Assembly (NCBI RefSeq): GCF_003122325.1
Contig: NZ_QFBC01000004.1
Coordinates: forward strand, 124,001 to 188,000
Reading direction: 5' to 3'
DNA from: Rhizobium album
GTDB lineage: Bacteria > Pseudomonadota > Alphaproteobacteria > Rhizobiales > Rhizobiaceae
DNA: 64,000 nt
Shown here one piece after another: positions 1 to 64,000 of the stretch. Position 1 is the stretch's first letter. Every line of letters begins with the position of its first letter. A program made the translations under genes and the position numbers. A model generated the notes under the pieces. The model was given only the letters and a program-made list of their open reading frames with translations. It was not told the origin of the DNA and ran no database searches.

Positions 1-497
1 TCAGATAGGCCCAGAGACGCCAAAATGCGAGTCTCCAGGGCTTCCATTGCTTCTGCTTCTTCCGTCTCCAGGTGGTCGTACCCGAAGAGATGCAGGAAAC
101 CGTGCACCAGCAGATGCGTCAGATGTTCCTCGAAACTCTTCTCCAGGTCAACTGCTTCCCGCTCGACGGTTTCACGGGCGACGACGATGTCGCCGAGCAT
201 CGGCCCCGGCCTGCCGCTGGGAACCAGCGGAAAAGCCGGGAAAGACAAGACGTTGGTCGGCTTGTCCTTGTCCCGCCATTCCGAATTGATTTCGCGGATG
301 GCCGCATCATTGGTGAAGACGAGCGAGACTTCCGGCGGCATTTTCGGGAAGGGCTGCATCTCTTCCCGCGCCAAAAACTGCGCCGCAGCCCCCAGAACGC
401 GGGCGCAGAGCGCTTCCAGCACGGCCTCATCAGGCCATGCCTCGTCTTCGATGCTGATCTGTATGTCGAGTTGCGGCATGGTGTCTGGAGCCGGCAT
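1..497 (-). CDS. ybeY: Endoribonuclease YbeY (rRNA maturation factor), 3' end cut by window edge
   Basis: Single-strand-specific metallo-endoribonuclease acting in 16S rRNA 3' maturation and ribosome quality control. About 165 codons are visible and the frame is still open at base 1, so the C-terminus lies outside the window. The zinc-binding signature HGFLHLFGYDH (H-x3-H-x5-H) sits near residue 125-140, as in the family. The ATG at 497 overlaps the phoH stop by one base (TGATG), so translation is probably coupled; a second in-frame ATG six codons on (479) is an alternative start. The phoH-ybeY pairing is widespread in bacteria. Confidence 0.93.
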   Translation of the reverse strand, partial: MPAPDTMPQLDIQISIEDEAWPDEAVLEALCARVLGAAAQFLAREEMQPFPKMPPEVSLVFTNDAAIREINSEWRDKDKPTNVLSFPAFPLVPSGRPGPMLGDIVVARETVEREAVDLEKSFEEHLTHLLVHGFLHLFGYDHLETEEAEAMEALETRILASLGLS

Positions 498-1552
498 CAC
501 CGCTCCATCTGCTCGCTCTCTTCGACGACGGCATATTCCGCGTCGTAGGCCTTGACGATGCGCGCCACCAGCGGATGGCGCACGACGTCGACGTCCTTGA
601 AGCGGATCACCGAGACGCCTTCGACACCCTTGAGGATCTGCAGCGCCTCGACCAGGCCCGACTTGACGCCGCGCGGCAGGTCGATCTGGCTCGGATCGCC
701 GGTGATGATCATCCGGCTGTTTTCGCCGAGACGCGTCAGGAACATCTTCATCTGCATCGACGTGGTGTTCTGCGCCTCGTCGAGGATGACCGCCGCATTC
801 GCCAGCGTGCGGCCGCGCATGAAGGCGAGCGGCGCGATTTCGATGACGCCGGCGGTAATCGCCCGCTCCACCTTGTCGCCGGGCATCATGTCGTAGAGCG
901 CGTCGTAGAGCGGCCGGAGGTAGGGATCGACCTTTTCCTTCATGTCGCCCGGCAGGAAGCCAAGACGCTCGCCAGCCTCGACGGCGGGACGCGACAGGAT
1001 GATCTTTTCGACCGCGCCGCGCTCCAGCAACTGCGCGGCATGGGCGACCGCCAGATAGGTCTTGCCTGTGCCGGCCGGGCCGACGCCGAACACCAGCTCC
1101 AGCCGCTCCAGCGCCCGCATATAGGCATCCTGTGTCGGGGTGCGGGCGGAAATGGTCTTCTTGCGCGTCGAGATCTGCGCCATGGTGAGCTTGGCCTTGC
1201 GCTCCATCGTCGGCAGCGTCAGTTGGTCGTCGGCGGCCTGCGCCATGCGGATGGCGCCCTCGACATCGGACAATTCGACGGAGCCGCCATTCTGCAGCCG
1301 GTCATAGAGGAAATCGAGCGCCCGGCGCGCATGGTTGGTGGCGAGCACGTCACCGGAAATGGCGACGGAGTTGCCGCGGGCGGTAGCGGTGATCTGGAGT
1401 TTTGCTTCCAGGAGCTTCAGATTCTGGTCGAACTGACCGAAGAGCTCGCTGGCAAGCCGGTTGTTCTCGAACGTCAGGACGAAGTGATTGGCGTCTGTCG
1501 CGGGCGGGCGGGACTGGCGCGATGAAGAAGTAACCAATTCGTGTCCGTTCAA
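497..1552 (-). CDS. phoH: PhoH family P-loop ATPase
   Basis: Cytoplasmic PhoH-like ATPase, linked by context to RNA metabolism with YbeY. Of about 351 residues, the C-terminal two thirds is the PhoH domain with Walker A GPAGTGKT and the downstream motif ITGDPSQIDL; the N-terminal part resembles the usual extension. The frame stays open upstream to 1756, but I place the start at the TTG at 1552: an AAAGGAG Shine-Dalgarno lies 8 bases before it, and the resulting N-terminus (NGHELV...) resembles what I recall of rhizobial PhoH proteins. It follows miaB on the same strand and leads into ybeY with a one-base overlap. Confidence 0.9.
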   Translation of the reverse strand: MNGHELVTSSSRQSRPPATDANHFVLTFENNRLASELFGQFDQNLKLLEAKLQITATARGNSVAISGDVLATNHARRALDFLYDRLQNGGSVELSDVEGAIRMAQAADDQLTLPTMERKAKLTMAQISTRKKTISARTPTQDAYMRALERLELVFGVGPAGTGKTYLAVAHAAQLLERGAVEKIILSRPAVEAGERLGFLPGDMKEKVDPYLRPLYDALYDMMPGDKVERAITAGVIEIAPLAFMRGRTLANAAVILDEAQNTTSMQMKMFLTRLGENSRMIITGDPSQIDLPRGVKSGLVEALQILKGVEGVSVIRFKDVDVVRHPLVARIVKAYDAEYAVVEESEQMER

Positions 1553-1658
1553 GCGGTACGGCTCCTTTGATCTCGGTTCCTGAAAGGTAGTCCTCGCCCG
1601 ACCGTTTGTGAAGGTGTTGCAGCGCAATCCCCTCATATTTCGCCGTTGCGAGGCCCTT

Positions 1659-3062
1659 TCACCCCGCGACCAGTTCGGAAAACAAACTGTTCGGACCGGT
1701 CCCGGTGATTCGTACCTTGATAATGTCACCGATTTGCGATGCTTTTGCATCAACATTCACAGACTGCAGCCAGGGCGAACGACCGATGAGCTGTCCCGGC
1801 ATGCGGCCGGGCTTTTCGAGCAGGATGTCGATCTCCTTGTCCATGCAGCCTTCGTTGAAGGCGCGCTGCTGCTCGAAAAGCAGCGCCTGCAGCCGCTCCA
1901 GCCGCTCGGTCTTGACCGCGTCGTCCACCTGGTCGCCTAGTTCGGCGCCGGGCGTGCCGGGACGCGTCGAATATTTGAACGAGAAGGCCTGGGCGTAGTG
2001 CACGGTCTTGATCAACGCCATGGTCGCCTCGAAATCGGCGTCGGTCTCGCCCGGGAAACCGACGATAAAATCGCCCGACATGGCGATATCGGGCCGCACG
2101 GCGCGGATGCGCTCGATCAGCGTCAGGTATTCCGCCGCGGTGTGCCTTCGGTTCATGGCCTTGAGGATGCGGTCGGAACCGGCCTGAACCGGCAAGTGCA
2201 GGTAAGGCATCAGCACGCGCAGGTCGCGATGCGCCTCGATCAGCCGGTCGTCCATGTCGCGCGGGTGGCTGGTGGTGTAGCGCAGCCGGGCGATGCCGGG
2301 AACGGTTGCCAGCTCGTAGAGCAGGTCGCCGAGTGTCAGGCTCTCGCCGTTGCGGCCCTGGCCATGCCAGGCATTGACGTTCTGGCCGAGCAGGGTGATT
2401 TCGCGCACGCCGCCGTCCGCCAGCTTCTTCGCCTCGTCGAGGATCTGCGCCAGCGGCCGCGACACTTCCGAGCCGCGGGTATAAGGCACGACGCAGAAGG
2501 TGCAGAACTTGTCGCAGCCTTCCTGGACGGTGAGGAAGGCCGTGACGCCGCGGGCGCGGATCTTCGCCTTGTCGGTCGCCGGCAGGTGCTCGAACTTGTC
2601 CTCGACGGCATAATCCGTCTCCACCACGCGGTCGCCGGCGCGGGCGCGCTTCAGCGCCTCCGGCAGGCGGTGATAGGTCTGCGGCCCGATGACGACATCC
2701 ACCGCCGGCGCCCGGCGCAGGATCTCCTCGCCTTCCGCCTGGGCGACGCAGCCGGCGACGCCGATCATGAACTCCCGGCCTTCGGCCGCACGCTCCTTCT
2801 TCATGTCGCGCAGGCGCCCGAGGGCGGAATAGACCTTTTCCGCCGCCTTCTCGCGGATATGACAGGTGTTGAGCAGCACCAGGTCGGCATCCTGCATGTC
2901 TTCGGTCTGCACATAGCCGTCGCGGGCGAGTGCATCGGCCATGCGGCCGGAATCGTAGACGTTCATCTGACAGCCGTAGGTCTTGACGAAAACCTTGCGG
3001 CTGTTGCTGCCGTCACGGACGGGAAGGTCCGGGGCGTCGAGGGAGGCGATATCCTGGGTCAT
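1659..3062 (-). CDS. miaB: tRNA-2-methylthio-N6-dimethylallyladenosine synthase MiaB
   Basis: Radical-SAM methylthiotransferase that adds the 2-methylthio group to i6A37 of tRNAs reading UNN codons. 467 residues, normal family length. Order: N-terminal UPF0004/MTTase domain beginning KTYGCQMN (first Fe-S cysteine), radical-SAM core with CDKFCTFC (C-x3-C-x2-C) near residue 190, and a C-terminal TRAM-like RNA-binding domain. The ATG at 3062 starts a short polar leader before the MTTase domain. It lies between olsA and phoH in a leftward cluster. Confidence 0.96.
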
Positions 3063-3132
3063 GGCCGCTATTTAGTGGCTTTTCTGCGAAGTGAAAACGA
3101 AAAAATGCCCGGAAACCGGCTGATCTGCGGCG

Positions 3133-3945
3133 TCACGCGCCCGGACGGCCACGCAGAGAGGCGGAGAGCATACGGCGGATGCGTTTTTCGACGGTTGCCG
3201 AGACATGCTTGCGATTGCTTTCGGCCGTGTAGTCGATGCTCTCGCCGAAGCTGACATCGACCTCGATCGCCGCAGCCTTCATCAGGTCGAGAAGGTGCGG
3301 CACCAGTTCCACATCACCCGGCCAGGCCGAAATCGGCCGGGAATAACGGCCCATCGGCATGCCGTGGATGCCGGTATAGGCAATGGCGACGGGCTGCACA
3401 TGCACCATGCCGGTCGGAGAACCGGGCACGGCGGAGGCGGCCGCACCGAAAAGCGAGGACTTCACCTCGAGCAGCCGATTGCCGTCCGAGGTCGTGCCTT
3501 CCGGAAACAGCACGACGATTTCCCCGCCCGCCATGCGGTCGCCGATTTCCCTGGCCTGATCGCCGGTGCGGCGCTTGTCCTCGCGCACCACGAAGACGCT
3601 CTGCTGCCAGCGCGCCAAGGTGCCGAAGACCGGCCAGGACTTCACCTCGGACTTGGCGATGAAAACAACGTCGGCGATCGACGAGAGCACCAGGATATCC
3701 TGCCAGGAGGCATGGTTGGCGGCGAGCATCAGCGGCCGGCGACGGTCGATCCGGCCATGCACCCGCACGCGGATGCCGAGCACCCAGCAGGCGACCTTGT
3801 GCCAGATCCGCGGAATGCGGCGGCTGACCCTCCAGCCGAAACGGATGGCGAGGAGATGGACCGGCAGCAGCACCAGCGTGACAAGGCCGAGCACGAGGAG
3901 CGAAAACCCGATCCGCAGCCAGTTGATCAAGCCCGATTCCCGCAT
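3133..3945 (-). CDS. olsA: Lyso-ornithine lipid / 1-acyl-glycerol-3-phosphate O-acyltransferase (PlsC family, likely OlsA)
   Basis: Membrane-associated O-acyltransferase of 270 residues. The first ~35 residues hold a hydrophobic membrane segment; the PlsC acyltransferase domain follows with NHASWQD (the NHx4D catalytic motif) and FPEGTTS (substrate-binding block). PlsC members acylate lysophosphatidate or lyso-ornithine lipid. The position between miaB and the mur gene matches, as I recall it, the olsA locus of Sinorhizobium meliloti, and olsB lies about 17 kb away in this window. That supports the second step of ornithine-lipid synthesis, although a general plsC role cannot be excluded from sequence alone. 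Confidence 0.82.
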   Translation of the reverse strand: MRESGLINWLRIGFSLLVLGLVTLVLLPVHLLAIRFGWRVSRRIPRIWHKVACWVLGIRVRVHGRIDRRRPLMLAANHASWQDILVLSSIADVVFIAKSEVKSWPVFGTLARWQQSVFVVREDKRRTGDQAREIGDRMAGGEIVVLFPEGTTSDGNRLLEVKSSLFGAAASAVPGSPTGMVHVQPVAIAYTGIHGMPMGRYSRPISAWPGDVELVPHLLDLMKAAAIEVDVSFGESIDYTAESNRKHVSATVEKRIRRMLSASLRGRPGA

Positions 3946-3961
3946 CCCGGCACCACGACCG

Positions 3962-4390
3962 TCACCGGTCGTCCTTCTTCAGCGGCACGCCGTAGAGTTC
4001 CAGCCGGTGATCGACGAGCTTGAAACCATGCTCGCGGGCGATACGCTCCTGCAGCGCCTCGATCTCCGGCGAGCGGAACTCGATGACGACGCCGGTCTTG
4101 AGGTCGATCAGGTGATCGTGATGTTCTTCCGGCACCGTCTCGTAGCGCGAGCGGCCGTCGCGAAAATCGTGCCTGGCGATGATGCCGGCATCCTCGAACA
4201 GCTTGACCGTGCGGTAGACCGTCGAGATCGAAATCTTCGCGTCCACCTGCACCGAGCGGCGGTACAGTTCCTCGACATCGGGATGATCTTCGGATTCTTC
4301 GAGAATCCGGGCAATCACCCGGCGCTGGTCGGTCATGCGCATGCCACGTTCGGCGCAAAGCTCTTCGAGCGATTTTGAGACGTCTGTCAT
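3962..4390 (-). CDS. mur: Fur-family metalloregulator, Mur type (manganese-responsive)
   Basis: 142-residue Fur-superfamily repressor. The N-terminal winged helix (to ~residue 80, with ISISTVYRTVKLFEDAG as recognition region) is followed by the metal-binding/dimerisation part with the HHDH cluster (EEHHDHLIDL). In Rhizobiales the close Fur homologue acts as Mur, repressing sitABCD and mntH with Mn2+, while iron is sensed by RirA and Irr; the function here is by homology. The frame is open 12 codons further upstream, but the ATG at 4390 gives the length I recall for rhizobial Mur. It lacks the cysteine-rich structural zinc sites of many Fur proteins. Confidence 0.88.
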   Translation of the reverse strand: MTDVSKSLEELCAERGMRMTDQRRVIARILEESEDHPDVEELYRRSVQVDAKISISTVYRTVKLFEDAGIIARHDFRDGRSRYETVPEEHHDHLIDLKTGVVIEFRSPEIEALQERIAREHGFKLVDHRLELYGVPLKKDDR

Positions 4391-4530
4391 GGCCTGGAGC
4401 CTTGCCTTATCCATCGATCCGAACACAGGCAGGGTTTTTCCGGTGAAAGCGGATCACCTCGAAAGCCCTATCTCTTTGTTTTTACGCAATTCCGGACGCA
4501 AGATCGCTCCGCGTTCCTGCTCGGATTGCT

Positions 4531-5025
4531 CTAGCGAAGATCGCGCTTCATGACAAGCGCCGTTGTCCGCACACCGTTCTTGTCGGTGTAATAGGCCGGC
4601 CGTTCGCCGACCTTCTGGAAACCCAGCTTGCGATAAAGGCCAAGGGCTGCATGATTGCCGTCATCGACTTCGAGAAAAAGGCTCTCGCCGCCGCGGGCGC
4701 GAACCTCGCGGATCGCCGCCTGCATCAGCCGCCAGCCGAGACCGAAGCGGGCGGCCTTGAGATGGACGGCAATGGTCAGGATTTCCGCCTCGCCGGCCAC
4801 CTCGCGGGTCAATACGAAGCCGGCCAGCGGCGGCTTGAAGAAGCCGTTGAGCTGGCGCGCCACGAAACCGAAGACGTTCGGCTGCATCAGCAGGCTGTGG
4901 AATTCCCCGTCGTTCCACGGCCGCGGAAAACGCTCGCCATGCAACGTCGAGACGAGGCGACAATCCTCGCTTTCCATCTGGACGATTTCGAATTCGGGCT
5001 TGCGGGTGAGATAGGCTTCCAGCAC
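4531..5025 (-). CDS. rimI: Ribosomal-protein-alanine N-acetyltransferase RimI-like GNAT
   Basis: GNAT-fold N-acetyltransferase of 164 residues. It shows the RimI hallmark HGERFPRPW near the N-terminus, a GLGWRLMQAAIREVRARG acetyl-CoA pyrophosphate-binding loop and the C-terminal NHAALGLYRKLGFQKVGERPAYY-type segment common to RimI. RimI acetylates the N-terminal alanine of ribosomal protein bS18. The start appears to be GTG (5025), six bases after the tsaB stop; the tsaB-rimI pairing is conserved in many bacteria. No ATG fits the family length. Confidence 0.88.
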   Translation of the reverse strand: MLEAYLTRKPEFEIVQMESEDCRLVSTLHGERFPRPWNDGEFHSLLMQPNVFGFVARQLNGFFKPPLAGFVLTREVAGEAEILTIAVHLKAARFGLGWRLMQAAIREVRARGGESLFLEVDDGNHAALGLYRKLGFQKVGERPAYYTDKNGVRTTALVMKRDLR

Positions 5026-5031
5026 GTCGTC

Positions 5032-5691
5032 TTACACTCGGGAAAGGGCAAATCCCGACTGCGGCTTGGCATCGGGAGCGCGGAGATAGAGCGGCCTTGG
5101 TCTTTCCGCCCCTGCGGGTATCTCTGCCGCGAGTCGCGCCACAAGAGCAATAGGAAAATTGTCCGGTTCTCCGCCAGCCGCCTCACCCCGAAGCAATGGC
5201 GCGCCGGAACCGGTGGTGTCCGCGCCGTATTTTCCAGGCAGGCCGGCGGCATCGGCGATCGCCAGTTCCGCAGCATCGGTCAGCGCACGGCCATCCGGCG
5301 CAAACACCTGGGCATAGACTTCGCCCCGCTTGGCATCCATGGCAACGACCACGTTTCGGCCAGGCGCCGCCTGCAGATGCCGGGCGGCAAGGGCGGCCAG
5401 CGTCGTCACACCGACAGCCTCGATGCCGAGCGAGAGGGCAAAGCCGCGCGCCGCGGCCACGCCGACCCGGATGCCGGTAAAGGAACCCGGACCGATGGTC
5501 ACGGCGACGCGCTGCAACTGCTGCAGATCGAGGCCGGCGGCGGCTAGGGCATCATCAACGATCGCCATCAGGCGTTCGGCATGCCCCTTGCCGATGGTTT
5601 CGACCACCTCGGCCAGAACCGTCCCGGTCGTGCTGTCATAAATGGCGGCGGAGCAATTCACCCCCGCCGTATCGAGGGCGAGCACGATCAT
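5032..5691 (-). CDS. tsaB: tRNA threonylcarbamoyladenosine biosynthesis protein TsaB
   Basis: Inactive Kae1/TsaD-like partner required for N6-threonylcarbamoyladenosine (t6A37) formation in the TsaBDE complex. 219 residues with the ASKHA-fold start VLALDTAG, the family segment VTIGPGSFTGIRVG near residue 65-80, and loss of the metal-binding histidines found in TsaD. It starts 25 bases downstream of the nfuA-like gene and is followed closely by rimI on the same strand. Confidence 0.94.
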   Translation of the reverse strand: MIVLALDTAGVNCSAAIYDSTTGTVLAEVVETIGKGHAERLMAIVDDALAAAGLDLQQLQRVAVTIGPGSFTGIRVGVAAARGFALSLGIEAVGVTTLAALAARHLQAAPGRNVVVAMDAKRGEVYAQVFAPDGRALTDAAELAIADAAGLPGKYGADTTGSGAPLLRGEAAGGEPDNFPIALVARLAAEIPAGAERPRPLYLRAPDAKPQSGFALSRV

Positions 5692-5716
5692 CCGCGCCGT
5701 TCCGGCAGAAACGGCA

Positions 5717-6283
5717 TCAGACGGCTTCCACTTCCCGGACTTCCGGCACGAAATGGCGCAGCAGGTTCTGGACGCCGTGCTTCAGCGTCGCCGTCGAGGA
5801 CGGGCAGCCGGCACAGGAACCCTTCATGTTGAGGAAAACGGTGCCATCGCGGAAGCCGCGGAAGGTGATGTCGCCGCCATCCTGGGCGACGGCCGGGCGG
5901 ACCCGCGTTTCCAGAAGCTCCTTGATGGTCTCGACGATGGTCTCGTCGCCGTCGTCGAAAAACTCCTCGCCGTCGGCGAGATCGGCAGCGGCCTGCGCAC
6001 CGGCACCCATGACCGGCGCGCCGGACATGAAGTGTTCCATGATCGTGCCGAGGATCGCCGGCTTCAGGTGCTGCCACTCGGCGCCGTCCTTGCTGACGGT
6101 GATGAAATCATAACCGAAGAACACGCCGGTGACGCCCGGAACGGCAAACAGCCGGGTTGCCAGTGGCGAGGCCACCGCATCGTTCGGATTGCGGAAATCC
6201 GCCGTGCCCTCGTCCATCACCACCTTGCCGGGCAGGAACTTGAGCGTCGAAGGATTTGGGGTCGCTTCGGTCTGAATGAACAT
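5717..6283 (-). CDS. NifU-family Fe-S cluster carrier (NfuA-type)
   Basis: Iron-sulfur cluster scaffold/carrier of 188 residues. An N-terminal Nfu-specific domain (FIQTEATPNPSTLKF...) is followed by the C-terminal NifU domain containing the CxxC cluster ligand in GSCAGCPSS (~residue 150). Such proteins pass Fe-S clusters to apo-targets; MiaB in the same cluster is one conceivable client. The ATG at 6283 is chosen over one four codons upstream because it begins the conserved MFIQTE start. Confidence 0.92.
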   Translation of the reverse strand: MFIQTEATPNPSTLKFLPGKVVMDEGTADFRNPNDAVASPLATRLFAVPGVTGVFFGYDFITVSKDGAEWQHLKPAILGTIMEHFMSGAPVMGAGAQAAADLADGEEFFDDGDETIVETIKELLETRVRPAVAQDGGDITFRGFRDGTVFLNMKGSCAGCPSSTATLKHGVQNLLRHFVPEVREVEAV

Positions 6284-6451
6284 TTTTCTCTCCATGCGGA
6301 CCGGTTCAAGGCGCGGCCGCCGTGTTTTATGTGAAGCACGATCGTTTCGGCCTCGTTTCGCTCCGGCCGGATCGTGCTCTAGAATTCTTCAAAAATAAGA
6401 CGTTCGGCATTTGGCTTCAAGCCCGCATCCGGCATTTGTGGCCGGCCTGCG

Positions 6452-6943
6452 TCAGCAAAGCGCGTCGATTTCCTCATTTGTCAGAGAATCCGGCAGGATC
6501 GTCACCGGAATGGGGAAAGCCGAACCACGCCCTGCAACCGACGAGACCAGCGGTCCCGGCCCTTCCTTGGCAGAACCGGCGGCGAGCACGAGGATGGCGA
6601 TATCCCTGTCTTCCTCGATCAGGCCGACGATCTGCACCGCGGCGCTACCTTCACGGATGACCATTTCCGGCTCGATGCCGATGGTTTCGCGTACGGTCTG
6701 CGCCGCCTTGGCAAGGGTGGCTTCCGCTTCCTCGCGCGCCTCGGCGCGCATGATCTCCTCGACACCCAGCCATTGCTGGAAATCGCCCTCCGGGATCACG
6801 TAGAGGAGGATGAGACCGCCATTGGAATTCTTGGCGCGGCGCCCGGCATAATGCACCGCGCGCTGACATTCGGGCGTGCCGTCGATGACGGCCATGAACT
6901 TGCGCCTGTGACCTTCCAGACGCGAAAGACGTGTAGATACCAT
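6452..6943 (-). CDS. Universal stress protein (UspA family)
   Basis: Cytoplasmic UspA-fold protein of 163 residues. Visible elements are the N-terminal beta strand (FMAVIDGTPECQRA) and a C-terminal stretch where the ATP-binding Usp motif normally sits (VLAAGS...PGPLVSSVAGRGS, then IPVTILP). The G-2x-G-9x-G-S/T pattern is only loosely kept, so nucleotide binding is uncertain. The start at 6943 removes an unlikely 24-codon leader. It lies between trpS and the nfuA-like gene, same strand. Confidence 0.85.
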   Translation of the reverse strand: MVSTRLSRLEGHRRKFMAVIDGTPECQRAVHYAGRRAKNSNGGLILLYVIPEGDFQQWLGVEEIMRAEAREEAEATLAKAAQTVRETIGIEPEMVIREGSAAVQIVGLIEEDRDIAILVLAAGSAKEGPGPLVSSVAGRGSAFPIPVTILPDSLTNEEIDALC

Positions 6944-6987
6944 GCTGCAAACTTTGCCACCGGACGGGGGCGGATTGCAATATCCGA

Positions 6988-7016
6988 TTTGGGCAGGCGC
7001 CGGCGGCCTGCCCAAA
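6988..7016 (-). terminator. Stem-loop between trpS and usp
   Basis: A perfect 11-bp inverted repeat (TTTGGGCAGGC at 6988-6998, complement at 7006-7016, 7-nt loop) lies 12 bases after the trpS stop. No clear U-run follows, so it may be a weak terminator or an mRNA 3'-end stabiliser. Confidence 0.4.
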
Positions 7017-7027
7017 CGGTTCGGACA

Positions 7028-8092
7028 TTACTGCAGGAAGCCGATGATGTCGCGTACTTCCTTCATGGTTTTTTCGGCGCGGGCGCGGGCACGCTCGCCG
7101 CCGTCGCGCAGGATGGCATCGATATGCGAGGTATCGTCCATCAGGCGGCGCATCTCGCCGGTGATCGGCGACAGCACGTTGACCGCAAGGTCGATCAGCG
7201 CCGGCTTGAAGACGGAGAACTGCTGCCCGCCGAATTCGGCCAGCACATCCGCCTTCGACTTGTCGGCAAGCGCGGCATAGATGCCGACGAGGTTGTCGGC
7301 TTCCGGGCGGCCCTTCAGGCCTTCGGCTTCGCTCGGCAAGCCGTCCGGATCGGTCTTCGCCTTGCGGATCTTCTTCGAGATCGCGTCCTCGTCGTCCATC
7401 AGGTTGATGCGCGACAGGTCCGACGGGTCGGACTTCGACATCTTCTTGGTGCCGTCGCGCAGGCTCATGACGCGCGGCGCCGGACCGTCAATCAGCGGTT
7501 CGACCATCGGGAAATAGGCATGCACCGGCTCGTCGCCGACGGAGATATCCGTGCCGTAGCCGGCCTTGCGGATATGCGCCTGGTAGTCGAGGTTGAACTT
7601 CATGGCGATGTCGCGGGCAAGCTCCAGATGTTGCTTCTGGTCGTCGCCGACGGGCACGTGCGTGCCGCGATAGACGAGGATGTCGGCGGCCATCAGGCTG
7701 GGATAGGCGAGCAGGCCGAGCGAGGCGTTCTCGCGGTCCTTGCCGGCCTTGTCCTTGAACTGCGTCATGCGGTTCATCCAGCCGATGCGGGCGACGCAAT
7801 TGAAGATCCAGGCGAGTTCTGCATGCTGCGGCACGGCCGACTGGTTGAAGACGATGTGCTTCACCGGATCGATGCCCGAGGCGATGAAGGCGGCGGCAAT
7901 CGAGCGGATCTGGCCGGGCAGGTCCTCGTGGACGAGCTGCGCGGTGATCGAATGCAGGTCGACGACGCAATAGATGCAGTCGTTGCCGTCCTGCAGGGCG
8001 ACGAACTTGCGGATCGCGCCGAGATAGTTGCCGAGATGGAGATTGCCGGTCGGTTGTACGCCGGAGAAGACGAGCTTCTGGAATTCACCCAT
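7028..8092 (-). CDS. trpS: Tryptophanyl-tRNA synthetase
   Basis: Class I aminoacyl-tRNA synthetase charging tRNA-Trp, 354 residues, normal for bacterial TrpS. The HIGH-equivalent [11 protein letters not shown] sits near residue 17-27 after SGVQPTG, and [10 protein letters not shown] is the KMSKS loop near residue 220. It stands about 240 bases downstream of a VOC gene with a stack of palindromes in between, so it may have its own promoter. Confidence 0.97.
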
Positions 8093-8130
8093 GATCTAGA
8101 TGTCCTCGATTAGGCTGGTGGAGGGCCTCT

Positions 8131-8290
8131 TACTGCGTCGCGCGTCCCCCGGACGCGCAAAGGACGCAGTAACACTCTTGAGACTGCGCACAAACCTTTC
8201 CGCAAGCCTCTTTCTTGCGGAAAGGTTTGTGCGCGGGCCAACGGCCCATGTTGCTAACGTGGCGGCTTATGCACGGCGGCACGTTAGCAA
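8131..8290. repeat. Tandem array of intergenic palindromes
   Basis: Four back-to-back inverted repeats fill the gap between the VOC gene and trpS: 8131-8171 (9-bp plus 8-bp nested arms), 8186-8234 (a perfect 21-bp stem with 7-nt loop), 8235-8247 (5 bp), and 8251-8290 (11-bp arms beginning TTGCTAACGTG). Short frames read through this DNA on both strands but have no coding character. It resembles the mosaic palindromic elements (RIME/REP-like) of rhizobial genomes. Confidence 0.75.
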
Positions 8291-8332
8291 TCAAGGGGCG
8301 GCACGGAGCCACTGGAAATAAAAGGGTTTGGC

Positions 8333-8752
8333 TTATTCCGCAGCGGCTGCAGGCTCGATCAGATCCCAGAGGTTGCCGTACGGATCGGCAAAGACGGCGA
8401 CCGTGCCGTAGACTTCCTTTCGCGGCATTTCGCGAAATTCCACGCCTTTGGCGACCATCCTTGCATGGTCGCGGGCAAAATCCTGCGTTTCCAGAAAGAA
8501 GCCGACCCGGCCACCGGTCTGGTTGCCGATGGCCGCCTGTTGCCTGCCACCCTCGGCCTTAGCGAGCAATAACCCGGCGCCGGCAGCGCCCGGCGGGCGG
8601 ACGACCACCCAGCGCTTGCCTTCCGGCTGCTCGGCATCGGCGACGCAATCGAAACCCAGCGCGCCGCAATAAAAGGCGAGTGCCCGGTCGTAGTCGTCGA
8701 CCACGAGGCTGACAAGGAAAACGCCGGCAGGAGCCGAAGAGGTCTTATTCAT
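8333..8752 (-). CDS. VOC (glyoxalase/bleomycin-resistance fold) protein
   Basis: 139-residue single-domain vicinal-oxygen-chelate protein. The N-terminal beta-alpha unit (VSLVVDDYDRALAFY) and the C-terminal strand ending FADPYGNLWDLIEP are typical. The usual fourth-ligand Glu/His at the end appears as D-L-I-E. Substrate unknown. The ATG at 8752 overlaps the murJ stop by 8 bases, which decides the start and suggests coupling to murJ. Confidence 0.8.
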   Translation of the reverse strand: MNKTSSAPAGVFLVSLVVDDYDRALAFYCGALGFDCVADAEQPEGKRWVVVRPPGAAGAGLLLAKAEGGRQQAAIGNQTGGRVGFFLETQDFARDHARMVAKGVEFREMPRKEVYGTVAVFADPYGNLWDLIEPAAAAE

Positions 8753-10340
8753 CGCTGGCGGCCTCCGGTACCGGTTTTGCGCCCTTGCGCTTGAGGTTGC
8801 GGCGGACCATGCCGAGATTGGCGCCGCCGCTGGCAAAGGCGATGCCGAAATAGACGACCATGGCCGCCGCGATCAGCGCCGCAAGCGTGCCGGCACGAAC
8901 CGAAAGGGGGGCTGCGCCGGACAACGGATAGGCCAGCCAGTCGATGGCGAAATGGATGGCCGCCGCCATCACCGCGGCCGCAAGTACCAGGCGGGGAATG
9001 CGGGTCAAAAGCGGAATATCCCGCCCCCAGTGGCCGCGCCAGACCAGCGTGCCAAACAGCAGCACCGCATTCACCCATCCGGCAACGACTTCGGCGATGG
9101 CGATGCCGGCGCCGCCCAGTCGCGGGAACAGGGTGAGCGCCAGGGTGACGTTGGCGGCAACGGAAATACCGGCAAAAATCATTGGCGTGCGGGTGTCTTC
9201 GCGGGCGAAGAAGCCGGGGATGAAGGCTTTGATCAGCACGAAAGCCGGCAAGCCGAGGCCGTATATGCCGAGGATATGCGAGACGATCATCGTCGATTCC
9301 GGCGTGAACCGGCCACGCTCGAAAACGAGGCGGACGATCGGCTCGGCCATCACCAGAAGGGCAGCGGCAGCCGGCAAAGTGAGGAACAGGGTGAATTCCA
9401 CCGAGCGGTTCTGCAGATTGTCGGCTTCCTGGCGGTGGCCGCCGCGCAAGGCGCGTGCCAATTCCGGCAGGAGCACGGTCGCGACCGCGATGCCGACGAC
9501 GCCGAGCGGCAGCTGGTAGATGCGGTCGGCATAGACCAGCGAGGAGACCGCTCCTTCCTTGCCGGAAGCGATGTTGGTGTTGATCAGGAGGTTGATCTGG
9601 GTGATGCCACCGGTGATCGCCGCCGGCAAGGCAAGCACCAGCAGGCGCCGGACGTTGGCGGTAAAGCGCGGCCGGCGGAAACCGATCTTGATGCCGGCAT
9701 TGCGCACCGCGATCCAGACGATGGCCAGTTGCACGAAACCCGAGGCCATGACGCCCCAGGCCAGCGCATGGCCGACCGTGACGGCATCCATGCCGCGATA
9801 CCAGGCATAAGCGAGCACGGCGATCAGGATGATGTTGAGGAAGACCGGTGCGATCGCCGCGGCGAAATAGCGGTGCAACGAGTTCAGCATGCCGCCCATC
9901 ATCGAGGCCAGCGACATGCAGGCGAGATAGGGGAACATAATGGTGGCAAGCGACACCGTGTTCTCGAATTTCAGCGGATCGCTCAGGAAGCCCGGCGCGA
10001 CGACGGTGCGCACCAGGAACGGCATGGACAGTTCCATGGCGATGGTCAGCACCATCAGCACCGTGAACAGGACGCCGAATACCTCTTCGGAGAAGCGCCG
10101 GGCACCATCCATACCCTGCTGCTCGATCTCCTTGGCGAAGAGCGGCACGAAGGCGGAATTGAAGGCACCTTCGGCAAACAGGCGCCGGAAGGTGTTGGGG
10201 AAGCGGAAGGCGGCGTTGAAGGCATCGGCCATCGGCCCGGTGCCCAGCGCCGCCGCCATCAGGCTTTCACGGACAAAACCGAAGATGCGACTGCCCAGCG
10301 TCGCGCCGCCGACGGTTGCGAATTTCTTGACCAGGCTCAT
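8745..10340 (-). CDS. murJ: Lipid II flippase MurJ
   Basis: Inner-membrane flippase of the MOP superfamily moving lipid II across the membrane for peptidoglycan synthesis. 531 residues with about 14 hydrophobic helices and the MurJ/MviN N-terminal signature ([14 protein letters not shown], then [20 protein letters not shown]). Its ATG overlaps the glnD stop as ATGA, an arrangement common in alphaproteobacteria. Confidence 0.96.
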
Positions 10341-13210
10341 GCGTCGGATTTCGCCTTCTTTGCCACGGGAGCGGACCGCACCACCGTCGGGGCGATGATG
10401 CCGGACGGCATACGTGCCCTCGCCTCGTCCTCCTGCTCGCTCATGACCGCTTTCAGGCGGGCGATGACGTTGGCCCGCTTGTTCTCGTTGACGATCTTCT
10501 GGCCGACGAGGTCGGTGACATAGAAGGTGTCGATGACCTTTTCACCAAAGGTCGTGATGCGGGCCGAATGGATGTCGAGCGACAGATCGGAGAGCACGGC
10601 GGTGATCTCCGACAGCAGGCCGGGCCTGTCCAGGCACTCCACCTCGACGACGGAAAACTTGTTCGACAGCGTGTTGGAGATGACCGCCGAGGGCGGGATG
10701 ACGAAGGCACGGTTCTTCTTGCGGTTCCTGGTGCGGGTGGCGATGACTTCGGGCAGGCGCTTGGCGCCGGACAGCACGTCCTCGATCATCTTGCCGATGG
10801 TGGCGGCGCGGCGCATCTCGTCCTCGTCGTTGGGAAACTCACGGTTGATGAGGATGGTATCGAGGGCGCGGCCATCGGAGGTGGTGAAGATCTGCGCATC
10901 GGCGATGTTGGCGCCGGCCGCCGCACAAGCGCCGGCGATGACGGCGAGCAGACGTGGATGGTCGGGCGAAAGCACGGTGATTTCGGTGATCGCATGGAAG
11001 GAATGGGTGCGCACCATGGTCGCCAGCGCCTTGCCCGCCTTGTCGGCCTCGCGAATGAACTGCGCGTGGCGCACCTGGTCTTCCAGCGGCACCGAGAGCA
11101 AATATGGCTGGTAATGCAGCTTCGAATAGGTCTTGCGGTCCTTCTGGCTCCAGTCGCCCAGCGCATTGTAGAGGTCTTCGGCCGCCGCCTTGGCGCGCTC
11201 CTTGCGCGAGACTTCGGAGAAGCCGCCGGCGAGCAGCAGTTCGGTCTCGTAGTAGAGCGTGCGCAACAACTGGCCCTTCCAGCCGTTCCAGACGCCGGGC
11301 CCGACGGCGCGGATATCGCAGACGGTCAGCACCAGAAGCATCTTCAGCCGATCCAGCGATTGCACCCGTTCGGCGAAATCGGTGATCGTCTTGCGGTCGT
11401 TCAGGTCGCGGGTCTGCGCCACCATCGACATGGTCAGGTGTTCCTCGACCAGCCAGACCACCATTTCCGTCTGCTTCGGGTTGAGGCCGAAGCGCGGCGC
11501 GAGCTTGCGGCAGACACGGGCGCCGGCTATCGAATGATCCTCCTGCCGGCCCTTGGCGATGTCGTGCAGCAGCACCGCGACATACAGCGTCTCGCGGTCC
11601 TCGATGCCCGGCATCAGCTTGGTGATCAGCGGATGGATGTCATCCGCCCTGCCCTTCTCGATCTCCGACAGCACCTCGACGGTGCGCAGCAGGTGCTCGT
11701 CCACCGTATAGTGATGATACATGTTAAACTGCATCATCGAGACGATCTTGCCGAATTCCGGGATGAAGCGGCCGAGCACGCCCGCCTCGTTCATCCGCCG
11801 CAGGATCAATGCCGGGTCGCGCGGCGACGTCAGGATCGACAGGAACAGCCGGTTGGCCTCCTCGTTCTCGCGCAATGCATTGTCGATCAGCGAGAAGGAG
11901 CGGGTGAGCCGCCGCAGCGCATCCGGATGGAACTCCAGACCGTGGATATCGGCGACATGGAACAGCCGGATGATGCTGACCGGGTCCTTCTTGAAGACAT
12001 CCGGATTGGCAAGCGCGATGCGGCCGCGATCCTCGACGAACTCGAGGGTGCCGGGGATCTTGCGGCTGCGGTGGGCAAAGCGGCTGATCATGCCGGTCAG
12101 CCCCGGCGTCGCCTTCGCCTGCTGCTCTTCGAGAGCGGCGCAGAAGATGCGGGTGAGATCGCCGACGTCCTTGGCGACCAGGAAATAGTGCTTCATGAAG
12201 CGCTCGACGGCCGAAAGGCCGGGGCGCGAATGATAACCCAGCGCCTCGGCAATCTCCCGCTGGATGTCGAAGGACAGGCGCTCCTCCGATTTGCCGGTGA
12301 GGAAATGCATGTGGCAGCGCACCGCCCAGAGGAAATCCTCCGACTTGAGGAACAGCGACAATTCCTGCTTCGACAGCACGCCCAGCTTCACGAGGTCGGC
12401 GGCATCACGCACGTGGTAATAATATTTGGCGATCCAGAACAGCGTGTGCAGGTCGCGCAGGCCGCCCTTGCCTTCCTTGACATTCGGCTCGACGAGATAG
12501 CGGGTGTCGCCGGCCTTGCGATGACGGGCATCGCGTTCGGCCAGCTTGGCAGCGATGAATTCCGGGCCGGTGCCGGCGGTGACTTCCTTGTCGAAGCGGG
12601 TTTCGAGTTCCTTCACCAGCGCCGCCGCGCCGCAGATATAGCGGGTCTCGAGGATCGCCGTGCGGATCGTCATGTCTTCCTTGGACAGCCGGATGCATTC
12701 CTCGATGGTGCGCGAGGAATGGCCGACCTTGAAGCCCATGTCCCAGAGAATGTAGAGCATGAACTCCACCGCCTTGCGCATCGCATCGGTGGGTTTCGGC
12801 GGGAAGAGGAACAGGAGGTCGATGTCGGAGCCCGGCGCCAGCGTATCGCGGCCATAACCGCCGACGGCGCTGACGGCGATGTCATCGGCCTTCAGCGGCT
12901 GGATGTGGGTGATGACGAAGCCGTAAAGGATGGAAATCAACTGGTCCTGCAGCCAGGAAATGCGATAGGCGCAGTTGAGGCCGCTGCCCTCCTGCAGGAA
13001 AAACTGCTTGGCCTTTTCCCGCCCCTCGGTGCTCGCCTTCTTCAGCGTCGAAAGCAGTGCCGAACGCAAGGCATCCGATTTCGGCGGATGTTTTTGCGTC
13101 AGCGCTTCACATTCGGCCCTGAGCGCCTCGACGTCGAGAATGGCGGGCCGGCCGGCCTCCTGATTGCCGATCGCAGCCAGGACCTGGCGCGAGGTACGTT
13201 GCGTCTGCAT
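10337..13210 (-). CDS. glnD: Bifunctional [protein-PII] uridylyltransferase / uridylyl-removing enzyme GlnD
   Basis: Primary nitrogen sensor that uridylylates GlnB/GlnK PII proteins at low glutamine and removes UMP at high glutamine. 957 residues in the expected order: nucleotidyltransferase domain with [19 protein letters not shown] (catalytic Asp pair), a linker, the HD domain with [14 protein letters not shown], and two C-terminal ACT domains (about 750-820 and 855-930). No truncation. It heads a transcription unit with murJ. Confidence 0.97.
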
Positions 13211-13308
13211 GCTGATAGCGCCTCATTGTGGCTGTTGGCGGGCTCGCCCCGAGGATAGTGCGCAAGCCTTGCCAACTCGTTTCCTATATAGGCCGCGCCG
13301 CTGCCTTA

Positions 13309-14322
13309 TCACAACCGCTTGCCGCTTGCACGCCACTGGCGCGGGCTGACACCGGTGACGCGCCGGAATTCGCGGTTGAAGTTGGATTTGGTGCCGAAAC
13401 CGGCGGCGAACATGATGTCCGTCATCGGCGACGACGTGTCCCGCAGCAGCCGGCAAGCCTCCGCAACACGCCGGTTGTTGACGAATTGCGAGACGTTGAT
13501 GCCCGCCGCGCGATTGATGACGGCGGAAACATCGCGCGACGGCATGCCGGCCCGGCGGGCAAGCTTGGCGAGGCTGAGGTTTTCGTCCTTGTAGAGATCG
13601 CTTTCATCCAGCGCCGCCGCGACACGCGCCAGCAGCATCTGGTCGGCATCGCTGACATGGTCCACGGGTGCCGGGACGGGCGTGGCCGGCGGGAGGAATT
13701 CGCCGGAAAGATAATAGACCAGCAGCCCGGCGACGACGGCGAGGTTGATCAGCCCCACGGCGGCGGGCACGTCGCTGTTGCCGTAACGGACGGTGTAAAG
13801 CGCCAGGCCGGCATCGCTGACGGCAAAGAACAGCATCAGGCCTGCCGTCAGCCGCGCCGCCCGCAGCACCGGAGCGGCCCGATGGAAAGGCGCCGCCACC
13901 ATGGCGCCGTCGGCAACCAGCGTCAGGCGAAGGAGCGAAATGCCGTAGAAGGAAAAGAGGACAAGCAGCAGCAGGTCCACCCAGTTGGTGTTGACCGCCA
14001 GGGCAAGCACCAACGCCAGCGGCCCGATCACATGCAGCCATGGCTTTTGCGGCGGTGGTTCGGCCAGCGCCCGGAAGGCGAGAAAGGCGAGCGGCGGCAT
14101 GATCGACGCCGTGACCGGCTGCACCGGCTCCAGCACATGGATGCCGTAGCCGAAACGCAGTCCGACGATCATGCCCTGCAGCGCATAGAGCAACAGGAAG
14201 GCGGTGAAATAGGCACGCGAGCCCGGCGCCTCGACACCCTTCAGGCTGCGATAGAGCGTCAGCGCCACGGCAAGGCCGACGATGAAGGGCAAGGGAACGG
14301 AAAGCACGCAAGGAACCCGCAA
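13309..14322 (-). CDS. Membrane-anchored AraC-family transcriptional regulator
   Basis: 337 residues. The first ~215 contain about six or seven hydrophobic segments and the last ~100 form an AraC/XylS double helix-turn-helix (SLAKLARRAGMPSRDVSAVI and MTDIMFAAGFGTKSNFNREF). Such proteins sense a signal at the membrane and bind DNA from the inner face. It is divergent from the secreted hydrolase gene at 14434 with 111 bases between, so that gene is the likely target (inference). The frame begins with TTG at 14322; GTG at 14307 is an alternative, and neither has a strong ribosome site. Confidence 0.8.
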   Translation of the reverse strand: MRVPCVLSVPLPFIVGLAVALTLYRSLKGVEAPGSRAYFTAFLLLYALQGMIVGLRFGYGIHVLEPVQPVTASIMPPLAFLAFRALAEPPPQKPWLHVIGPLALVLALAVNTNWVDLLLLVLFSFYGISLLRLTLVADGAMVAAPFHRAAPVLRAARLTAGLMLFFAVSDAGLALYTVRYGNSDVPAAVGLINLAVVAGLLVYYLSGEFLPPATPVPAPVDHVSDADQMLLARVAAALDESDLYKDENLSLAKLARRAGMPSRDVSAVINRAAGINVSQFVNNRRVAEACRLLRDTSSPMTDIMFAAGFGTKSNFNREFRRVTGVSPRQWRASGKRL

Positions 14323-14433
14323 AAAGGACGACCGACATCATGATCCGGGAGACCTCTATCACGTTCGAGGTCGAAAAAACTGCCAGCGCGGCATTTTCTC
14401 GCGGACATCTTCAACCGCACAAGGTACCACGCA

Positions 14434-15477
14434 ATGCTCCATACCCTCGTCATCTCGGTGTTTACCGCCGCCACGACGCTGATCGATGCCTTGACCCCGG
14501 CCGCCGCCTTCGAGGCCGGCACGCAGTGGATCACCATCACCCCGCCCCATCGTTCAGCCACCGAAGCCGTGCTGATCACCTACCCCGCCAAGGCAGACGG
14601 CGATGCCTATACGCTCGGTGCCGACGACCTCTGGACCGGCGTGCCGGCCCGGCGCAACGCAACGCCGGTGGCCGAGAAATTTCCGCTGGTGATCCTCAGC
14701 CATGGCTCCGGCGGCAACGCCGCTTCGCTTGGCTGGCTGACGACCGAGCTTGCCCGCAACGGCTTCATCGTTGCCGCACCCAACCACCTGCACAGCACGT
14801 CGGGCGATTCCATTCCGGTGGAAAGTTTCAAGATCTGGGAGCGGCCGCAGGATATCTCCGCCCTGATCGATAGGCTGCTTGCCGATCCGGACTGGTCCAG
14901 GATAATCGACAAGGACCGCATCGGCGGCATCGGCTTTTCGCTCGGCGGCACCAGCATGATGCTGGCGGCCGGCGCCCAGACCTCGCTCGGTGCCTTCGAC
15001 GACTATTGCCAGGCGGCGGACGGCAAGGATGGCGGCTGTAACTGGTTCCTGCGCGGCGGCGTCGATCTCTCGAAGGTGGACCGCACGGCGTTCGAGGGCA
15101 GCTACCGAGACCCGCGCCTTTCCGCCCTCGTCGCCGTCGACCCCGGCTTCGCCATGGCCTACCAGCCCGACAGCCTGAAGGCGATGGCCCTGCCGACGCT
15201 CGTGATCAATCTCGGCGAAGGCGACGGTATCCTGCCGGGCGTTCGTTCCGATGCTTTGGTGAAGCAGATTCCGGGCGCCGGATACGCGGCCATTCCCGCC
15301 GCCACGCACTTCACCTTCCTCGGTGTGTGCAATCCGAACGGCGCCGAGGTGCTGAAGCGCTACGGCGAGGAGGAGCCGATATGCGAGGACGGCGGCGATG
15401 TTTCGCGCGTCGAACTGCACAAGCAGATCTTCTTCCAAGCCGCCGTCTTCCTGCGCAAGGCGCTGGTGGAGAAATAA
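14434..15477 (+). CDS. Secreted alpha/beta hydrolase (dienelactone-hydrolase/PAF-acetylhydrolase-like)
   Basis: 347-residue alpha/beta-hydrolase. The N-terminus is hydrophobic and ends near AAAFEAG, looking like a cleavable signal peptide, so it is probably periplasmic or exported. The oxyanion region VILSHGSGGNAAS, the nucleophile elbow GIGFSLGGTS (Ser ~170) and a C-terminal ATHFTFLG (candidate catalytic His) give a plausible triad. Related proteins hydrolyse short esters or oxidised phospholipids; the substrate here is unknown. It is divergent from the AraC-type gene and followed by a palindromic repeat element. Confidence 0.75.
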   Translation: MLHTLVISVFTAATTLIDALTPAAAFEAGTQWITITPPHRSATEAVLITYPAKADGDAYTLGADDLWTGVPARRNATPVAEKFPLVILSHGSGGNAASLGWLTTELARNGFIVAAPNHLHSTSGDSIPVESFKIWERPQDISALIDRLLADPDWSRIIDKDRIGGIGFSLGGTSMMLAAGAQTSLGAFDDYCQAADGKDGGCNWFLRGGVDLSKVDRTAFEGSYRDPRLSALVAVDPGFAMAYQPDSLKAMALPTLVINLGEGDGILPGVRSDALVKQIPGAGYAAIPAATHFTFLGVCNPNGAEVLKRYGEEEPICEDGGDVSRVELHKQIFFQAAVFLRKALVEK

Positions 15478-15505
15478 AAGATAGCAGTTCAAGATAGTTG
15501 AGTGA

Positions 15506-15750
15506 GAGACCTCTCATCCCCTGCCGGCACTGTCTCCCTTTTTGGCCAGGGTTATCGCAGAGGGGCCGCAGGCCGCAGCGGGATGAGGAGATGTCACACG
15601 GCAAAACCTGCACTCCTGGCTCCCCCTCATCCGACCCTTCGGGCCACCTTCTGCCCGCCGGGGAGAAGGGGAAAAGGCGACGTCACGCCAAAAGCGACGG
15701 CACTGCCGTTTTGACGGGGAGAGTCAGGGTGAGGGGCAAGCACCGGAGCG
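15506..15750. repeat. Composite rhizobial palindromic intergenic repeat
   Basis: The gap between the hydrolase and mutS is built of inverted repeats. CTCATCCCCTGCCGGC at 15513-15528 pairs imperfectly with 15572-15587. CCCCTCATCCGACCCTTCGG within 15621-15672 is followed by a GGGGAGAAGGGG arm. A further GGTGAGGGGC arm lies near 15728-15738. The central unit is the same family as 49207-49257, in inverted orientation. Confidence 0.7.
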
Positions 15751-15753
15751 TTA

Positions 15754-18495
15754 CTACCGCTTCTCCGTATCGAGCTGCTTCTTCAGGTCATACAGCGCAT
15801 CCAGCGCCTCACGTGGCGTCATGTCGTCGAGTGCCAGGTCCTTCAACGCCTCCTCGACCTTCGAGGGGCCGGCGCGTTTCTGTTCCTCGCGGCGCACGGC
15901 CACCTGGAACAGCGGCAGGTCGTCGATCAGCTGGCTGGCCGGGTTCTTGCGGTCGGCATCCTCCAGCTTGGTCAGCACGTCGCGGGCACGCGCCACGACC
16001 GAGGCCGGCAGGCCGGCGAGGCGGGCTACCTGGATGCCGTAGGAGCGATCCGCCGCCCCCGGCCCGACCTCGTGCAGGAAAATGACGTCGCCATGCCATT
16101 CCTTCACCCGCATCGTCGCATTCGAGAGGCGCGAGAGCTTTTCCGACAGCACGGTCAGCTCGTGGAAATGCGTGGCGAACAGGCCACGGCAGCGGTTGAT
16201 CTCGTGCAGGTGCTCCACCGCCGCCCAGGCGATCGACAGGCCGTCGAAGGTGGCGGTACCTCTACCGATCTCGTCGAGGATGACCAGCGAGCGCTCGGTC
16301 GCCTGGTTGAGGATCGCCGCCGTCTCGACCATCTCGACCATGAAGGTCGAGCGGCCGCGGGCAAGATCGTCGGAAGCGCCGACGCGGGAAAACAGCCGGT
16401 CGACGACGCCGATATGCGCCGAGGCCGCCGGCACGAAGGACCCCATCTGCGCCAGGATGGCGATCAGCGCGTTCTGGCGCAGGAAGGTCGATTTACCGCC
16501 CATGTTCGGGCCGGTCAGCAGCCAGATGGCGCCCAGCGCCTCGCCGTGTTTCGGTGAAAGGTCGCAATTGTTTGCGACGAAAGGATTGGCCGATTGACGT
16601 CTCAGCGCCTGCTCGACCACCGGATGGCGCCCGCCCGAGATGGCGAACATCGTCGAGGCATCGACCACGGGACGGCAATAATTCTGCTCTTCGGCCAGCA
16701 GCGCCAGCCCTGCGCCGACATCGATGACGGCCAGCGCCCGGGCACCGGCCTTGATCCTCTCCGCCTCGCCGACGACGGCTTTGACCATCTCGTCGAAGGC
16801 GGCCAGCTCGATCGTCAGCGCCCGGTCGGCGGCGTTGGCGATACGGCTTTCCAGGTCGGCAAGCTCGGTGGTGGTGAAACGCATGGCGCTTGCCATCGTC
16901 TGGCGATGGATGAAGCGGGCCTTGGCCTCCGGCGTATCGGTCATCGTGCCGGCATTGCCGGCAGTGACCTCGATGAAATAACCGAGCACGTTGTTGTGCT
17001 TGATCTTCAGCGACTTGATGCCGGTCTCTTCGGCATATTGCAGTTGCAGGCCAGCGATGACGCGGCGGGATTCGTCGCGCAACGCCCGCACCTCGTCGAG
17101 TTCCGGATTGGCGCCCTTGGCGAGAAAACCGCCGTCACGCTTCAAAAGCGGCAACTCTTCGGCCAGCATACCGCCCAGCCAGGCTTCGAGCCCGGCCGGC
17201 AAGGCGGCAAGGCCGGCCAGCGCCTGCTGCAACTCTTCCGGCAGCAGCCGTTCGCCGAGGAACCGCGCCACCTGCGCGGCGGCGCCAAGCCCGTAGCGGA
17301 TGGCGCCGAGATCGCGCGGGCCGCCGCGGTCGAGCGCCAGCCGCGACAAGGCACGCGGCATGTCCGGCACATGTTTCAGCGCATCGCGCAGGTCGCTGCA
17401 GAGCGAAGGTTCGCTCATCAGGAAGCCGATGGAATCCAGCCTCTGGCCGATCGCTTCCGCATCGGTGAGCGGCGACATCAGCCGTTCGGCGAGCAGACGC
17501 GCCCCGCCGCCGGTCACCGTCCGGTCGATCGCCTTCAGGAGCGAGCCGTTGCGGTCGCCGGCAAGCGTGCGGGTCAGCTCCAGGTTGGCGCGGGTGGCCG
17601 GGTCGATGAACAGGGTGGAGGCGGCACTTTCGCGCTCCGGCCGGCCGAGCGGCGGGCGCTCGGCGATCTGAGTCTTCTCCACGTAAGCGACGGCCGCCGC
17701 CGCCGCCGCATGTTCGGCGCGTGAAAAACTGCCGAAACCGTCGAGCGTGCCGACATTGTAATAGCGGGCGATGCGGGTTTCCGCCGTGGCGCTGTCGAAG
17801 AGCACGGCCGGTTGCGGCACGACGACGCGGCCGAGCACGTCGAAGGCGGGTTTCAGCTCAAGATCGTGGAACAGCGTGTCGGCGACGATCAGTTCGCGCG
17901 GATCGATGCGCAGGATATCGGCGAGCAGGCGGCTTGGCTCCGTCTCCGCCAAGCGGAAGACGCCGGTGGAAATGTCGATCCAGGCCAGCGCCATCACCGC
18001 GCCGCTGCCGCCGCGGATGCGGGCCAGCGCCATCAGGTAATTGGATTCCGAGGGCGAAAGCAGCTTCTCCTCGGTGATCGTGCCCGGCGTCACCAGCCGC
18101 ACGACATCGCGGCGGACGACGGATTTCGAGCCGCGTTTCTTCGCTTCGGCCGGATCTTCCACCTGCTCGCAGACGGCGACGCGAAAACCGAGCGAAATCA
18201 GCTTCTGCAGGTAGTCGTCGGCGGCATGCACCGGCACGCCGCACATCGGAATGTCCTGGCCGAGATGCTGCCCCCTCTTGGTCAGCGTGATGCCGAGCGC
18301 CCGCGAGGCATCGACCGCATCCTCGAAGAACAGCTCGTAGAAATCACCCATCCGGTAGAACAGCAGCGAGCCGGGATTGTTGGCCTTGATCTCGATATAC
18401 TGCTCCATCATCGGCGTCGCCGATGCCCGGCTTTCGTCGGAGGCGAGCGTCGTTGCCGTCAACGGCTCCGCAATGGGGGAAAAACTGTTTGTCAC
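15754..18495 (-). CDS. mutS: DNA mismatch repair protein MutS
   Basis: Mismatch-recognition ATPase starting methyl-independent or strand-directed repair with MutL. 913 residues, slightly long at the N-terminus as in other rhizobia. The mismatch-binding domain holds the Phe-x-Glu wedge (MGDFYELF), and the C-terminal ABC-type ATPase has [10 protein letters not shown] (Walker A), [17 protein letters not shown] (Walker B/signature) and FATHFHELT. Leftward; divergent from tme across 112 bases. Confidence 0.97.
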
Positions 18496-18607
18496 GATCT
18501 AGCTGTTTTCATGTCGGGAAAGTCATGCAACATAACGGCCCGAGCGGAACGAACACAATAAGAAGGACGGCCGATCAAGCGGCTGCCCACAGTTAGGTAG
18601 AGGAAAT

Positions 18608-20893
18608 ATGTCGGAAGCAGACAAGGGCCGGCGGACACGCGCCATCGTGACGGAACAGGAAGCTCTGGATTTTCATTCCCAGGGTCGGCCCGGCAAACTG
18701 GAGATAACGCCCACCAAGCCGATGGCGACGCAGCGCGACCTGTCGCTCGCCTATTCCCCCGGCGTCGCCGTTCCGGTCAAGGCGATCGCCGCCGATCCGG
18801 CCACCGCCTACGACTACACGACGCGCGGCAACATGGTGGCCGTCATTTCCAACGGCACGGCGATCCTCGGCCTCGGCAATCTCGGCGCGCTCGCCTCCAA
18901 GCCGGTGATGGAGGGCAAATCCGTGCTCTTCAAGCGCTTTGCCGACGTCGATTCCATCGACCTCGAAGTCGACACGGAAAATGTCGACGAGTTCATCAAC
19001 TGCGTGCGTTACCTCGGCCCCTCCTTCGGCGGCATCAACCTCGAGGATATCAAGGCGCCGGAATGTTTCATCATCGAGACCCGCCTGCGCGAGCTGATGG
19101 ACATCCCGGTCTTCCATGACGACCAGCACGGCACCGCGATCATCGCCGCCGCCGGCCTGATCAACGCGCTGGAGCTGACCGGCCGCGACCTGAAGACCAC
19201 ACGGCTCGTCTGCAACGGCGCGGGTGCCGCGGCCATCGCCTGCGTCGAACTGATCAAGTCGATGGGCTTCAACCCGGAAAACATCATCCTCTGCGACACC
19301 AAGGGCGTCATCTACCAGGGCCGCACCGAGGGCATGAACCAGTGGAAATCGGCGCATGCGGTGAAGACCGACCGCCGCTCGCTGGAAGAAGCGATGAACG
19401 GCGCCGACGTCGTCTTCGGCCTGTCGCAGAAGGGCGCCTTCACCGAAGACATGATACGCTCCATGGCACCGAGGCCGATCATTTTCGCCATGGCCAATCC
19501 CGATCCGGAAATCACCCCCGAGGAAGTGTCGCGTATCCGCGACGACGCGATCATGGCGACCGGCCGTTCGGACTATCCGAACCAGGTCAACAACGTGCTC
19601 GGCTTCCCCTATATCTTCCGCGGCGCGCTGGACGTGCGCGCCTCGACGATCAACGACGCGATGAAGATCGCCGCCGCCCGGGCCTTGGCGAGCCTTGCCC
19701 GCGAAGACGTGCCGGACGATGTCGCCGCCGCCTACCAGGGCGTGCGCCCGCGTTTCGGGCCGCAATACATCATCCCCGTGCCGTTCGATCCGCGGCTGAT
19801 TTCGGCGATCCCGGTCGCCGTGGCGAAAGCGGCCATCGACAGCGGCGTTGCGCGCCGGGATATTCCGAGCCTGGAGGGTTATGCCCGCGAACTCTCCGCA
19901 AGGCGCGATCCGATCGCCTCGACGCTGCAGCGTCTCTATGAGCGCGTGCGCCGCCATCCCAAGCGTGTCGTCTTCGCCGAGGCGGAGGAGGAACAGGTCA
20001 TGCGTGCGGCCGTGTCCTACGCCAACCAGCAGCTCGGCACCGCCGTCCTGCTCGGTCGCGAGGACCTGATCCGCGCCACCGCGGAACGGGCCGGCATCGA
20101 GCTCGACCGTCCGGGCCTCGAAATCGTCAACGCCCGTATCTCGACGCGGGTCGAGGCCTATACGGACTATCTTTATGCCCGGCTTCAACGAAAGGGCTAC
20201 CTGCACCGCGACGTGCAGCGGCTGATCAAGACCGACCGCAACCACTTCGCCGCCTGCATGGTGGCGCTCGGCGATGCCGACGCCATGGTGACCGGCACGA
20301 CGCGCAACTATTCCACCGCTCTGGAAGAAGTGCGCCGTTGTATCGACGCCAAGCCGGGGCACCGGGTGATCGGCGTTTCGCTGGCGTTGACCCGCGGACG
20401 CACGGTCTTCGTCGCCGATACCGCGGTTCACGACATGCCGTCTGCGGAAGAACTGGCCGACATCGCCGAAGAGGCCGCCGGCATCGCACGGCGCATGGGT
20501 TACGAGCCGCGCGTGGCGATGCTTGCCTATTCCACCTTCGGCCATCCGACAGGCGAGCGCTCGGAACGCGTCCGCGAAGCCGTCAAGATCCTCGACCGCC
20601 GGCGGGTGGACTTCGAATATGACGGCGAAATGGCTGCCGACGTGGCGCTGAACGGCAAGGTGATGGAGCAATATCCGTTCTGCCGGCTCTCCGGCACGGC
20701 CAACGTGCTCGTCATGCCCGCCTTCCACTCCGCCTCGATCTCGACGAAGATGCTGCAGGAACTGGGCGGCTCCACCGTCATCGGCCCGCTGCTCGTCGGC
20801 CTCGACAAGTCGGTCCAGATCACCTCGATGGGGGCGAAAGACAGCGACATCGTCAACATGGCCGCCATCGCCGCCTACAATGCCGGGACGTGA
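18608..20893 (+). CDS. tme: NADP-dependent malic enzyme with C-terminal phosphotransacetylase-like domain (Tme)
   Basis: Oxidative decarboxylation of malate to pyruvate with reduction of NAD(P)+. 761 residues: a malic-enzyme part (1 to ~425) with YSPGVAVPVKAI and VFHDDQHGTAIIAAAGL, then a PTA_PTB-like domain (~435-761) that is regulatory rather than catalytic in characterised members. S. meliloti has two such chimeras, dme (NAD) and tme (NADP). The location between mutS and olsB corresponds, as I recall, to tme; cofactor choice cannot be proven from motifs. Ribosome site GTAGAGG lies just before the ATG. Confidence 0.88.
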   Translation: MSEADKGRRTRAIVTEQEALDFHSQGRPGKLEITPTKPMATQRDLSLAYSPGVAVPVKAIAADPATAYDYTTRGNMVAVISNGTAILGLGNLGALASKPVMEGKSVLFKRFADVDSIDLEVDTENVDEFINCVRYLGPSFGGINLEDIKAPECFIIETRLRELMDIPVFHDDQHGTAIIAAAGLINALELTGRDLKTTRLVCNGAGAAAIACVELIKSMGFNPENIILCDTKGVIYQGRTEGMNQWKSAHAVKTDRRSLEEAMNGADVVFGLSQKGAFTEDMIRSMAPRPIIFAMANPDPEITPEEVSRIRDDAIMATGRSDYPNQVNNVLGFPYIFRGALDVRASTINDAMKIAAARALASLAREDVPDDVAAAYQGVRPRFGPQYIIPVPFDPRLISAIPVAVAKAAIDSGVARRDIPSLEGYARELSARRDPIASTLQRLYERVRRHPKRVVFAEAEEEQVMRAAVSYANQQLGTAVLLGREDLIRATAERAGIELDRPGLEIVNARISTRVEAYTDYLYARLQRKGYLHRDVQRLIKTDRNHFAACMVALGDADAMVTGTTRNYSTALEEVRRCIDAKPGHRVIGVSLALTRGRTVFVADTAVHDMPSAEELADIAEEAAGIARRMGYEPRVAMLAYSTFGHPTGERSERVREAVKILDRRRVDFEYDGEMAADVALNGKVMEQYPFCRLSGTANVLVMPAFHSASISTKMLQELGGSTVIGPLLVGLDKSVQITSMGAKDSDIVNMAAIAAYNAGT

Positions 20894-20905
20894 TCGTTCT
20901 TGAGA

Positions 20906-20942
20906 CATCCCGTCAAAACCGCTGTACGGTTTTGACGGGATG
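20906..20942. repeat. Perfect 16-bp palindrome downstream of tme
   Basis: CATCCCGTCAAAACCG (20906-20921) is exactly complementary to 20927-20942 around a 5-nt loop. No T-run follows on either strand, so it looks like a REP-type or mRNA-stabilising stem rather than a classic terminator. Confidence 0.65.
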
Positions 20943-20966
20943 GCAGAAAAGTAAAAGATGGAGAAT

Positions 20967-20993
20967 GCCGCCGTTCAGACGACGGCGGCTTTT
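20967..20993 (+). terminator. Rho-independent terminator after tme
   Basis: GCCGCCGT at 20967-20974 pairs with ACGGCGGC at 20982-20989 and is followed by TTTT, ending six bases before the convergent olsB stop. It probably ends tme transcription and may also serve olsB. Confidence 0.6.
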
Positions 20994-20998
20994 CAATC

Positions 20999-21874
20999 TC
21001 AGCTCGCAAACCGGCCGGCGTCGGCGCCGTAATAATTGATGTAGCGGTCCGAGATCGAGGCGATCGGCAGGACGATCAGCACGTCGGTGGTGTTGAAGGC
21101 GTGGTCGATGACCGCTCCTTGGCCGACCATGGCGCCGAGGCGCAGATATCCCTTGATCAGCGGCGGCATGGCCGCCAGCGCCTTGCGGCCATTGATGCCT
21201 TCGGTCGGCATCAGGTCCATGTTGTGGTAGAGTTCCGGACGCGCCCTGACGGCCCATTCATCGCGGGCGGCGACATTGTGGTGCAGGAAGGAGAGCGCCA
21301 GCGCATGCTCTTCCGGAAACACGCCGTGGAAGGAGGCGCAGCCGAACATGGCGCTCATGCCATGCTTCAGCGCATAGGCCCAGTTGCCCTGCCACAAAAG
21401 CTCCACCGTGCGCTTGGTGCGGTAGTCCGGCAGCACGCAGGAGCGGCCAAGTTCCATGAACCGCTTGTCGGGATGGTTTTCGATCAGCTGATCGATCATG
21501 AATTCCGATGCGGAATAAAAACCGCCCTTGGCCAGCGCTATTTCCTGGCGCAGCAGGCGATAGGTGCCGACGATCTGGTCCTCGATGTCGCCTTCGATGG
21601 CGTTGTCGACCACCAGCAGATGGTCGCAGATCAGATCCCAACCGTCGAAATCGCGGCGCAGACGCATGGCATCGGGGGACAGCGTGGCGTTCATCTCCTC
21701 GACGAACACCTTGTAACGGATCCGCTGGGCAGCCTCGATTTCACGATCGTTGCGGGCAAGACGCGTCTCAAGGGTGCCAATGCGGCCGAAGACATCCGCG
21801 CCTGCCGGTTTTCCGGCGGTGCCAGCCTGGGCTTGATCGGCCGGTATGTCGCGGTTCAAAAGCTCTAGGGTCAT
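20999..21874 (-). CDS. olsB: L-ornithine N-alpha-acyltransferase OlsB (ornithine lipid synthesis)
   Basis: Transfers a 3-hydroxyacyl chain from acyl-ACP to the alpha-amino group of ornithine, giving lyso-ornithine lipid. 291 residues of the hemolysin-like/GNAT acyltransferase family: RIRYKVFVEEMNA near residue 50, a DHLLVVD strand, ELGRSCVLPDYRTKRTVELLW and FGCASFHG are the family hallmarks. The position downstream of lspA and the kinase, next to tme, matches as I recall the olsB locus of S. meliloti. It provides the substrate for OlsA (3133-3945). Confidence 0.88.
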   Translation of the reverse strand: MTLELLNRDIPADQAQAGTAGKPAGADVFGRIGTLETRLARNDREIEAAQRIRYKVFVEEMNATLSPDAMRLRRDFDGWDLICDHLLVVDNAIEGDIEDQIVGTYRLLRQEIALAKGGFYSASEFMIDQLIENHPDKRFMELGRSCVLPDYRTKRTVELLWQGNWAYALKHGMSAMFGCASFHGVFPEEHALALSFLHHNVAARDEWAVRARPELYHNMDLMPTEGINGRKALAAMPPLIKGYLRLGAMVGQGAVIDHAFNTTDVLIVLPIASISDRYINYYGADAGRFAS

Positions 21875-21964
21875 GGCGATTCATCCGCTACCATTTCATT
21901 CAGCGTCATAAACCACTTCTATGCGACAATAAAGTGACATCCGGTCGCAAAGCGACCGGCTCCG

Positions 21965-24301
21965 TCATTTCGCCTCGGTCCAGACCGTGCGCATCGGGCC
22001 GAGCGCCTGCACCTCGTCCAGCAGGCGAACCGGGTCGATCGGCTTAGTGAACATCCGGTTGGCGCCGTTGAGCAAGGCCAGGCGCCGCACCTCCTCGCGC
22101 CCGTCCGCCGAGAGCACGATGACCGGAACGGCACCATGGCCCTGCTGGCGTTCGGCGGCGCGGATGCGCGCCAGCGCCTCCATGCCGTCGCCGCCCGGCA
22201 TGTTGAGATCGGTGATGATCAGATCAGGAAATTCCGCTTCGCCGACGGCTTCGAGCAGGCTTGGAAAATCCTGCACCAGCCGGACCGTGTGGCCGCCCTT
22301 TTCCAGGGTCGCCCGCACCAGCATGGCGTTGATCGGATCGTCTTCTGCCAGCAGGATCGACAGGCCGGGCGCCGGCTTCTGCACCACCGGCAGCCCGAAG
22401 CCAGGCTGGTTGTCGTTCAGCGCGTCGCGCTTTTCCATGCCCCGCATGCGGCCGCGCAGGACATCGACCAGCGAACGCTCGCGTAGCGGCCGGATGAGCC
22501 AGGCATCGAAAACGCCCTGCGGCTGGGAATTGCGCTCCTCCGGATTGACCAGGAAGATCGACCGCAGGCGTGCCACATCGGCGCGGCCGGAAACATGGTC
22601 GTAGAAAACGGTCGCCAGGCGATGGTCGACGATGACATCGGTAAAGGGCGCGCCGGATTGCTCCGCCTGCAGCAGGGCTTCTTCCGTGGCGGCCAGGCCT
22701 GAAGCCAGGACCACCCGTCCGCCGAGCGCTTCGACGGTCGTCACGATCGCGCGGCTGGCGGGGCCGGTCGGCGCCATGACCAGGACGGCGTTGCCGCGCA
22801 ATTCGCTCTCGCGGATCGAGCGGTTGCGGTTTTCGCCCTTGAGCTGGTGCGGCAGGCGGATGCTGAATGTGCTGCCCCTGCCCTTTTCGCTGACGGCGCT
22901 GAGCGAGCCGCCGAATTCGCGCATGATGCGGGCCGAAATCGACAGGCCGAGGCCGGTTCCGGCGCTCTTGTCGCTGGCGTTGCCGGCCTGTTCGAATTCG
23001 CCGAAGATGCGGGCCTGTTCTTCCGCCGTCATGCCGGCGCCGGTGTCTTCGACGGTGATCACCAGGTGCCGGCCGTCGAGGGCAGCCGTGACGAGCACGC
23101 CGCCGGCATGGGTAAACTTCACGGCGTTGCCGATGACGTTAAACAGCACCTGCCGCAGTCGGGCCGGATCGAAATTCAGGACGTCGGGAATATCGGGCGA
23201 GACCGCCGAGGCGATCTCGATTTCCTTTTCGTGGGCACGGTGCGACAACATCTCGACAACACCCTCGATCAGGTGGCGCACCGATTCCGCCCGCGGATGC
23301 AGATGGAAGCGGCCGACCTCGATGGTCGAGAAATCGAGCAGGTCCTGTACGAGTTGCGACAGCGCCTGGCCGGATTCGCGGATGCCGTTCAAATAATTCG
23401 CCTGCTCGGCGGTCAGCTTGGTCTGGCCAAGCAGATGGCCCATGCCGAGAATACCGCTGAGCGGCGTGCGGATCTCGTGGCTGACGGTGGCGAGGAGACG
23501 GGATTTTGCAGCCGAGGTGTTTTCCGCCTTGATACGGGCAGCCTCGCGGGTCTTCGATGCCTGCCGCTCCTCGGTGACATCGCGGGCGATGCTGCGGATC
23601 TTGAGCTGGCCGGTGGAAGCATCGCGGGCGATGACGTCGTGCCAGACGAAAATGCGCTGGCCGAAGGGCGTGGCGATCTCGACATCGAAACGATAGGGCT
23701 CCGCCTCGGGGCGGAAGGCGAGGCCGATTTCTTCGCAACTGCGCCCTTCGGGCACGGCGCAGCCGGTCAGCGCGCGGAACGTGTCGTTGGCATAGATGAT
23801 GCGGCGGCTCATGTCGCGCACCACGGCGATATCGCCGAGCGCATCATGGATAGCGCCGAGCAGGCCGACATTTTCGTCCTGTTCCCAGCGCTGGTCCTGC
23901 CAGATTTCTTCCTGGCGCTTCGTCGCAGCCGCGGCGGCCGGCTTTTCAGCCCAGGGGACGATGACGGGCGACGGGCGCTGCAGAACATAGATCAGTGCCG
24001 AGCCGAACAGGACAGCGCCAAGCGCGCCGCACAAGGTGTAAAAGCCGGTTCCCAGCCCCATGGCCAGGATGAATGCCGCCACCAGCATGCCGCCGCCGCC
24101 GAGCCAGAGACGGGCCACCCCGTCGCCATCGCCTTCGGCGACCGCCGGTGTCACGGGATCGGCTTCGGCCGCATGCACTTCGTCATAGCGGGCGAAGGCC
24201 GAGGAGATGGCCGCGTCTTCGTGGGTGGAGGAAACATGCGAAGCGGCAGCGGGCCCGAAGGCCGCAGCAAGGCGTTTTTGAAGCTGTGCCAGGTTGCTCA
24301 T
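21965..24301 (-). CDS. Membrane-bound hybrid sensor histidine kinase (PAS-HisKA-HATPase-REC)
   Basis: 778 residues. Two hydrophobic segments (~68-106) anchor it, followed by a PAS domain (~145-245), HisKA with SHEIRTPLSG (phospho-acceptor His ~275), HATPase_c with N, G1 and G2 boxes (FNVIGNAVKFTHAG, VEDTGAGM, GTGLGLSISARI), a degenerate receiver-like stretch (~495-610), and a C-terminal receiver (LAEDDPINAMLV, phospho-acceptor in ITDLNMPGGDG, FTKPID). No response regulator lies beside it, so phosphotransfer must go elsewhere. It lies between lspA and olsB. Confidence 0.88.
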   Translation of the reverse strand: MSNLAQLQKRLAAAFGPAAASHVSSTHEDAAISSAFARYDEVHAAEADPVTPAVAEGDGDGVARLWLGGGGMLVAAFILAMGLGTGFYTLCGALGAVLFGSALIYVLQRPSPVIVPWAEKPAAAAATKRQEEIWQDQRWEQDENVGLLGAIHDALGDIAVVRDMSRRIIYANDTFRALTGCAVPEGRSCEEIGLAFRPEAEPYRFDVEIATPFGQRIFVWHDVIARDASTGQLKIRSIARDVTEERQASKTREAARIKAENTSAAKSRLLATVSHEIRTPLSGILGMGHLLGQTKLTAEQANYLNGIRESGQALSQLVQDLLDFSTIEVGRFHLHPRAESVRHLIEGVVEMLSHRAHEKEIEIASAVSPDIPDVLNFDPARLRQVLFNVIGNAVKFTHAGGVLVTAALDGRHLVITVEDTGAGMTAEEQARIFGEFEQAGNASDKSAGTGLGLSISARIMREFGGSLSAVSEKGRGSTFSIRLPHQLKGENRNRSIRESELRGNAVLVMAPTGPASRAIVTTVEALGGRVVLASGLAATEEALLQAEQSGAPFTDVIVDHRLATVFYDHVSGRADVARLRSIFLVNPEERNSQPQGVFDAWLIRPLRERSLVDVLRGRMRGMEKRDALNDNQPGFGLPVVQKPAPGLSILLAEDDPINAMLVRATLEKGGHTVRLVQDFPSLLEAVGEAEFPDLIITDLNMPGGDGMEALARIRAAERQQGHGAVPVIVLSADGREEVRRLALLNGANRMFTKPIDPVRLLDEVQALGPMRTVWTEAK

Positions 24302-24356
24302 GCATCCTGGCTAACATGCCTCTCGTTCCCATAGGCTTCAGGAGAATGGTAAAATT

Positions 24357-24851
24357 TTAGTTTTTCTTCGCTTTTGGCCGTACGAATTCGTCGATGACCA
24401 CCAGGCAGGCGCCGATGGTGATGAAACTGTCGGCGAGATTGAAGACGGCGAAAGACCACGATCCGGTGTGGAACAGCACATAATCGATGACATGGCCATA
24501 GAGAAACCGGTCGAGCAGATTGCCGAGCGCGCCGGCGATGATCATGGCAAAACCGGTATGCGCAAACCGGTGGTCGGCGGGCGTGCGCCGCCACAGCCAG
24601 ACGACAAAGACGACGATGAGCATGCGCATGCCGACGATGAACCAGCCGTCCATGCCCGACAGCATCGAAAAGGCGACACCGAGATTGTAGGTGCGGTAGA
24701 GGTACAGGAACGGCACGACCGGCACCGCCTCCTGCATCGGCAGATAGGTATCGACCGCGATCTTGATCGCCTGATCGAGCACGACGGCGATCAGGATGAA
24801 GATGAGGATCGGCAGGGGGCGGGCAAACAGGAAGGGTTTCGATCCATTCAT
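24357..24851 (-). CDS. lspA: Lipoprotein signal peptidase (signal peptidase II)
   Basis: Inner-membrane aspartyl protease that removes signal peptides from diacylglyceryl-prolipoproteins. 164 residues with four transmembrane helices; the two catalytic aspartates sit in [10 protein letters not shown] and FNLADSFI. Its ATG overlaps the stop of the upstream SpoU methyltransferase gene as ATGA. Confidence 0.95.
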
Positions 24852-25708
24852 GCCGGCGCATCCAGCGTCAGGAGGTGGCGCCGGGCCTCGAAGATCATCA
24901 CCGCCGTTGCGACAGCGAGATTGAGCGAATCGGCGCGGCCGGCCTGCGGAATGCGGGCAAGCGCATCCGCCTCCTTCGCCAGCGCCTCCGGCAGGCCCGA
25001 TTGCTCGTTGCCCATCAGAAGCACCACCGGTTTCTTCTTGTAGTTGATCGTGCGGTAATCGACCGCACCGGCCAGATGCGTGCCCACGACCTGCGCGCCC
25101 GAGGTCTTCTTCCAGCTCAGGAATTCTTCCGGAGTGGCACGGGCGAGCGGGACGGCGAAAACCGACCCCATGGTGGCGCGCACCGTTTCCAGCGAGAAGG
25201 GATCGGTGCTTTCGCCGACGAGGATGACACCGGAGGCGCCGGAGGCATCGGCCGTGCGAATGATCGTGCCGAGATTGCCGGGATCGCGGACGCGGTCCAG
25301 CGCCACGTAGGTTTCGCCGTCCTGCGGCCTGATCGCCTTCAGCGCCGTCCAGCGCTGTTCGAAGATGCCGACGACCATCTGCGGGTTGTCGCGGCGCGTC
25401 ACGGAAGACAAAACCTTTTCCGAGACTTCCAGCACCAGGCCGCCGGAAGCGACGGTTTTCACCGCGACCTGTTCGACCGCCGGCTTGCCCTTGGCCGCCT
25501 TGGAATAGATCAGCGTGCGGATCGTCCAGCCGAGCTCCAGCGCGTCGATAACCAGCTTCAGGCCCTCGGCCATGAAGGATTTCGTCTCGTCGCGGCTCTT
25601 TTTCTGGGAAAGCGCCTTGATGTCCTTGATGATCGGATTGGAAAGGCTGGTGACTTCCTTCACCTGTCCGACGCGGCGCACGCCGCCGTCACGAAAATCA
25701 TTGTTCAT
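24848..25708 (-). CDS. SpoU/TrmH-family RNA 2'-O-methyltransferase
   Basis: 286 residues: an N-terminal SpoU substrate-binding domain ([17 protein letters not shown]...) and the C-terminal SPOUT knot domain with motifs [43 protein letters not shown] and [14 protein letters not shown]. Substrate (tRNA or 23S rRNA) cannot be fixed; the architecture is closest to RlmB/TsnR-like enzymes. It overlaps both neighbours by four bases, so three genes (25705-26829, this one, lspA) are probably co-translated. Confidence 0.88.
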
Positions 25709-26829
25709 TTCGGCACCCAGCGGCTGAAGAGCGATGTGGAAAGCGCGCGGCCGGGCGTCTTGCCGTCGAGCCCCGCCTCGCGGATGACGAGTTCGCCCGA
25801 TTCCACCACACCGCCGCGGCCGCGCATGGTTTCGCGCATCAGCTCGTGGATGGAATAGAAACTCGCCCGGATGGAATAGGCGGTCAGCACCAGGCCGTGC
25901 GCCTTCGGCGACAGGATCTCGCGGCAGATGTCAAGCATCAGCGGCAGGTGCTCGAACAGGTGCCAGACCTCGCCATTCGGCCCGCGGCCGAATTTCGGCG
26001 GATCGGTGAGGATGATGTCGTAGCGGTTGCCGCGGCGTTCCTCGCGCTGGATGAACTTCATCGCATCCTCGCAGATCCAGCGGATCGGCAGCTTGTCGAG
26101 CCGGCCGAGCGACTGGTTTTCGCGCGCCCAGCCGATCGCCTTCTTCGAGGCATCGACATGCGTCACCTCGGCACCGGCGGCGGCGGCCACCAGCGAGGCG
26201 ACACCGGTGTAACCGAACAGGTTGAGCACCTTCAAAGGCCGACCGGCGGCCTCCACCTGCTGCTTCACCCAGCTCCAGTGGACGATCTGCTCGGGAAAGA
26301 CGCCGACATGGCGAAAGGAGGTTAAACGGCCGAGGAAATCGATGCCGAGCAGGCTGAGCGGCCAGGTCTCGCCAAGCGCCTCGCGGGGAAACCGCCAGCG
26401 GCCCATGCCGTCCTCGTCGGTATCGCCGGTGAAAATGGCATCCGCCTTTTCCCAGACATGCGCCGGCAGGCCCTTCGGCCACAGCGCCTGCGCTTCCGGA
26501 CGGACGATGCGGTAAGGCCCGTACTGTTCCAGCTTCTCGCCGTTGCCGCTGTCGATCAGGTGGAAATCGCCGGCACCCGTCGATTCCAGGATGACCGGCA
26601 CCCGTTCGGGCGGCCGTTCGCCGGTGCGCACGATCAGCGGACGCTGCTCGGCTTCCGGCGCCTCGGCGGCCCTGGTTACGGACCGTGCCTCGCCGCCAGT
26701 CGCGCTTCGGGCCGGCCGGGATTCCTGGCGCGGCGACGTGTTCTTGTGCTTCGGCGCGCCGCCATGGGCGGGCTTTCCAGCCGTGCCGGCCGTTCTTTTC
26801 GGTCCTGGCCGCCGTTCTTTGTTCTTCAC
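25705..26829 (-). CDS. Class I SAM-dependent rRNA methyltransferase (RlmI-like)
   Basis: About 374 residues from the GTG at 26829. The first ~80 are basic and low-complexity (Arg/Ala/Pro-rich). The C-terminal part is a Rossmann methyltransferase with VLNLFGYTGVASL (motif I), THVDASKKAIGWARENQ, and DIILTDPPKFGRG (DPPKF catalytic motif of m5C-type rRNA methylases). The frame is open to 27030 but that would run under the coxG-like gene on the other strand, and the GTG has a purine-rich stretch before it. The start is the weakest point. Confidence 0.82.
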   Translation of the reverse strand: MKNKERRPGPKRTAGTAGKPAHGGAPKHKNTSPRQESRPARSATGGEARSVTRAAEAPEAEQRPLIVRTGERPPERVPVILESTGAGDFHLIDSGNGEKLEQYGPYRIVRPEAQALWPKGLPAHVWEKADAIFTGDTDEDGMGRWRFPREALGETWPLSLLGIDFLGRLTSFRHVGVFPEQIVHWSWVKQQVEAAGRPLKVLNLFGYTGVASLVAAAAGAEVTHVDASKKAIGWARENQSLGRLDKLPIRWICEDAMKFIQREERRGNRYDIILTDPPKFGRGPNGEVWHLFEHLPLMLDICREILSPKAHGLVLTAYSIRASFYSIHELMRETMRGRGGVVESGELVIREAGLDGKTPGRALSTSLFSRWVPK

Positions 26830-26941
26830 GGGCTTTTCCGTCTCAATCTCAATACAGAGGCAGCAAATAGCATTCCGCCGCCGCTTGGCAAAGCGGTTTC
26901 CGATCTGCATAGTTTGCCGGAAATGGAGGAGGCCAGACGCC

Positions 26942-27400
26942 ATGGACATGACCGGTGAAGAACGGATCGCCGCGCCGCGCGATGCGGTATGGGCAGCACT
27001 CAACGATCCCGAGATTCTCAAGCAATGCATTCCAGGCTGTCAAAGCCTGGAAATGAAGTCTCCGACGGAGCTTTCCGCCGTGGTCAAGATCAGGATCGGC
27101 CCCGTCTCCGCCTCCTTTACGGGCGACGTCATTCTTTCCAATATCAATGCGCCGGAGAGCTACACGATCTCGGGCGAAGGCAAAGGCGGCATCGCCGGTT
27201 TCGCCAAGGGCGGGGCCGATGTTACCTTGAAAGACGAGGGCGCGGAGACGCTGCTCGTTTACGACGTCAAGGCGCAGATCGGCGGCAAGCTGGCGCAGCT
27301 CGGTGCCCGCCTGATCGATTCGACCTCGAAAAAGCTGGCGCAGCAATTCTTTACGGATTTTACCGCCGCGGTGCAGGCCAGGGCCAACGGCGCGGCGTGA
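26942..27400 (+). CDS. CoxG-like SRPBCC family protein
   Basis: 152-residue START/SRPBCC-fold protein of the carbon-monoxide-dehydrogenase subunit G family (begins MTGEERIAAPRDAVWAALNDPE, then CIPGC). In CO dehydrogenase clusters CoxG recruits the enzyme to the membrane, but no cox genes are here and stand-alone homologues have no settled role. A GGAGGAGG ribosome site precedes the ATG. It is divergent from the RlmI-like gene and convergent with the LapA-domain gene. Confidence 0.8.
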   Translation: MDMTGEERIAAPRDAVWAALNDPEILKQCIPGCQSLEMKSPTELSAVVKIRIGPVSASFTGDVILSNINAPESYTISGEGKGGIAGFAKGGADVTLKDEGAETLLVYDVKAQIGGKLAQLGARLIDSTSKKLAQQFFTDFTAAVQARANGAA

Positions 27401-27412
27401 GCCGCCCTCGCC

Positions 27413-27763
27413 TTATTTCGCCGGCAGCTGCCCGTAGCCCGTGGCTTGCGCCGCGAGCTGCTCGGCGCGCTTCTTGTGCGTTTCGGCTTCGCCCTGCAGC
27501 TTGAGCGCCACCTTGGCCTCGTTGCGCGCCCGCTTGCGATACCGTCCCTGCGACATCCAGGTGGCGCAGGAGCCGACCAGCAGGCCGAGGATCAGGGCGG
27601 CGAAGAGGAAGACGAAGAACGGCGCGGTGATGCCGAGCACCTGGTCTTCCGGCCGGAACGGATTGAGCGCCATCGTGACGCTCTGGCGGTTGGCGACCGA
27701 GAGGACGACGAGAAGGATGCCGAGCGGCAGAAGGATGATGAGATTGATGATTTTTTTCGTCAT
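27413..27763 (-). CDS. LapA (DUF1049) domain membrane protein
   Basis: 116 residues with two transmembrane helices (~6-25 and ~45-68), an NRQSVTMALNPF loop typical of LapA/DUF1049, and a basic, coiled-coil-prone C-terminal tail. The E. coli homologue LapA works with LapB in controlling LpxC stability; no lapB is adjacent here, and the role in rhizobia is unproven. It follows ihfB on the same strand. Confidence 0.85.
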   Translation of the reverse strand: MTKKIINLIILLPLGILLVVLSVANRQSVTMALNPFRPEDQVLGITAPFFVFLFAALILGLLVGSCATWMSQGRYRKRARNEAKVALKLQGEAETHKKRAEQLAAQATGYGQLPAK

Positions 27764-27836
27764 GGCCTTCTGTCCTTACAGCGCTTCCGTGGCGGCAGCG
27801 GGGCGAAAATCTAGATAGGGCTGCCGGCCGCAGCGA

Positions 27837-28142
27837 TCAATCCTCGTCGTCGACGTCGGCGCTGCCCGGGTTGAGGCGCTCGCGCAATTCCTTGCCGGTC
27901 TTGAAGAACGGCACCCACTTTTCCTCGACGAAGACGGCATCGCCGGTGCGCGGGTTGCGACCGGAGCGCGACGGGCGATTCTTCACCGAGAAGGCGCCGA
28001 ATCCACGCAGTTCGACACGATTTCCGGCGGCGAGCGCATCGGTGATCTCGTCGAGCACCGCGTTGACGATGTTTTCCACGTCGCGGTGATAGAGATGGGG
28101 ATTGCGCGCGGCCACAATCTGCACCAATTCCGACTTGATCAC
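27837..28142 (-). CDS. ihfB: Integration host factor subunit beta
   Basis: DNA-bending nucleoid protein, partner of IHF-alpha; in rhizobia IHF assists sigma-54 promoters. 101 residues of the HU/IHF fold with the DNA-intercalating arm (RNPRTGDAV) and [15 protein letters not shown]. The start is GTG at 28142, preceded by a GAGGGG ribosome site. It lies 27 bases downstream of sppA. Confidence 0.95.
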
Positions 28143-28169
28143 GACAGCCCCCTCAAATAATTAGTTTTT

Positions 28170-29117
28170 TCAATGGCGCCCAACCTGCCAAACTGAAATA
28201 AGACCGTCAAGAAACAACTTGTCCGTCGCGACAGTACCGAGGTTGATGTCGCCGTAGCCGAACAGGTTCAGCACCGTGGAAATCGCGCTGGCGAAACCGA
28301 AGGCCGAGCCCGTGCGGGGCGCCTCCCATTTGACGATCTTGAGATCCTTGTCAATGCCGCGGCCGGTGAGATAGGTGCGGATCGACTCCTCGCCGCCGAG
28401 CGTATCGATCAGCCTGGCCTTCAGGGCCTGGCGGCCGGTGAAGATGCTGCCGTCGGCAAGACGCAGCACCTCGTCGCGCGAAAGCTTGCGGCGGTCGGCG
28501 ACCAGATCGACGAACCAGTCGTAGCTGTCCATCACCATGGCGCGAATCATCGCCTTGGCTTCTTCGCTGGCATCGTGGAAAGGCGACGGCTCGGCCTTCA
28601 GAGGCGCCGACTTGATCTCCTCCAGCGACACGCCGATCTTGTCCAGCAACTGCTTGGTCTGCGGATACTGAAAGATGACGCCGATGGACCCGGTGATCGA
28701 GGTTTCGCCGGCAATGATGGTATCGCCGGCCGTGGCGATCATGTAGCCGGCAGAAGCCGCCAGCGTCCGGACGTCGGAAACCACCGGTTTTTTCTCGGCC
28801 ACGGCGCGGATCGCCTTGAAGATCCGCTCGCCGCCATAGGTGGTGCCGCCGGGCGAGGAGATGGAAACGACCAGCGCCTTGACCCGGTCGCTGTCGCCGA
28901 TCTTCTTCAGCCGGCCCAGAAGCTCCTCGTCATCCTGGATCAGGCCGGAAATCTCGATGTGGGCGATATGCGGCGAACCGCTGCCCGCCGCCATGTCGCC
29001 CCCGGCGAGCCGGAAGGCGGCGATGCCGAGGCCGATGACCAGAACCGCCGCTGCAATCCGCCAGAAGCCGAGCTTGCGGCGCAGCCGGCGCCGGTCCGCT
29101 ATCGCCGATTGATCCAT
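28170..29117 (-). CDS. sppA: Signal peptide peptidase SppA (short form)
   Basis: Membrane-bound serine protease degrading cleaved signal peptides. 315 residues with one N-terminal transmembrane helix (~20-40) and one SppA protease domain. SPGGTTYGGERI and the Ser/Lys dyad region KKPVVSDVRTLAASAGYMIA are visible, then TSITGSIGV. This is the short, single-domain form. The ATG at 29117 is preferred over 29126 because AAAGG directly abuts the first and is well spaced for the second. Confidence 0.93.
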   Translation of the reverse strand: MDQSAIADRRRLRRKLGFWRIAAAVLVIGLGIAAFRLAGGDMAAGSGSPHIAHIEISGLIQDDEELLGRLKKIGDSDRVKALVVSISSPGGTTYGGERIFKAIRAVAEKKPVVSDVRTLAASAGYMIATAGDTIIAGETSITGSIGVIFQYPQTKQLLDKIGVSLEEIKSAPLKAEPSPFHDASEEAKAMIRAMVMDSYDWFVDLVADRRKLSRDEVLRLADGSIFTGRQALKARLIDTLGGEESIRTYLTGRGIDKDLKIVKWEAPRTGSAFGFASAISTVLNLFGYGDINLGTVATDKLFLDGLISVWQVGRH

Positions 29118-29304
29118 TACGTCCATCCTTTGCGAAAATCAGGTGGTGTCATTCATAGTCCGCCGGCACCGCCGATCAACGGCACGCTCACGGATTTTTT
29201 CACCTTTTATTGTTTGTTGCAAAAAAATCTCCATATTGGCAAGCGGTCGCAGCGCGCATACGGAACGGCGCAGGCACCCGCGGGATGTGAACGAGAATGA
29301 GAAA

Positions 29305-29973
29305 ATGCTGAACACGCTGAACAATTCGGGACTTGCCGATGCCGGCTCGCGACCGGTTCGCGACGCCTATGCTCTGGCGCTGCATCATTCCGCCCGTGTT
29401 CGCCGCCTGAAGATCCTGCTGCCGATCGCCGCCGTCGTCATTTCTTTCGTCTTCATCGGCGTCTCGCTCATCCGCGCCTATTTGCCCGACAATATCACCA
29501 TCGAATCGGCCAAGATCGAAAACGGCAAGGTCGTGATGGAAAAACCGGCGATTTCCGGCCGCAACGGCGACGGCATCAGCTATTCCATGGCGGCGCTCAG
29601 GGCATTGCAGGATATCCGCAACCCCGCGATGATCACGCTGGAGACGATCAAGGCCGCCGTGCCGGTGAACGACAAGATCATTGCCCGCGTTGCCGCCGCC
29701 GAAGGGGTCTACAATCGCGACAGCGACCGGCTCGAAATGACGAAACCCTTTACCATTACCCTCAACACCGGCCTCGAAGCCAAGTTCGAATCCGCCCACC
29801 TGGATATCAAGGCCGGCAAGATGAGCAGCGACGCCCCTGTTTCCATTCACTACAAGCAGGCTTCGATTCTTGCGCAGCGACTGGATATGTCGGATAAGGG
29901 GCGCATTATCACCTTCGAAGGCAACGTTCGGGTGAACGTCGACCCGTCCACCATTCGCAACCAGGGCAATTGA
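29305..29973 (+). CDS. lptC: LPS export ABC transporter periplasmic protein LptC
   Basis: Bitopic inner-membrane protein passing lipopolysaccharide from LptBFG to LptA. About 222 residues: a cytoplasmic N-tail, one transmembrane helix (~34-56, ILLPIAAVVISFVFIG), then a periplasmic beta-jellyroll ending before lptA. The start could also be GTG at 29287; the ATG at 29305 follows a GAG-rich stretch. First gene of a rightward block lptC-lptA-lptB-rpoN, divergent from sppA. Confidence 0.9.
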   Translation: MLNTLNNSGLADAGSRPVRDAYALALHHSARVRRLKILLPIAAVVISFVFIGVSLIRAYLPDNITIESAKIENGKVVMEKPAISGRNGDGISYSMAALRALQDIRNPAMITLETIKAAVPVNDKIIARVAAAEGVYNRDSDRLEMTKPFTITLNTGLEAKFESAHLDIKAGKMSSDAPVSIHYKQASILAQRLDMSDKGRIITFEGNVRVNVDPSTIRNQGN

Positions 29974-29984
29974 GAGCTGCGTCC

Positions 29985-30551
29985 ATGACAGCATATTGCA
30001 TATTTACCCGTTATACTGCAGCGGCTGTTTTTGCTGCTCTCTCCCTCGCCCCTGCTTTCGATACGCTTGCGCAGCAGACGACGGGTTCGATGAACAACCT
30101 GAAGCTTTCCAACGACAAGCCGATCCAGATCGAAAGCGACAAGCTGGAGATCAAGGAACAGGAGAACCTGGCGCTGTTCACCGGCAACGTGAAGGTGGTG
30201 CAGGGCGAAATGACCCTGCAGGCCGGCACGATGACCGTCTATTACCGCAAGAACGGCGGTTCCGACACGTCGGTCGCCTCGGGCAATGCGGATATCGACA
30301 AGATCAATGTGAAGGACAAGGTGTTCCTCAGCTCCGGCACCCAGCAGGCGACCGCCGATTCCGGCGTCTTCGACATGGCGAGCCAGACCTTCGTGCTCGA
30401 AGGCAAGCGCGTGGTATTGTCCGAAGGCGCCAACGTCTTCACCGGCTGTAAGTTGACGGTGCTCATGGACACCGGCCGGGCGACGCTCGACAGCTGTGGC
30501 GGCCGCGTCAACATCCAGCTCGACCCGAAGTCGCGGCAGAAGAAACAGTAA
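29985..30551 (+). CDS. lptA: LPS transport periplasmic protein LptA
   Basis: Periplasmic bridge protein of the Lpt machine. 188 residues with a signal peptide (about 1-30, ending near TLAQQ) and the OstA-like beta-jellyroll: IQIESDKLEIKEQENLALFTGNVKVVQG is characteristic. Starts 11 bases after the lptC stop. A TTG at 29970 is open in the same frame but the ATG gives a normal signal peptide. Confidence 0.92.
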   Translation: MTAYCIFTRYTAAAVFAALSLAPAFDTLAQQTTGSMNNLKLSNDKPIQIESDKLEIKEQENLALFTGNVKVVQGEMTLQAGTMTVYYRKNGGSDTSVASGNADIDKINVKDKVFLSSGTQQATADSGVFDMASQTFVLEGKRVVLSEGANVFTGCKLTVLMDTGRATLDSCGGRVNIQLDPKSRQKKQ

Positions 30552-30561
30552 CCGGCAGGCC

Positions 30562-31377
30562 GTGACCATCTCTCCCCTTTCAAAATTGTTCGGCAAGTCC
30601 GGATCGCCGCCGGCAGCGGCCGATGCGGCATCGCCCACCGACAAGGCGCGCTACGAAGGCACGCTGATCGCCCGCGGTTTGACGAAGACCTACAATACAC
30701 GGCGCGTCGTCAATGGCGCCTCGCTGGTGGTCCGCCGCGGCGAGGCCGTCGGCCTGCTGGGGCCGAACGGCGCCGGCAAGACCACCTGTTTCTACATGAT
30801 CACCGGCCTGGTGCCGGTCGACGAGGGTTCGATCGAGATCAACGGCAATGATGTGACCTCCATGCCGATGTATCGCCGCGCCCGCCTCGGCGTCGGCTAC
30901 CTGCCGCAGGAAGCCTCGATCTTCCGCGGGCTGACGGTGGAGGAAAACATCCGCGCCGTCCTGGAGGTGCACGATTCCAACAAGCAGCGCCGCGAGCAGA
31001 AGCTCGACTCCCTGCTCGAGGAATTCCATATCCAGAAGCTGCGGAAGTCGATGGCGGTGGCGCTGTCGGGCGGCGAACGCCGGCGTCTTGAAATCGCCCG
31101 CGCGCTGGCGACCGATCCGACCTTCATGCTGCTCGACGAACCTTTTGCCGGCGTCGATCCGATCTCGGTCTCCGACATCCAGAACCTGGTGCGGCACCTG
31201 ACGGCCCGCGGCATCGGCGTGCTGATCACCGACCACAACGTCCGCGAGACGCTGGGCCTGATCGACCGTGCCTATATCATCCATGCGGGCGAAGTGCTGA
31301 CGCATGGCCGGGCCAACGACATCGTCAACAACCCGGAAGTCCGCCGCCTCTATCTCGGCGACAAGTTCAGCCTCTAG
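30562..31377 (+). CDS. lptB: LPS export ABC transporter ATP-binding protein LptB
   Basis: Cytoplasmic ATPase powering LPS extraction with LptF and LptG (not in the window). 271 residues; a ~35-residue N-terminal extension precedes the ABC domain with GPNGAGKTT (Walker A), LPQEASIFRGLTVEEN (Q-loop), LSGGERRRLE (signature), FMLLDEPFAGVD (Walker B) and the H-loop in LITDHNVRET. GTG start at 30562, ten bases after the lptA stop. Confidence 0.95.
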   Translation: MTISPLSKLFGKSGSPPAAADAASPTDKARYEGTLIARGLTKTYNTRRVVNGASLVVRRGEAVGLLGPNGAGKTTCFYMITGLVPVDEGSIEINGNDVTSMPMYRRARLGVGYLPQEASIFRGLTVEENIRAVLEVHDSNKQRREQKLDSLLEEFHIQKLRKSMAVALSGGERRRLEIARALATDPTFMLLDEPFAGVDPISVSDIQNLVRHLTARGIGVLITDHNVRETLGLIDRAYIIHAGEVLTHGRANDIVNNPEVRRLYLGDKFSL

Positions 31378-31521
31378 CCCGTCCTTCATGACGGAAATTC
31401 GACAGGCGCCCCACTCCTTGCTTGACCAAACCCAATAAAAAAGCAATTTTTGGGCCAGTTGCAATTCCGCGCGGATTTATGCGGGATTGCGACCGAGCCG
31501 AAGGGGAGTTTCGCGTCCGTC

Positions 31522-33084
31522 ATGGCATTGTCCGCCAGTCTCTTCCTGCGCCAGAGCCAGTCGCTGGTGATGACCCCGCAACTGATGCAGTCGATCCAGC
31601 TGCTTCAGATGACGCATTTCGAGCTCAACCAGTTCATCGCCCAGGAAGTCGAAAAGAATCCGCTGCTCGATTTCGCGCCATCCGATGGCGAATTCGGCGG
31701 CACGCGGGACGATGACGGCCCCTTTTCCGGCAGCGACGAGCCGGCCGGCAGCGACCCGGTCGAGACGCGCGGCAGCGATCTCGCCTCCGACTGGTATGAA
31801 AGCGAACACACCGGCACGGCCGATCGTCTGAGCAGCCAGCTCGACACCAATTTCGACAGCGGTTTTTCCGACGAAGGCATGGCGCCGCGCCCCGATGCCC
31901 CCGAGTTGATGAGCCAGTGGAAGTCGATGCCGGGCAGCCAAGGCGGCGAAAGCGCCGATCTCGACGATTTCGTCGCCGGTCAGACGACGCTGCGCGATCA
32001 CCTCAACCAGCAGATTCCCTTCACCCTGGCAACGGCTGCCGACCATCTGACCGCCCAGCTTCTGATCGACCAGCTCGACGAAGCCGGTTACCTGCAGGCG
32101 GATCTGCGGGAGGTCGCCTTGCGGCTCGGCCGCAGCGTAACCGACGTCGAGACGGTGCTAGAGGCGCTGCAGACGCTGGATCCACCAGGTGTCTTTGCCC
32201 GTTCGCTCAGCGAATGCCTGGCGATCCAGCTCAGGCAGCGCGACCGGTTGGACCCGGCAATGGCCGCGCTGGTCGACCATCTCGAACTTCTGGCCCGGCG
32301 CGACTTCCTGTCGCTGAAACGGATCTGCGGCGTCGACGAGGAAGACCTGCTCGACATGCTGACCGAGATTCGCAAGCTCAACCCCAAACCCGGCAGCAGC
32401 TTCGAAACCGCGGTTTCGGAAGCGATCGTGCCCGACGTGGTGGTGCGGACGGCTGCAAACGGCAGCTGGCTGGTGGAGCTCAATCCCGACACCCTGCCGC
32501 GTGTGCTCGTCAACCAGTCCTATTATGCCGAGGTTGCCAAGCACAGGCACCGGCCGGGCGAAGACCATGCCTTCATGTCCGAATGCCTGCAGACCGCCAA
32601 CTGGCTGACCCGCAGCCTCGACCAGCGGGCAAAGACGATCATGAAGGTAGCGACCGAAATCGTCCGCCAGCAGGACGCCTTCCTCGTCCACGGCGTCGAC
32701 CAGCTTCGCCCGCTCAACCTCAAGACGGTGGCCGAGGCGATCAAGATGCACGAATCCACCGTCAGCCGCGTCACCTCCAACAAATACATGCTGACGCCGC
32801 GCGGCCTGTTCGAACTCAAATATTTCTTCACCGTGTCGATCGGCTCGGCCGGGGGCGGCGACACCCATTCGGCCGAGGCGGTGCGCCATCGCATCCGCGC
32901 GCTGATCAACCAGGAGACGCCGGAGGCGGTGTTGTCCGACGACGACATCGTCGATCTGCTCAAGCGGGCCGGCATCGATCTCGCCCGCCGGACGGTGGCC
33001 AAGTATCGCGAGGCGATGAACATTCCCTCCTCGGTACAACGGAGACGGGAAAAGCGGGCGCTTTCGAAGGTTTCCGCTTTCTGA
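31522..33084 (+). CDS. rpoN: RNA polymerase sigma-54 factor RpoN
   Basis: Sigma factor for nitrogen, nitrogen-fixation and C4-dicarboxylate promoters that need enhancer-binding activators. 520 residues: a Gln/Leu-rich region I (LRQSQSLVMTPQLMQSIQLL), an acidic region II (~60-130), the core-binding domain, and the C-terminal RpoN box ARRTVAKYRE. The ATG at 31522 begins the canonical rhizobial start although AAGGGGAG lies 13 bases away. It follows lptB by 144 bases, the standard rhizobial order. Confidence 0.97.
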   Translation: MALSASLFLRQSQSLVMTPQLMQSIQLLQMTHFELNQFIAQEVEKNPLLDFAPSDGEFGGTRDDDGPFSGSDEPAGSDPVETRGSDLASDWYESEHTGTADRLSSQLDTNFDSGFSDEGMAPRPDAPELMSQWKSMPGSQGGESADLDDFVAGQTTLRDHLNQQIPFTLATAADHLTAQLLIDQLDEAGYLQADLREVALRLGRSVTDVETVLEALQTLDPPGVFARSLSECLAIQLRQRDRLDPAMAALVDHLELLARRDFLSLKRICGVDEEDLLDMLTEIRKLNPKPGSSFETAVSEAIVPDVVVRTAANGSWLVELNPDTLPRVLVNQSYYAEVAKHRHRPGEDHAFMSECLQTANWLTRSLDQRAKTIMKVATEIVRQQDAFLVHGVDQLRPLNLKTVAEAIKMHESTVSRVTSNKYMLTPRGLFELKYFFTVSIGSAGGGDTHSAEAVRHRIRALINQETPEAVLSDDDIVDLLKRAGIDLARRTVAKYREAMNIPSSVQRRREKRALSKVSAF

Positions 33085-33126
33085 GGCGACGTCCCTGTGG
33101 ATCCGTTAAAAATTCCCTGACGGCCC

Positions 33127-33155
33127 TTGACTCTCGGGGCACCGGGCGCTAGAAG
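33127..33155 (+). promoter_or_regulatory. Candidate housekeeping-sigma promoter for hpf
   Basis: TTGACT (33127-33132) and TAGAAG (33150-33155) separated by 17 bases lie about 160 bases before the hpf start. The -35 is strong and the -10 weak for an alphaproteobacterial sigma-70 promoter. It would give hpf-ptsN expression independent of rpoN. Confidence 0.45.
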
Positions 33156-33315
33156 CGCGCCGCAATTGGAACAGGAAAACCTAGCTCCCGATCATTTCCC
33201 CACTTCACGGTTAAGTTTAGCGGCGCAAAACAATGTTCGCCGCGTGAAACGCTTGGATGAGCGAGTGCCTTGGCGTAAACTGATACTCGCAAATCACGAC
33301 AAGAAGGAAAATTCC

Positions 33316-33888
33316 ATGAGTGTGCGTGTATCCGGGAAACATATGGAGATTGGTGAAACGTTCCGTTCGCGGATCGAGGACCACATCGGCGAGGCCGTAA
33401 CCAAATACTTCGACGGGGGGTATTCAAGTCAGGTTACAGTTGAAAAGTCCGGTTCGCGTTTTGCAGCGGATTGCAAGATTCACCTGGACAGCGGGGTCAG
33501 CCTGCATGCCACGGGTGAAGCGAACGATCCGCAGGCGGCGTTCGATGGCGCAGCCCAGCGTATCGAGAAGCGTCTGCGGCGCTACAAGCGGAAGCTGAAG
33601 GACCATCACAGCGGCCTTAACGGCAATGGTGCGGAAATTGCCTATACGGTCATGGATGCCATTCCCGACGAGCAGGAGGAAATCTCGGAGGACTATGCGC
33701 CGACGATCGTCGCCGAAAGCAGCAAGTCGCTGAGGACGATGTCGGTCGCCAGCGCCGTGATGGCGCTCGACATGACGGACGAGCCGGTCTTCATGTTCCG
33801 CAGTGCCGGCAAGGAAGAACTGAATATTGTTTACCGTCGCCGCGACGGTAATATCGGCTGGATCGATGCCGCCAGTGTAAAGAGCTGA
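33316..33888 (+). CDS. hpf: Ribosome hibernation promoting factor, long form
   Basis: 190 residues: an N-terminal S30AE/YfiA-fold domain (MSVRVSGKHMEIGETFRSRI..., ~1-105) binding the 30S subunit, a linker, and a C-terminal dimerisation domain (~130-188, PVFMFRSAGKEELNIVYRRRDG) that makes long HPF form 100S ribosome dimers in stationary phase. Start ATG 33316 follows AAGAAGGAAA. Older rhizobial literature knows this as the ORF downstream of rpoN. The next gene is ptsN. Confidence 0.93.
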   Translation: MSVRVSGKHMEIGETFRSRIEDHIGEAVTKYFDGGYSSQVTVEKSGSRFAADCKIHLDSGVSLHATGEANDPQAAFDGAAQRIEKRLRRYKRKLKDHHSGLNGNGAEIAYTVMDAIPDEQEEISEDYAPTIVAESSKSLRTMSVASAVMALDMTDEPVFMFRSAGKEELNIVYRRRDGNIGWIDAASVKS

Positions 33889-33900
33889 GAATGAACACGG

Positions 33901-33944
33901 GGGATGCCCGGTCGATACCGGCCGGGCATCCCGACCCCTTTTTC
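33901..33944 (+). terminator. Terminator or attenuator between hpf and ptsN
   Basis: An 11-bp stem (GGGATGCCCGG at 33901-33911 with 33922-33932, 10-nt loop) is followed after six bases by a run of five or six T (to 33943). It could lower ptsN expression relative to hpf. Confidence 0.55.
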
Positions 33945-33967
33945 TCGGCACATGAAGGACAAAGAGA

Positions 33968-34432
33968 ATGGCGTTGGCAGATCTCCTGCGACAAGATGCG
34001 ATTATTCCTGCCCTGAAGGTGAATTCCAAAAAGCAGCTGCTCCAGGAGCTTGCGGCCAGGGCCGCAAAGCTCACCGGACTGCCGGAACGGGAAGTCTTCG
34101 ACGTAATCCTGCAGCGCGAGCGTCTCGGCTCCACCGGCGTCGGTAACGGCATCGCCATACCGCACGGCAAGCTGAACGCCATCCATTCCATCACCGGCAT
34201 TTTTGCCCGCCTGGACCAGCCGGTCGATTTCGAGGCGCTGGACGACCAGCCCGTCGATCTGGTGTTCCTGCTGCTGGCGCCCGAAGGTGCCGGTGCGGAC
34301 CATCTCAAGGCCCTGTCGCGGATCGCCCGCGTGCTGCGCGACCAGGATCTGGTCGCCAAACTGCGCGCCACGGATTCCGCCTCGGCGATCTATGCCTTCC
34401 TCAATCAGGAAGAAACGTCCAACGCCGCCTGA
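33968..34432 (+). CDS. ptsN: PTS IIA-like nitrogen-regulatory protein PtsN (EIIA-Ntr)
   Basis: 154-residue phosphocarrier of the PTS-Ntr system (PtsP-Npr-PtsN). The phospho-accepting His is in GIAIPHGKL (~residue 66). In rhizobia it influences potassium homeostasis, transporter activity and nitrogen responses. An AAGGACAAAGAGA ribosome-binding stretch precedes the ATG. Last gene of the rpoN block; convergent with grpE. Confidence 0.94.
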   Translation: MALADLLRQDAIIPALKVNSKKQLLQELAARAAKLTGLPEREVFDVILQRERLGSTGVGNGIAIPHGKLNAIHSITGIFARLDQPVDFEALDDQPVDLVFLLLAPEGAGADHLKALSRIARVLRDQDLVAKLRATDSASAIYAFLNQEETSNAA

Positions 34433-34589
34433 GGCGCATGCTCCGGCCGGCGACCGCCGGAGCCATCGTCAGTGTCATCGGCTGCAAACACTCGCGGCCT
34501 TTTCGCTTTTCCTCGACAAAGGCCGCAAGGCGCAGTCACCGGGACCGCCCGGCGGCAGGAGAGCCGATGGCTCTCCGCCGTTTCACGCC

Positions 34590-35219
34590 TCAGGCGTCGC
34601 CTTCATTGATGCCGGCCGTGCCCGGTTCGGACGGCTGGGCTTCCGCCTTGGCGCCGCCCTTGGCGACACCGACCATGGCCGGGCGCAGGACGCGGTCGCC
34701 GATCGTGTAGCCGGCCTGCACCACCTGCACGACGGTGTTGTTCGGTACATCGGGATTGGGGATTTCGAACATCGCCTGATGGAAGTTCGGATCGAACTTC
34801 TGGCCTTCCGGCTCCAGCTTGCGCACGCCATGGCGTTCGAACGCTGAAAGCATGGACCGCTCGGTCATCTCGACGCCTTCGATCAGGGCATTGAGACCGC
34901 TTTCGGCTGCGGCCCGCTGGTCGGCCGGAATGGCGTCGAGGGCGCGGCGCAGGTTGTCGGAAACGCCGAGCATGTCGCGGGCAAAAGCGGTGACGGCATA
35001 GGCCTTGGCATCCTTCACGTCGCGTTCGGTGCGGCGGCGAAGGTTGTCCATCTCAGCGGCGAGACGGAGGAACTTGTCGCGCAGGTCGGCATTTTCAGCC
35101 TTCAGCGCCTCGGTCGGATCGAAGGTGCCGGCCGCCTCCGCAGCGGCGGTTTCGGCGGGACCGGCCTCGGTGTGGTTCACGGCGGCGTCGGGGCCATTCG
35201 TAGGGGTCTCGTCGGTCAT
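34590..35219 (-). CDS. grpE: Nucleotide exchange factor GrpE
   Basis: Co-chaperone releasing ADP from DnaK. 209 residues: a disordered acidic/alanine N-terminus, a long coiled coil (~35-110, [27 protein letters not shown]), and the beta-wing domain with [18 protein letters not shown] and [19 protein letters not shown]. Downstream of hrcA on the same strand, the usual alphaproteobacterial pair. Confidence 0.95.
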
Positions 35220-35329
35220 GACGTATCTCCAGTCACTGTTTTGGGATTTGAGCCCGATATCGAGGTTTGGCGGGAAAAAATCAAGGGTTTACCCGAAGTT
35301 TCGGCCGCAACCGCGCCCGTCCGCCGTCG

Positions 35330-36418
35330 CTACAGCAGCGTCCGTGCCATGCGGCCGACGATCTGGGCGGTGTAATCGACCATCGGCACGATGCGCGAAT
35401 AGTTGAGCCGCGTCGGGCCGATGACGCCGACGGCGCCGACGATGCGATCCTCGCCGTCCCGGTAGGGCGCGACGATCAGCGACGAACCAGAAAGCGAGAA
35501 CAGCTTGTTTTCCGAACCGATGAAAATGCGCACGCCCGGACCGCTTTCGGCGAGATTGAGGATCTCGATCAGGCTGTCCTTCTTCTCCAGGTCGTCGAAC
35601 AGCATCCGCAGCCGGTCGATGTCTTCCGTACCGGCGACGCCTTCCAACAGATTGGCGCGGCCGCGGACGATCAGCCGTGTCGGCTTGTCGTCGTCCTGGC
35701 CGCCGGACCACACCGCCAGGCCACGCTCGACCAGGTCCTGGGACAGGCTGTCCAGTTCCTGCCGCACCTGGTTCTTCAGGACCTGCAGTTGCTTGCGCAG
35801 ATCCGGCAGCGTCTGGCCGATCATGTGAGCGTTGAGGAAATTGGCGGCTTCGGTGAGTTGTGACGAGGTGACGCCGGCCGGCAGTTCGATGATGCGATTT
35901 TCCACCTGGTCATGGTCGCCAACCAGCACCGCCAGCGCCTTGGTCGGCTCCAGCCGGATGAACTCGACATGCTTGAGCACCTGGTCAGACTTGGCGGTGA
36001 CCACCAGGCCGGCGCCGCGAGACATGCCGGACAGCATGCGGCTCGCCTCGTTCATCAGGCCTTCCACCGTCTGGCCGCGCTGCACGGGACCCATCTGGCG
36101 ATCCATGCTGGCGCGATCTTCCTGCGAAAGCGCGCTGACCTGCATGAAGGCATCGACGAAAAAGCGCAGGCCCATCTGCGTGGGAAGCCGGCCGGCACTG
36201 ATATGGGGAGAATAGATCAGGCCGAGCTCTTCGAGATCGCCCATGACATTGCGCACCGAAGCCGGGGAAAGCGACATCGGCAACAGGCGGGAGAGGTTGC
36301 GGGAACCCAGCGGCTCGCCGTTTTCGAGATACTCCTCCACTATTCGCCGGAAGATTTCCCTTGAGCGATCGTCCAGCGCTGCGCTCACATCCCTGTCCGG
36401 CGTCTGCCCTAAACCCAT
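35330..36418 (-). CDS. hrcA: Heat-inducible transcription repressor HrcA
   Basis: Repressor of CIRCE-controlled chaperone operons (groESL in alphaproteobacteria). 362 residues from ATG 36418: N-terminal winged helix ([21 protein letters not shown], then [19 protein letters not shown]), GAF-like dimerisation core, C-terminal [21 protein letters not shown] longer reading to 36481 is open but lacks family similarity. I see no CIRCE inverted repeat upstream, so autoregulation through CIRCE is not supported here. Confidence 0.94.
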
Positions 36419-36513
36419 CTTTCCCGTAAAAACCGTATCGTTGATCCTGAAGGGAATATAGGCATGCCGACGCCGATCCACAAAGGGAAATGTGAAAAAC
36501 GCGTGGGGATGCG

Positions 36514-36897
36514 TCAGACCTTAGTCGCCACCCGCCACCAGGCCGTCTCCGGCGGCTCGAAGGAGTGCGACAGCGGCTTCAGGCTCTCGGCTTCCTTGTC
36601 GTCGAAGCTGCCGAGCACCAGCGCAATCACCGGCGCATCATCGACGGCGCCGAGCGTGCTGCCGCAGCGCGGACAGAAGGCCCGGCTGGAATAATCGGAC
36701 GAGCGGTAGAGACTGGGCGCCCCACCCTCACCCACCCAGCTGACCGCCTCGCTCGGAAACTCCACCCAGCACAACGTCAAGCCGCCCGAATGCCGCTGGC
36801 AGACATCGCAGGAACAGCTGTGCGGATTGCCCGGCCGGCCTTTTGCAGTAAAACGGATATGGCCGCACAGGCACCCACCCTCGTGTGTTTCGCTCAT
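36514..36897 (-). CDS. GFA family (glutathione-dependent formaldehyde-activating-like) zinc protein
   Basis: About 127 residues with the GFA/Mss4 zinc pattern: [10 protein letters not shown] near the start, [12 protein letters not shown], and [11 protein letters not shown]. Members bind zinc and some bind glutathione; the formaldehyde activity of the founding protein is disputed, so the substrate is unknown. GAGG lies six bases before the ATG at 36897; an ATG two codons upstream (36903) is possible. It separates hrcA from rph, which are often divergent neighbours. Confidence 0.8.
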
Positions 36898-37078
36898 CGA
36901 CATCCTCGAAGCCATTGGTTCACGCGCCGAGGCTGGCATGGTCAAAGCGTGGCAGCAAGCTTGAAACGGTTGTATTACGGTGCTTCCGGCGGCGGATTCC
37001 CGCAGGCGACAGCGCCTTTTCCTTTGCAAAAGGCGTCGGCCAGCCGTAGAAGGCGTCTCACAACAGCAGGAGTTTCAC

Positions 37079-37795
37079 ATGCGGCCTTCAGGCAGAAAAA
37101 CGGACCAGATGCGCAAGGTTTCCTTCGAGCGCGGTTTTTCCAAACATGCAGAGGGTTCCTGTCTCGTCAAATTCGGCGACACCCATGTGCTTTGCACCGC
37201 AAGTCTTGAGGACAAGACGCCGCCGTGGCTGCGCAACAGCGGCAAGGGCTGGGTGACGGCCGAATACGGCATGCTGCCGCGCGCCACCGGCGAACGCATG
37301 AAGCGCGAAGCCGCCACCGGCAAGCAGGGCGGCCGCACCCAGGAAATCCAGCGGCTGATCGGCCGCTCGCTGCGCGCCATCGTCGACCTCGAAGCGCTCG
37401 GCGAACGGCAGATCACCATCGATTGCGACGTCATCCAGGCCGATGGCGGCACCCGCACCGCCTCGATCACCGGGGCATGGATTGCCCTCTACGACTGCCT
37501 GAAGTGGATGGAAGGCCGCAACATGGTGAAGGTCGAGCGTGTCCTGAAGGATCACGTTGCCGCCATTTCTTGCGGCATCTTCGCCAACCAGCCGGTCATC
37601 GACCTCGACTATCTGGAAGACTCAGCCGCCGAGACCGACGCCAACTTCGTCATGACCGGCGCCGGCGGCATCGTCGAGATCCAAGGCACTGCCGAAGGCA
37701 AGCCGTTCACGGAAGAAGAATTTTCGACGCTGATGCAGCTTGCCCGCAACGGTATCGCCGAACTGGTGACGCTGCAGAAGCAAGCGGTGGCGTGA
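37079..37795 (+). CDS. rph: Ribonuclease PH
   Basis: Phosphorolytic 3'-5' exoribonuclease trimming tRNA precursors. 238 residues: [20 protein letters not shown] start, [38 protein letters not shown]/phosphate-binding segment, and [20 protein letters not shown] catalytic core with its conserved Asp residues. Ribosome site CAGGAG precedes the ATG. It begins a rightward run with a VOC gene, rdgB and hemW. Confidence 0.96.
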
Positions 37796-37816
37796 GGAAG
37801 AAACGGGCGTAACGCC

Positions 37817-38239
37817 ATGAGCCAGCCGTTGATCGAAGCCATGCTCGAGACCGCGCTTTATGCGCCGGACCTGGATGCGGCGGAGCGATTTTACGGCGGC
37901 ATTCTCCGCCTTGAGACGATCGCCCGCGTCGGCAACCGGCATGTGTTTTATCGCTGCGGTTCCGGCGTGCTTTTGATCTTCAACCCGCTGGAAACGGTAA
38001 AGCCGCCGGAAGACGGCGCCGCCCTGCCGGTGCCGCCGCACGGCACGAGCGGCGCAGGCCATGCCTGCTTCCGGCTGGCAGCGGAGAATTTCGCGGCGAT
38101 GATCGCAGCGCTGAAAACTGCCGGTGTCGCCATCGAAGCGGATTTTACCTGGCCGAATGGCGGCCGTTCCCTCTATTTCCGCGACCCGGCCGGCAACAGC
38201 CTGGAATGCGCCGAGGCCCGCATCTGGGGAATCGAATAG
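37817..38239 (+). CDS. VOC (glyoxalase-fold) protein
   Basis: 140-residue single-domain vicinal-oxygen-chelate protein ([20 protein letters not shown] at the N-terminus; [16 protein letters not shown] at the C-terminus with the usual terminal Glu ligand). It sits between rph and rdgB with 21- and 8-base gaps, so it is probably in their operon. Substrate unknown. Confidence 0.82.
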
Positions 38240-38247
38240 GAAAGACC

Positions 38248-38892
38248 ATGCGCAAGCTCGATACCAAGACCATCGTCGTCGCCAGCCACAATGCCGGCAA
38301 GATCCGCGAGATCGCCGATCTCATCGGCCCTTTCGGCTTTTCCGCCAACTCTGCGGCGGAACTGAAGTTCGAAGAGCCTGACGAGACCGGCACGACCTTC
38401 GAAGAAAATGCCGCCATCAAGGCCCTGGCCTCTGCCAAGGCGTCCGGCCTTCCGGCGCTTTCGGACGATTCCGGCATCGTTATCGATGCTTTGGGTGGTG
38501 CGCCCGGTGTCTACACCGCCAATTGGGCCGAACGCGAGGACGGCAGCCGCGATTTCGCCATGGCAATGGAAAAGGTGGAGCAGGCGTTGCAAAAGGCCGG
38601 CGCCACGCATTTCGAAAGCCGCACCGCCCGTTTCGTCAGCGTGCTCTGCCTCGCCTGGCCGGACGGTCATGTCGAGATGTTCCGCGGCGAGGTGGAAGGC
38701 CATGTCGCCTGGCCGCCGCGCGGCACGCAGGGTTTTGGCTACGATCCGGTGTTCCAGCCCGTCGGCTACGATCTCACCTTCGGGGAAATGAGCGCCGAAG
38801 AAAAGCACGGCTGGAAACCCGGCGATGCCCAGGCGCTGTCGCACCGCGCCCGCGCCTTCAAGCTTTTTGTCGAGACCTGCCTTGAAGCCTGA
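38248..38892 (+). CDS. rdgB: dITP/XTP pyrophosphatase RdgB
   Basis: House-cleaning nucleotide pyrophosphatase removing dITP, dXTP and ITP. 214 residues: [13 protein letters not shown] (substrate loop), [11 protein letters not shown]-type motif ([15 protein letters not shown]), [15 protein letters not shown] with the catalytic Asp, and [10 protein letters not shown]. Start ATG 38248 follows AGGAAAGACC. The hemW start overlaps its end by 11 bases. Confidence 0.95.
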
Positions 38893-40078
38893 TCAGCCTT
38901 CCATCGGTTATGGCGACTTGCTGCCCGATACCGGCGAGCCCGGTTTCGGCGTCTATGTGCATTGGCCCTTCTGTGCCGCCAAATGCCCCTATTGCGATTT
39001 CAACAGCCATGTGCGCCACCAACCGGTGGACCAGCCGCGTTTTGCCGCCGCCTTCCTGCGCGAGATGGAGTGGATGCGCAAGCTGAGCGGCCCGAAGACG
39101 GTGACCAGCATCTTCCTCGGCGGCGGCACGCCGTCGCTGATGGCGCCGGAGACGGTCGAGGCCATCCTCGACGGCATCGCCCGCCACTGGCATGTGCCAG
39201 ATGGGATCGAGATCACCATGGAGGCCAACCCCTCCAGCGTCGAGGCGACCCGCTTCCGCGGCTACCGCGCCGCCGGTGTCAACCGCGTATCGCTCGGTGT
39301 GCAGGCGCTCAACGATGCGGACCTGAAATTTCTCGGCCGGCTGCACAATGTCGAGGACGCGCTGAAGGCGATCGGGCTGGCCCGCGACATTTTTCCGCGC
39401 ATGTCCTTCGATCTTATCTATGCCCGGCCGCACCAGACGGTGGAGGCTTGGGAGGCGGAGCTGCGACAGGCGATTTCTTATGCCGTCGATCACCTGTCGC
39501 TTTACCAGTTGACCATCGAGGAAGGCACGCCCTTCTTCGGCCTGCACAAGGCCGGAAAATTCATCGTACCCGACGGCGACCAGTCGGCGCTGCTTTACGA
39601 AGCGACGCAGGAGATCACTGCCCGGGAAGGCCTGCCGGCCTATGAGGTTTCCAACCATGCCCGGCCGGGCGCCGAAAGCCGCCACAACCTCACCTACTGG
39701 CGTTACGGCGATTACGCCGGCATCGGCCCCGGCGCCCATGGCCGGCTGACGCGCGGCCGCGACAAGCTGGCGACCGCGACCGAACGCCGGCCGGAGACCT
39801 GGGTGGACCAAGTCGAGAAGAACGGCCACGGCATGGTCGATGAAGAATTGCTTGGATATGACGAGCAGGCCGATGAGTTGCTGCTCATGGGCCTGCGCCT
39901 GAAGGAAGGCGTCGATCTCGCCCGCTGGCAGCAATTGTCCGGCCGGGATCCCGATCCGAACCGCGAGCAGGCGCTTCTCGACCACGGCTTTATCGAGCGG
40001 CTCGGCAATTCCCGCCTGCGCTGCACGCCGTCCGGCATGCTGATCCTCGATTCCGTGGTCGCCGATCTCGCCTGCTGA
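38882..40078 (+). CDS. hemW: Radical SAM heme chaperone HemW
   Basis: Oxygen-independent coproporphyrinogen oxidase-like protein, now regarded as a heme chaperone. About 398 residues: [19 protein letters not shown] with the C-x3-C-x2-C 4Fe-4S motif, [10 protein letters not shown], and the C-terminal HemN_C domain. It lacks the extra N-terminal cysteine region of true HemN. I infer a TTG start at 38882 overlapping rdgB because there is no ATG close to the conserved domain; the start is uncertain by a few codons. Confidence 0.9.
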
Positions 40079-40090
40079 CCACCTTTCCGG

Positions 40091-41017
40091 TCATGGCGAC
40101 GCAGTCTTGCCTTTCCAGGCCTGGGCGATGCGCCCGTCGATCGCAGCAAGGCCGATGGCGATCATCGCCATGCCGGCAAAATGTTTCGGCAGAAGCTGTT
40201 CGCCGAGCACGAGGGCGCCGAGCAGGATGGCGCTGACCGGGATCAGGAAGGTCACCAGCATCAGATTGGTGGCGCCGGCCGTCGCCAGGATGCGAAAGAA
40301 CAGCACATAGGCAATGGCGGTCGACAACAAGGCGAGGCCGGCCAGTGCCGCCAGCGTTTCCGTGCCGGGCATACCGAGCGTCCACGGCCGATCGACGATC
40401 AGCGCCACCGGCACAAGCATGATTGCCGAAGCTGTCACCTGTCCTGCCGCCGGCAGCATCGGCGCCATGCCCATGCGCTTGAAACGACGGCCGAAAATGC
40501 CGGCGACGGAATAGGACAGCGCCCCGCCGAGCACGGCAAGCTGCGCCAGCGTATTGTCGCCGAGGCCATTGAGGGCGGCTGGCCCGATCATCAGCGCCAC
40601 CCCGGCAAAACCGGTGAGCACGCCCACAAGCCGTCCTGCAGTTATCTTTTCATCCTGGGTGAGCAGATGCGCGACGATGACGGCAAAAAGCGGCGTCGTG
40701 GCATTGAGGATGGAGGCAAGGCCGCTGACAATGTGTGTCTGGCCCCAGACGATCAGCGAGAAGGGGATGACATTGTTGAGCAACCCCATGCCGAAGAACG
40801 CCGCCCAGGACTTGCTGTCGCGCGGCATCGCCTGGCCGCTGATGCGCAGGATCAGATGCAGCGCCAGGGCAGCCAGCGCAACACGCGCCGCGACGATGGT
40901 GAAGGGCGGCCAGACCTTGACCAGGATGCCGTTGAACAGGAAGGACCCGCCCCAGAGGATGGAAAGGACGATGAGCATCAACCACTCGATCGTACCCATG
41001 GATTTTTGCCGAGACAT
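40091..41017 (-). CDS. DMT-superfamily (EamA) transporter
   Basis: 308 residues with ten hydrophobic helices in two EamA repeats (LSILWGGSFLFNGILVKVWPP in the first; LLSTAIAYVLFFRILATAGA in the second). Members export amino acids, metabolites or drugs; the substrate cannot be read. ATG 41017 has AAGGAGAG well placed. It is divergent from a GcvA-like LysR regulator across 147 bases, a common exporter/regulator pair, so it is likely its target (inference). Confidence 0.85.
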   Translation of the reverse strand: MSRQKSMGTIEWLMLIVLSILWGGSFLFNGILVKVWPPFTIVAARVALAALALHLILRISGQAMPRDSKSWAAFFGMGLLNNVIPFSLIVWGQTHIVSGLASILNATTPLFAVIVAHLLTQDEKITAGRLVGVLTGFAGVALMIGPAALNGLGDNTLAQLAVLGGALSYSVAGIFGRRFKRMGMAPMLPAAGQVTASAIMLVPVALIVDRPWTLGMPGTETLAALAGLALLSTAIAYVLFFRILATAGATNLMLVTFLIPVSAILLGALVLGEQLLPKHFAGMAMIAIGLAAIDGRIAQAWKGKTASP

Positions 41018-41164
41018 GAAATTTCTCTCCTTGAATTGAGTTTTACTCAGCTGTGCGCAGCCATAGGCTTCTTTGCAAACCGTCAAATTTTGTTCATTAT
41101 CCCTTGAAATCTGGCGGCCTGACAAAGGAGATTTTTCCGCCTCATGAACGAGTTATTCTAAATC

Positions 41165-42058
41165 ATGGGCGATCTGCTCCCCTCCCTCTCGTCCCTGCGC
41201 GCCTTCGAGGCGACGGCACGGCATCTGAGCATGAAGCTGGCCGCGGAGGAGTTGCACGTCACGCCCGGCGCCGTCAGCCTGCAGGTGCGTGAACTCGAGA
41301 CGACGCTGGATATCCAGCTCTTCACGCGCCGGCCGCGCAGCCTGGCGCTGACGGCCGAAGGCGCCGATTATTTCGCGACGCTGCGCACCGCCTTCCGGCT
41401 GGTGCGTGAGGCGACGGCGGCCGTGCGGGCGCGGGCCCGCGGCTCGGTGCTGACGGTCACCTGTACGGCGACCTTCGCGATGCAATGGCTGGTGCCGCGC
41501 ATCGGCCGGTTCGAGGCGCAGCATCCCGGCATCGACGTACGCATCAGCCCCTCCTACCGGATCATGGATTTTGCCCGCGACGGCGTGGATATCGCCGTGC
41601 GGCATGGCCTTGGCGCTTACGAAGGCCTCGTCAGCCAGCGGCTGATCGACGACGACCTGATCCCCGTCGCCACGCCGGCACTGGTCGCCCGCCTAGGAGC
41701 CTCACCGGCGCCGGAAGCACTTGCCGGCATGACGCTGATCCACGACGTCTATCGCCGCGACTGGGAATTGTGGCTGGAGGCTGCCGGTGTCGATCCGGCG
41801 CCGGCAGCCCACGGCCCGATCTTCGCCGACGGCAACGGCGCCGTGGAAGCCGCCAAGGCCGGCCTGGGGTTTGCGCTGGTCCGCGGCTCCTTTATCGAGA
41901 GGGAGTTGGCGGAGGGGCAGCTTGCCGCCCCCTTCCCGCTCGGGCTGGCAAGCCGGCTTGCCTATCACCTCGTTTATCCGGCCGTGGCCCTGGAGCGGCC
42001 GGCCGTCGCCGCCTTCCGGCGCTGGCTACTCGCAGAAGCGGCAGGCGCGCCAGCATAA
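41165..42058 (+). CDS. LysR-family regulator (GcvA-like)
   Basis: 297 residues: N-terminal winged helix (LPSLSSLRAFEATARHLSMKLAAEELHVTPGAVSLQVRELE pattern, ending FTRRPRSLALTAEG) and a periplasmic-binding-like effector domain. The LPSLxxLRAFEAxARH start is the GcvA-type signature. Effector unknown; the divergent DMT transporter is the likely target. The following methyltransferase starts 23 bases after its stop. Confidence 0.88.
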   Translation: MGDLLPSLSSLRAFEATARHLSMKLAAEELHVTPGAVSLQVRELETTLDIQLFTRRPRSLALTAEGADYFATLRTAFRLVREATAAVRARARGSVLTVTCTATFAMQWLVPRIGRFEAQHPGIDVRISPSYRIMDFARDGVDIAVRHGLGAYEGLVSQRLIDDDLIPVATPALVARLGASPAPEALAGMTLIHDVYRRDWELWLEAAGVDPAPAAHGPIFADGNGAVEAAKAGLGFALVRGSFIERELAEGQLAAPFPLGLASRLAYHLVYPAVALERPAVAAFRRWLLAEAAGAPA

Positions 42059-42081
42059 GAAAACCCGGAGAACAGCATTCC

Positions 42082-42813
42082 ATGGAGACGATCTACACCG
42101 ATCCGGCACTGACGGCGCTCTACGACGCGCTGAACCCTGCGGGCGACGATACCGCCTTCTATCTCGGTCGTGCCGCCCCCGGAGACCGCATCCTCGACAT
42201 CGGCTGCGGCACAGGCCTGACGGCACAGCTTTTTGCCGAGCGCGGCCATGAGGTCACCGGCGTCGAGCCGGCGGCAGCCATGCTTGCCGTGGCCCGCAAC
42301 AACGACGTGGACGGTCGGATCAACTGGGTCGAGGCGGATGCGCGCACGCTCGACCTGCCGCAGCGTTTCGACCTGGCGATCATGACCGGCCATGTCTTCC
42401 AGGTCTTTGCAGCCGACGACGCCCGCGCCGTGCTGCAGGCCGCCTTCCGGCACCTGGAGAGCGGCGGCCGCCTTGTTTTCGACAGTCGCAACCCGTTGCG
42501 GCGCGCCTGGCAAGGTTGGACGCCACAGCACTCGGCCCGGCGCATCGTGGTGGAGGGTTTGGGGCACGTTGACGTTCACCACGCGGTGACGGCGGTGGAG
42601 GGCGAATGGGTGACCTTTGTCAGCGAGCATCGATTTATCGAGACCGGCATCGTCAAGGCCAGCCATAGCCGCCTTCGTTTTCCGCCATCGACGGAAATTA
42701 CCGCGATGCTGCAGGCCACGGGGTTTACCGGCATCGAACTTGACGGCGACTGGAACGGCAATCCTTTCACGCCCGACAGCGCCGAAATCATCGCCTGCGC
42801 CCGCAAGCCTTGA
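42082..42813 (+). CDS. Class I SAM-dependent methyltransferase
   Basis: 243 residues. SAM-binding motif I is ILDIGCGTGLTAQLF, with the acidic residue at the end of strand 2 (VTGVEPAAAML) and motif II in FDLAIMTGHVFQ. A small-molecule methyltransferase of the Methyltransf_11/25 type; substrate unknown. A CGGAG ribosome site precedes the ATG. Probably co-transcribed with the LysR gene and convergent with dnaA. Confidence 0.85.
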   Translation: METIYTDPALTALYDALNPAGDDTAFYLGRAAPGDRILDIGCGTGLTAQLFAERGHEVTGVEPAAAMLAVARNNDVDGRINWVEADARTLDLPQRFDLAIMTGHVFQVFAADDARAVLQAAFRHLESGGRLVFDSRNPLRRAWQGWTPQHSARRIVVEGLGHVDVHHAVTAVEGEWVTFVSEHRFIETGIVKASHSRLRFPPSTEITAMLQATGFTGIELDGDWNGNPFTPDSAEIIACARKP

Positions 42814-42829
42814 GCGCGGCACCAACAGC

Positions 42830-42865
42830 AAAAAGCCTCACCCTTTTTGCACGAAAGGATGAGGC
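42830..42865 (-). terminator. Rho-independent terminator downstream of dnaA
   Basis: On the minus strand GCCTCATCCTTT (42865-42854) pairs with 42846-42835 (one mismatch) and is followed by TTTTT (42834-42830). A second G+C hairpin lies nearer dnaA at about 42889-42922. Confidence 0.65.
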
Positions 42866-42929
42866 CTGAGGGCACAAACAGATAAATGCCGGGCCGCAGA
42901 CAGTCGAACCGTCTCGCCCGGCAACACGA

Positions 42930-44471
42930 TCACTCGTTGATCAGACGCTTCAGAAGCTCGATCTCATGGCTCAGCTTGGTATCGCCGGAGATCAGCTCCT
43001 CGATCTTGCGCACCGCATGCAGCACGGTGGTATGATCGCGGCCGCCAAAACGCCGGCCGATTTCCGGGAAGGACCGTGGCGTCAGCGTCTTCGACAGATA
43101 CATGGCGATCTGGCGCGGCTTGACGATCACGCGCGTGCGGCGGTTCGAGACCAGTTCCTGGCGCGAGACGTTGTAATGCCTTGCGACGATGCGCTGGATG
43201 TCCTCGATGCGCACCCGCTTCGGCTCGGAGCCGACGAGATGGGCGAGCAGTTCGTCGACGCGGTCGATCGACAGGTTGGGTTCGAAGGAGCGGCGGAAGA
43301 TCAGCTGGTTGAAGGCGCCTTCCAGCTCGCGGCCGCTCGCGGTGATGTTGCGGGCGACATGCGAAATGATATCGCCGGGAATGTCGATCGACGGATCGTC
43401 CTTGCGGACGGACTGCAGCCGCTGCGTCAGCATTTCCAGCCGCATGTCGTAGTCGGGAACATCGAGTTCGATCGCCACACCGCCCTGCAGGCGCGAACGG
43501 ACGCGCGGATCGAGCGATTCCAGCTCCCAGGGGGCGCGGTCGGCAGCCACGACGACCTGCTTGGCGCTGTCGAGCAGCATGTTGAGCAGATGGCAGAATT
43601 CGTGCTGGATCATCTTGCCCTGCAGGAACTGCATGTCATCAATGATCAGAAGGTCGATGTTGCGCAGCGAGTCCTTCAGCGTCAGCGCGTCATTGTCGCG
43701 GATGGCGGTGGCAAAACGCCACATGAAATATTCCGCCGTCAGATAGACGACGCGCGGCAGCCGCGGGCTGTTGACTGCGGCATTGGCGATTGCCTGCAGC
43801 AGATGCGTCTTGCCGAGACCGACCGTCGAATGGATGAACAGCGGATTGAAGCGCACCGCACCGGCGCCGGCTTCGGCGATGGTCTTGGCGGCGGCGAGCG
43901 CAACGCGGTTCGAAGAACCTTCCACGAAGGACTCGAAGGTGTAGCGGGAGTCGAGCGGCGAGCCGAACAGCGGGCCCGGGGCGGAGGCCGGGCGCTGCGG
44001 CACGGCGCCGGCGCTTGCGGCGACCTGGCCGATGCTCTGCGGCGCGCTGCGGCGCGGCTGGGCCGGAGCCGGTTCGGCCGCGGACTGGCTTTCCTCGGCG
44101 GCGGAGGGCCGGACGCTCCGGGTCGCCGTGCGCACCAGGATTTCCACCTTGAGGATTTCGGGATCTTCCGCCTGGAAGATACCGGTGATGAGATCGATAT
44201 AGCGGTTGTTGATCCAGGACTTGAGGAACGTCGTCGGCACCGTCAACCGCACGACACTCTTGGACACCGAATGCAGCTTGAGCCGTGCAAACCAGCTTGC
44301 ATAGACATCCTGACCGACTTGAGCCTTCAATCGGGCACTGAACCGATCGAACAGTGCGTTATAGGTCATACCGGTTTTATCCTCCGTCACCTCGGAGCAT
44401 ACCGCGTCAAACGGCTTCGGTGCCTTGTCCCCGTCTCCAAGGGCACCGGTCGTCATCATATTCACTTGCAT
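42930..44471 (-). CDS. dnaA: Chromosomal replication initiator protein DnaA
   Basis: Replication initiator AAA+ protein, 513 residues. Domain I (~36-110, [24 protein letters not shown]), a long Ala/Pro-rich linker (~115-165), AAA+ domain III with [11 protein letters not shown] (Walker A) and [12 protein letters not shown] (Walker B), and the domain IV DNA-binding signature [21 protein letters not shown] eight bases before ATG 44471 supports that start; a later ATG (44369) with GGAGG is an alternative giving a shorter N-terminus. In Rhizobiales oriC usually lies near hemE, not here. Confidence 0.96.
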
Positions 44472-44979
44472 TGTCGCCGCCTTCCAAATTCTCGTTGTCG
44501 GGCGAAACTATCCCGCTCGCCCGAGCCTTATTCTTTTCTCCGGTCCGTGCCCCGCTGGCCCGCGCCGGTCATATCCTGTTAAGTTGGGTCACCGGGCCAA
44601 TCCGGCAACACCGACCTGAAGGAACCGGCCTTGCCGTTCCCTCTGCGGGCTCAACCGCCGCCATCCGATCCTCGCCCTCGTCGTTGAGACTCGAATGTTT
44701 TTCATGCCCTCCCTGATCACTCAAAACACCAGAGGACGCGAAGCCGCAAGACAGCCCGCGCGGTATCGATACCGATACCGTTAAATTCCCGTCAACTGTT
44801 TGAAAAGACGGCGTAGAACACGCCGCTTCCCAGGAGACAAAACCACTCTTCCGCTTGTTCAGCGTCAAATGAGCCAACATTGTGAAGGTGGTGTCCGCGC
44901 CCCCCGTTGAGAGGCATTTAGGCAGGATCATATGCCGAGATCAATGATGAATTTTACGCAAAATTAAGGGACGGGCATT

Positions 44980-45137
44980 GACTCCGGAGCCGCAATTTGG
45001 GTGTCACAAAGGCCTTCATCAAGAATCGCTTTTGAATCAAGGAGATTCAAAAAAGGCCAATTTGGAGCGGCGGGAAAAACAAAAAAAATAAAAAATCGCT
45101 TGACTCAAAGACCGGCCCAGCTGCCGCAACGAGAGTC
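44980..45137. promoter_or_regulatory. GANTC (CcrM) site cluster and AT-rich region upstream of dnaA
   Basis: The 786 bases between the dnaA start and the rpsT terminator hold no convincing gene. Six GANTC sites fall at 44980, 45023, 45034, 45044, 45102 and 45133 (first bases), plus one at 44688. Two of them form a perfect inverted repeat, TTTGAATC (45031-45038) and GATTCAAA (45044-45051). AATCGCTT is repeated at 45024 and 45094. The stretch around 45072-45095 is A-rich. It is probably the dnaA promoter and leader; no consensus DnaA box was seen. Confidence 0.6.
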
Positions 45138-45257
45138 ATCCAGAGACCATACAACCTTCCGCAAACCTTTGAAAATAAAAGGATTTTTATGTCATGCCAG
45201 TGACATGCGGCCGTCTTGAGAAATTAACCAAGCCGTGGCGGAAGGCCAGAATCCGAA

Positions 45258-45281
45258 AAGCCCGGTCTCGCGACCGGGCTT
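45258..45281 (-). terminator. Rho-independent terminator of rpsT
   Basis: A perfect 10-bp stem, AAGCCCGGTC (45258-45267) with 45272-45281 and a 4-nt loop, is followed on the minus strand by TTTTC. It lies 28 bases after the rpsT stop. Confidence 0.8.
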
Positions 45282-45309
45282 ATCATTTCACGTCATAATT
45301 GACGAAAAT

Positions 45310-45576
45310 TTAGACCGCCAGAGCCTTCACGCGGCTCGCCAGGCGGGACACCTTGCGGGAAGCGGTGTTCCGATGCAACACACCCTTGGTGGCAGCGCGG
45401 GCCAGTTCCGGCTGGGCAGCCTTGAGGGCTTCCTGGGCGACGGCGAGATCGCCCGAAGCGATAGCTTCCTCAACCTTGCGGATGAAGCTGCGGACGCGCG
45501 AGCGGCGGTTCTTGTTGATTGCGGTGCGGCGAGCGATCTTGCGGGTCGCCTTCTTCGCCGAAGTAGTATTGGCCAT
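45310..45576 (-). CDS. rpsT: 30S ribosomal protein bS20
   Basis: 88-residue basic, helical ribosomal protein binding 16S rRNA. The start [20 protein letters not shown] and the C-terminal [20 protein letters not shown] are typical bS20. GAGAGG precedes the ATG, and it has its own terminator. Its place just upstream of dnaA is usual in rhizobia. Confidence 0.97.
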
Positions 45577-45760
45577 GGATGCCTCTCTTCGAATTCAAAC
45601 CAAACTCCGCCATCGCCGCGCCGGTCGTTGCGACCTTTCGTATCAGCCATGCGGGGAGCATTTGTGGAAGGCCGTCCAAGGCTTTCCGAACTGTGGGCGG
45701 GCATATAGCTCGAAAGCCGGGCGACGTCAACGCGCATTTTTCAAGAAAGCCAGCAATGGC

Positions 45761-46651
45761 CTAATGCTGGCACCGATCGCAATAGAAGGACGAGCGGCCC
45801 GACTGGACGATGCGTGCCACCGTGCCGGCGCAATCGGGCGTGCTGCAGGCCGTGCCTTCGCGGTCGTAGACGGAAAAGGAATGCTGGAAGTAACCCAGCG
45901 ACCCGTCCGTCCGGATATGGTCGCGCAACGACGAGCCGCCGGCGGCGATCGCATCGGCGATGACGTCGCGGATGGCGGTGGTCAGCGCCAGAAGCTCCGG
46001 TTTCGGCTTGCCATCCGCGGTCACCAGCGTACCGGCGGCGCGCTGCGGCTTCAAGTGCGAGCGCCAGAGCGCCTCGCAGACATAGATGTTGCCGAGGCCG
46101 GCGATGTTCTTCTGGTCGAGCAGCGCGCCCTTCAGCGGCTGTGACTTTCCCTCGAAACGCCGGGAGAGATAGTCGGCATCGAGGCTGTTGCCCGTCGGCT
46201 CCGGCCCGAGCTCGCGGAAGGCGGCATAGGTGTCGAGGTCATTCCGCGCCATCAGTTCCATGAAGCCGAAGCGACGCGGATCGTTATAGATGACACGCAG
46301 GGCGCGGCCTGCCGCTGCCAGATGGAAGATCACATGATCGTGTTTTTCGTCTTTCGAACGCGGATGATGGAAGTCGCCCGGCACATCGACGGCCGCCCCC
46401 TCCTCGATGCGAAAGGAACCGGACATGCCGAGATGGGCGATGATCGTCAGGCCGTTTGCCAGATCGATCAGCAGGTATTTCGCCCGCCGGCCGAGCGAAA
46501 CGATCGTCTGGCCATCGACCCGGACGGAAAAATCCACCGGAAAGGGAAACCGCAAGTCGCCGCGCCTAAGTTCGAGACGGGTGATGCGCGCGCCCTCCAT
46601 GACCGGCGCCAGGCCGCGGCGGACTGTCTCTACCTCTGGCAATTCCGGCAT
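45761..46651 (-). CDS. mutM: Formamidopyrimidine-DNA glycosylase MutM
   Basis: Base-excision repair glycosylase/AP lyase removing 8-oxoguanine and FaPy. 296 residues: catalytic N-terminus [13 protein letters not shown] (Pro2, Glu3), helix-two-turn-helix, conserved DPRRFGFM, and a C-terminal zinc finger with two CxxC-like pairs (CSTPDC and CDRC). ATG 46651 is set by the requirement for N-terminal Pro after Met. Divergent from ubiE. Confidence 0.96.
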
Positions 46652-46800
46652 GGCGTTCCTAACTTCCTGTTCCAACCCGTGGCAATGTGGTCTATAGACC
46701 TGCGCGATCTGCCGCAGGCTCTTTCGAGCGCAGAGATAGTGCGGCGGCGGCGTTTTTGCTATCGTTTTTCGACGATGGCCCTGCAAGATGGAGTGACCCG

Positions 46801-47577
46801 ATGACTGAAAGCCGCACCTCTGCCGACGGCGGCATGTCCACCTCCTACGGCTTCCGCGACGTTTCCGAAGGCGAGAAGCAGGGTCTGGTCAATGAGGTCT
46901 TCCACAAGGTCGCCAAGCGCTACGACATCATGAACGACGTGATGTCGGCCGGCCTGCACCGTGTCTGGAAGGACGGCATGGTCGCAGCACTCAATCCGCG
47001 CAAGGATGCCTCCTACAGGGTGCTCGACGTCGCCGGCGGCACCGGCGATATCGCCTTCCGCATCGTCGAGGCATCGAATCGCCTGGCGCATGCCACCGTG
47101 CTCGACATCAACGGCTCCATGCTCGGCGTCGGCGCCGAGCGCGCCGCCAAGAAGAAGCTTTCCGACAACCTCACCTTCGTCGAGGCCAATGCCGAAGACC
47201 TGCCCTTCGAGGCCAACTCCTTCGACGCCTATACGATCGCCTTCGGCATCCGCAACGTGCCGCATATCGACGTGGCGCTGAAGGAAGCCTACCGCGTGCT
47301 GAAGCGCGGCGGGCGGCTGCTGGTGCTGGAATTTTCCGAGGTGGAAATGCCGTTGCTCGACAAGGTCTATGACCAATGGTCTTTCAAGGCGATCCCGCAA
47401 TTCGGCAGGATGATCACCGGCGAGGCCGAACCCTACCAATACCTGGTGGAATCGATCCGCAAGTTCCCGAACCAGCAGGATTTTGCCGCGATGATCCGCG
47501 AGGCCGGTTTTTCGCGCGTCACCTTCACCAATTACGCCGGCGGCATCGCCGCGCTGCACTCCGGCTGGAAGCTCTGA
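46801..47577 (+). CDS. ubiE: Ubiquinone/menaquinone biosynthesis C-methyltransferase UbiE
   Basis: C-methyltransferase of ubiquinone synthesis. 258 residues: [18 protein letters not shown] (UbiE signature 1), [15 protein letters not shown] (SAM motif I), [17 protein letters not shown] (signature 2) and the end [12 protein letters not shown]-like ([13 protein letters not shown]). Followed after 48 bases by ubiB, the standard pair. Confidence 0.96.
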
Positions 47578-47625
47578 CGGCATGGCCAGAACACGTTTGA
47601 TGCCGCTGACGGGCAGGCCGGCGCG

Positions 47626-49197
47626 ATGAGCACGTTCGGCGCCTATTTCCGCCTCGCCCGCGTCGGCTGGGTTCTGGTGCGCGAGGGTGTGGTTTCGGCC
47701 CTGCCCTCCGAAGGCATGCCGCCGATGGCGGCGCTGGTGAAATCCTTTGCCGGCCTTTTTGCTCGCAAGCGCCCTTCCGAGGAGCGCAGCGACCGGCTGG
47801 CACGCGCCGTCGAACGGCTAGGGCCGTCCTACGTCAAGATGGGGCAGTTTCTGGCGACCCGGCCGGACGTGGTCGGCGCCGACTTCGCCGATGATCTGGC
47901 CGGCTTGCAGGATCGCATGGCCTTTTTCCCGGTCGCGGCGGCAAAAGCCTCCGTCGAGGGGTCGCTCGGCCGGCCGGTCGACGAGCTTTACAGCCATTTC
48001 GGCGATCCGATCGCCGCAGCCTCTATCGCCCAGGTGCATCCGGGCGAGGTGGAGACACTTGAAGGCAGGCGCAAGGTGGCGATCAAGGTGATCCGCCCTG
48101 GCGTGCGCCAGCGCTTCGGCCATGATATCGAGGTCATGTATCTCGTCGCGCGGGTGCAGGAGACGTTCATTCCTTCATCGCGGCGGCTGCGGCCGCTCGA
48201 GGTCACCCGCACGCTGGAACAGACCACCAAGGTGGAGATGGACCTGCGGCTGGAGGCGGCCGCCCTTTCCGAAATCGCCGAAAACACCGCCAATGACCCC
48301 GGCTTCCGTGTGCCGAAGGTCGATTGGGAGCGCACCGGCCGCGACGTCGTCACCATGGAATGGATCGACGGCATCAAGATGTCGAATGTCGAGGCGCTGC
48401 GAGCCGCCGGACACGACCTCAACCTCATCGCCGACAGGCTGATCCAGTCCTTCCTGCGCCATACGCTGCGCGACGGTTTCTTCCATGCCGACATGCATCC
48501 CGGCAACCTGTTCGTCGATGCCGCCGGCGATATCGTCGCCGTTGACATGGGCATCGTCGGGCGGCTCGGCAAGAAGGAGCGCCGCTTCCTCGCCGAAATC
48601 CTCTACGGCTTCATCACCCGCGATTACCTTCGGGTCGCCGAGGTGCATTTCGAAGCCGGCTACGTACCGGCGCATCACGATGTCGCGAGTTTTGCCCAGG
48701 CGATCCGCGCCATCGGCGAGCCGATCCACGGCCAGCCGGCGGAAACCATCTCCATGGGCAAGCTGCTGACGCTGCTCTTCGAGGTCACCGAACTTTTCGA
48801 CATGGAGACCCGGCCGGAACTGGTGATGCTGCAGAAGACCATGGTGGTGGTCGAAGGCGTCGCCCGCATCCTCAACCCGCGCTTCAACATGTGGAAGGCC
48901 TCCGAACCCGTCGTCGGCGACTGGATCCGCACCAATCTCGGCCCGCAGCGCCTGATGACGGATCTGCGCGACGGGCTGAAAGCCGCCTTCAAACTGGCGG
49001 AAGCCGCACCGGAAATCGCCGCCAAGACCGAAAAAATTTCGCGCGAGATCACGGCGATGAGCGAGAACGGCCTGCGTTTCGACCCGGCGACGGCCGAGGC
49101 GATCGGCAAGTCGGAAGCCCGGCACGGCCGCTCCGGGCGCGTGGCGCTGTGGCTGATCGCGCTGACCCTGCTCTACATCGCCTGGCAGGTCACCTAA
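47626..49197 (+). CDS. ubiB: Ubiquinone biosynthesis protein UbiB (ABC1 atypical kinase/ATPase)
   Basis: Membrane-associated ADCK/ABC1-family ATPase needed for ubiquinone assembly. 523 residues: KxGQ motif region GPSYVKMGQFLATRPDVV (~66-83), AAASIAQVHPGEV (Ala-rich loop), VAIKVIRPG, DGFFHADMHPGNLFVD (catalytic loop), VDMGIVG (metal binding), and a hydrophobic C-terminal helix (VALWLIALTLLYIAWQV). In many rhizobia coaBC follows; here it does not. Confidence 0.95.
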   Translation: MSTFGAYFRLARVGWVLVREGVVSALPSEGMPPMAALVKSFAGLFARKRPSEERSDRLARAVERLGPSYVKMGQFLATRPDVVGADFADDLAGLQDRMAFFPVAAAKASVEGSLGRPVDELYSHFGDPIAAASIAQVHPGEVETLEGRRKVAIKVIRPGVRQRFGHDIEVMYLVARVQETFIPSSRRLRPLEVTRTLEQTTKVEMDLRLEAAALSEIAENTANDPGFRVPKVDWERTGRDVVTMEWIDGIKMSNVEALRAAGHDLNLIADRLIQSFLRHTLRDGFFHADMHPGNLFVDAAGDIVAVDMGIVGRLGKKERRFLAEILYGFITRDYLRVAEVHFEAGYVPAHHDVASFAQAIRAIGEPIHGQPAETISMGKLLTLLFEVTELFDMETRPELVMLQKTMVVVEGVARILNPRFNMWKASEPVVGDWIRTNLGPQRLMTDLRDGLKAAFKLAEAAPEIAAKTEKISREITAMSENGLRFDPATAEAIGKSEARHGRSGRVALWLIALTLLYIAWQVT

Positions 49198-49206
49198 GCT
49201 GGCCGG

Positions 49207-49257
49207 GCTCCCTTCTCCTTTCAGGGAGAAAACGGCCCGACGGGTCGGATGAGGGGG
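49207..49257. repeat. Rhizobial palindromic repeat after ubiB
   Basis: CTCCCTTCTCC...GGGAGAA followed by GGCCCGACGGGTCGGATGAG and GGGGG. It is the inverted counterpart of the unit at 15621-15672. It occupies part of the 245-base gap after ubiB, and no gene is seen there. Confidence 0.65.
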
Positions 49258-49442
49258 CGAGACCCGGCAAGACTTTCCCCCGTAGCCCCCATTCCGCTGC
49301 AGACCGGTTTGGCGCGGCAAATAAAATCCCGGCTCGATGCCTGCAGGCCGTCGCGAAGCGGCTGAACGCTTCCTATATGCTCGCCATCGACGGCCGGGTC
49401 TCACCGGCCGCGACACAACAACAGCGGCCAAAAGGGAGCCCC

Positions 49443-49955
49443 ATGTCCATTTCCGTCTACGATCTCACCGTCCCGGCGTTCCAGCGCGGCCTCGACGTCC
49501 TCTCCCACTATCTCGACAAGATCGAAGCCTATGCGCAGGACAACGGCGTGGATGCCAACGAGTTGCTGGGCGCCCGGCTCGCTCCGGACATGCACCCTTT
49601 TTCCGCGCAGATCCAGCGCGTCACGGACACCTCCAAGAACGCCCTCGGCCGCCTTTCCGGCCAGGAAGCGCCGCGCTTCGAGGACACCGAAACCACCATC
49701 GCCGAATTTCGCGCACGACTGGCCAAGGCGCGTGCCTATTTCGCCACCGTGACGCCGGAAAGCCTTGATGGCAGCGACAGCCGGGAGATCACCGTACCGC
49801 TCGGCCGCACCACCACGAAAGTGTTGTCCGGCAAGGACTATCTGACGAAGTTCGTTTTCCCGAATTTCTATTTCCACATCACCACCGCCCACGGCATTTT
49901 GCGCGCCCGCGGCCTGCCCGTCGGCAAGATGGACTATCTCGGCCCGATCGACTGA
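49443..49955 (+). CDS. DUF1993 family protein
   Basis: 170-residue soluble protein matching the DUF1993 pattern (SISVYDLTVPAFQRGLDVLSHYLDKIEAYA at the start; LTKFVFPNFYFHITTAHGILRARG... GKMDYLG at the end), a DinB-like four-helix fold in known members. Function unknown. AAGGGAG ribosome site before the ATG. Convergent with the tandem-HTH LysR gene, so it is not obviously part of the catabolic cluster beyond it. Confidence 0.8.
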   Translation: MSISVYDLTVPAFQRGLDVLSHYLDKIEAYAQDNGVDANELLGARLAPDMHPFSAQIQRVTDTSKNALGRLSGQEAPRFEDTETTIAEFRARLAKARAYFATVTPESLDGSDSREITVPLGRTTTKVLSGKDYLTKFVFPNFYFHITTAHGILRARGLPVGKMDYLGPID

Positions 49956-49976
49956 CCTGTCCACCCTCCGCAGCGC

Positions 49977-51176
49977 TCAGGCCCGCATGAGGGACAGGAG
50001 TTCCAGCACCTGCCGCTGAAGACCCTGCCCCGTGCGGGCCTTCGGCCAAGCGATCCACAGCGGCAGGCTGTGGGAGGGATGCAAGCTGACCTGCCGGAGT
50101 TCGCCCCCCATCGCCGCCAGCGAAACACTCGGCAGGATGGACAGGAAACCATGACGCCCGACGAGCTTGAGGATGACGGGGATCGAATCGACCTCGACGA
50201 TTTCCAGCCGCCGGCCGCGGCCATGGCCGAGGAGTTCGTCCAGCACCGGGTCGATCTTCTGCCGGAGGCCACTGCGCAGGCTGGGGATCGCCACCGGATG
50301 ACGAAGCAGCAAGGCCGTCAGCGCCGCCGGATCGTCGAGGCGGACGCCGTCCATTTCCGACGCCCGGCCGACGAGGGCCAGCGGCGAGGCTGAGAGCAGC
50401 CGGCCGTCGAGATCGTCCGGCAGGGTTTCGACATCGAGCAGGACGACGTCGAACAGGCCGCGTCGCAGGCTGTTCAGCAGTTCCTCGGCGATCATCGAGG
50501 AAATGAACACCGGCTGGCGCGGATGGGCAAGCCGCCACCCCGCCGCCAGGTCGGCGAGGAAATCGGCGATCTGGCTGTCCGGCCCGAGCGGGATGACCGA
50601 GCCGATGCGCACCACCGTTTCGGTACGGCGGAAACGTTCGTCGGCGGCATTGGTCAGGTCGTGCCAGAGCCGTTCGATGCGCCGGATGATGTCGACGGCA
50701 CGCTCGCCGGTTCGCGTCGGCGCCGCACCGCTGCGACCACGCTCCAGCACCGCATAACCCAGGACCGCCTCGACATGGGCGATCTGCCGCGTCAACTGCG
50801 GCTGGCCAAGACCGAGTTCGCGCGCCGCGGCGCGGATGCTGCCGATGCGCGCTACATGCAGAAGGCGGATCAGCGCGTCGAAACTCAGCATCTTGCCGGC
50901 AAGGGCTGCAACGCCGGGCGCCGGCCGGCCGTCGGCAATGAACAGCTCCGCGGCCAGATTGCTGAGTTCCTTCAATCTCGGCAGCAGGCGGCTGCCTTCG
51001 AGCGTCAGCATCAAGGAGGAGCCGGTTTTCTGCACCAGCGGCATGGCAAGCTCGGCCTCCATCCGGCGGATCGCGGCGGCAACCGAAGCCGGCGGGCGGG
51101 AGAGCGCCCGTGCCGTGGCCCGCAGGTTCTTCAGCTCCAGAACGATCGTCGTAGCAAGCACCGTCGCCGTGTCCAT
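49977..51176 (-). CDS. LysR-type regulator with two tandem HTH domains
   Basis: 399 residues from ATG 51176 (an ATG at 51212 is also open). Residues ~5-65 look like a LysR winged helix (ARALSRPPASVAAAIRRMEA, then LTLEGSRLL). Residues ~100-160 are a second, more canonical one (SIRAAARELGLGQPQLTRQI, then PTRTGERAV). The effector-binding domain spans ~186-395. Typical LysR proteins are ~300 residues with one HTH. It is divergent from the lyase operon at 51286, with a palindrome in the 109-base gap, and is its likely regulator. Effector unknown; a histidine betaine or pathway intermediate is an inference. Confidence 0.85.
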   Translation of the reverse strand: MDTATVLATTIVLELKNLRATARALSRPPASVAAAIRRMEAELAMPLVQKTGSSLMLTLEGSRLLPRLKELSNLAAELFIADGRPAPGVAALAGKMLSFDALIRLLHVARIGSIRAAARELGLGQPQLTRQIAHVEAVLGYAVLERGRSGAAPTRTGERAVDIIRRIERLWHDLTNAADERFRRTETVVRIGSVIPLGPDSQIADFLADLAAGWRLAHPRQPVFISSMIAEELLNSLRRGLFDVVLLDVETLPDDLDGRLLSASPLALVGRASEMDGVRLDDPAALTALLLRHPVAIPSLRSGLRQKIDPVLDELLGHGRGRRLEIVEVDSIPVILKLVGRHGFLSILPSVSLAAMGGELRQVSLHPSHSLPLWIAWPKARTGQGLQRQVLELLSLMRA

Positions 51177-51224
51177 GATCGCGCTTTCGCCTTGGTTTTG
51201 TTGCCACATCATCCGTTCATGATT

Positions 51225-51236
51225 TGGGATATCCCA
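51225..51236. promoter_or_regulatory. Candidate LysR operator palindrome
   Basis: The perfect 12-bp palindrome TGGGATATCCCA lies between the divergent LysR gene and the lyase operon, 50 bases before the lyase start. It resembles the core of a LysR box (T-N10/11-A with dyad symmetry). Confidence 0.45.
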
Positions 51237-51285
51237 CAGACGGGGATGTTTGAATAGTGTTCGCGAAGCAGGAGACGACCAAAGC

Positions 51286-52869
51286 ATGACAGGCCCCCAT
51301 CCCACCATCGAACTGACCGGCCAGCCGCTCGGCTTTGCCGAGCTAATGGAGATCGGTGCCGGCCGCATCCTGCCCGTCGCATCGCCCGCCGGCATGGCGC
51401 GGGTGGAGATGGCGCGCGGCATTCTCGAAGAGGCGATTGCCAGGGGCGTGCCGGTCTACGGCTCCACCACCGGCGTCGGCGCGATGAAGGATGTCGAGTG
51501 GTCGCCCGACGAACTCGATGCATTCAATCTCGGCCTGGTGCGGGCCCATCATTTCGGCACAGGTTCGCCCTTTCCCTGCTCGGTGGTGCGCAACGCCATG
51601 GCAATCCGCGTCAACACGGCATTGACCGGTTACGTCGGCTGCTCGACGGACCTGGTGGAAGCCTACCTCGACCTGCTTGCCGCCGACGTCATTCCGGTGG
51701 TGCGCCGCACCGGCTCCATCGGCTGCGCCGATATCGGCCTGATGGGCCAGATCGGCGCGGTGCTGACCGGCGTCGGCGAAGCCCGTTTCCGGGGTGAGCG
51801 CATGTCGGCCGAAGCGGCCTTCCTGGCCGCCGGTCTTGCGCCGCTGCGCATGGCGCCGCGCGACAGCCTTGCCTCGCTCAGCGTCAACGCCGTGAGTTTT
51901 GCCGCCGCGGCGGAGGCGACCCGCGACGCGGCCACCGCCATCCGAATGATGCTGGCGACGGCGCTGATGTCGGCCGGTGCGCTCGGCGCCTCGCGCCACC
52001 CATGGCAGGCGGTCGTGCATGTCGGCACGGCACGGGAAGCGCTGATCGGCTCCTGGCTCTGCCGCGCCGCGGACGACTGGGACTGGCCGGTCGCGACCCA
52101 CATCCAGGACCCGCTCAGCCTGCGGATGATCGCCCAGGTTTTCGGCGCCGTGTTCGAAAGCCTTCTGACCGCCGGCCACAAGATCCTCGCCGCCACCGGC
52201 CGCTCCGACGACAATCCCGTCGTCGTCGAGGGCAAGGTCCTGACCTCAGGCGGCTCATTGCCGCTCGACGTCACCATCCTGCTCGAAGCCGCTGCCATCT
52301 GCATGGCGCATGCGGCCCGTAACTCCTTCAACCGCTGCGTCCTGCTCGGCAACGGCCAGCGGCGCAACCTGCCGGTCAACCTGGTGCCGGAAGGCCGCAT
52401 CGCCACCGGCTTCGGCCCGGTGATCAAGCTCGCCGGCGAGATTTTTTCGCGCGTATTGTCGATGTCCAATCCGGTCTCGGCGCAGTCGCTGGTCGTGGCC
52501 TCCGGCATGGAGGATGAGGCTGCCTTCCTGCCGCTGGTGATCGAGCGTTTTGGCCGACAGGTGGAAGCGGTCAAGCGCCTCTCGGCGCTGGAGGCCCTGC
52601 TTTCGGCCCAGGCGATGGATATTCTCGGCGACAAGCCCGGCGGCGTGCCGAAGATGCTCTACGACATCGTGCGCAAGCATGCGGATTTTTACGTCGTCGA
52701 CCGGCCGCTTTCTTCCGAGGTGGAAGCGATCGAGGAGGAACTGTCTTCGGAGCGTGTCGTCGGAGATCTCGCCGCTCAGGTGCCGATCGCCTCCATCGAC
52801 GATTTTTTCGCGCTTTGCCCCCATCCACGCGACAACAGCCAGCGTCTGCCGGACGCGCTGTCCGCCTGA
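51286..52869 (+). CDS. HAL/PAL-family lyase lacking the MIO triad; probable ergothionase-type trimethylammonia-lyase
   Basis: 527 residues with the aromatic-amino-acid lyase fold throughout: VYGSTTGVG (Tyr58, equivalent to HAL Tyr53), RAHHFGTG, DSLASLSVNAVSF, IQDPLSLRMIAQVFGA (Arg280, as HAL Arg283) and TSGGSLPLDV. At the MIO position, where HAL/PAL read GSxGASGDLxPL, this protein reads GSIGCADIGLMG (Cys147-Ala148-Asp149), so the Ala-Ser-Gly-derived cofactor cannot form. Ergothionases eliminate trimethylamine from ergothioneine without MIO, which fits. AGGAG precedes ATG 51286. First gene of a five-gene set; the product would be (S-methyl)thiourocanate. Alternative: another betaine lyase, e.g. 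on hercynine. Confidence 0.75.
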   Translation: MTGPHPTIELTGQPLGFAELMEIGAGRILPVASPAGMARVEMARGILEEAIARGVPVYGSTTGVGAMKDVEWSPDELDAFNLGLVRAHHFGTGSPFPCSVVRNAMAIRVNTALTGYVGCSTDLVEAYLDLLAADVIPVVRRTGSIGCADIGLMGQIGAVLTGVGEARFRGERMSAEAAFLAAGLAPLRMAPRDSLASLSVNAVSFAAAAEATRDAATAIRMMLATALMSAGALGASRHPWQAVVHVGTAREALIGSWLCRAADDWDWPVATHIQDPLSLRMIAQVFGAVFESLLTAGHKILAATGRSDDNPVVVEGKVLTSGGSLPLDVTILLEAAAICMAHAARNSFNRCVLLGNGQRRNLPVNLVPEGRIATGFGPVIKLAGEIFSRVLSMSNPVSAQSLVVASGMEDEAAFLPLVIERFGRQVEAVKRLSALEALLSAQAMDILGDKPGGVPKMLYDIVRKHADFYVVDRPLSSEVEAIEEELSSERVVGDLAAQVPIASIDDFFALCPHPRDNSQRLPDALSA

Positions 52870-52899
52870 GCCTTCGAACCCGGGAAAAAGAGGAAGACC

Positions 52900-54276
52900 A
52901 TGGCTGATTTCGATCTGGTTCTGAAAGGCACGGTGGTCCTGCCCGACCGTGTGGTCGAATCCGGTTATGTCGCCGTCAGCGGCGGCAAGATTTCCGAGGT
53001 CGGCCAGGGTGTCGCCCCCGCGGCGAAGGAGTGCCACGATCTCGGCGCCGCCTTGATCCTGCCGGGCGCCATCGACGCCCAGGTGCACTCGCTGTCGCAG
53101 AAGAACCAGGAGGATTTCATCTGGTCGACGCGCTCGGCGGCCGCCGGCGGCGTGACGACCATCGTCGACATGCCTTATGACGAGGGCAACCTGGTCTGTT
53201 CGGCCGAAGCGGTGAAAAAGAAGGTCGATCACGCCGGCCCGCAGGCCCGCGTCGACTTTGCGCTCTACGGCACGATCGATCCGGAGGAAGGTCCGGCGCG
53301 CATCGCCGAGATGGTGGCGGCCGGGGTTTCCGCCTTCAAATTTTCCACCTTCGGCACCGACCCGAAACGGTTCCCGCGCATTCCCCCCGCGCTGCTCGAC
53401 GCCTGTTTTGCGGCGATAGCCCCGACCGGCCTGACCGCCGGCGTCCACAACGAGGACGACGAGGCGGTGCATGCCTACATGGCGAAGGTGAAAAGATCGG
53501 GCATCACCGACTGGCGCGCCCACGGCCTGTCGCGGCCGCCGATCACCGAACTTTTGGCCATGCACACCATCTTCGAGACCGGCGCGCAGACCGGTTGCCC
53601 CTCGCATGTGGTGCATTGCTCGCTCGGCCGCGGTTACGACATCGCCCATGCCTATCGCCGCGACGGTTTCGAGGCGACGGTGGAATGCTGCATCCACTAC
53701 CTGACGCTGGACGAAGAAAACGACGTCAGGCGCCTGGGCGGCAAGGCCAAGATCAACCCGCCCATCCGCCCGCGCGCCGAGGTCGAAACTTTGTGGCGCA
53801 AGGTCAGCGAAGGCAAGGTCTGGCTGGTTTCGACCGACCATGTCAGCTGGTCGGAAGAGCGCAAGACCAACCCGGACATGCTGGCCAACTCCTCCGGCGT
53901 GCCGGGTTTGGAAGTCATGGTGCCGCTCTTCGTCAAGGGTGCGCTGGAACGCGGCATTCCGCTGTTCTGGGCGGCGCGGTTGATGGCTGAGAATCCGGCT
54001 AAACATTTCCGCCTTGACCACGTCAAGGGTGCGCTCACCCCCGGCAGGGACGCCGATATCACCGTGTTGACGCCGGAGGAGACGGTCTACGATGCCGCCG
54101 CCAGCGGCCACAATATCGTCGGCTGGAGCCCCTATAACGGCATCCGCCTGCCCTACCGGGTCTCCGGAACCTATCTGCGCGGCAAGCTCGCTTTCGACGG
54201 CAGCAAGGTGCTGGCCGAGCCGGGGACCGGCGCCTTCGTCCGCCCGCCGCTCCGCCACGTTCTGGCCGGAGCATGA
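52900..54276 (+). CDS. Cyclic amidohydrolase (hydantoinase family), probable hydantoin-5-propionate hydrolase
   Basis: 458-residue amidohydrolase-superfamily enzyme. Metal-site residues line up with D-hydantoinases: His63, Lys147 (AGVSAFKFST, carbamylated Lys), His183 (GVHNEDDEA), His239 (SHVVHCS) and Asp313 (STDHVSW). The first His of the usual DxHxH is Gln61 (IDAQVH), a variant also found in some dihydroorotase-like enzymes. In this context ring opening of hydantoin-5-propionate to N-carbamoyl-glutamate is proposed. It starts 30 bases after the lyase and 4 bases before the M20 gene. A general dihydropyrimidinase or allantoinase is less likely given the neighbours. Confidence 0.8.
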   Translation: MADFDLVLKGTVVLPDRVVESGYVAVSGGKISEVGQGVAPAAKECHDLGAALILPGAIDAQVHSLSQKNQEDFIWSTRSAAAGGVTTIVDMPYDEGNLVCSAEAVKKKVDHAGPQARVDFALYGTIDPEEGPARIAEMVAAGVSAFKFSTFGTDPKRFPRIPPALLDACFAAIAPTGLTAGVHNEDDEAVHAYMAKVKRSGITDWRAHGLSRPPITELLAMHTIFETGAQTGCPSHVVHCSLGRGYDIAHAYRRDGFEATVECCIHYLTLDEENDVRRLGGKAKINPPIRPRAEVETLWRKVSEGKVWLVSTDHVSWSEERKTNPDMLANSSGVPGLEVMVPLFVKGALERGIPLFWAARLMAENPAKHFRLDHVKGALTPGRDADITVLTPEETVYDAAASGHNIVGWSPYNGIRLPYRVSGTYLRGKLAFDGSKVLAEPGTGAFVRPPLRHVLAGA

Positions 54277-54280
54277 GCCG

Positions 54281-55570
54281 ATGAGCCGCAACCTGCCTGT
54301 CGATGCCGACCGTATCGCCGAAGACATCGATGCGCTGGCGGCGATCACCGAGGAAGGCCACCCCTATACCCGTCGCGCCTTCTCGCCGCTGTTCCTCAAG
54401 GGCCGCGCCTATATCGAAGCGCGGATGAAGGCGGCGGGCCTCGAAACCCGTATCGATGCCGGCGGCAACCTCATCGGCCTTCGTCGCGGCCGGAACCCGG
54501 CGCTCGGCACCATCATGCTCGGCTCGCATTCCGACACGGTACCGAATGGTGGTCGCTTCGACGGCGTTGCCGGCGTCATTGCCGCGCTGGAGGTCGCCCG
54601 TGCCCTCGAAGACCAGGGCACGGCGCTGAACCACAATCTGGAGATCGTCGATTTCCTGGCGGAAGAAGTGTCGCCTTTCGGCGTTTCCTGCGTCGGCAGC
54701 CGTGGCATGACCGGGCAGCTCCCCGATGCCTGGCTCGGCCGCACCGCGGAGGGCCGCACGCTGCACCAGGCGATCATCGACATGGGCGGCAATGCCGGCG
54801 TGCTGGCGCGGCAATCCCGCCCCGACATTGCCGGTTTCCTGGAACTGCATATCGAGCAGGGACCGATCCTGGAGATGGAAGGCCGCGATATCGGCGTGGT
54901 CACCGCGATTGCCGGCATCACCCGCATCGAGGTGACCATCGAGGGCCGCGCCGACCATGCCGGCACGACGCCGATGACCGGCCGGGCCGATGCGCTCGTC
55001 GCCGCCTCGCAACTTGTGCTCGACATCCGCCAGGCCGCCACCAGTCTCGGCACCGGCCGGGCCACCCATTTCACCGCAACGGTCGGCGAATTCCGCATCG
55101 AGCCGAATGCCGCCAACGTCGTGCCGTCGAAGGTGGTGCTCTTGATCGATGCCCGCGCCGAACTGCGCGACGACATGTTGACCTTCATGCGCTGGCTGGA
55201 CGAGACCGCCAAGCGGATTTCTGACGATTACGGCGTGTCCGTGCTGCCGCCGGTAACGATCTCCGACAATCAGCCGACACCCGGTCACCCGGACCTGCTC
55301 ACCATCCTCGACCGCGCCGCCGATTCGGTCGGCGCCAGCCATCGCCGCATGGCCTCGGGGGCCGGCCACGACACCGCCTGGATCGCCAAGGTGGCGCCGG
55401 CGGCGATGATCTTCGTGCCGTGCAAGGACGGCCGCAGCCACTCCGCCGACGAATGGGCGGAGAACGACGACATAGCGCTCGGCGCGGCGGTGCTTTTGCG
55501 CGCCACGCTGGCCATGGATGAACTTCTGCCCACACTTCAGGAGAACCGGAATGGGACGCATACTCGTTGA
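54281..55570 (+). CDS. M20 family N-carbamoyl-L-amino-acid amidohydrolase (HyuC/allantoate amidohydrolase-like)
   Basis: 429-residue dinuclear-metal amidohydrolase. The M20 set is complete: GSHSDTVPNGGRFDG (His83, Asp94), LAEEVSPFG (catalytic Glu128, Glu129), ELHIEQGP (His190), DHAGTTPM in the lid domain, SGAGHDT, and GRSHSADEWA near the C-terminus (last His ligand). The family hydrolyses N-carbamoyl amino acids, allantoate or ureidoglycolate. With the hydantoinase it would convert N-carbamoyl-L-glutamate to glutamate, CO2 and ammonia. Start ATG 54281; its 3' end overlaps the DUF917 gene by 20 bases. Confidence 0.85.
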   Translation: MSRNLPVDADRIAEDIDALAAITEEGHPYTRRAFSPLFLKGRAYIEARMKAAGLETRIDAGGNLIGLRRGRNPALGTIMLGSHSDTVPNGGRFDGVAGVIAALEVARALEDQGTALNHNLEIVDFLAEEVSPFGVSCVGSRGMTGQLPDAWLGRTAEGRTLHQAIIDMGGNAGVLARQSRPDIAGFLELHIEQGPILEMEGRDIGVVTAIAGITRIEVTIEGRADHAGTTPMTGRADALVAASQLVLDIRQAATSLGTGRATHFTATVGEFRIEPNAANVVPSKVVLLIDARAELRDDMLTFMRWLDETAKRISDDYGVSVLPPVTISDNQPTPGHPDLLTILDRAADSVGASHRRMASGAGHDTAWIAKVAPAAMIFVPCKDGRSHSADEWAENDDIALGAAVLLRATLAMDELLPTLQENRNGTHTR

Positions 55571-56645
55571 GAAGGATGTCGAGGCGGCCGTGAAGGGCGG
55601 CTCTGTTTACGCAGCCGGCGGCGGCGGCTGGGCCGACCACGGCCGCATGCTGGGTTATGCCGCCGTTTCGATCGGCAAGCCGGAACTGGTCTCGATCGAC
55701 GAATTGGCCGACAGCGACTGGATCGCCACCGCCGCCGCCATCGGTGCCCCCGCTTCGACCACACCGTGGGAAATGCGCGGCGTCGATTACGTCAAGGCGG
55801 TGCAGCTCCTGCAGGAGGCGCTCGGCGAAAGGATCGCCGGCCTGATCATCGGCCAGAACGGCCGCTCCTCGACGCTGAACGGCTGGCTGCCCTCCGCCAT
55901 CCTCGGCACCAAGGTGGTCGATGCCGTCGGCGACATCCGCGCCCATCCGACCGGCGACATGGGCTCGATCGGCATGGCCGGCTCGCCCGAGCAGATGATC
56001 CAGACCGCCGTCGGCGGCAATCGCGATGAGAACCGCTATATCGAGCTGGTGGTGCGCGGCGCCACCGCCAAGGTTTCGCCGATCCTGCGTGCCGCCTCCG
56101 ACCAGTCCGGCGGCTTCATCGCTTCCTGCCGCAACCCGTTGCGCGCCTCCTATGTCCGCACTCATGCCGCACTTGGCGGCATCTCCATGGCGCTTGCGCT
56201 CGGGGAGGCGATCATCGCGGCGGAAAAGAAGGGCGGCGGCGCCGTCATCGACGCCATCTGCAAGACGACCGGCGGCACGATCCTGGCCGAAGGCACGATC
56301 ACCAGGAAGGACGTCGTCTACACCAAGGAAGCCTTCGACATCGGCACCATAACCATCGGCGCCGGCGACAAGGCGGTAACGATGCATGTGATGAACGAAT
56401 ACATGGCGGTGAACGATGCCGGCGGCGCGCGGCTCGCCACCTTCCCCTCGGTCATCACCACGCTGTCGCCCGAGGGCGAGCCCCTGAGCGTCGGGCAGTT
56501 GAAGGAAGGCATGAACGTGCACATCCTGCATGTGCCGAAGGAGATCATCCCGCTTTCCGCCAGCGTGCTCGACCCGACCGTCTATCCCTCGGTGGAAAAG
56601 GCCATGGGGATCGATATCGCGAAATATGTGTTTGCAGGGCGGTAG
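55551..56645 (+). CDS. DUF917 / S-methyl-thiohydantoin desulfurase family protein
   Basis: 364 residues of the DUF917 family, whose N-terminal domain is now named after S-methyl-thiohydantoin desulfurase. Visible are the Gly-rich VYAAGGGGWADHGRML near residue 20, VVDAVGDIRAHPTGDMGS, and GGTILAEGTITRKDVVYTKE. The proposed reaction is removal of the (methyl)thiol from the thiohydantoin-propionate formed by the hydratase, giving hydantoin-5-propionate with H2S or methanethiol. AGGAG precedes ATG 55551, inside the M20 gene. DUF917 genes also occur beside hydantoinases in other contexts, so substrate specificity is inferred. Confidence 0.78.
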   Translation: MGRILVEKDVEAAVKGGSVYAAGGGGWADHGRMLGYAAVSIGKPELVSIDELADSDWIATAAAIGAPASTTPWEMRGVDYVKAVQLLQEALGERIAGLIIGQNGRSSTLNGWLPSAILGTKVVDAVGDIRAHPTGDMGSIGMAGSPEQMIQTAVGGNRDENRYIELVVRGATAKVSPILRAASDQSGGFIASCRNPLRASYVRTHAALGGISMALALGEAIIAAEKKGGGAVIDAICKTTGGTILAEGTITRKDVVYTKEAFDIGTITIGAGDKAVTMHVMNEYMAVNDAGGARLATFPSVITTLSPEGEPLSVGQLKEGMNVHILHVPKEIIPLSASVLDPTVYPSVEKAMGIDIAKYVFAGR

Positions 56646-56665
56646 GCCGCCATTCTCTCGATGCC

Positions 56666-56770
56666 GTCATCCTCGGGCTTGTCCCGAGGATCTACCCTCG
56701 GCTGCAAAGACAATGACGATAATGGCTATCTTTGCCGTGCTTGGACCCTCGGGACAAGCCCGATGGTGAC
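56666..56770. repeat. Long imperfect inverted repeat (rhizobial mosaic element) inside the catabolic operon
   Basis: 27-base arms at 56666-56692 and 56744-56770 match as reverse complements with three mismatches; the core TCGGGCTTGTCCCGAGG is itself nearly palindromic. This CTCGGGCTTGTCCCGAG motif is a familiar rhizobial intergenic repeat. It lies in the 256-base gap between the DUF917 and hydratase genes. Confidence 0.75.
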
Positions 56771-56814
56771 GCAGAAGAGGTTTTATAAGTTTGTCACCAA
56801 GCCGACGACGTTAA

Positions 56815-56864
56815 CTCACCTTCCTCTCCCCCGGGTGAAAAGATTCCCGTCGGGGTAGATGAGG
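56815..56864. repeat. Second palindromic repeat before the hydratase gene
   Basis: CTCACCTTCCTCTCCCCCGG with GATTCCCGTCGGGGTAGATG and AGG: a diverged relative of the units at 15621 and 49207. With the preceding element it fills most of the gap before the hydratase gene. Confidence 0.55.
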
Positions 56865-56901
56865 CGCCGGCCGACGCGCCGTAAACCATAAGGACACCAC
56901 C

Positions 56902-58563
56902 ATGCCCAAGCCCAACCCGCGTCACCCGAACTTTCCGATCCCCGGCGGCCCGGCGTTGCGCGCCAAGGGCTGGCGGCAGGAGGCGCTGCTGCGCCTGCTC
57001 GAAAACGTGCTCTCGGTCGGCGAGGACCCCGACAGCCTCGTTGTCTATGCCGCGTTGGGCAAGGCGGCCCGCAACTGGGCAGCGCATCGCGGCATCGTCA
57101 AGACATTGATCGAGATGGACGAGGACCAGACGCTGATTATCCAGTCGGGAAAACCGATCGGCCTCGTCAAGACCCATGCCAAGGCGCCGCTGGTGATCAT
57201 GGCCAACTGCAACATCGTCGGCCAATGGGCGAAAGCCGAGTATTTCTACGAGCTGCAGCGCAAGGGCCTGATCTGCTGGGGCGGGCTGACGGCCGGTGCC
57301 TGGCAATATATCGGCAGCCAGGGCGTCATCCAGGGCACCTACGAGATCTTCATGCGCATCGCGGAAAAGCGCTTCGGCGGCGAGCTGGCCGGGCGTTTCA
57401 TTCTCACCGCCGGCCTGGGCGGCATGGGCGGGGCGCAGCCGCTCGCCGGTCGCATGGCGGGTGCGGCGATCCTCTGCGTCGACATCGACCCGGCCCGCGC
57501 CGAGGCGCGCAAGAAGATCGGCTACCTCGAAGAGATCGCGCCGGACCTCGACGCGGCGCTCGCCATGATCGACGCCGCGGTCAGGGACAGGCGGCCGCTG
57601 TCGGTCGGCCTGGTTGGTAACGCCGCCGACATCTACCCGGAAATCGCCCGCCGCGGCATCGTGCCCGACATCGTCACCGACCAGACCTCGGCGCATGACC
57701 TCGTCTACGGCTACGTGCCGAAGGGCATGGGCCTGCAGGAGGTCCGCTCCTTGCGCGAGGACGGCCAGGGACAGCTGATGGCGGCGAGCCGCGCCTCGAT
57801 CGTCGACCACGTGCGCGCCATGCTGGATTTCCAGAAAAAGGGCTCGGAAGTCTTCGACAACGGCAACCTGATCCGCACCCAGGCACGCGAAGGCGGCGTC
57901 ACCAACTCCTTCGACATTCCGATCTTCACCGAAGCCTATCTGCGTCCGCTGTTCTGCCGGGCCATCGGCCCCTTCCGCTGGATGGCGCTGTCGGGCGAAG
58001 AAAGCGACATCGCCCGCATCGACGACCTGCTGCTGGAGATGTTCCCGGATAACAGGATCGTCACAAACTGGGTGCGGCTGGCCCGCCAGTACATCCCCTT
58101 CGAGGGGCTGCCGGCGCGCATCGCCTGGCTCGGCCACGGCGAGCGCACCGCGCTTGCCCGCGCCGTCAATACCCTCGTCGCCAGGGGCGAGCTGAAAGGC
58201 CCGGTCGCCTTTTCCCGCGACCACCTCGACGCCGGCGCCATGGCCCATCCCAACATCATGACCGAGCGGATGAAGGACGGCTCCGACGCCATCGCCGACT
58301 GGCCGCTGCTCGACGCCATGATGTTGTGCTCGTCGATGGCCGATCTCGTCGTCGTGCATTCCGGCGGCGGCGGTTATGCCGGCTACATGACAAGCTGCGG
58401 CGTCACCATCGTCGCCGACGGGACGTCCGAAGCCGACGAACGGCTCGACCACGCGCTGACCAACGACACGGCGCTCGGCGTCATGCGTTATGCCGATGCC
58501 GGCTACGAGGAGGCGCTGGACGAGGTGGGGAAGAAGGACGTGCCCTACATCCGTCTGGAATGA
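56902..58563 (+). CDS. Urocanase-family hydratase, probable (S-methyl)thiourocanate hydratase
   Basis: 553 residues, the HutU length. The NAD+-binding TAGLGGMGGAQPLAGRMAG (~169-187), DQTSAHDLVYGYVP, GPFRWMALSGE, SRDHLDAG and DGSDAIADWPLL are urocanase hallmarks. Two active-site features differ: the conserved Cys of ARICW (Cys410 in Pseudomonas) is Ala408 here (PARIAWLGHGER), and the usual LHHGGGVGMG is VVHSGGGGYAG. This suggests an altered substrate, consistent with thiourocanate or S-methyl-thiourocanate rather than urocanate. It follows the other four pathway genes on the same strand across a repeat-filled gap. Ordinary hutH, hutI and hutG are absent. Confidence 0.8.
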   Translation: MPKPNPRHPNFPIPGGPALRAKGWRQEALLRLLENVLSVGEDPDSLVVYAALGKAARNWAAHRGIVKTLIEMDEDQTLIIQSGKPIGLVKTHAKAPLVIMANCNIVGQWAKAEYFYELQRKGLICWGGLTAGAWQYIGSQGVIQGTYEIFMRIAEKRFGGELAGRFILTAGLGGMGGAQPLAGRMAGAAILCVDIDPARAEARKKIGYLEEIAPDLDAALAMIDAAVRDRRPLSVGLVGNAADIYPEIARRGIVPDIVTDQTSAHDLVYGYVPKGMGLQEVRSLREDGQGQLMAASRASIVDHVRAMLDFQKKGSEVFDNGNLIRTQAREGGVTNSFDIPIFTEAYLRPLFCRAIGPFRWMALSGEESDIARIDDLLLEMFPDNRIVTNWVRLARQYIPFEGLPARIAWLGHGERTALARAVNTLVARGELKGPVAFSRDHLDAGAMAHPNIMTERMKDGSDAIADWPLLDAMMLCSSMADLVVVHSGGGGYAGYMTSCGVTIVADGTSEADERLDHALTNDTALGVMRYADAGYEEALDEVGKKDVPYIRLE

Positions 58564-58967
58564 CAGGTCAGGCGCCTGACGCGCGGGACACATCGATATT
58601 GGCGGCCTGCGCTGCGGCAAACCAGCTGCAGAGGGCCACCACCAAGGCGACGGAAACCAGGGAGAGCCGGTGCAGCAGCGTCATATCGCCTTACCCATAC
58701 CCAGCCGACGCAGCCGGATGCGCTCGTATATGGCCGCGAACACCTGCAACCTCCCCGACCGCCGGCAGGCGCGGCGGCACATGGCCAATAGGTACGGATC
58801 AGATCGGCTGAGGGTATTCTATTTCGCCGGGACAGGAACTACGCACGGCCTGACTTTTTTTGCGCTTTACACCGTAAGACGCGATGCTTGCGAGCCGGCA
58901 GGCGCGTTGCAAGGCCGTGGCTATCCAAGGCCTTGCGTCCAGCGCATCTATTCGCGAGGCAGGCCGG
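58564..58967. other. 404-base gap without a firm gene
   Basis: Apart from the weak 38-codon reading frame described separately, this stretch holds only a 7-bp inverted repeat with a 12-nt loop (CAAGGCC at 58911-58917 with GGCCTTG at 58930-58936). No U-run, promoter consensus or RNA gene was recognised. Confidence 0.5.
58568..58684 (-). CDS. Possible 38-residue secreted or membrane peptide
   Basis: A short frame starting ATG 58684 (AAGGCGAT just before it) encodes a peptide with a basic start, a hydrophobic core (LVSVALVVALCSWF) and an AAAQA stretch like a signal-peptidase site, then only ten further residues. It is antisense to nothing and convergent with the hydratase. Length and lack of recognised homologues make it doubtful; it may be chance. 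Confidence 0.25.
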   Translation of the reverse strand: MTLLHRLSLVSVALVVALCSWFAAAQAANIDVSRASGA

Positions 58968-59540
58968 TCAGGCCTGGCCAGCCTGTTCGCCATCCTGTTT
59001 TTCGCAGAAGGCGATCCTGTTGCTGAACGGATCGGTGACCGTCATTTCCAGCCCCCAGGGCGCTTCTTCCACGCCGGGCTTCATGTAGCGGTAGTGTTTG
59101 CCGATCAGTTCCTCGCGGAACGCCCGCACCCCTGTCATCCACACGAAGGCCTTCGCCCCGGGAGACGCATCGCCGGCATGTTCGGAAAGATGCATGATCA
59201 GCCCGCTGCGGGACACCTGGCAGTAGAGCGGAAAATTCTCACCGAAACGATGCTCCCAATCGACAGTGAAGCCGAGGAAATCCCGATAGAATTCCATCGC
59301 CTTTTCGACCGAAAAAATCCGGAAGATCGGGATCGGCGGAGTGATGACCACCTTTTCCGCCGGCTTGGCCGGCGCAGACTCGGCTGCCTCTATGCGGGCC
59401 GCCAGGATATTCCAGTCATCGCAGCCGAACTGGGCGGCAATGATCTCAAGCGTTTCACTATGGGTCACGGAGACGTTGCGGTCGGCAAAGGCCTGACGAA
59501 GAACTTTGGCCATGAGTTTGGCATCGCGGAAATCGCGCAT
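58968..59540 (-). CDS. Glyoxalase-superfamily protein with N-terminal helical domain
   Basis: 190 residues. The first ~55 (MRDFRDAKLMAKVLRQAFADRNVSVTHSETLEIIAAQFG...) form the small helical domain found in glyoxalase-related proteins. Residues ~65-185 are a bleomycin-resistance/VOC domain (IPIFRIFSVEKAMEFYRDFL; WGLEMTVTDPFSNRIAFCE). Such two-part proteins have no settled substrate. ATG 59540 is preferred because conserved sequence begins there. Convergent with the hydratase. Confidence 0.8.
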   Translation of the reverse strand: MRDFRDAKLMAKVLRQAFADRNVSVTHSETLEIIAAQFGCDDWNILAARIEAAESAPAKPAEKVVITPPIPIFRIFSVEKAMEFYRDFLGFTVDWEHRFGENFPLYCQVSRSGLIMHLSEHAGDASPGAKAFVWMTGVRAFREELIGKHYRYMKPGVEEAPWGLEMTVTDPFSNRIAFCEKQDGEQAGQA

Positions 59541-59745
59541 GAATTCATCCTTCCTCTCGGTAGACGACACCGCCAGTGCCCGCATTGCTGACCCGTCTAC
59601 CATCGGATGCCATCAGGCAAGGACGAAAGGGTTTTTGCTGTCTTCGGATGTATTCACCAAACGCATGAGGCGTCGCGGGGCGGCCGGCCACATCCGGCCA
59701 AAACGGACGATATGCGGTCAGCTGCCGGGACGCAAGGGGGATTGG

Positions 59746-60996
59746 TTAGCGGCGGCGCGCGATGATTTCGCCCAGCACATCGCTGAAGCGCTTGACCTCG
59801 TCCAGCGTATTGTAATGCACCATGGAGATGCGGATGGCGCCGGTTTCCATCGTCAGCCCGAGGCGCTTCATCAGCCGCGGCGCAAACATGTGGCCGTCGC
59901 GCAGGCCGATGCCGGCCTGGCCCATGTCTTCGGCGATGACCTGCGGCGTGATGCCGGGAATGGAAAAGCAGATGGTCGGGACGCGGCCGGCCACCTTGTC
60001 TTCGTCGGAAATACCATAGATCACCGCGCCGTGCTGCTTCAGCACTTGCAGCAGCGCCTTCGTCAGCACCATTTCATAATCGCGGATGGCGCCCATGGCG
60101 GCGGCAAGCGCGGCACGGCGGGAGTTTGCTTCCGGCAGGAAACGGCGGCCGAGCGCTTCCAGATAATGGACGGCGGCATTCATGCCGGCGACGTTCTCGT
60201 AGGTGAAGGTGCCGACCTCGATCTTGTAGGGCGGCACGTCGGGGATGAAATCCTCCTTGAAGGTCGGCAGCTTGACGAGGGCATCGTAGCGGCCCCAGAG
60301 GAAACCCATGTGCGGTGAGAAATTCTTGTAGCCGGAGCAGACGAGATAATCGCAATCCCAGGCCTGCACGTCGATCAGGCCATGCGGGCCGTAATGCACG
60401 CAATCGAGGAAGACTTCCGCGCCCGCCGCATGGGCGATGCGGCCGACTTCGGCGACATCGACGATGGTGCCGATCGAATGGGCCGTCACCGTGCAGGCGA
60501 CGAGGCGGGTTCTGTCGTTGACGAGCGGCTTCAGGTCTTCGGGATGCAGCGTGCCGTCCTCGCGCATCTTCCACCAGACGATTTTCGCGCCATCCGCCTC
60601 GAGCGCCAGCCAGGTGGCGATGTTGGCATCGTGATCCATATCGGTGACGACGATTTCATTGCGCTCATCCAGCATCTTGGCAATGCCGAGGCTGACGAGG
60701 CGAATGAAGGAGGTGGCGTTGAGGCCGAAGGAGATTTCTTCCGGACGATAGGCGTTCACCAGAAGGGCGACGCTTTCGCGTGCTTCCGCAAGGCTGCGAT
60801 CGACACCCTGGCTGTGCCGGTACTTCGCCATGCGCTGGACATTGTAGTCGACCAGATGGGTGGCAACGGCATCGACCACCGACTGCGGCACCTGCGATCC
60901 ACCGGCATTGTCGAGGAAGATGAAATCGCCGGCCTTCTCCAATGCGGGAAACAGCTTGCGGATCTCATGCACAGGAAAATCGATCTGGGCGGCCAT
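59746..60996 (-). CDS. Class V aminotransferase / cysteine-desulfurase-like PLP enzyme (VC1184 type)
   Basis: 416 residues of fold-type I. The start [25 protein letters not shown] is the signature of the VC1184-like subfamily. [12 protein letters not shown] holds the PLP-ring Asp region and [16 protein letters not shown] the Schiff-base Lys (~residue 225). It lacks an obvious IscS/SufS-type mobile catalytic-Cys loop, so a lyase, epimerase or aminotransferase role is as likely as desulfuration. Preceded by a GntR gene on the same strand with an operator-like palindrome between them. Being near the proposed ergothioneine operon may or may not be meaningful. Confidence 0.8.
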
Positions 60997-61018
60997 GGCA
61001 AAATCTCCTGAAATAGGG

Positions 61019-61038
61019 TTGTGATCATTTGATCACAA
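61019..61038. promoter_or_regulatory. Candidate GntR operator
   Basis: TTGTGATCA (61019-61027) and TGATCACAA (61030-61038) form a perfect 9-bp inverted repeat with a 2-base spacer, 23 bases before the PLP-enzyme start and just after the GntR stop. The dyad and spacing are typical of FadR/GntR-family sites. Confidence 0.6.
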
Positions 61039-61074
61039 GAAATTTTAAAGTTCAAGCATCTCGATGCCGGCCCG

Positions 61075-61791
61075 TCAGGAATCGGGGCAGAACCGCTGCA
61101 GGATATCCGCGGTCCAGGTGATGTCGTGGACAATCGAGGCGCGGACCCGACCGAAATTGCCGTCCTTCAGCGCCGCCAGAACGGCGCCATGCTGCCCTGA
61201 GGCCTCGATTTCGCCGGAACGGATCAGCGGCTCCACCGACGTCTGCAGGAGCCGCATATAGGGGCCGAAGCGCAGCCACAGCGTCTCGATCAACTGCAGC
61301 AGCACCTCGGAGCCGGAGGCGCGGTAGATGGTGAAGTGGAAGTCGTAGTTCTTTGCCATCAGGTCGTAGACATCGCGGTCACGACCGATGGAACGCTGCT
61401 CGGCGACGATCGCCTCCAGCCCGGTTATGTCGCGTGCCGTCAGCCTGGGCGCGCCGAGCTCCGCCGCCAGCCCTTCGACTGCGACGCGGGCGCGGGCCAG
61501 ATCCTCCAGCCGCGCCACCGTCACCGCCGGCACGCGGGCCGAGCCGTTCTGCGCCAGTTCCAGTGCCTTCTCGGCGCCGAGCCGCCGCAACGCCTCGCGC
61601 ACCGGCATGTTGCTGGTGCCGAACCGCTCCGCCAGCGAGGCGATGGTCAGCACCTGCCCGGGATCGAAGCTGCCGGCCATCAGCGCATCCCTGAGCCGCT
61701 GGTAGACGGCGTCCTGCACGGTCATGCGTGGCGGTATGGGGCCGGGGGCAAGCTTCACGTCAATCGCTCCGTCGCAATTCGATATCGGCAA
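61075..61791 (-). CDS. GntR-family regulator (FadR/FCD type)
   Basis: 238 residues: winged helix (VYQRLRDALMAGSFDPGQVLTIASLAERFG, then SNMPVREALRRLGAEKAL) and an all-helical FCD effector domain (~100-230). An ATG 22 codons in (61725) is an alternative start that keeps the whole HTH. It probably controls the PLP-enzyme gene 78 bases downstream through the palindrome at 61019. Effector unknown, often a carboxylate in this subfamily. Confidence 0.87.
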   Translation of the reverse strand: MPISNCDGAIDVKLAPGPIPPRMTVQDAVYQRLRDALMAGSFDPGQVLTIASLAERFGTSNMPVREALRRLGAEKALELAQNGSARVPAVTVARLEDLARARVAVEGLAAELGAPRLTARDITGLEAIVAEQRSIGRDRDVYDLMAKNYDFHFTIYRASGSEVLLQLIETLWLRFGPYMRLLQTSVEPLIRSGEIEASGQHGAVLAALKDGNFGRVRASIVHDITWTADILQRFCPDS

Positions 61792-61856
61792 GGGAGATGC
61801 CAGATCGGCCGGCGGAAGGCAAACCGGATCGACGCCGGTGGCGGCCGCCGGAGAGA

Positions 61857-62156
61857 TCAGAAACCCTGGAAGAGGAAATCGGTGGCGGCGATGATGGTGT
61901 CGGCTTTATGCGAAAGATCGGCAATCGGCTCCCGCAATTCCTTTGCCGGTACCGCCGCAAGGAATTCCGTCAGCATCACATACATCTCGCCATCGATATC
62001 GAAGCGCGGATTGAGCCAGCGAACGAACGTATCGACGTCGCTTTCACGCACCAGCGGAGCCACGATCCGGGTGTGCAGGCCGTCGAGAAGATTGCTTTGC
62101 AGATCGAGTGCCAGGGCATCGCCGTGGCCCAGACGATAGACCTCGAACCGAGCCAT
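61857..62156 (-). CDS. ccdB: CcdB-family toxin
   Basis: 99-residue homologue of the CcdB gyrase-poisoning toxin: start ARFEVYRLG..., LALDLQSNLLDGLHTRIVAPL, and a hydrophobic C-terminal end (ADTIIAATDFLFQGF, close to the GINF/LFxGF ending of CcdB). ATG 62156 directly follows the ccdA stop (TGAATG), so translation is coupled. Intact at the sequence level. Confidence 0.9.
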   Translation of the reverse strand: MARFEVYRLGHGDALALDLQSNLLDGLHTRIVAPLVRESDVDTFVRWLNPRFDIDGEMYVMLTEFLAAVPAKELREPIADLSHKADTIIAATDFLFQGF

Positions 62157-62381
62157 TCAAAACCGCCGGTATTCTGCAAAAGGCAGTCCGTGCTTCTCGA
62201 TATACTCGTTGGCGGCCCGGATCGCATCGGCGTTTTCAATGCGCCACCGGCGCTCCTTTTCCGCCTTGATCGCAGCAGCTAAATCATGGGTCGCAATTTG
62301 CGCACGATCGATTCCGAGGGCCTTGGCTTCGGCAGCCAACGCATCGTCTCTGTCCTCAGCCTGTCGAGCGCGCGAAACCAT
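62157..62381 (-). CDS. ccdA: CcdA-family antitoxin
   Basis: 74 residues from ATG 62381. The C-terminal CcdB-binding tail WRIENADAIRAANEYIEKHG followed by LPFAEYRRF is the CcdA signature. The N-terminal ~40 residues (helical, acidic/Ala-rich) stand where the ribbon-helix-helix DNA-binding part lies, although it is not strongly matched. The antitoxin precedes and overlaps regulation of ccdB, the classic order. Upstream frame to 62432 is open but unlikely. Confidence 0.85.
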   Translation of the reverse strand: MVSRARQAEDRDDALAAEAKALGIDRAQIATHDLAAAIKAEKERRWRIENADAIRAANEYIEKHGLPFAEYRRF

Positions 62382-62460
62382 GTTCTCTCCGGGGTTGTAC
62401 GAAGAATATACTGCAGAGATGCAAAATGGCAAAGGTGCTGGAAACGAGCGAGGAAGAACC

Positions 62461-64000
62461 TCACTCGTCCCCCATCTTCAGCGCGGCGATGAAGGCTTCC
62501 TGCGGGATTTCCACCTTGCCGAACTGGCGCATGCGCTTCTTGCCTTCCTTCTGCTTTTCCAGCAGCTTGCGCTTGCGGGTGGCGTCGCCGCCGTAGCACT
62601 TCGCCGTCACGTCCTTGCGCAGCGCCCGCACCGTCTCGCGGGCGATGACCTTGCCGCCGATCGCCGCCTGGATCGGGATCTGGAACATGTGCGGCGGGAT
62701 CAGTTCCTTCAGCTTCTCGCACATGGTGCGGCCACGGCGGTCGGCAGCGGAGCGGTGCACCAGCATCGACAGCGCATCGACAGGCTCGCCGTTGACGAGG
62801 ATCGACAGCTTCACCAGGTCGCTCTCGCGATAGTCGGCGAGATTGTAGTCGAAGGAGGCATATCCCTTGGAGATCGACTTCAGCCGGTCGTAGAAATCGA
62901 ACACCACTTCGTTGAGCGGCAGTTCGTAGGTCAGCATGGCGCGGCTGCCGACATAGGTGAGTTCCGTCTGGATACCGCGGCGATCCTGGCAGAGTTTCAG
63001 GATACCGCCGAGATATTCGTCCGGCGTCAGGATCGTCGCCTTGATCCAGGGCTCGCGGAATTCCTCGATCTTGACGACATCGGGCATGTCGGCCGGATTG
63101 TGCAGTTCCTTTTCGGTGCCGTCCGTCATCGTCAGCTGGTAGACGACCGAGGGTGCCGTGGCGATCAGGTCGAGGTCGAATTCGCGGGAGAGGCGCTCCT
63201 GGATGATTTCGAGGTGCAGCAGGCCGAGGAAGCCGCAGCGGAAACCGAAGCCGAGGGCCGCCGACGATTCCATTTCGAAGGAGAAGGAGGCGTCGTTGAG
63301 GCGCAGCTTGCCCATGGCGGCGCGCAGTTCCTCGAAATCGGCAGCGTCGACCGGGAAGAGGCCGCAGAAGACCACCGGCTGCGCCGGCTTGAAGCCCGGC
63401 AGGGCTTCCGCCGTCGGGCGCTTGTCCTCGGTGATCGTATCGCCGACGCGGGTGTCGGCCACTTCCTTGATCGAGGCGGTGATGTAACCGATCTCGCCGG
63501 GGCCGAGGCTGTCGACATTGACCATCTTCGGGGTGAGCACGCCGACGCGCTCCACCTGGTATTTCGCATCCGTGCCCATCATGCGGATCGTCTGGCCCTT
63601 CACCAGCACGCCGTCGATGATGCGCACGAGGACCATGACGCCGAGATAGGTATCGTACCAGCTGTCGACCAGCAGCGCCTTCAACGGCGCCTTCTCGCCG
63701 CCGGCGCTCTTCGGCGGCGGCAGCTTGTTGACGATGGCTTCCAGCACGTCGGGGATGCCGAGGCCGGTCTTGGCCGAGATCAGCACCGCGTCCGAAGCGT
63801 CGATGCCGATGACTTCCTCGATCTGCTCCTTGATGCGGTCGGGTTCGGCCGCCGGCAGGTCGATCTTGTTGAGCACGGTGACGATCTCGTGGTTGTTGTC
63901 GATCGCCTGGTAGACGTTGGCGAGCGTCTGCGCCTCGACGCCCTGCGACGCATCGACGACGAGCAGAGAGCCTTCGCAGGCCGACAGCGAGCGCGACACT
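62461..64000 (-). CDS. lepA: Elongation factor 4 (LepA), 5' end beyond window
   Basis: Ribosomal back-translocating GTPase. About 513 codons are visible; the P-loop (G1) and start lie past the right edge. Seen are [14 protein letters not shown] (after G3), the G4 motif VLNKIDLP, the EF-G-like domains ([21 protein letters not shown]), and the LepA-specific C-terminal domain ([35 protein letters not shown]). The ccdAB pair follows it by 79 bases on the same strand. Confidence 0.96.

Follow-up and report, generated by a model that had tools for sequence, protein, structure and literature searches.

A probable operon for the catabolism of ergothioneine in Rhizobium album

The region 49977-58563 of the window, i.e. 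of the 64,000-nucleotide stretch of a Rhizobium album contig that was analysed, contains five co-directional genes which, with a probability of about 0.88, form an operon for degrading ergothioneine, once imported, as far as glutamate, trimethylamine and sulfur being lost on the way. As judged from sequence, the predicted steps 2 to 5 of the route rest on curated family models, while step 1 rests on homology, a motif and genetic linkage. The cluster looks real and conserved in rhizobia; the route is already published, and the system is not of a new kind. Modestly new are an unnamed branch of the lyase and the duplicated DNA-binding domain of the LysR regulator.

The six ORFs of the region are all open and intact, at the positions reported in the initial annotation, whose layout of five co-directional genes plus a divergent LysR gene was confirmed, with agreement of the Pfam families. 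The five genes on the + strand span 51286-58563, in the order lyase (51286-52869), ertD (52900-54276), ertE (54281-55570), ertC (55551-56645) and ertB (56902-58563), which differs from the order of the reactions, and are spaced by 30, 4, -20 and 256 bases, respectively. The LysR-type regulator is encoded on the - strand (49977-51176). Pfam domains found in the products are Lyase_aromatic, Amidohydro_1, Peptidase_M20, S-Me-THD_N/C and three urocanase domains for the operon, HTH_1 and LysR_substrate for the regulator. An alternative TTG start is possible for the lyase at 51250; for the LysR gene in-frame starts exist further upstream (ORF 49977-51422), the ATG at 51176 being the one which matches relatives.

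Comparison with the NCBIfam collection revealed that four of the five operon proteins pass the curated cut-offs for named enzymes of ergothioneine breakdown. ErtB, a predicted thiourocanate hydratase of the urocanase superfamily, scores 1049 bits against NF058530 (thiourocanate hydratase, cut-off 930), and its nearest solved structure is 7ned, with 823 bits (624 for the runner-up). ErtC, a predicted thiohydantoin desulfurase of the DUF917 / S-Me-THD family, reaches 604.6 bits against NF058529 (thiohydantoin desulfurase, cut-off 440). ErtD, which as a hydantoin-5-propionate amidohydrolase would open the hydantoin ring, scores 786.2 bits on NF058538 (cut-off 600) and 382.5 on the sister model NF058539 (cut-off 650). 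ErtE, the M20 protein expected to yield glutamate as an N-carbamyl-L-glutamate amidohydrolase, scores 596.6 bits on NF058540 (cut-off 520), and higher, 711 bits, on NF009531 ('Zn-dependent hydrolase', cut-off 486). The pathway initially assigned to the operon is supported by these four models and, for the lyase, by its nearest solved relative, 6s7j.

As substrate, both ergothioneine and S-methyl-ergothioneine had been proposed. In the second case S-methyl thiourocanate, released by the lyase, would be processed by an S-methyl hydratase and an S-methyl desulfurase; these belong to the same superfamilies as ErtB and ErtC, and the DUF917 domains are indeed labelled S-Me-THD-like by Pfam. Both discriminating enzymes, however, remain under the S-methyl cut-offs and well under their scores on the thiol models: ErtB obtains 739 bits on NF058531 (S-methyl thiourocanate hydratase, cut-off 880) and ErtC 281.4 on NF058532 (S-methyl thiohydantoin desulfurase, cut-off 450). 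Similarly, ErtB scores 582 and 581 against 8q9u and 8q9v, deposited only as 'urocanate hydratase' and taken by us to be the S-methyl enzyme, versus the 823 obtained with 7ned. On the two model scores S-methyl-ergothioneine was set aside as a very unlikely substrate, and the ergothioneine half of the proposal was retained.

The lyase was compared with solved structures by both sequence and profile searches. The ergothionase 6s7j ranks first in either; it obtains 184.5 bits in the former and 244.6 in the latter, where the top-scoring histidine ammonia-lyase reaches 139.6 and 194.2, respectively. This ergothionase (6s7j/6s7q), from Treponema denticola, is reportedly the subject of Maurer et al. 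2019. It shares with the window lyase the HAL fold family and the absence of the MIO tripeptide, along with, in the alignment, the QDPLS and DDNP motifs and the lysine at the position of Lys381; Lys381, Tyr58, His88 and Glu409 all align with identical residues, as read off the alignment only. The two proteins are nevertheless remote, the 184.5 bits extending over about 480 residues, and differ in the loop, which reads GCADI in the branch of the window lyase and GEGDI in the Treponema enzyme.

The description of the lyase as MIO-less proved correct: GSIGCADI is found where MIO enzymes carry GS(V)GASGD, and the MIO-forming Ala-Ser-Gly is missing. The tripeptide is absent from all of 88 aligned lyase sequences, window included, and Cys147, Ala/Gly148, Asp149, Asp308 and Lys381 are common to all of them; this count leaves out L057 and L059, contains two genomes entered twice (L055/L105 and L056/L066) and treats apart L065, which has the tripeptide. 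Among the controls, the MIO-type L023 has Ala-Ser-Gly and L024 is also without it, so that its absence by itself is not diagnostic of an ergothionase. No NCBIfam model was matched by the lyase above cut-off, the hutH-type models falling far short (222, cut-off 524); since none of the eight families listed for it is an ergothionase model, the collection may simply be without one. The AlphaFold model has a pLDDT of 53, too poor for judging the active site. Its homology, its motif and its linkage to the other ert genes make the lyase a probable ergothioneine trimethylamine-lyase (ergothionase).

Across loci, identity to the window protein ranges from 27 to 87% for the lyase versus 68 to 94% for ErtB, and because of this much larger variation the lyase substrate need not be identical in every locus. 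The substrate might instead be hercynine or a different compound derived from histidine (2-thiohistidine, selenoneine, a methylated histidine), ergothioneine being only one of several feeds. Such a reading would agree with the lyase gene varying more than any other in the cluster and with locus L065, where ertC/ertB adjoin a MIO-type histidine ammonia-lyase homologue, as a free-amine substrate might require; ertD/ertE were found neither in the stretch of L065 examined nor in L064. Hercynine would be converted by the lyase to urocanate, but urocanate could be managed by the hut locus of the same genome without ErtC, and both ErtB and ErtC are of the thiol-specific type. The loss of MIO and the Treponema-like Lys381 would also fit a quaternary amine leaving group. 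Hercynine and the other histidine derivatives are considered unlikely as the main substrate.

A HAL-family and a urocanase-family gene in one operon, with ErtB scoring 681 bits on the broad hutU model (cut-off 375), would also be expected from ordinary histidine utilisation by divergent enzymes. This reading is strongly disfavoured by the absence of the MIO motif, by the presence of a desulfurase and by the 1049 bits of the hydratase on the thiourocanate model. MIO-type HutH, HutI and HutG/HutF are not encoded by any of the six genes of 49977-58563, in line with the initial annotation, which saw no hut set there; a separate hut locus is located elsewhere in the genome, on contig C62, and includes HutU, HutD, an amidohydrolase (HutI or HutF) and a HAL-family protein. 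On the family scores and this separate locus, histidine utilisation was set aside as extremely improbable.

In the ergothioneine route, the chromosomal operon would let the cell draw nitrogen, carbon and sulfur from ergothioneine in its surroundings, the chemistry assigned to each step being that of the named enzyme families. The MIO-less lyase would split ergothioneine into thiourocanate and trimethylamine (step 1), ErtB would hydrate thiourocanate to 2-thiohydantoin propionate (step 2), and ErtC would take the sulfur off to give hydantoin-5-propionate (step 3). Ring opening by ErtD would produce N-carbamoyl-L-glutamate (step 4), to be hydrolysed by ErtE to L-glutamate, CO2 and NH3 (step 5).

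The co-occurrence of the five families in other genomes, put forward as a check, was confirmed. In a one-genome-per-species collection, 418 stretches encode relatives of the lyase, not all of them necessarily ert lyases; among the best 80, which were kept, 74 show the complete set of five in an unchanged order and 64 are titled Rhizobium. Orthologues of the lyase, ertB and ertC are present in locus L115 of Rhizobium johnstonii 3841, a symbiont strain used in the laboratory. Four of the public loci have the lyase only, and in all four genomes ertB is located elsewhere (intact and above cut-off in three). Among 61 related genomes, a thiourocanate hydratase above cut-off is present in seven. Six of these encode an ert-type lyase, with at least 526 bits to the A1 profile, versus none of the other 54, where no match exceeds 246 bits; in the seventh positive genome (G001) the contig ends inside ertD. 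The association of lyase and ertB in these relatives gives a Fisher p of 1.3e-7, uncorrected for relatedness.

No transporter adjoins the operon in the window, as already noted from the sequence. In three of ten related loci (L058, L062, L063) a betaine-type ABC transporter lies inside the cluster, where genes for a binding protein of the OpuAC (quaternary-amine) family and for ABC components separate the lyase from ertD. The L058 transporter has no match in L055, L059, L060, L064, L065 or L061, the window's own stretch, nor in any of the 80 public loci (E 1e-20); a close copy of the cluster-linked transporter is found on contig C45 of the window's genome. The C45 binding protein scores 535-541 bits to chains 4nd9, 5teu and 5uve, whose deposits name nothing more specific than a proline/glycine-betaine binding protein, and 364 bits to OsmF 4wep. 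EgtU is described in PMC9732360 (Nat Commun 2022) as an ABC transporter of ergothioneine. The C45 protein shares with it the OpuAC/ProX-type group, with 104-107 bits to EgtUC chains, but is far nearer to those three chains and to OsmF. Uptake would probably occur via such a betaine-type (OsmF-like) ABC transporter, with genes lying away from the operon. As for synthesis of ergothioneine by the bacterium itself, the EgtD route was set aside, no match to EgtD being detected in the genome by a search without positive control (none of 14 control genomes passed the cut-off); this result is consistent with an external supply.

In the regulator, HTH_1 is matched in two stretches, along with one LysR_substrate domain, and the two-HTH_1 architecture recurs in all six other ert-linked regulators scanned, the incomplete one of L058 being left out. 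Its AlphaFold model (pLDDT 40) is too poor to use. The LysR protein probably activates the operon in response to a compound of the pathway. A palindromic stem-loop repeat is located at 56665-56775, between ertC and ertB; the gap sequence 56646-56790 has a fold energy z of -6.8 relative to shuffles, and a 19-base core pattern of the repeat was counted seven times genome-wide, against 0 for the backwards control. The case for a single transcript is weakened by this 256-base gap, with a large hairpin, ahead of ertB. No Rfam family reaches the gathering threshold in 49500-59000, and promoter and terminator scans did not rise above shuffled sequence.

A five-step bacterial pathway of ergothioneine catabolism was reportedly reconstituted in vitro by Beliaeva, Leisinger and Seebeck (ACS Chem Biol 16:397, 2021). 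Its five enzyme types are those of the operon, four of whose proteins pass NCBIfam models; the comparison covers the enzyme types, and the window lyase is a distant branch from the solved ergothionase. No paper on rhizobial ergothioneine catabolism was found in the open-licence literature searched, among which the primary Seebeck and Muramatsu papers did not appear, and this is no proof that the clusters are undescribed; the terms 'thiourocanate hydratase', 'S-methyl thiourocanate' and 'thiohydantoin desulfurase' were likewise not found in the open-licence literature matched.

Ergothioneine is produced by fungi and actinobacteria, among others, according to PMC7653990. In a 2026 paper (PMC13405746), ergothionase is said to be definitively identified in few microorganisms only, after a BLAST search that returned only HAL/PAL/TAL names. 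Three plasmid records encode a lyase clearly of the ert type; it is called 'aromatic amino acid ammonia-lyase' in one of them and is nameless in the other two. The 74 complete clusters among the best 80 loci, together with these missing or generic names, suggest that ergothioneine breakdown in soil and root bacteria is probably commoner than names indicate, and GSIGCADI combined with Lys381 could aid the naming of ert lyases. A tentative extension, which we would place somewhat below even odds, is that rhizobial ert systems have parts of their own, namely a GCAD-loop MIO-less lyase branch, a two-HTH LysR protein reading an ergothioneine-derived signal and an OsmF-type main importer; if so, and against the published view that ergothionase is definitively known in few microorganisms, many soil and root bacteria would be consumers of ergothioneine.

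An ORF reading of the region 49977-58563 found six genes, all intact, in the arrangement proposed by the initial annotation: five co-directional genes on the + strand, encoding in order a HAL-family lyase, an amidohydrolase (hydantoinase-like), an M20 hydrolase, a DUF917 protein and a urocanase-like protein, and a divergent LysR gene on the - strand (49977-51176). The five + strand genes are spaced by 30, 4, -20 and 256 bases. The last of these gaps is largely occupied by a long palindromic hairpin (56665-56775), of whose 19-base core pattern the genome contains 7 copies, and none of a backwards control. The genes mutM, ubiE and ubiB, read from translations only, lie upstream of the cluster. 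The window corresponds to C34:124001-188000 in a draft genome of 6.86 Mb, of the same genus as genome G002 and the same family as G031.

Proteins were typed by NCBIfam 20.0 at the curated equivalog cut-offs, which were exceeded by four of the five enzymes. The urocanase-like protein reached 1049 on the thiourocanate hydratase (ErtB) model (cut-off 930), the DUF917 protein 604.6 on thiohydantoin desulfurase (ErtC; 440), the amidohydrolase 786 on ErtD, hydantoin-5-propionate amidohydrolase (600), and the M20 hydrolase 597 on ErtE, N-carbamyl-L-glutamate amidohydrolase (520), this last protein scoring higher on a 'Zn-dependent hydrolase' model (711, cut-off 486). The parallel S-methyl models remained below cut-off, both for the hydratase (739 vs 880) and for the desulfurase (281 vs 450). 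Among solved structures, ErtB matched 7ned best, at 823 bits, with the runner-up at 624; the entry is deposited as 'urocanate hydratase', and is presumably a thiourocanate hydratase. The sole solved relative of the DUF917 protein was 2o3i, a weak match of 46 bits.

The lyase passed no NCBIfam cut-off, the hutH-type models giving 222 vs 524. Its best solved relative was the ergothionase of T. denticola (184.5 bits, compared to 139.6 for the top histidine ammonia-lyase), and a seven-row profile of the lyase gave 244.6 for ergothionase vs 194.2 for histidine ammonia-lyase. The interpretation of the cluster as a route for ergothioneine catabolism, advanced in the initial annotation, is thus borne out by four enzymes exceeding named cut-offs and by a lyase nearest to ergothionase; we assign a probability of nearly nine in ten to its being an ergothioneine catabolic operon.

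For a closer comparison 88 lyases were aligned, from the window, from L055, L056, L058, L060, L062, L063 and L064, and from all 80 public loci described below, two genomes being counted twice. L057, whose contig ends before the lyase, and L059, which has a masked stretch and a lyase loop reading GSMGCADI, stand outside this set, and L065 was treated separately. Throughout the 88 sequences, Cys-Ala (Cys-Gly in one) precedes Asp149 in place of the MIO tripeptide Ala-Ser-Gly, so that the window lyase is MIO-less, as had been claimed; Leu277, Asp308 and Lys381 are invariant. In a profile alignment, the Treponema ergothionase is similarly devoid of Ala-Ser-Gly and contains the motifs QDPLS and DDNP, with a lysine aligned to Lys381. 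The MIO-type control from the same genome (L023) retains Ala-Ser-Gly, and its residues at 277, 308 and 381 are Tyr, Ser and Val. Since the second control, L024, also lacks the tripeptide and contains Leu277, with Thr and Tyr at the other two positions, loss of MIO together with Leu277 is insufficient for a diagnosis. Removal of trimethylamine is the predicted reaction of the window lyase. Across loci, identity to the window drops much faster in the lyase than in ErtB, a trend which suggests that some lineages may have replaced their lyase or turned it to another target.

The thiourocanate hydratase exceeded its cut-off in 7 of 61 related genomes, and in 5 of 385 genomes, that of the window included, of an even class sample. 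Over the 61 genomes, the lyase profile separated two clear groups, with best scores of 526-988 bits in 6 and of at most 246 in all others; an additional 264-bit match is a piece of the split lyase of G013. All 6 fall within the 7 hydratase-positive genomes, the seventh of which (G001) has a truncated cluster on a contig ending inside ertD. In a one-genome-per-species collection, relatives of the lyase were encoded in 418 stretches, the best 80 of which (lyase identity 77-87%) were used for all public-locus counts; being close relatives, 64 of them titled Rhizobium, these are not independent. Co-conservation of the five genes was found in 74 of these best 80 loci, in the order lyase-ertD-ertE-ertC-ertB and in the same orientation. 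In L098 the stretch ends soon after the ertD start, and L140 has no ertD. The lyase is alone in four, all from genomes with ertB elsewhere, over cut-off in three and fragmented across different frames in Shinella sp. UYSO24, where both ertC and ertB are broken over several frames (L167:6881-9654), by decay or assembly error. Among 705 plasmid records with a urocanase-family match, 9 reach at least 60% identity to ErtB, including Ochrobactrum, Shinella, Paracoccus, Thalassospira and Burkholderia; the cluster is therefore not confined to Rhizobium.

Some loci deviate from this organization. Within the stretches taken, G446 has ertE-C-B with no ertD beside them, and L064 and L065 have neither ertD nor ertE. 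In L065 (6090-10606) ertC and ertB are adjoined by a MIO-type histidine ammonia-lyase homologue, possibly forming a route for a free-amine thiohistidine. Plasmid pAMI4 of Paracoccus aminophilus carries ertD-E-C-B with no annotated lyase in the stretch shown, for which the gene table is incomplete.

A search of the window genome for EgtD, made without positive control, gave no match, and a separate hut locus, kept on contig C62, encodes HutU, HutD and an amidohydrolase of either HutI or HutF type; the operon thus most likely uses outside ergothioneine, with glutamate as end product. The HAL-family protein of the hut locus (L161:11033-12538, - strand) has neither Lys381 nor the MIO tripeptide, its sequence reading GSVGY followed by LTHAA; it scores 481 against the hutH cut-off of 524, and its match to histidine ammonia-lyases (289 bits) exceeds that to ergothionase (173). 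Its substrate might be hercynine or some other betaine. A MIO-type HAL is also encoded on C7 (L163). On plasmid pRL12 of Rhizobium johnstonii 3841, a gene annotated hutH (L170:7887-9392), with hutC on one side and the gene of a glycine betaine binding protein on the other, encodes a product without Ala-Ser-Gly (GSIGAADLAP), with QDPLSYR and VQKTV, similar by eye to the Treponema ergothionase; it is possibly a misnamed betaine lyase.

ABC transporter genes are located between lyase and ertD in L058 (binding protein and ATPase typed), L062 (one permease and ATPase typed, binding protein by similarity) and L063 (all four typed: OpuAC binding protein, two permeases, ATPase). In the search of the loci, with L057 left out and L056 covered by L066, the L058 and L063 binding proteins had no match in L055, L059, L060, L064, L065 or the window (L061), and at E 1e-20 the L058 binding protein and ATPase had none across the 80 public loci. 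The window genome contains 7 OpuAC matches, one of them on contig C45 in a betaine-type (OsmF-like) transporter (L162:5007-8818, - strand) closely similar to the ert-linked ones: its binding protein is 76.6% identical to that of L058, the adjoining ATPase 66%, and one permease is typed. This binding protein is nearest to 4nd9, 5teu and 5uve, then to OsmF (4wep), EgtUC chains being much more distant; the EgtU importer is described in PMC9732360. By similarity, the C45 transporter is a candidate ergothioneine importer.

The window LysR contains two HTH_1 stretches and a single LysR_substrate domain. Two tandem N-terminal HTH_1 before one LysR_substrate were found in all seven ert-linked LysR scanned, the other six being from L056, L059, L060, L165, L166 and pAMI4 (L169). 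Since a close relative lies beside the cluster in only one of the 80 public loci (L066; E 1e-20), another mode of regulation is likely for most Rhizobium clusters. A literature search for LysR proteins with two HTH domains returned only hydrothermal-vent plasmid work, which is not proof of their being undescribed.

The five-step pathway was reportedly reconstituted by Beliaeva, Leisinger and Seebeck in 2021, a work cited in PMC9732360. According to PMC13405746, ergothionase is without MIO and has been definitively identified in few microorganisms, Agrobacterium radiobacter among them. The kind of system is already known; the parts worth following are the lyase branch, which has no name, the two-HTH regulator and the transporter.
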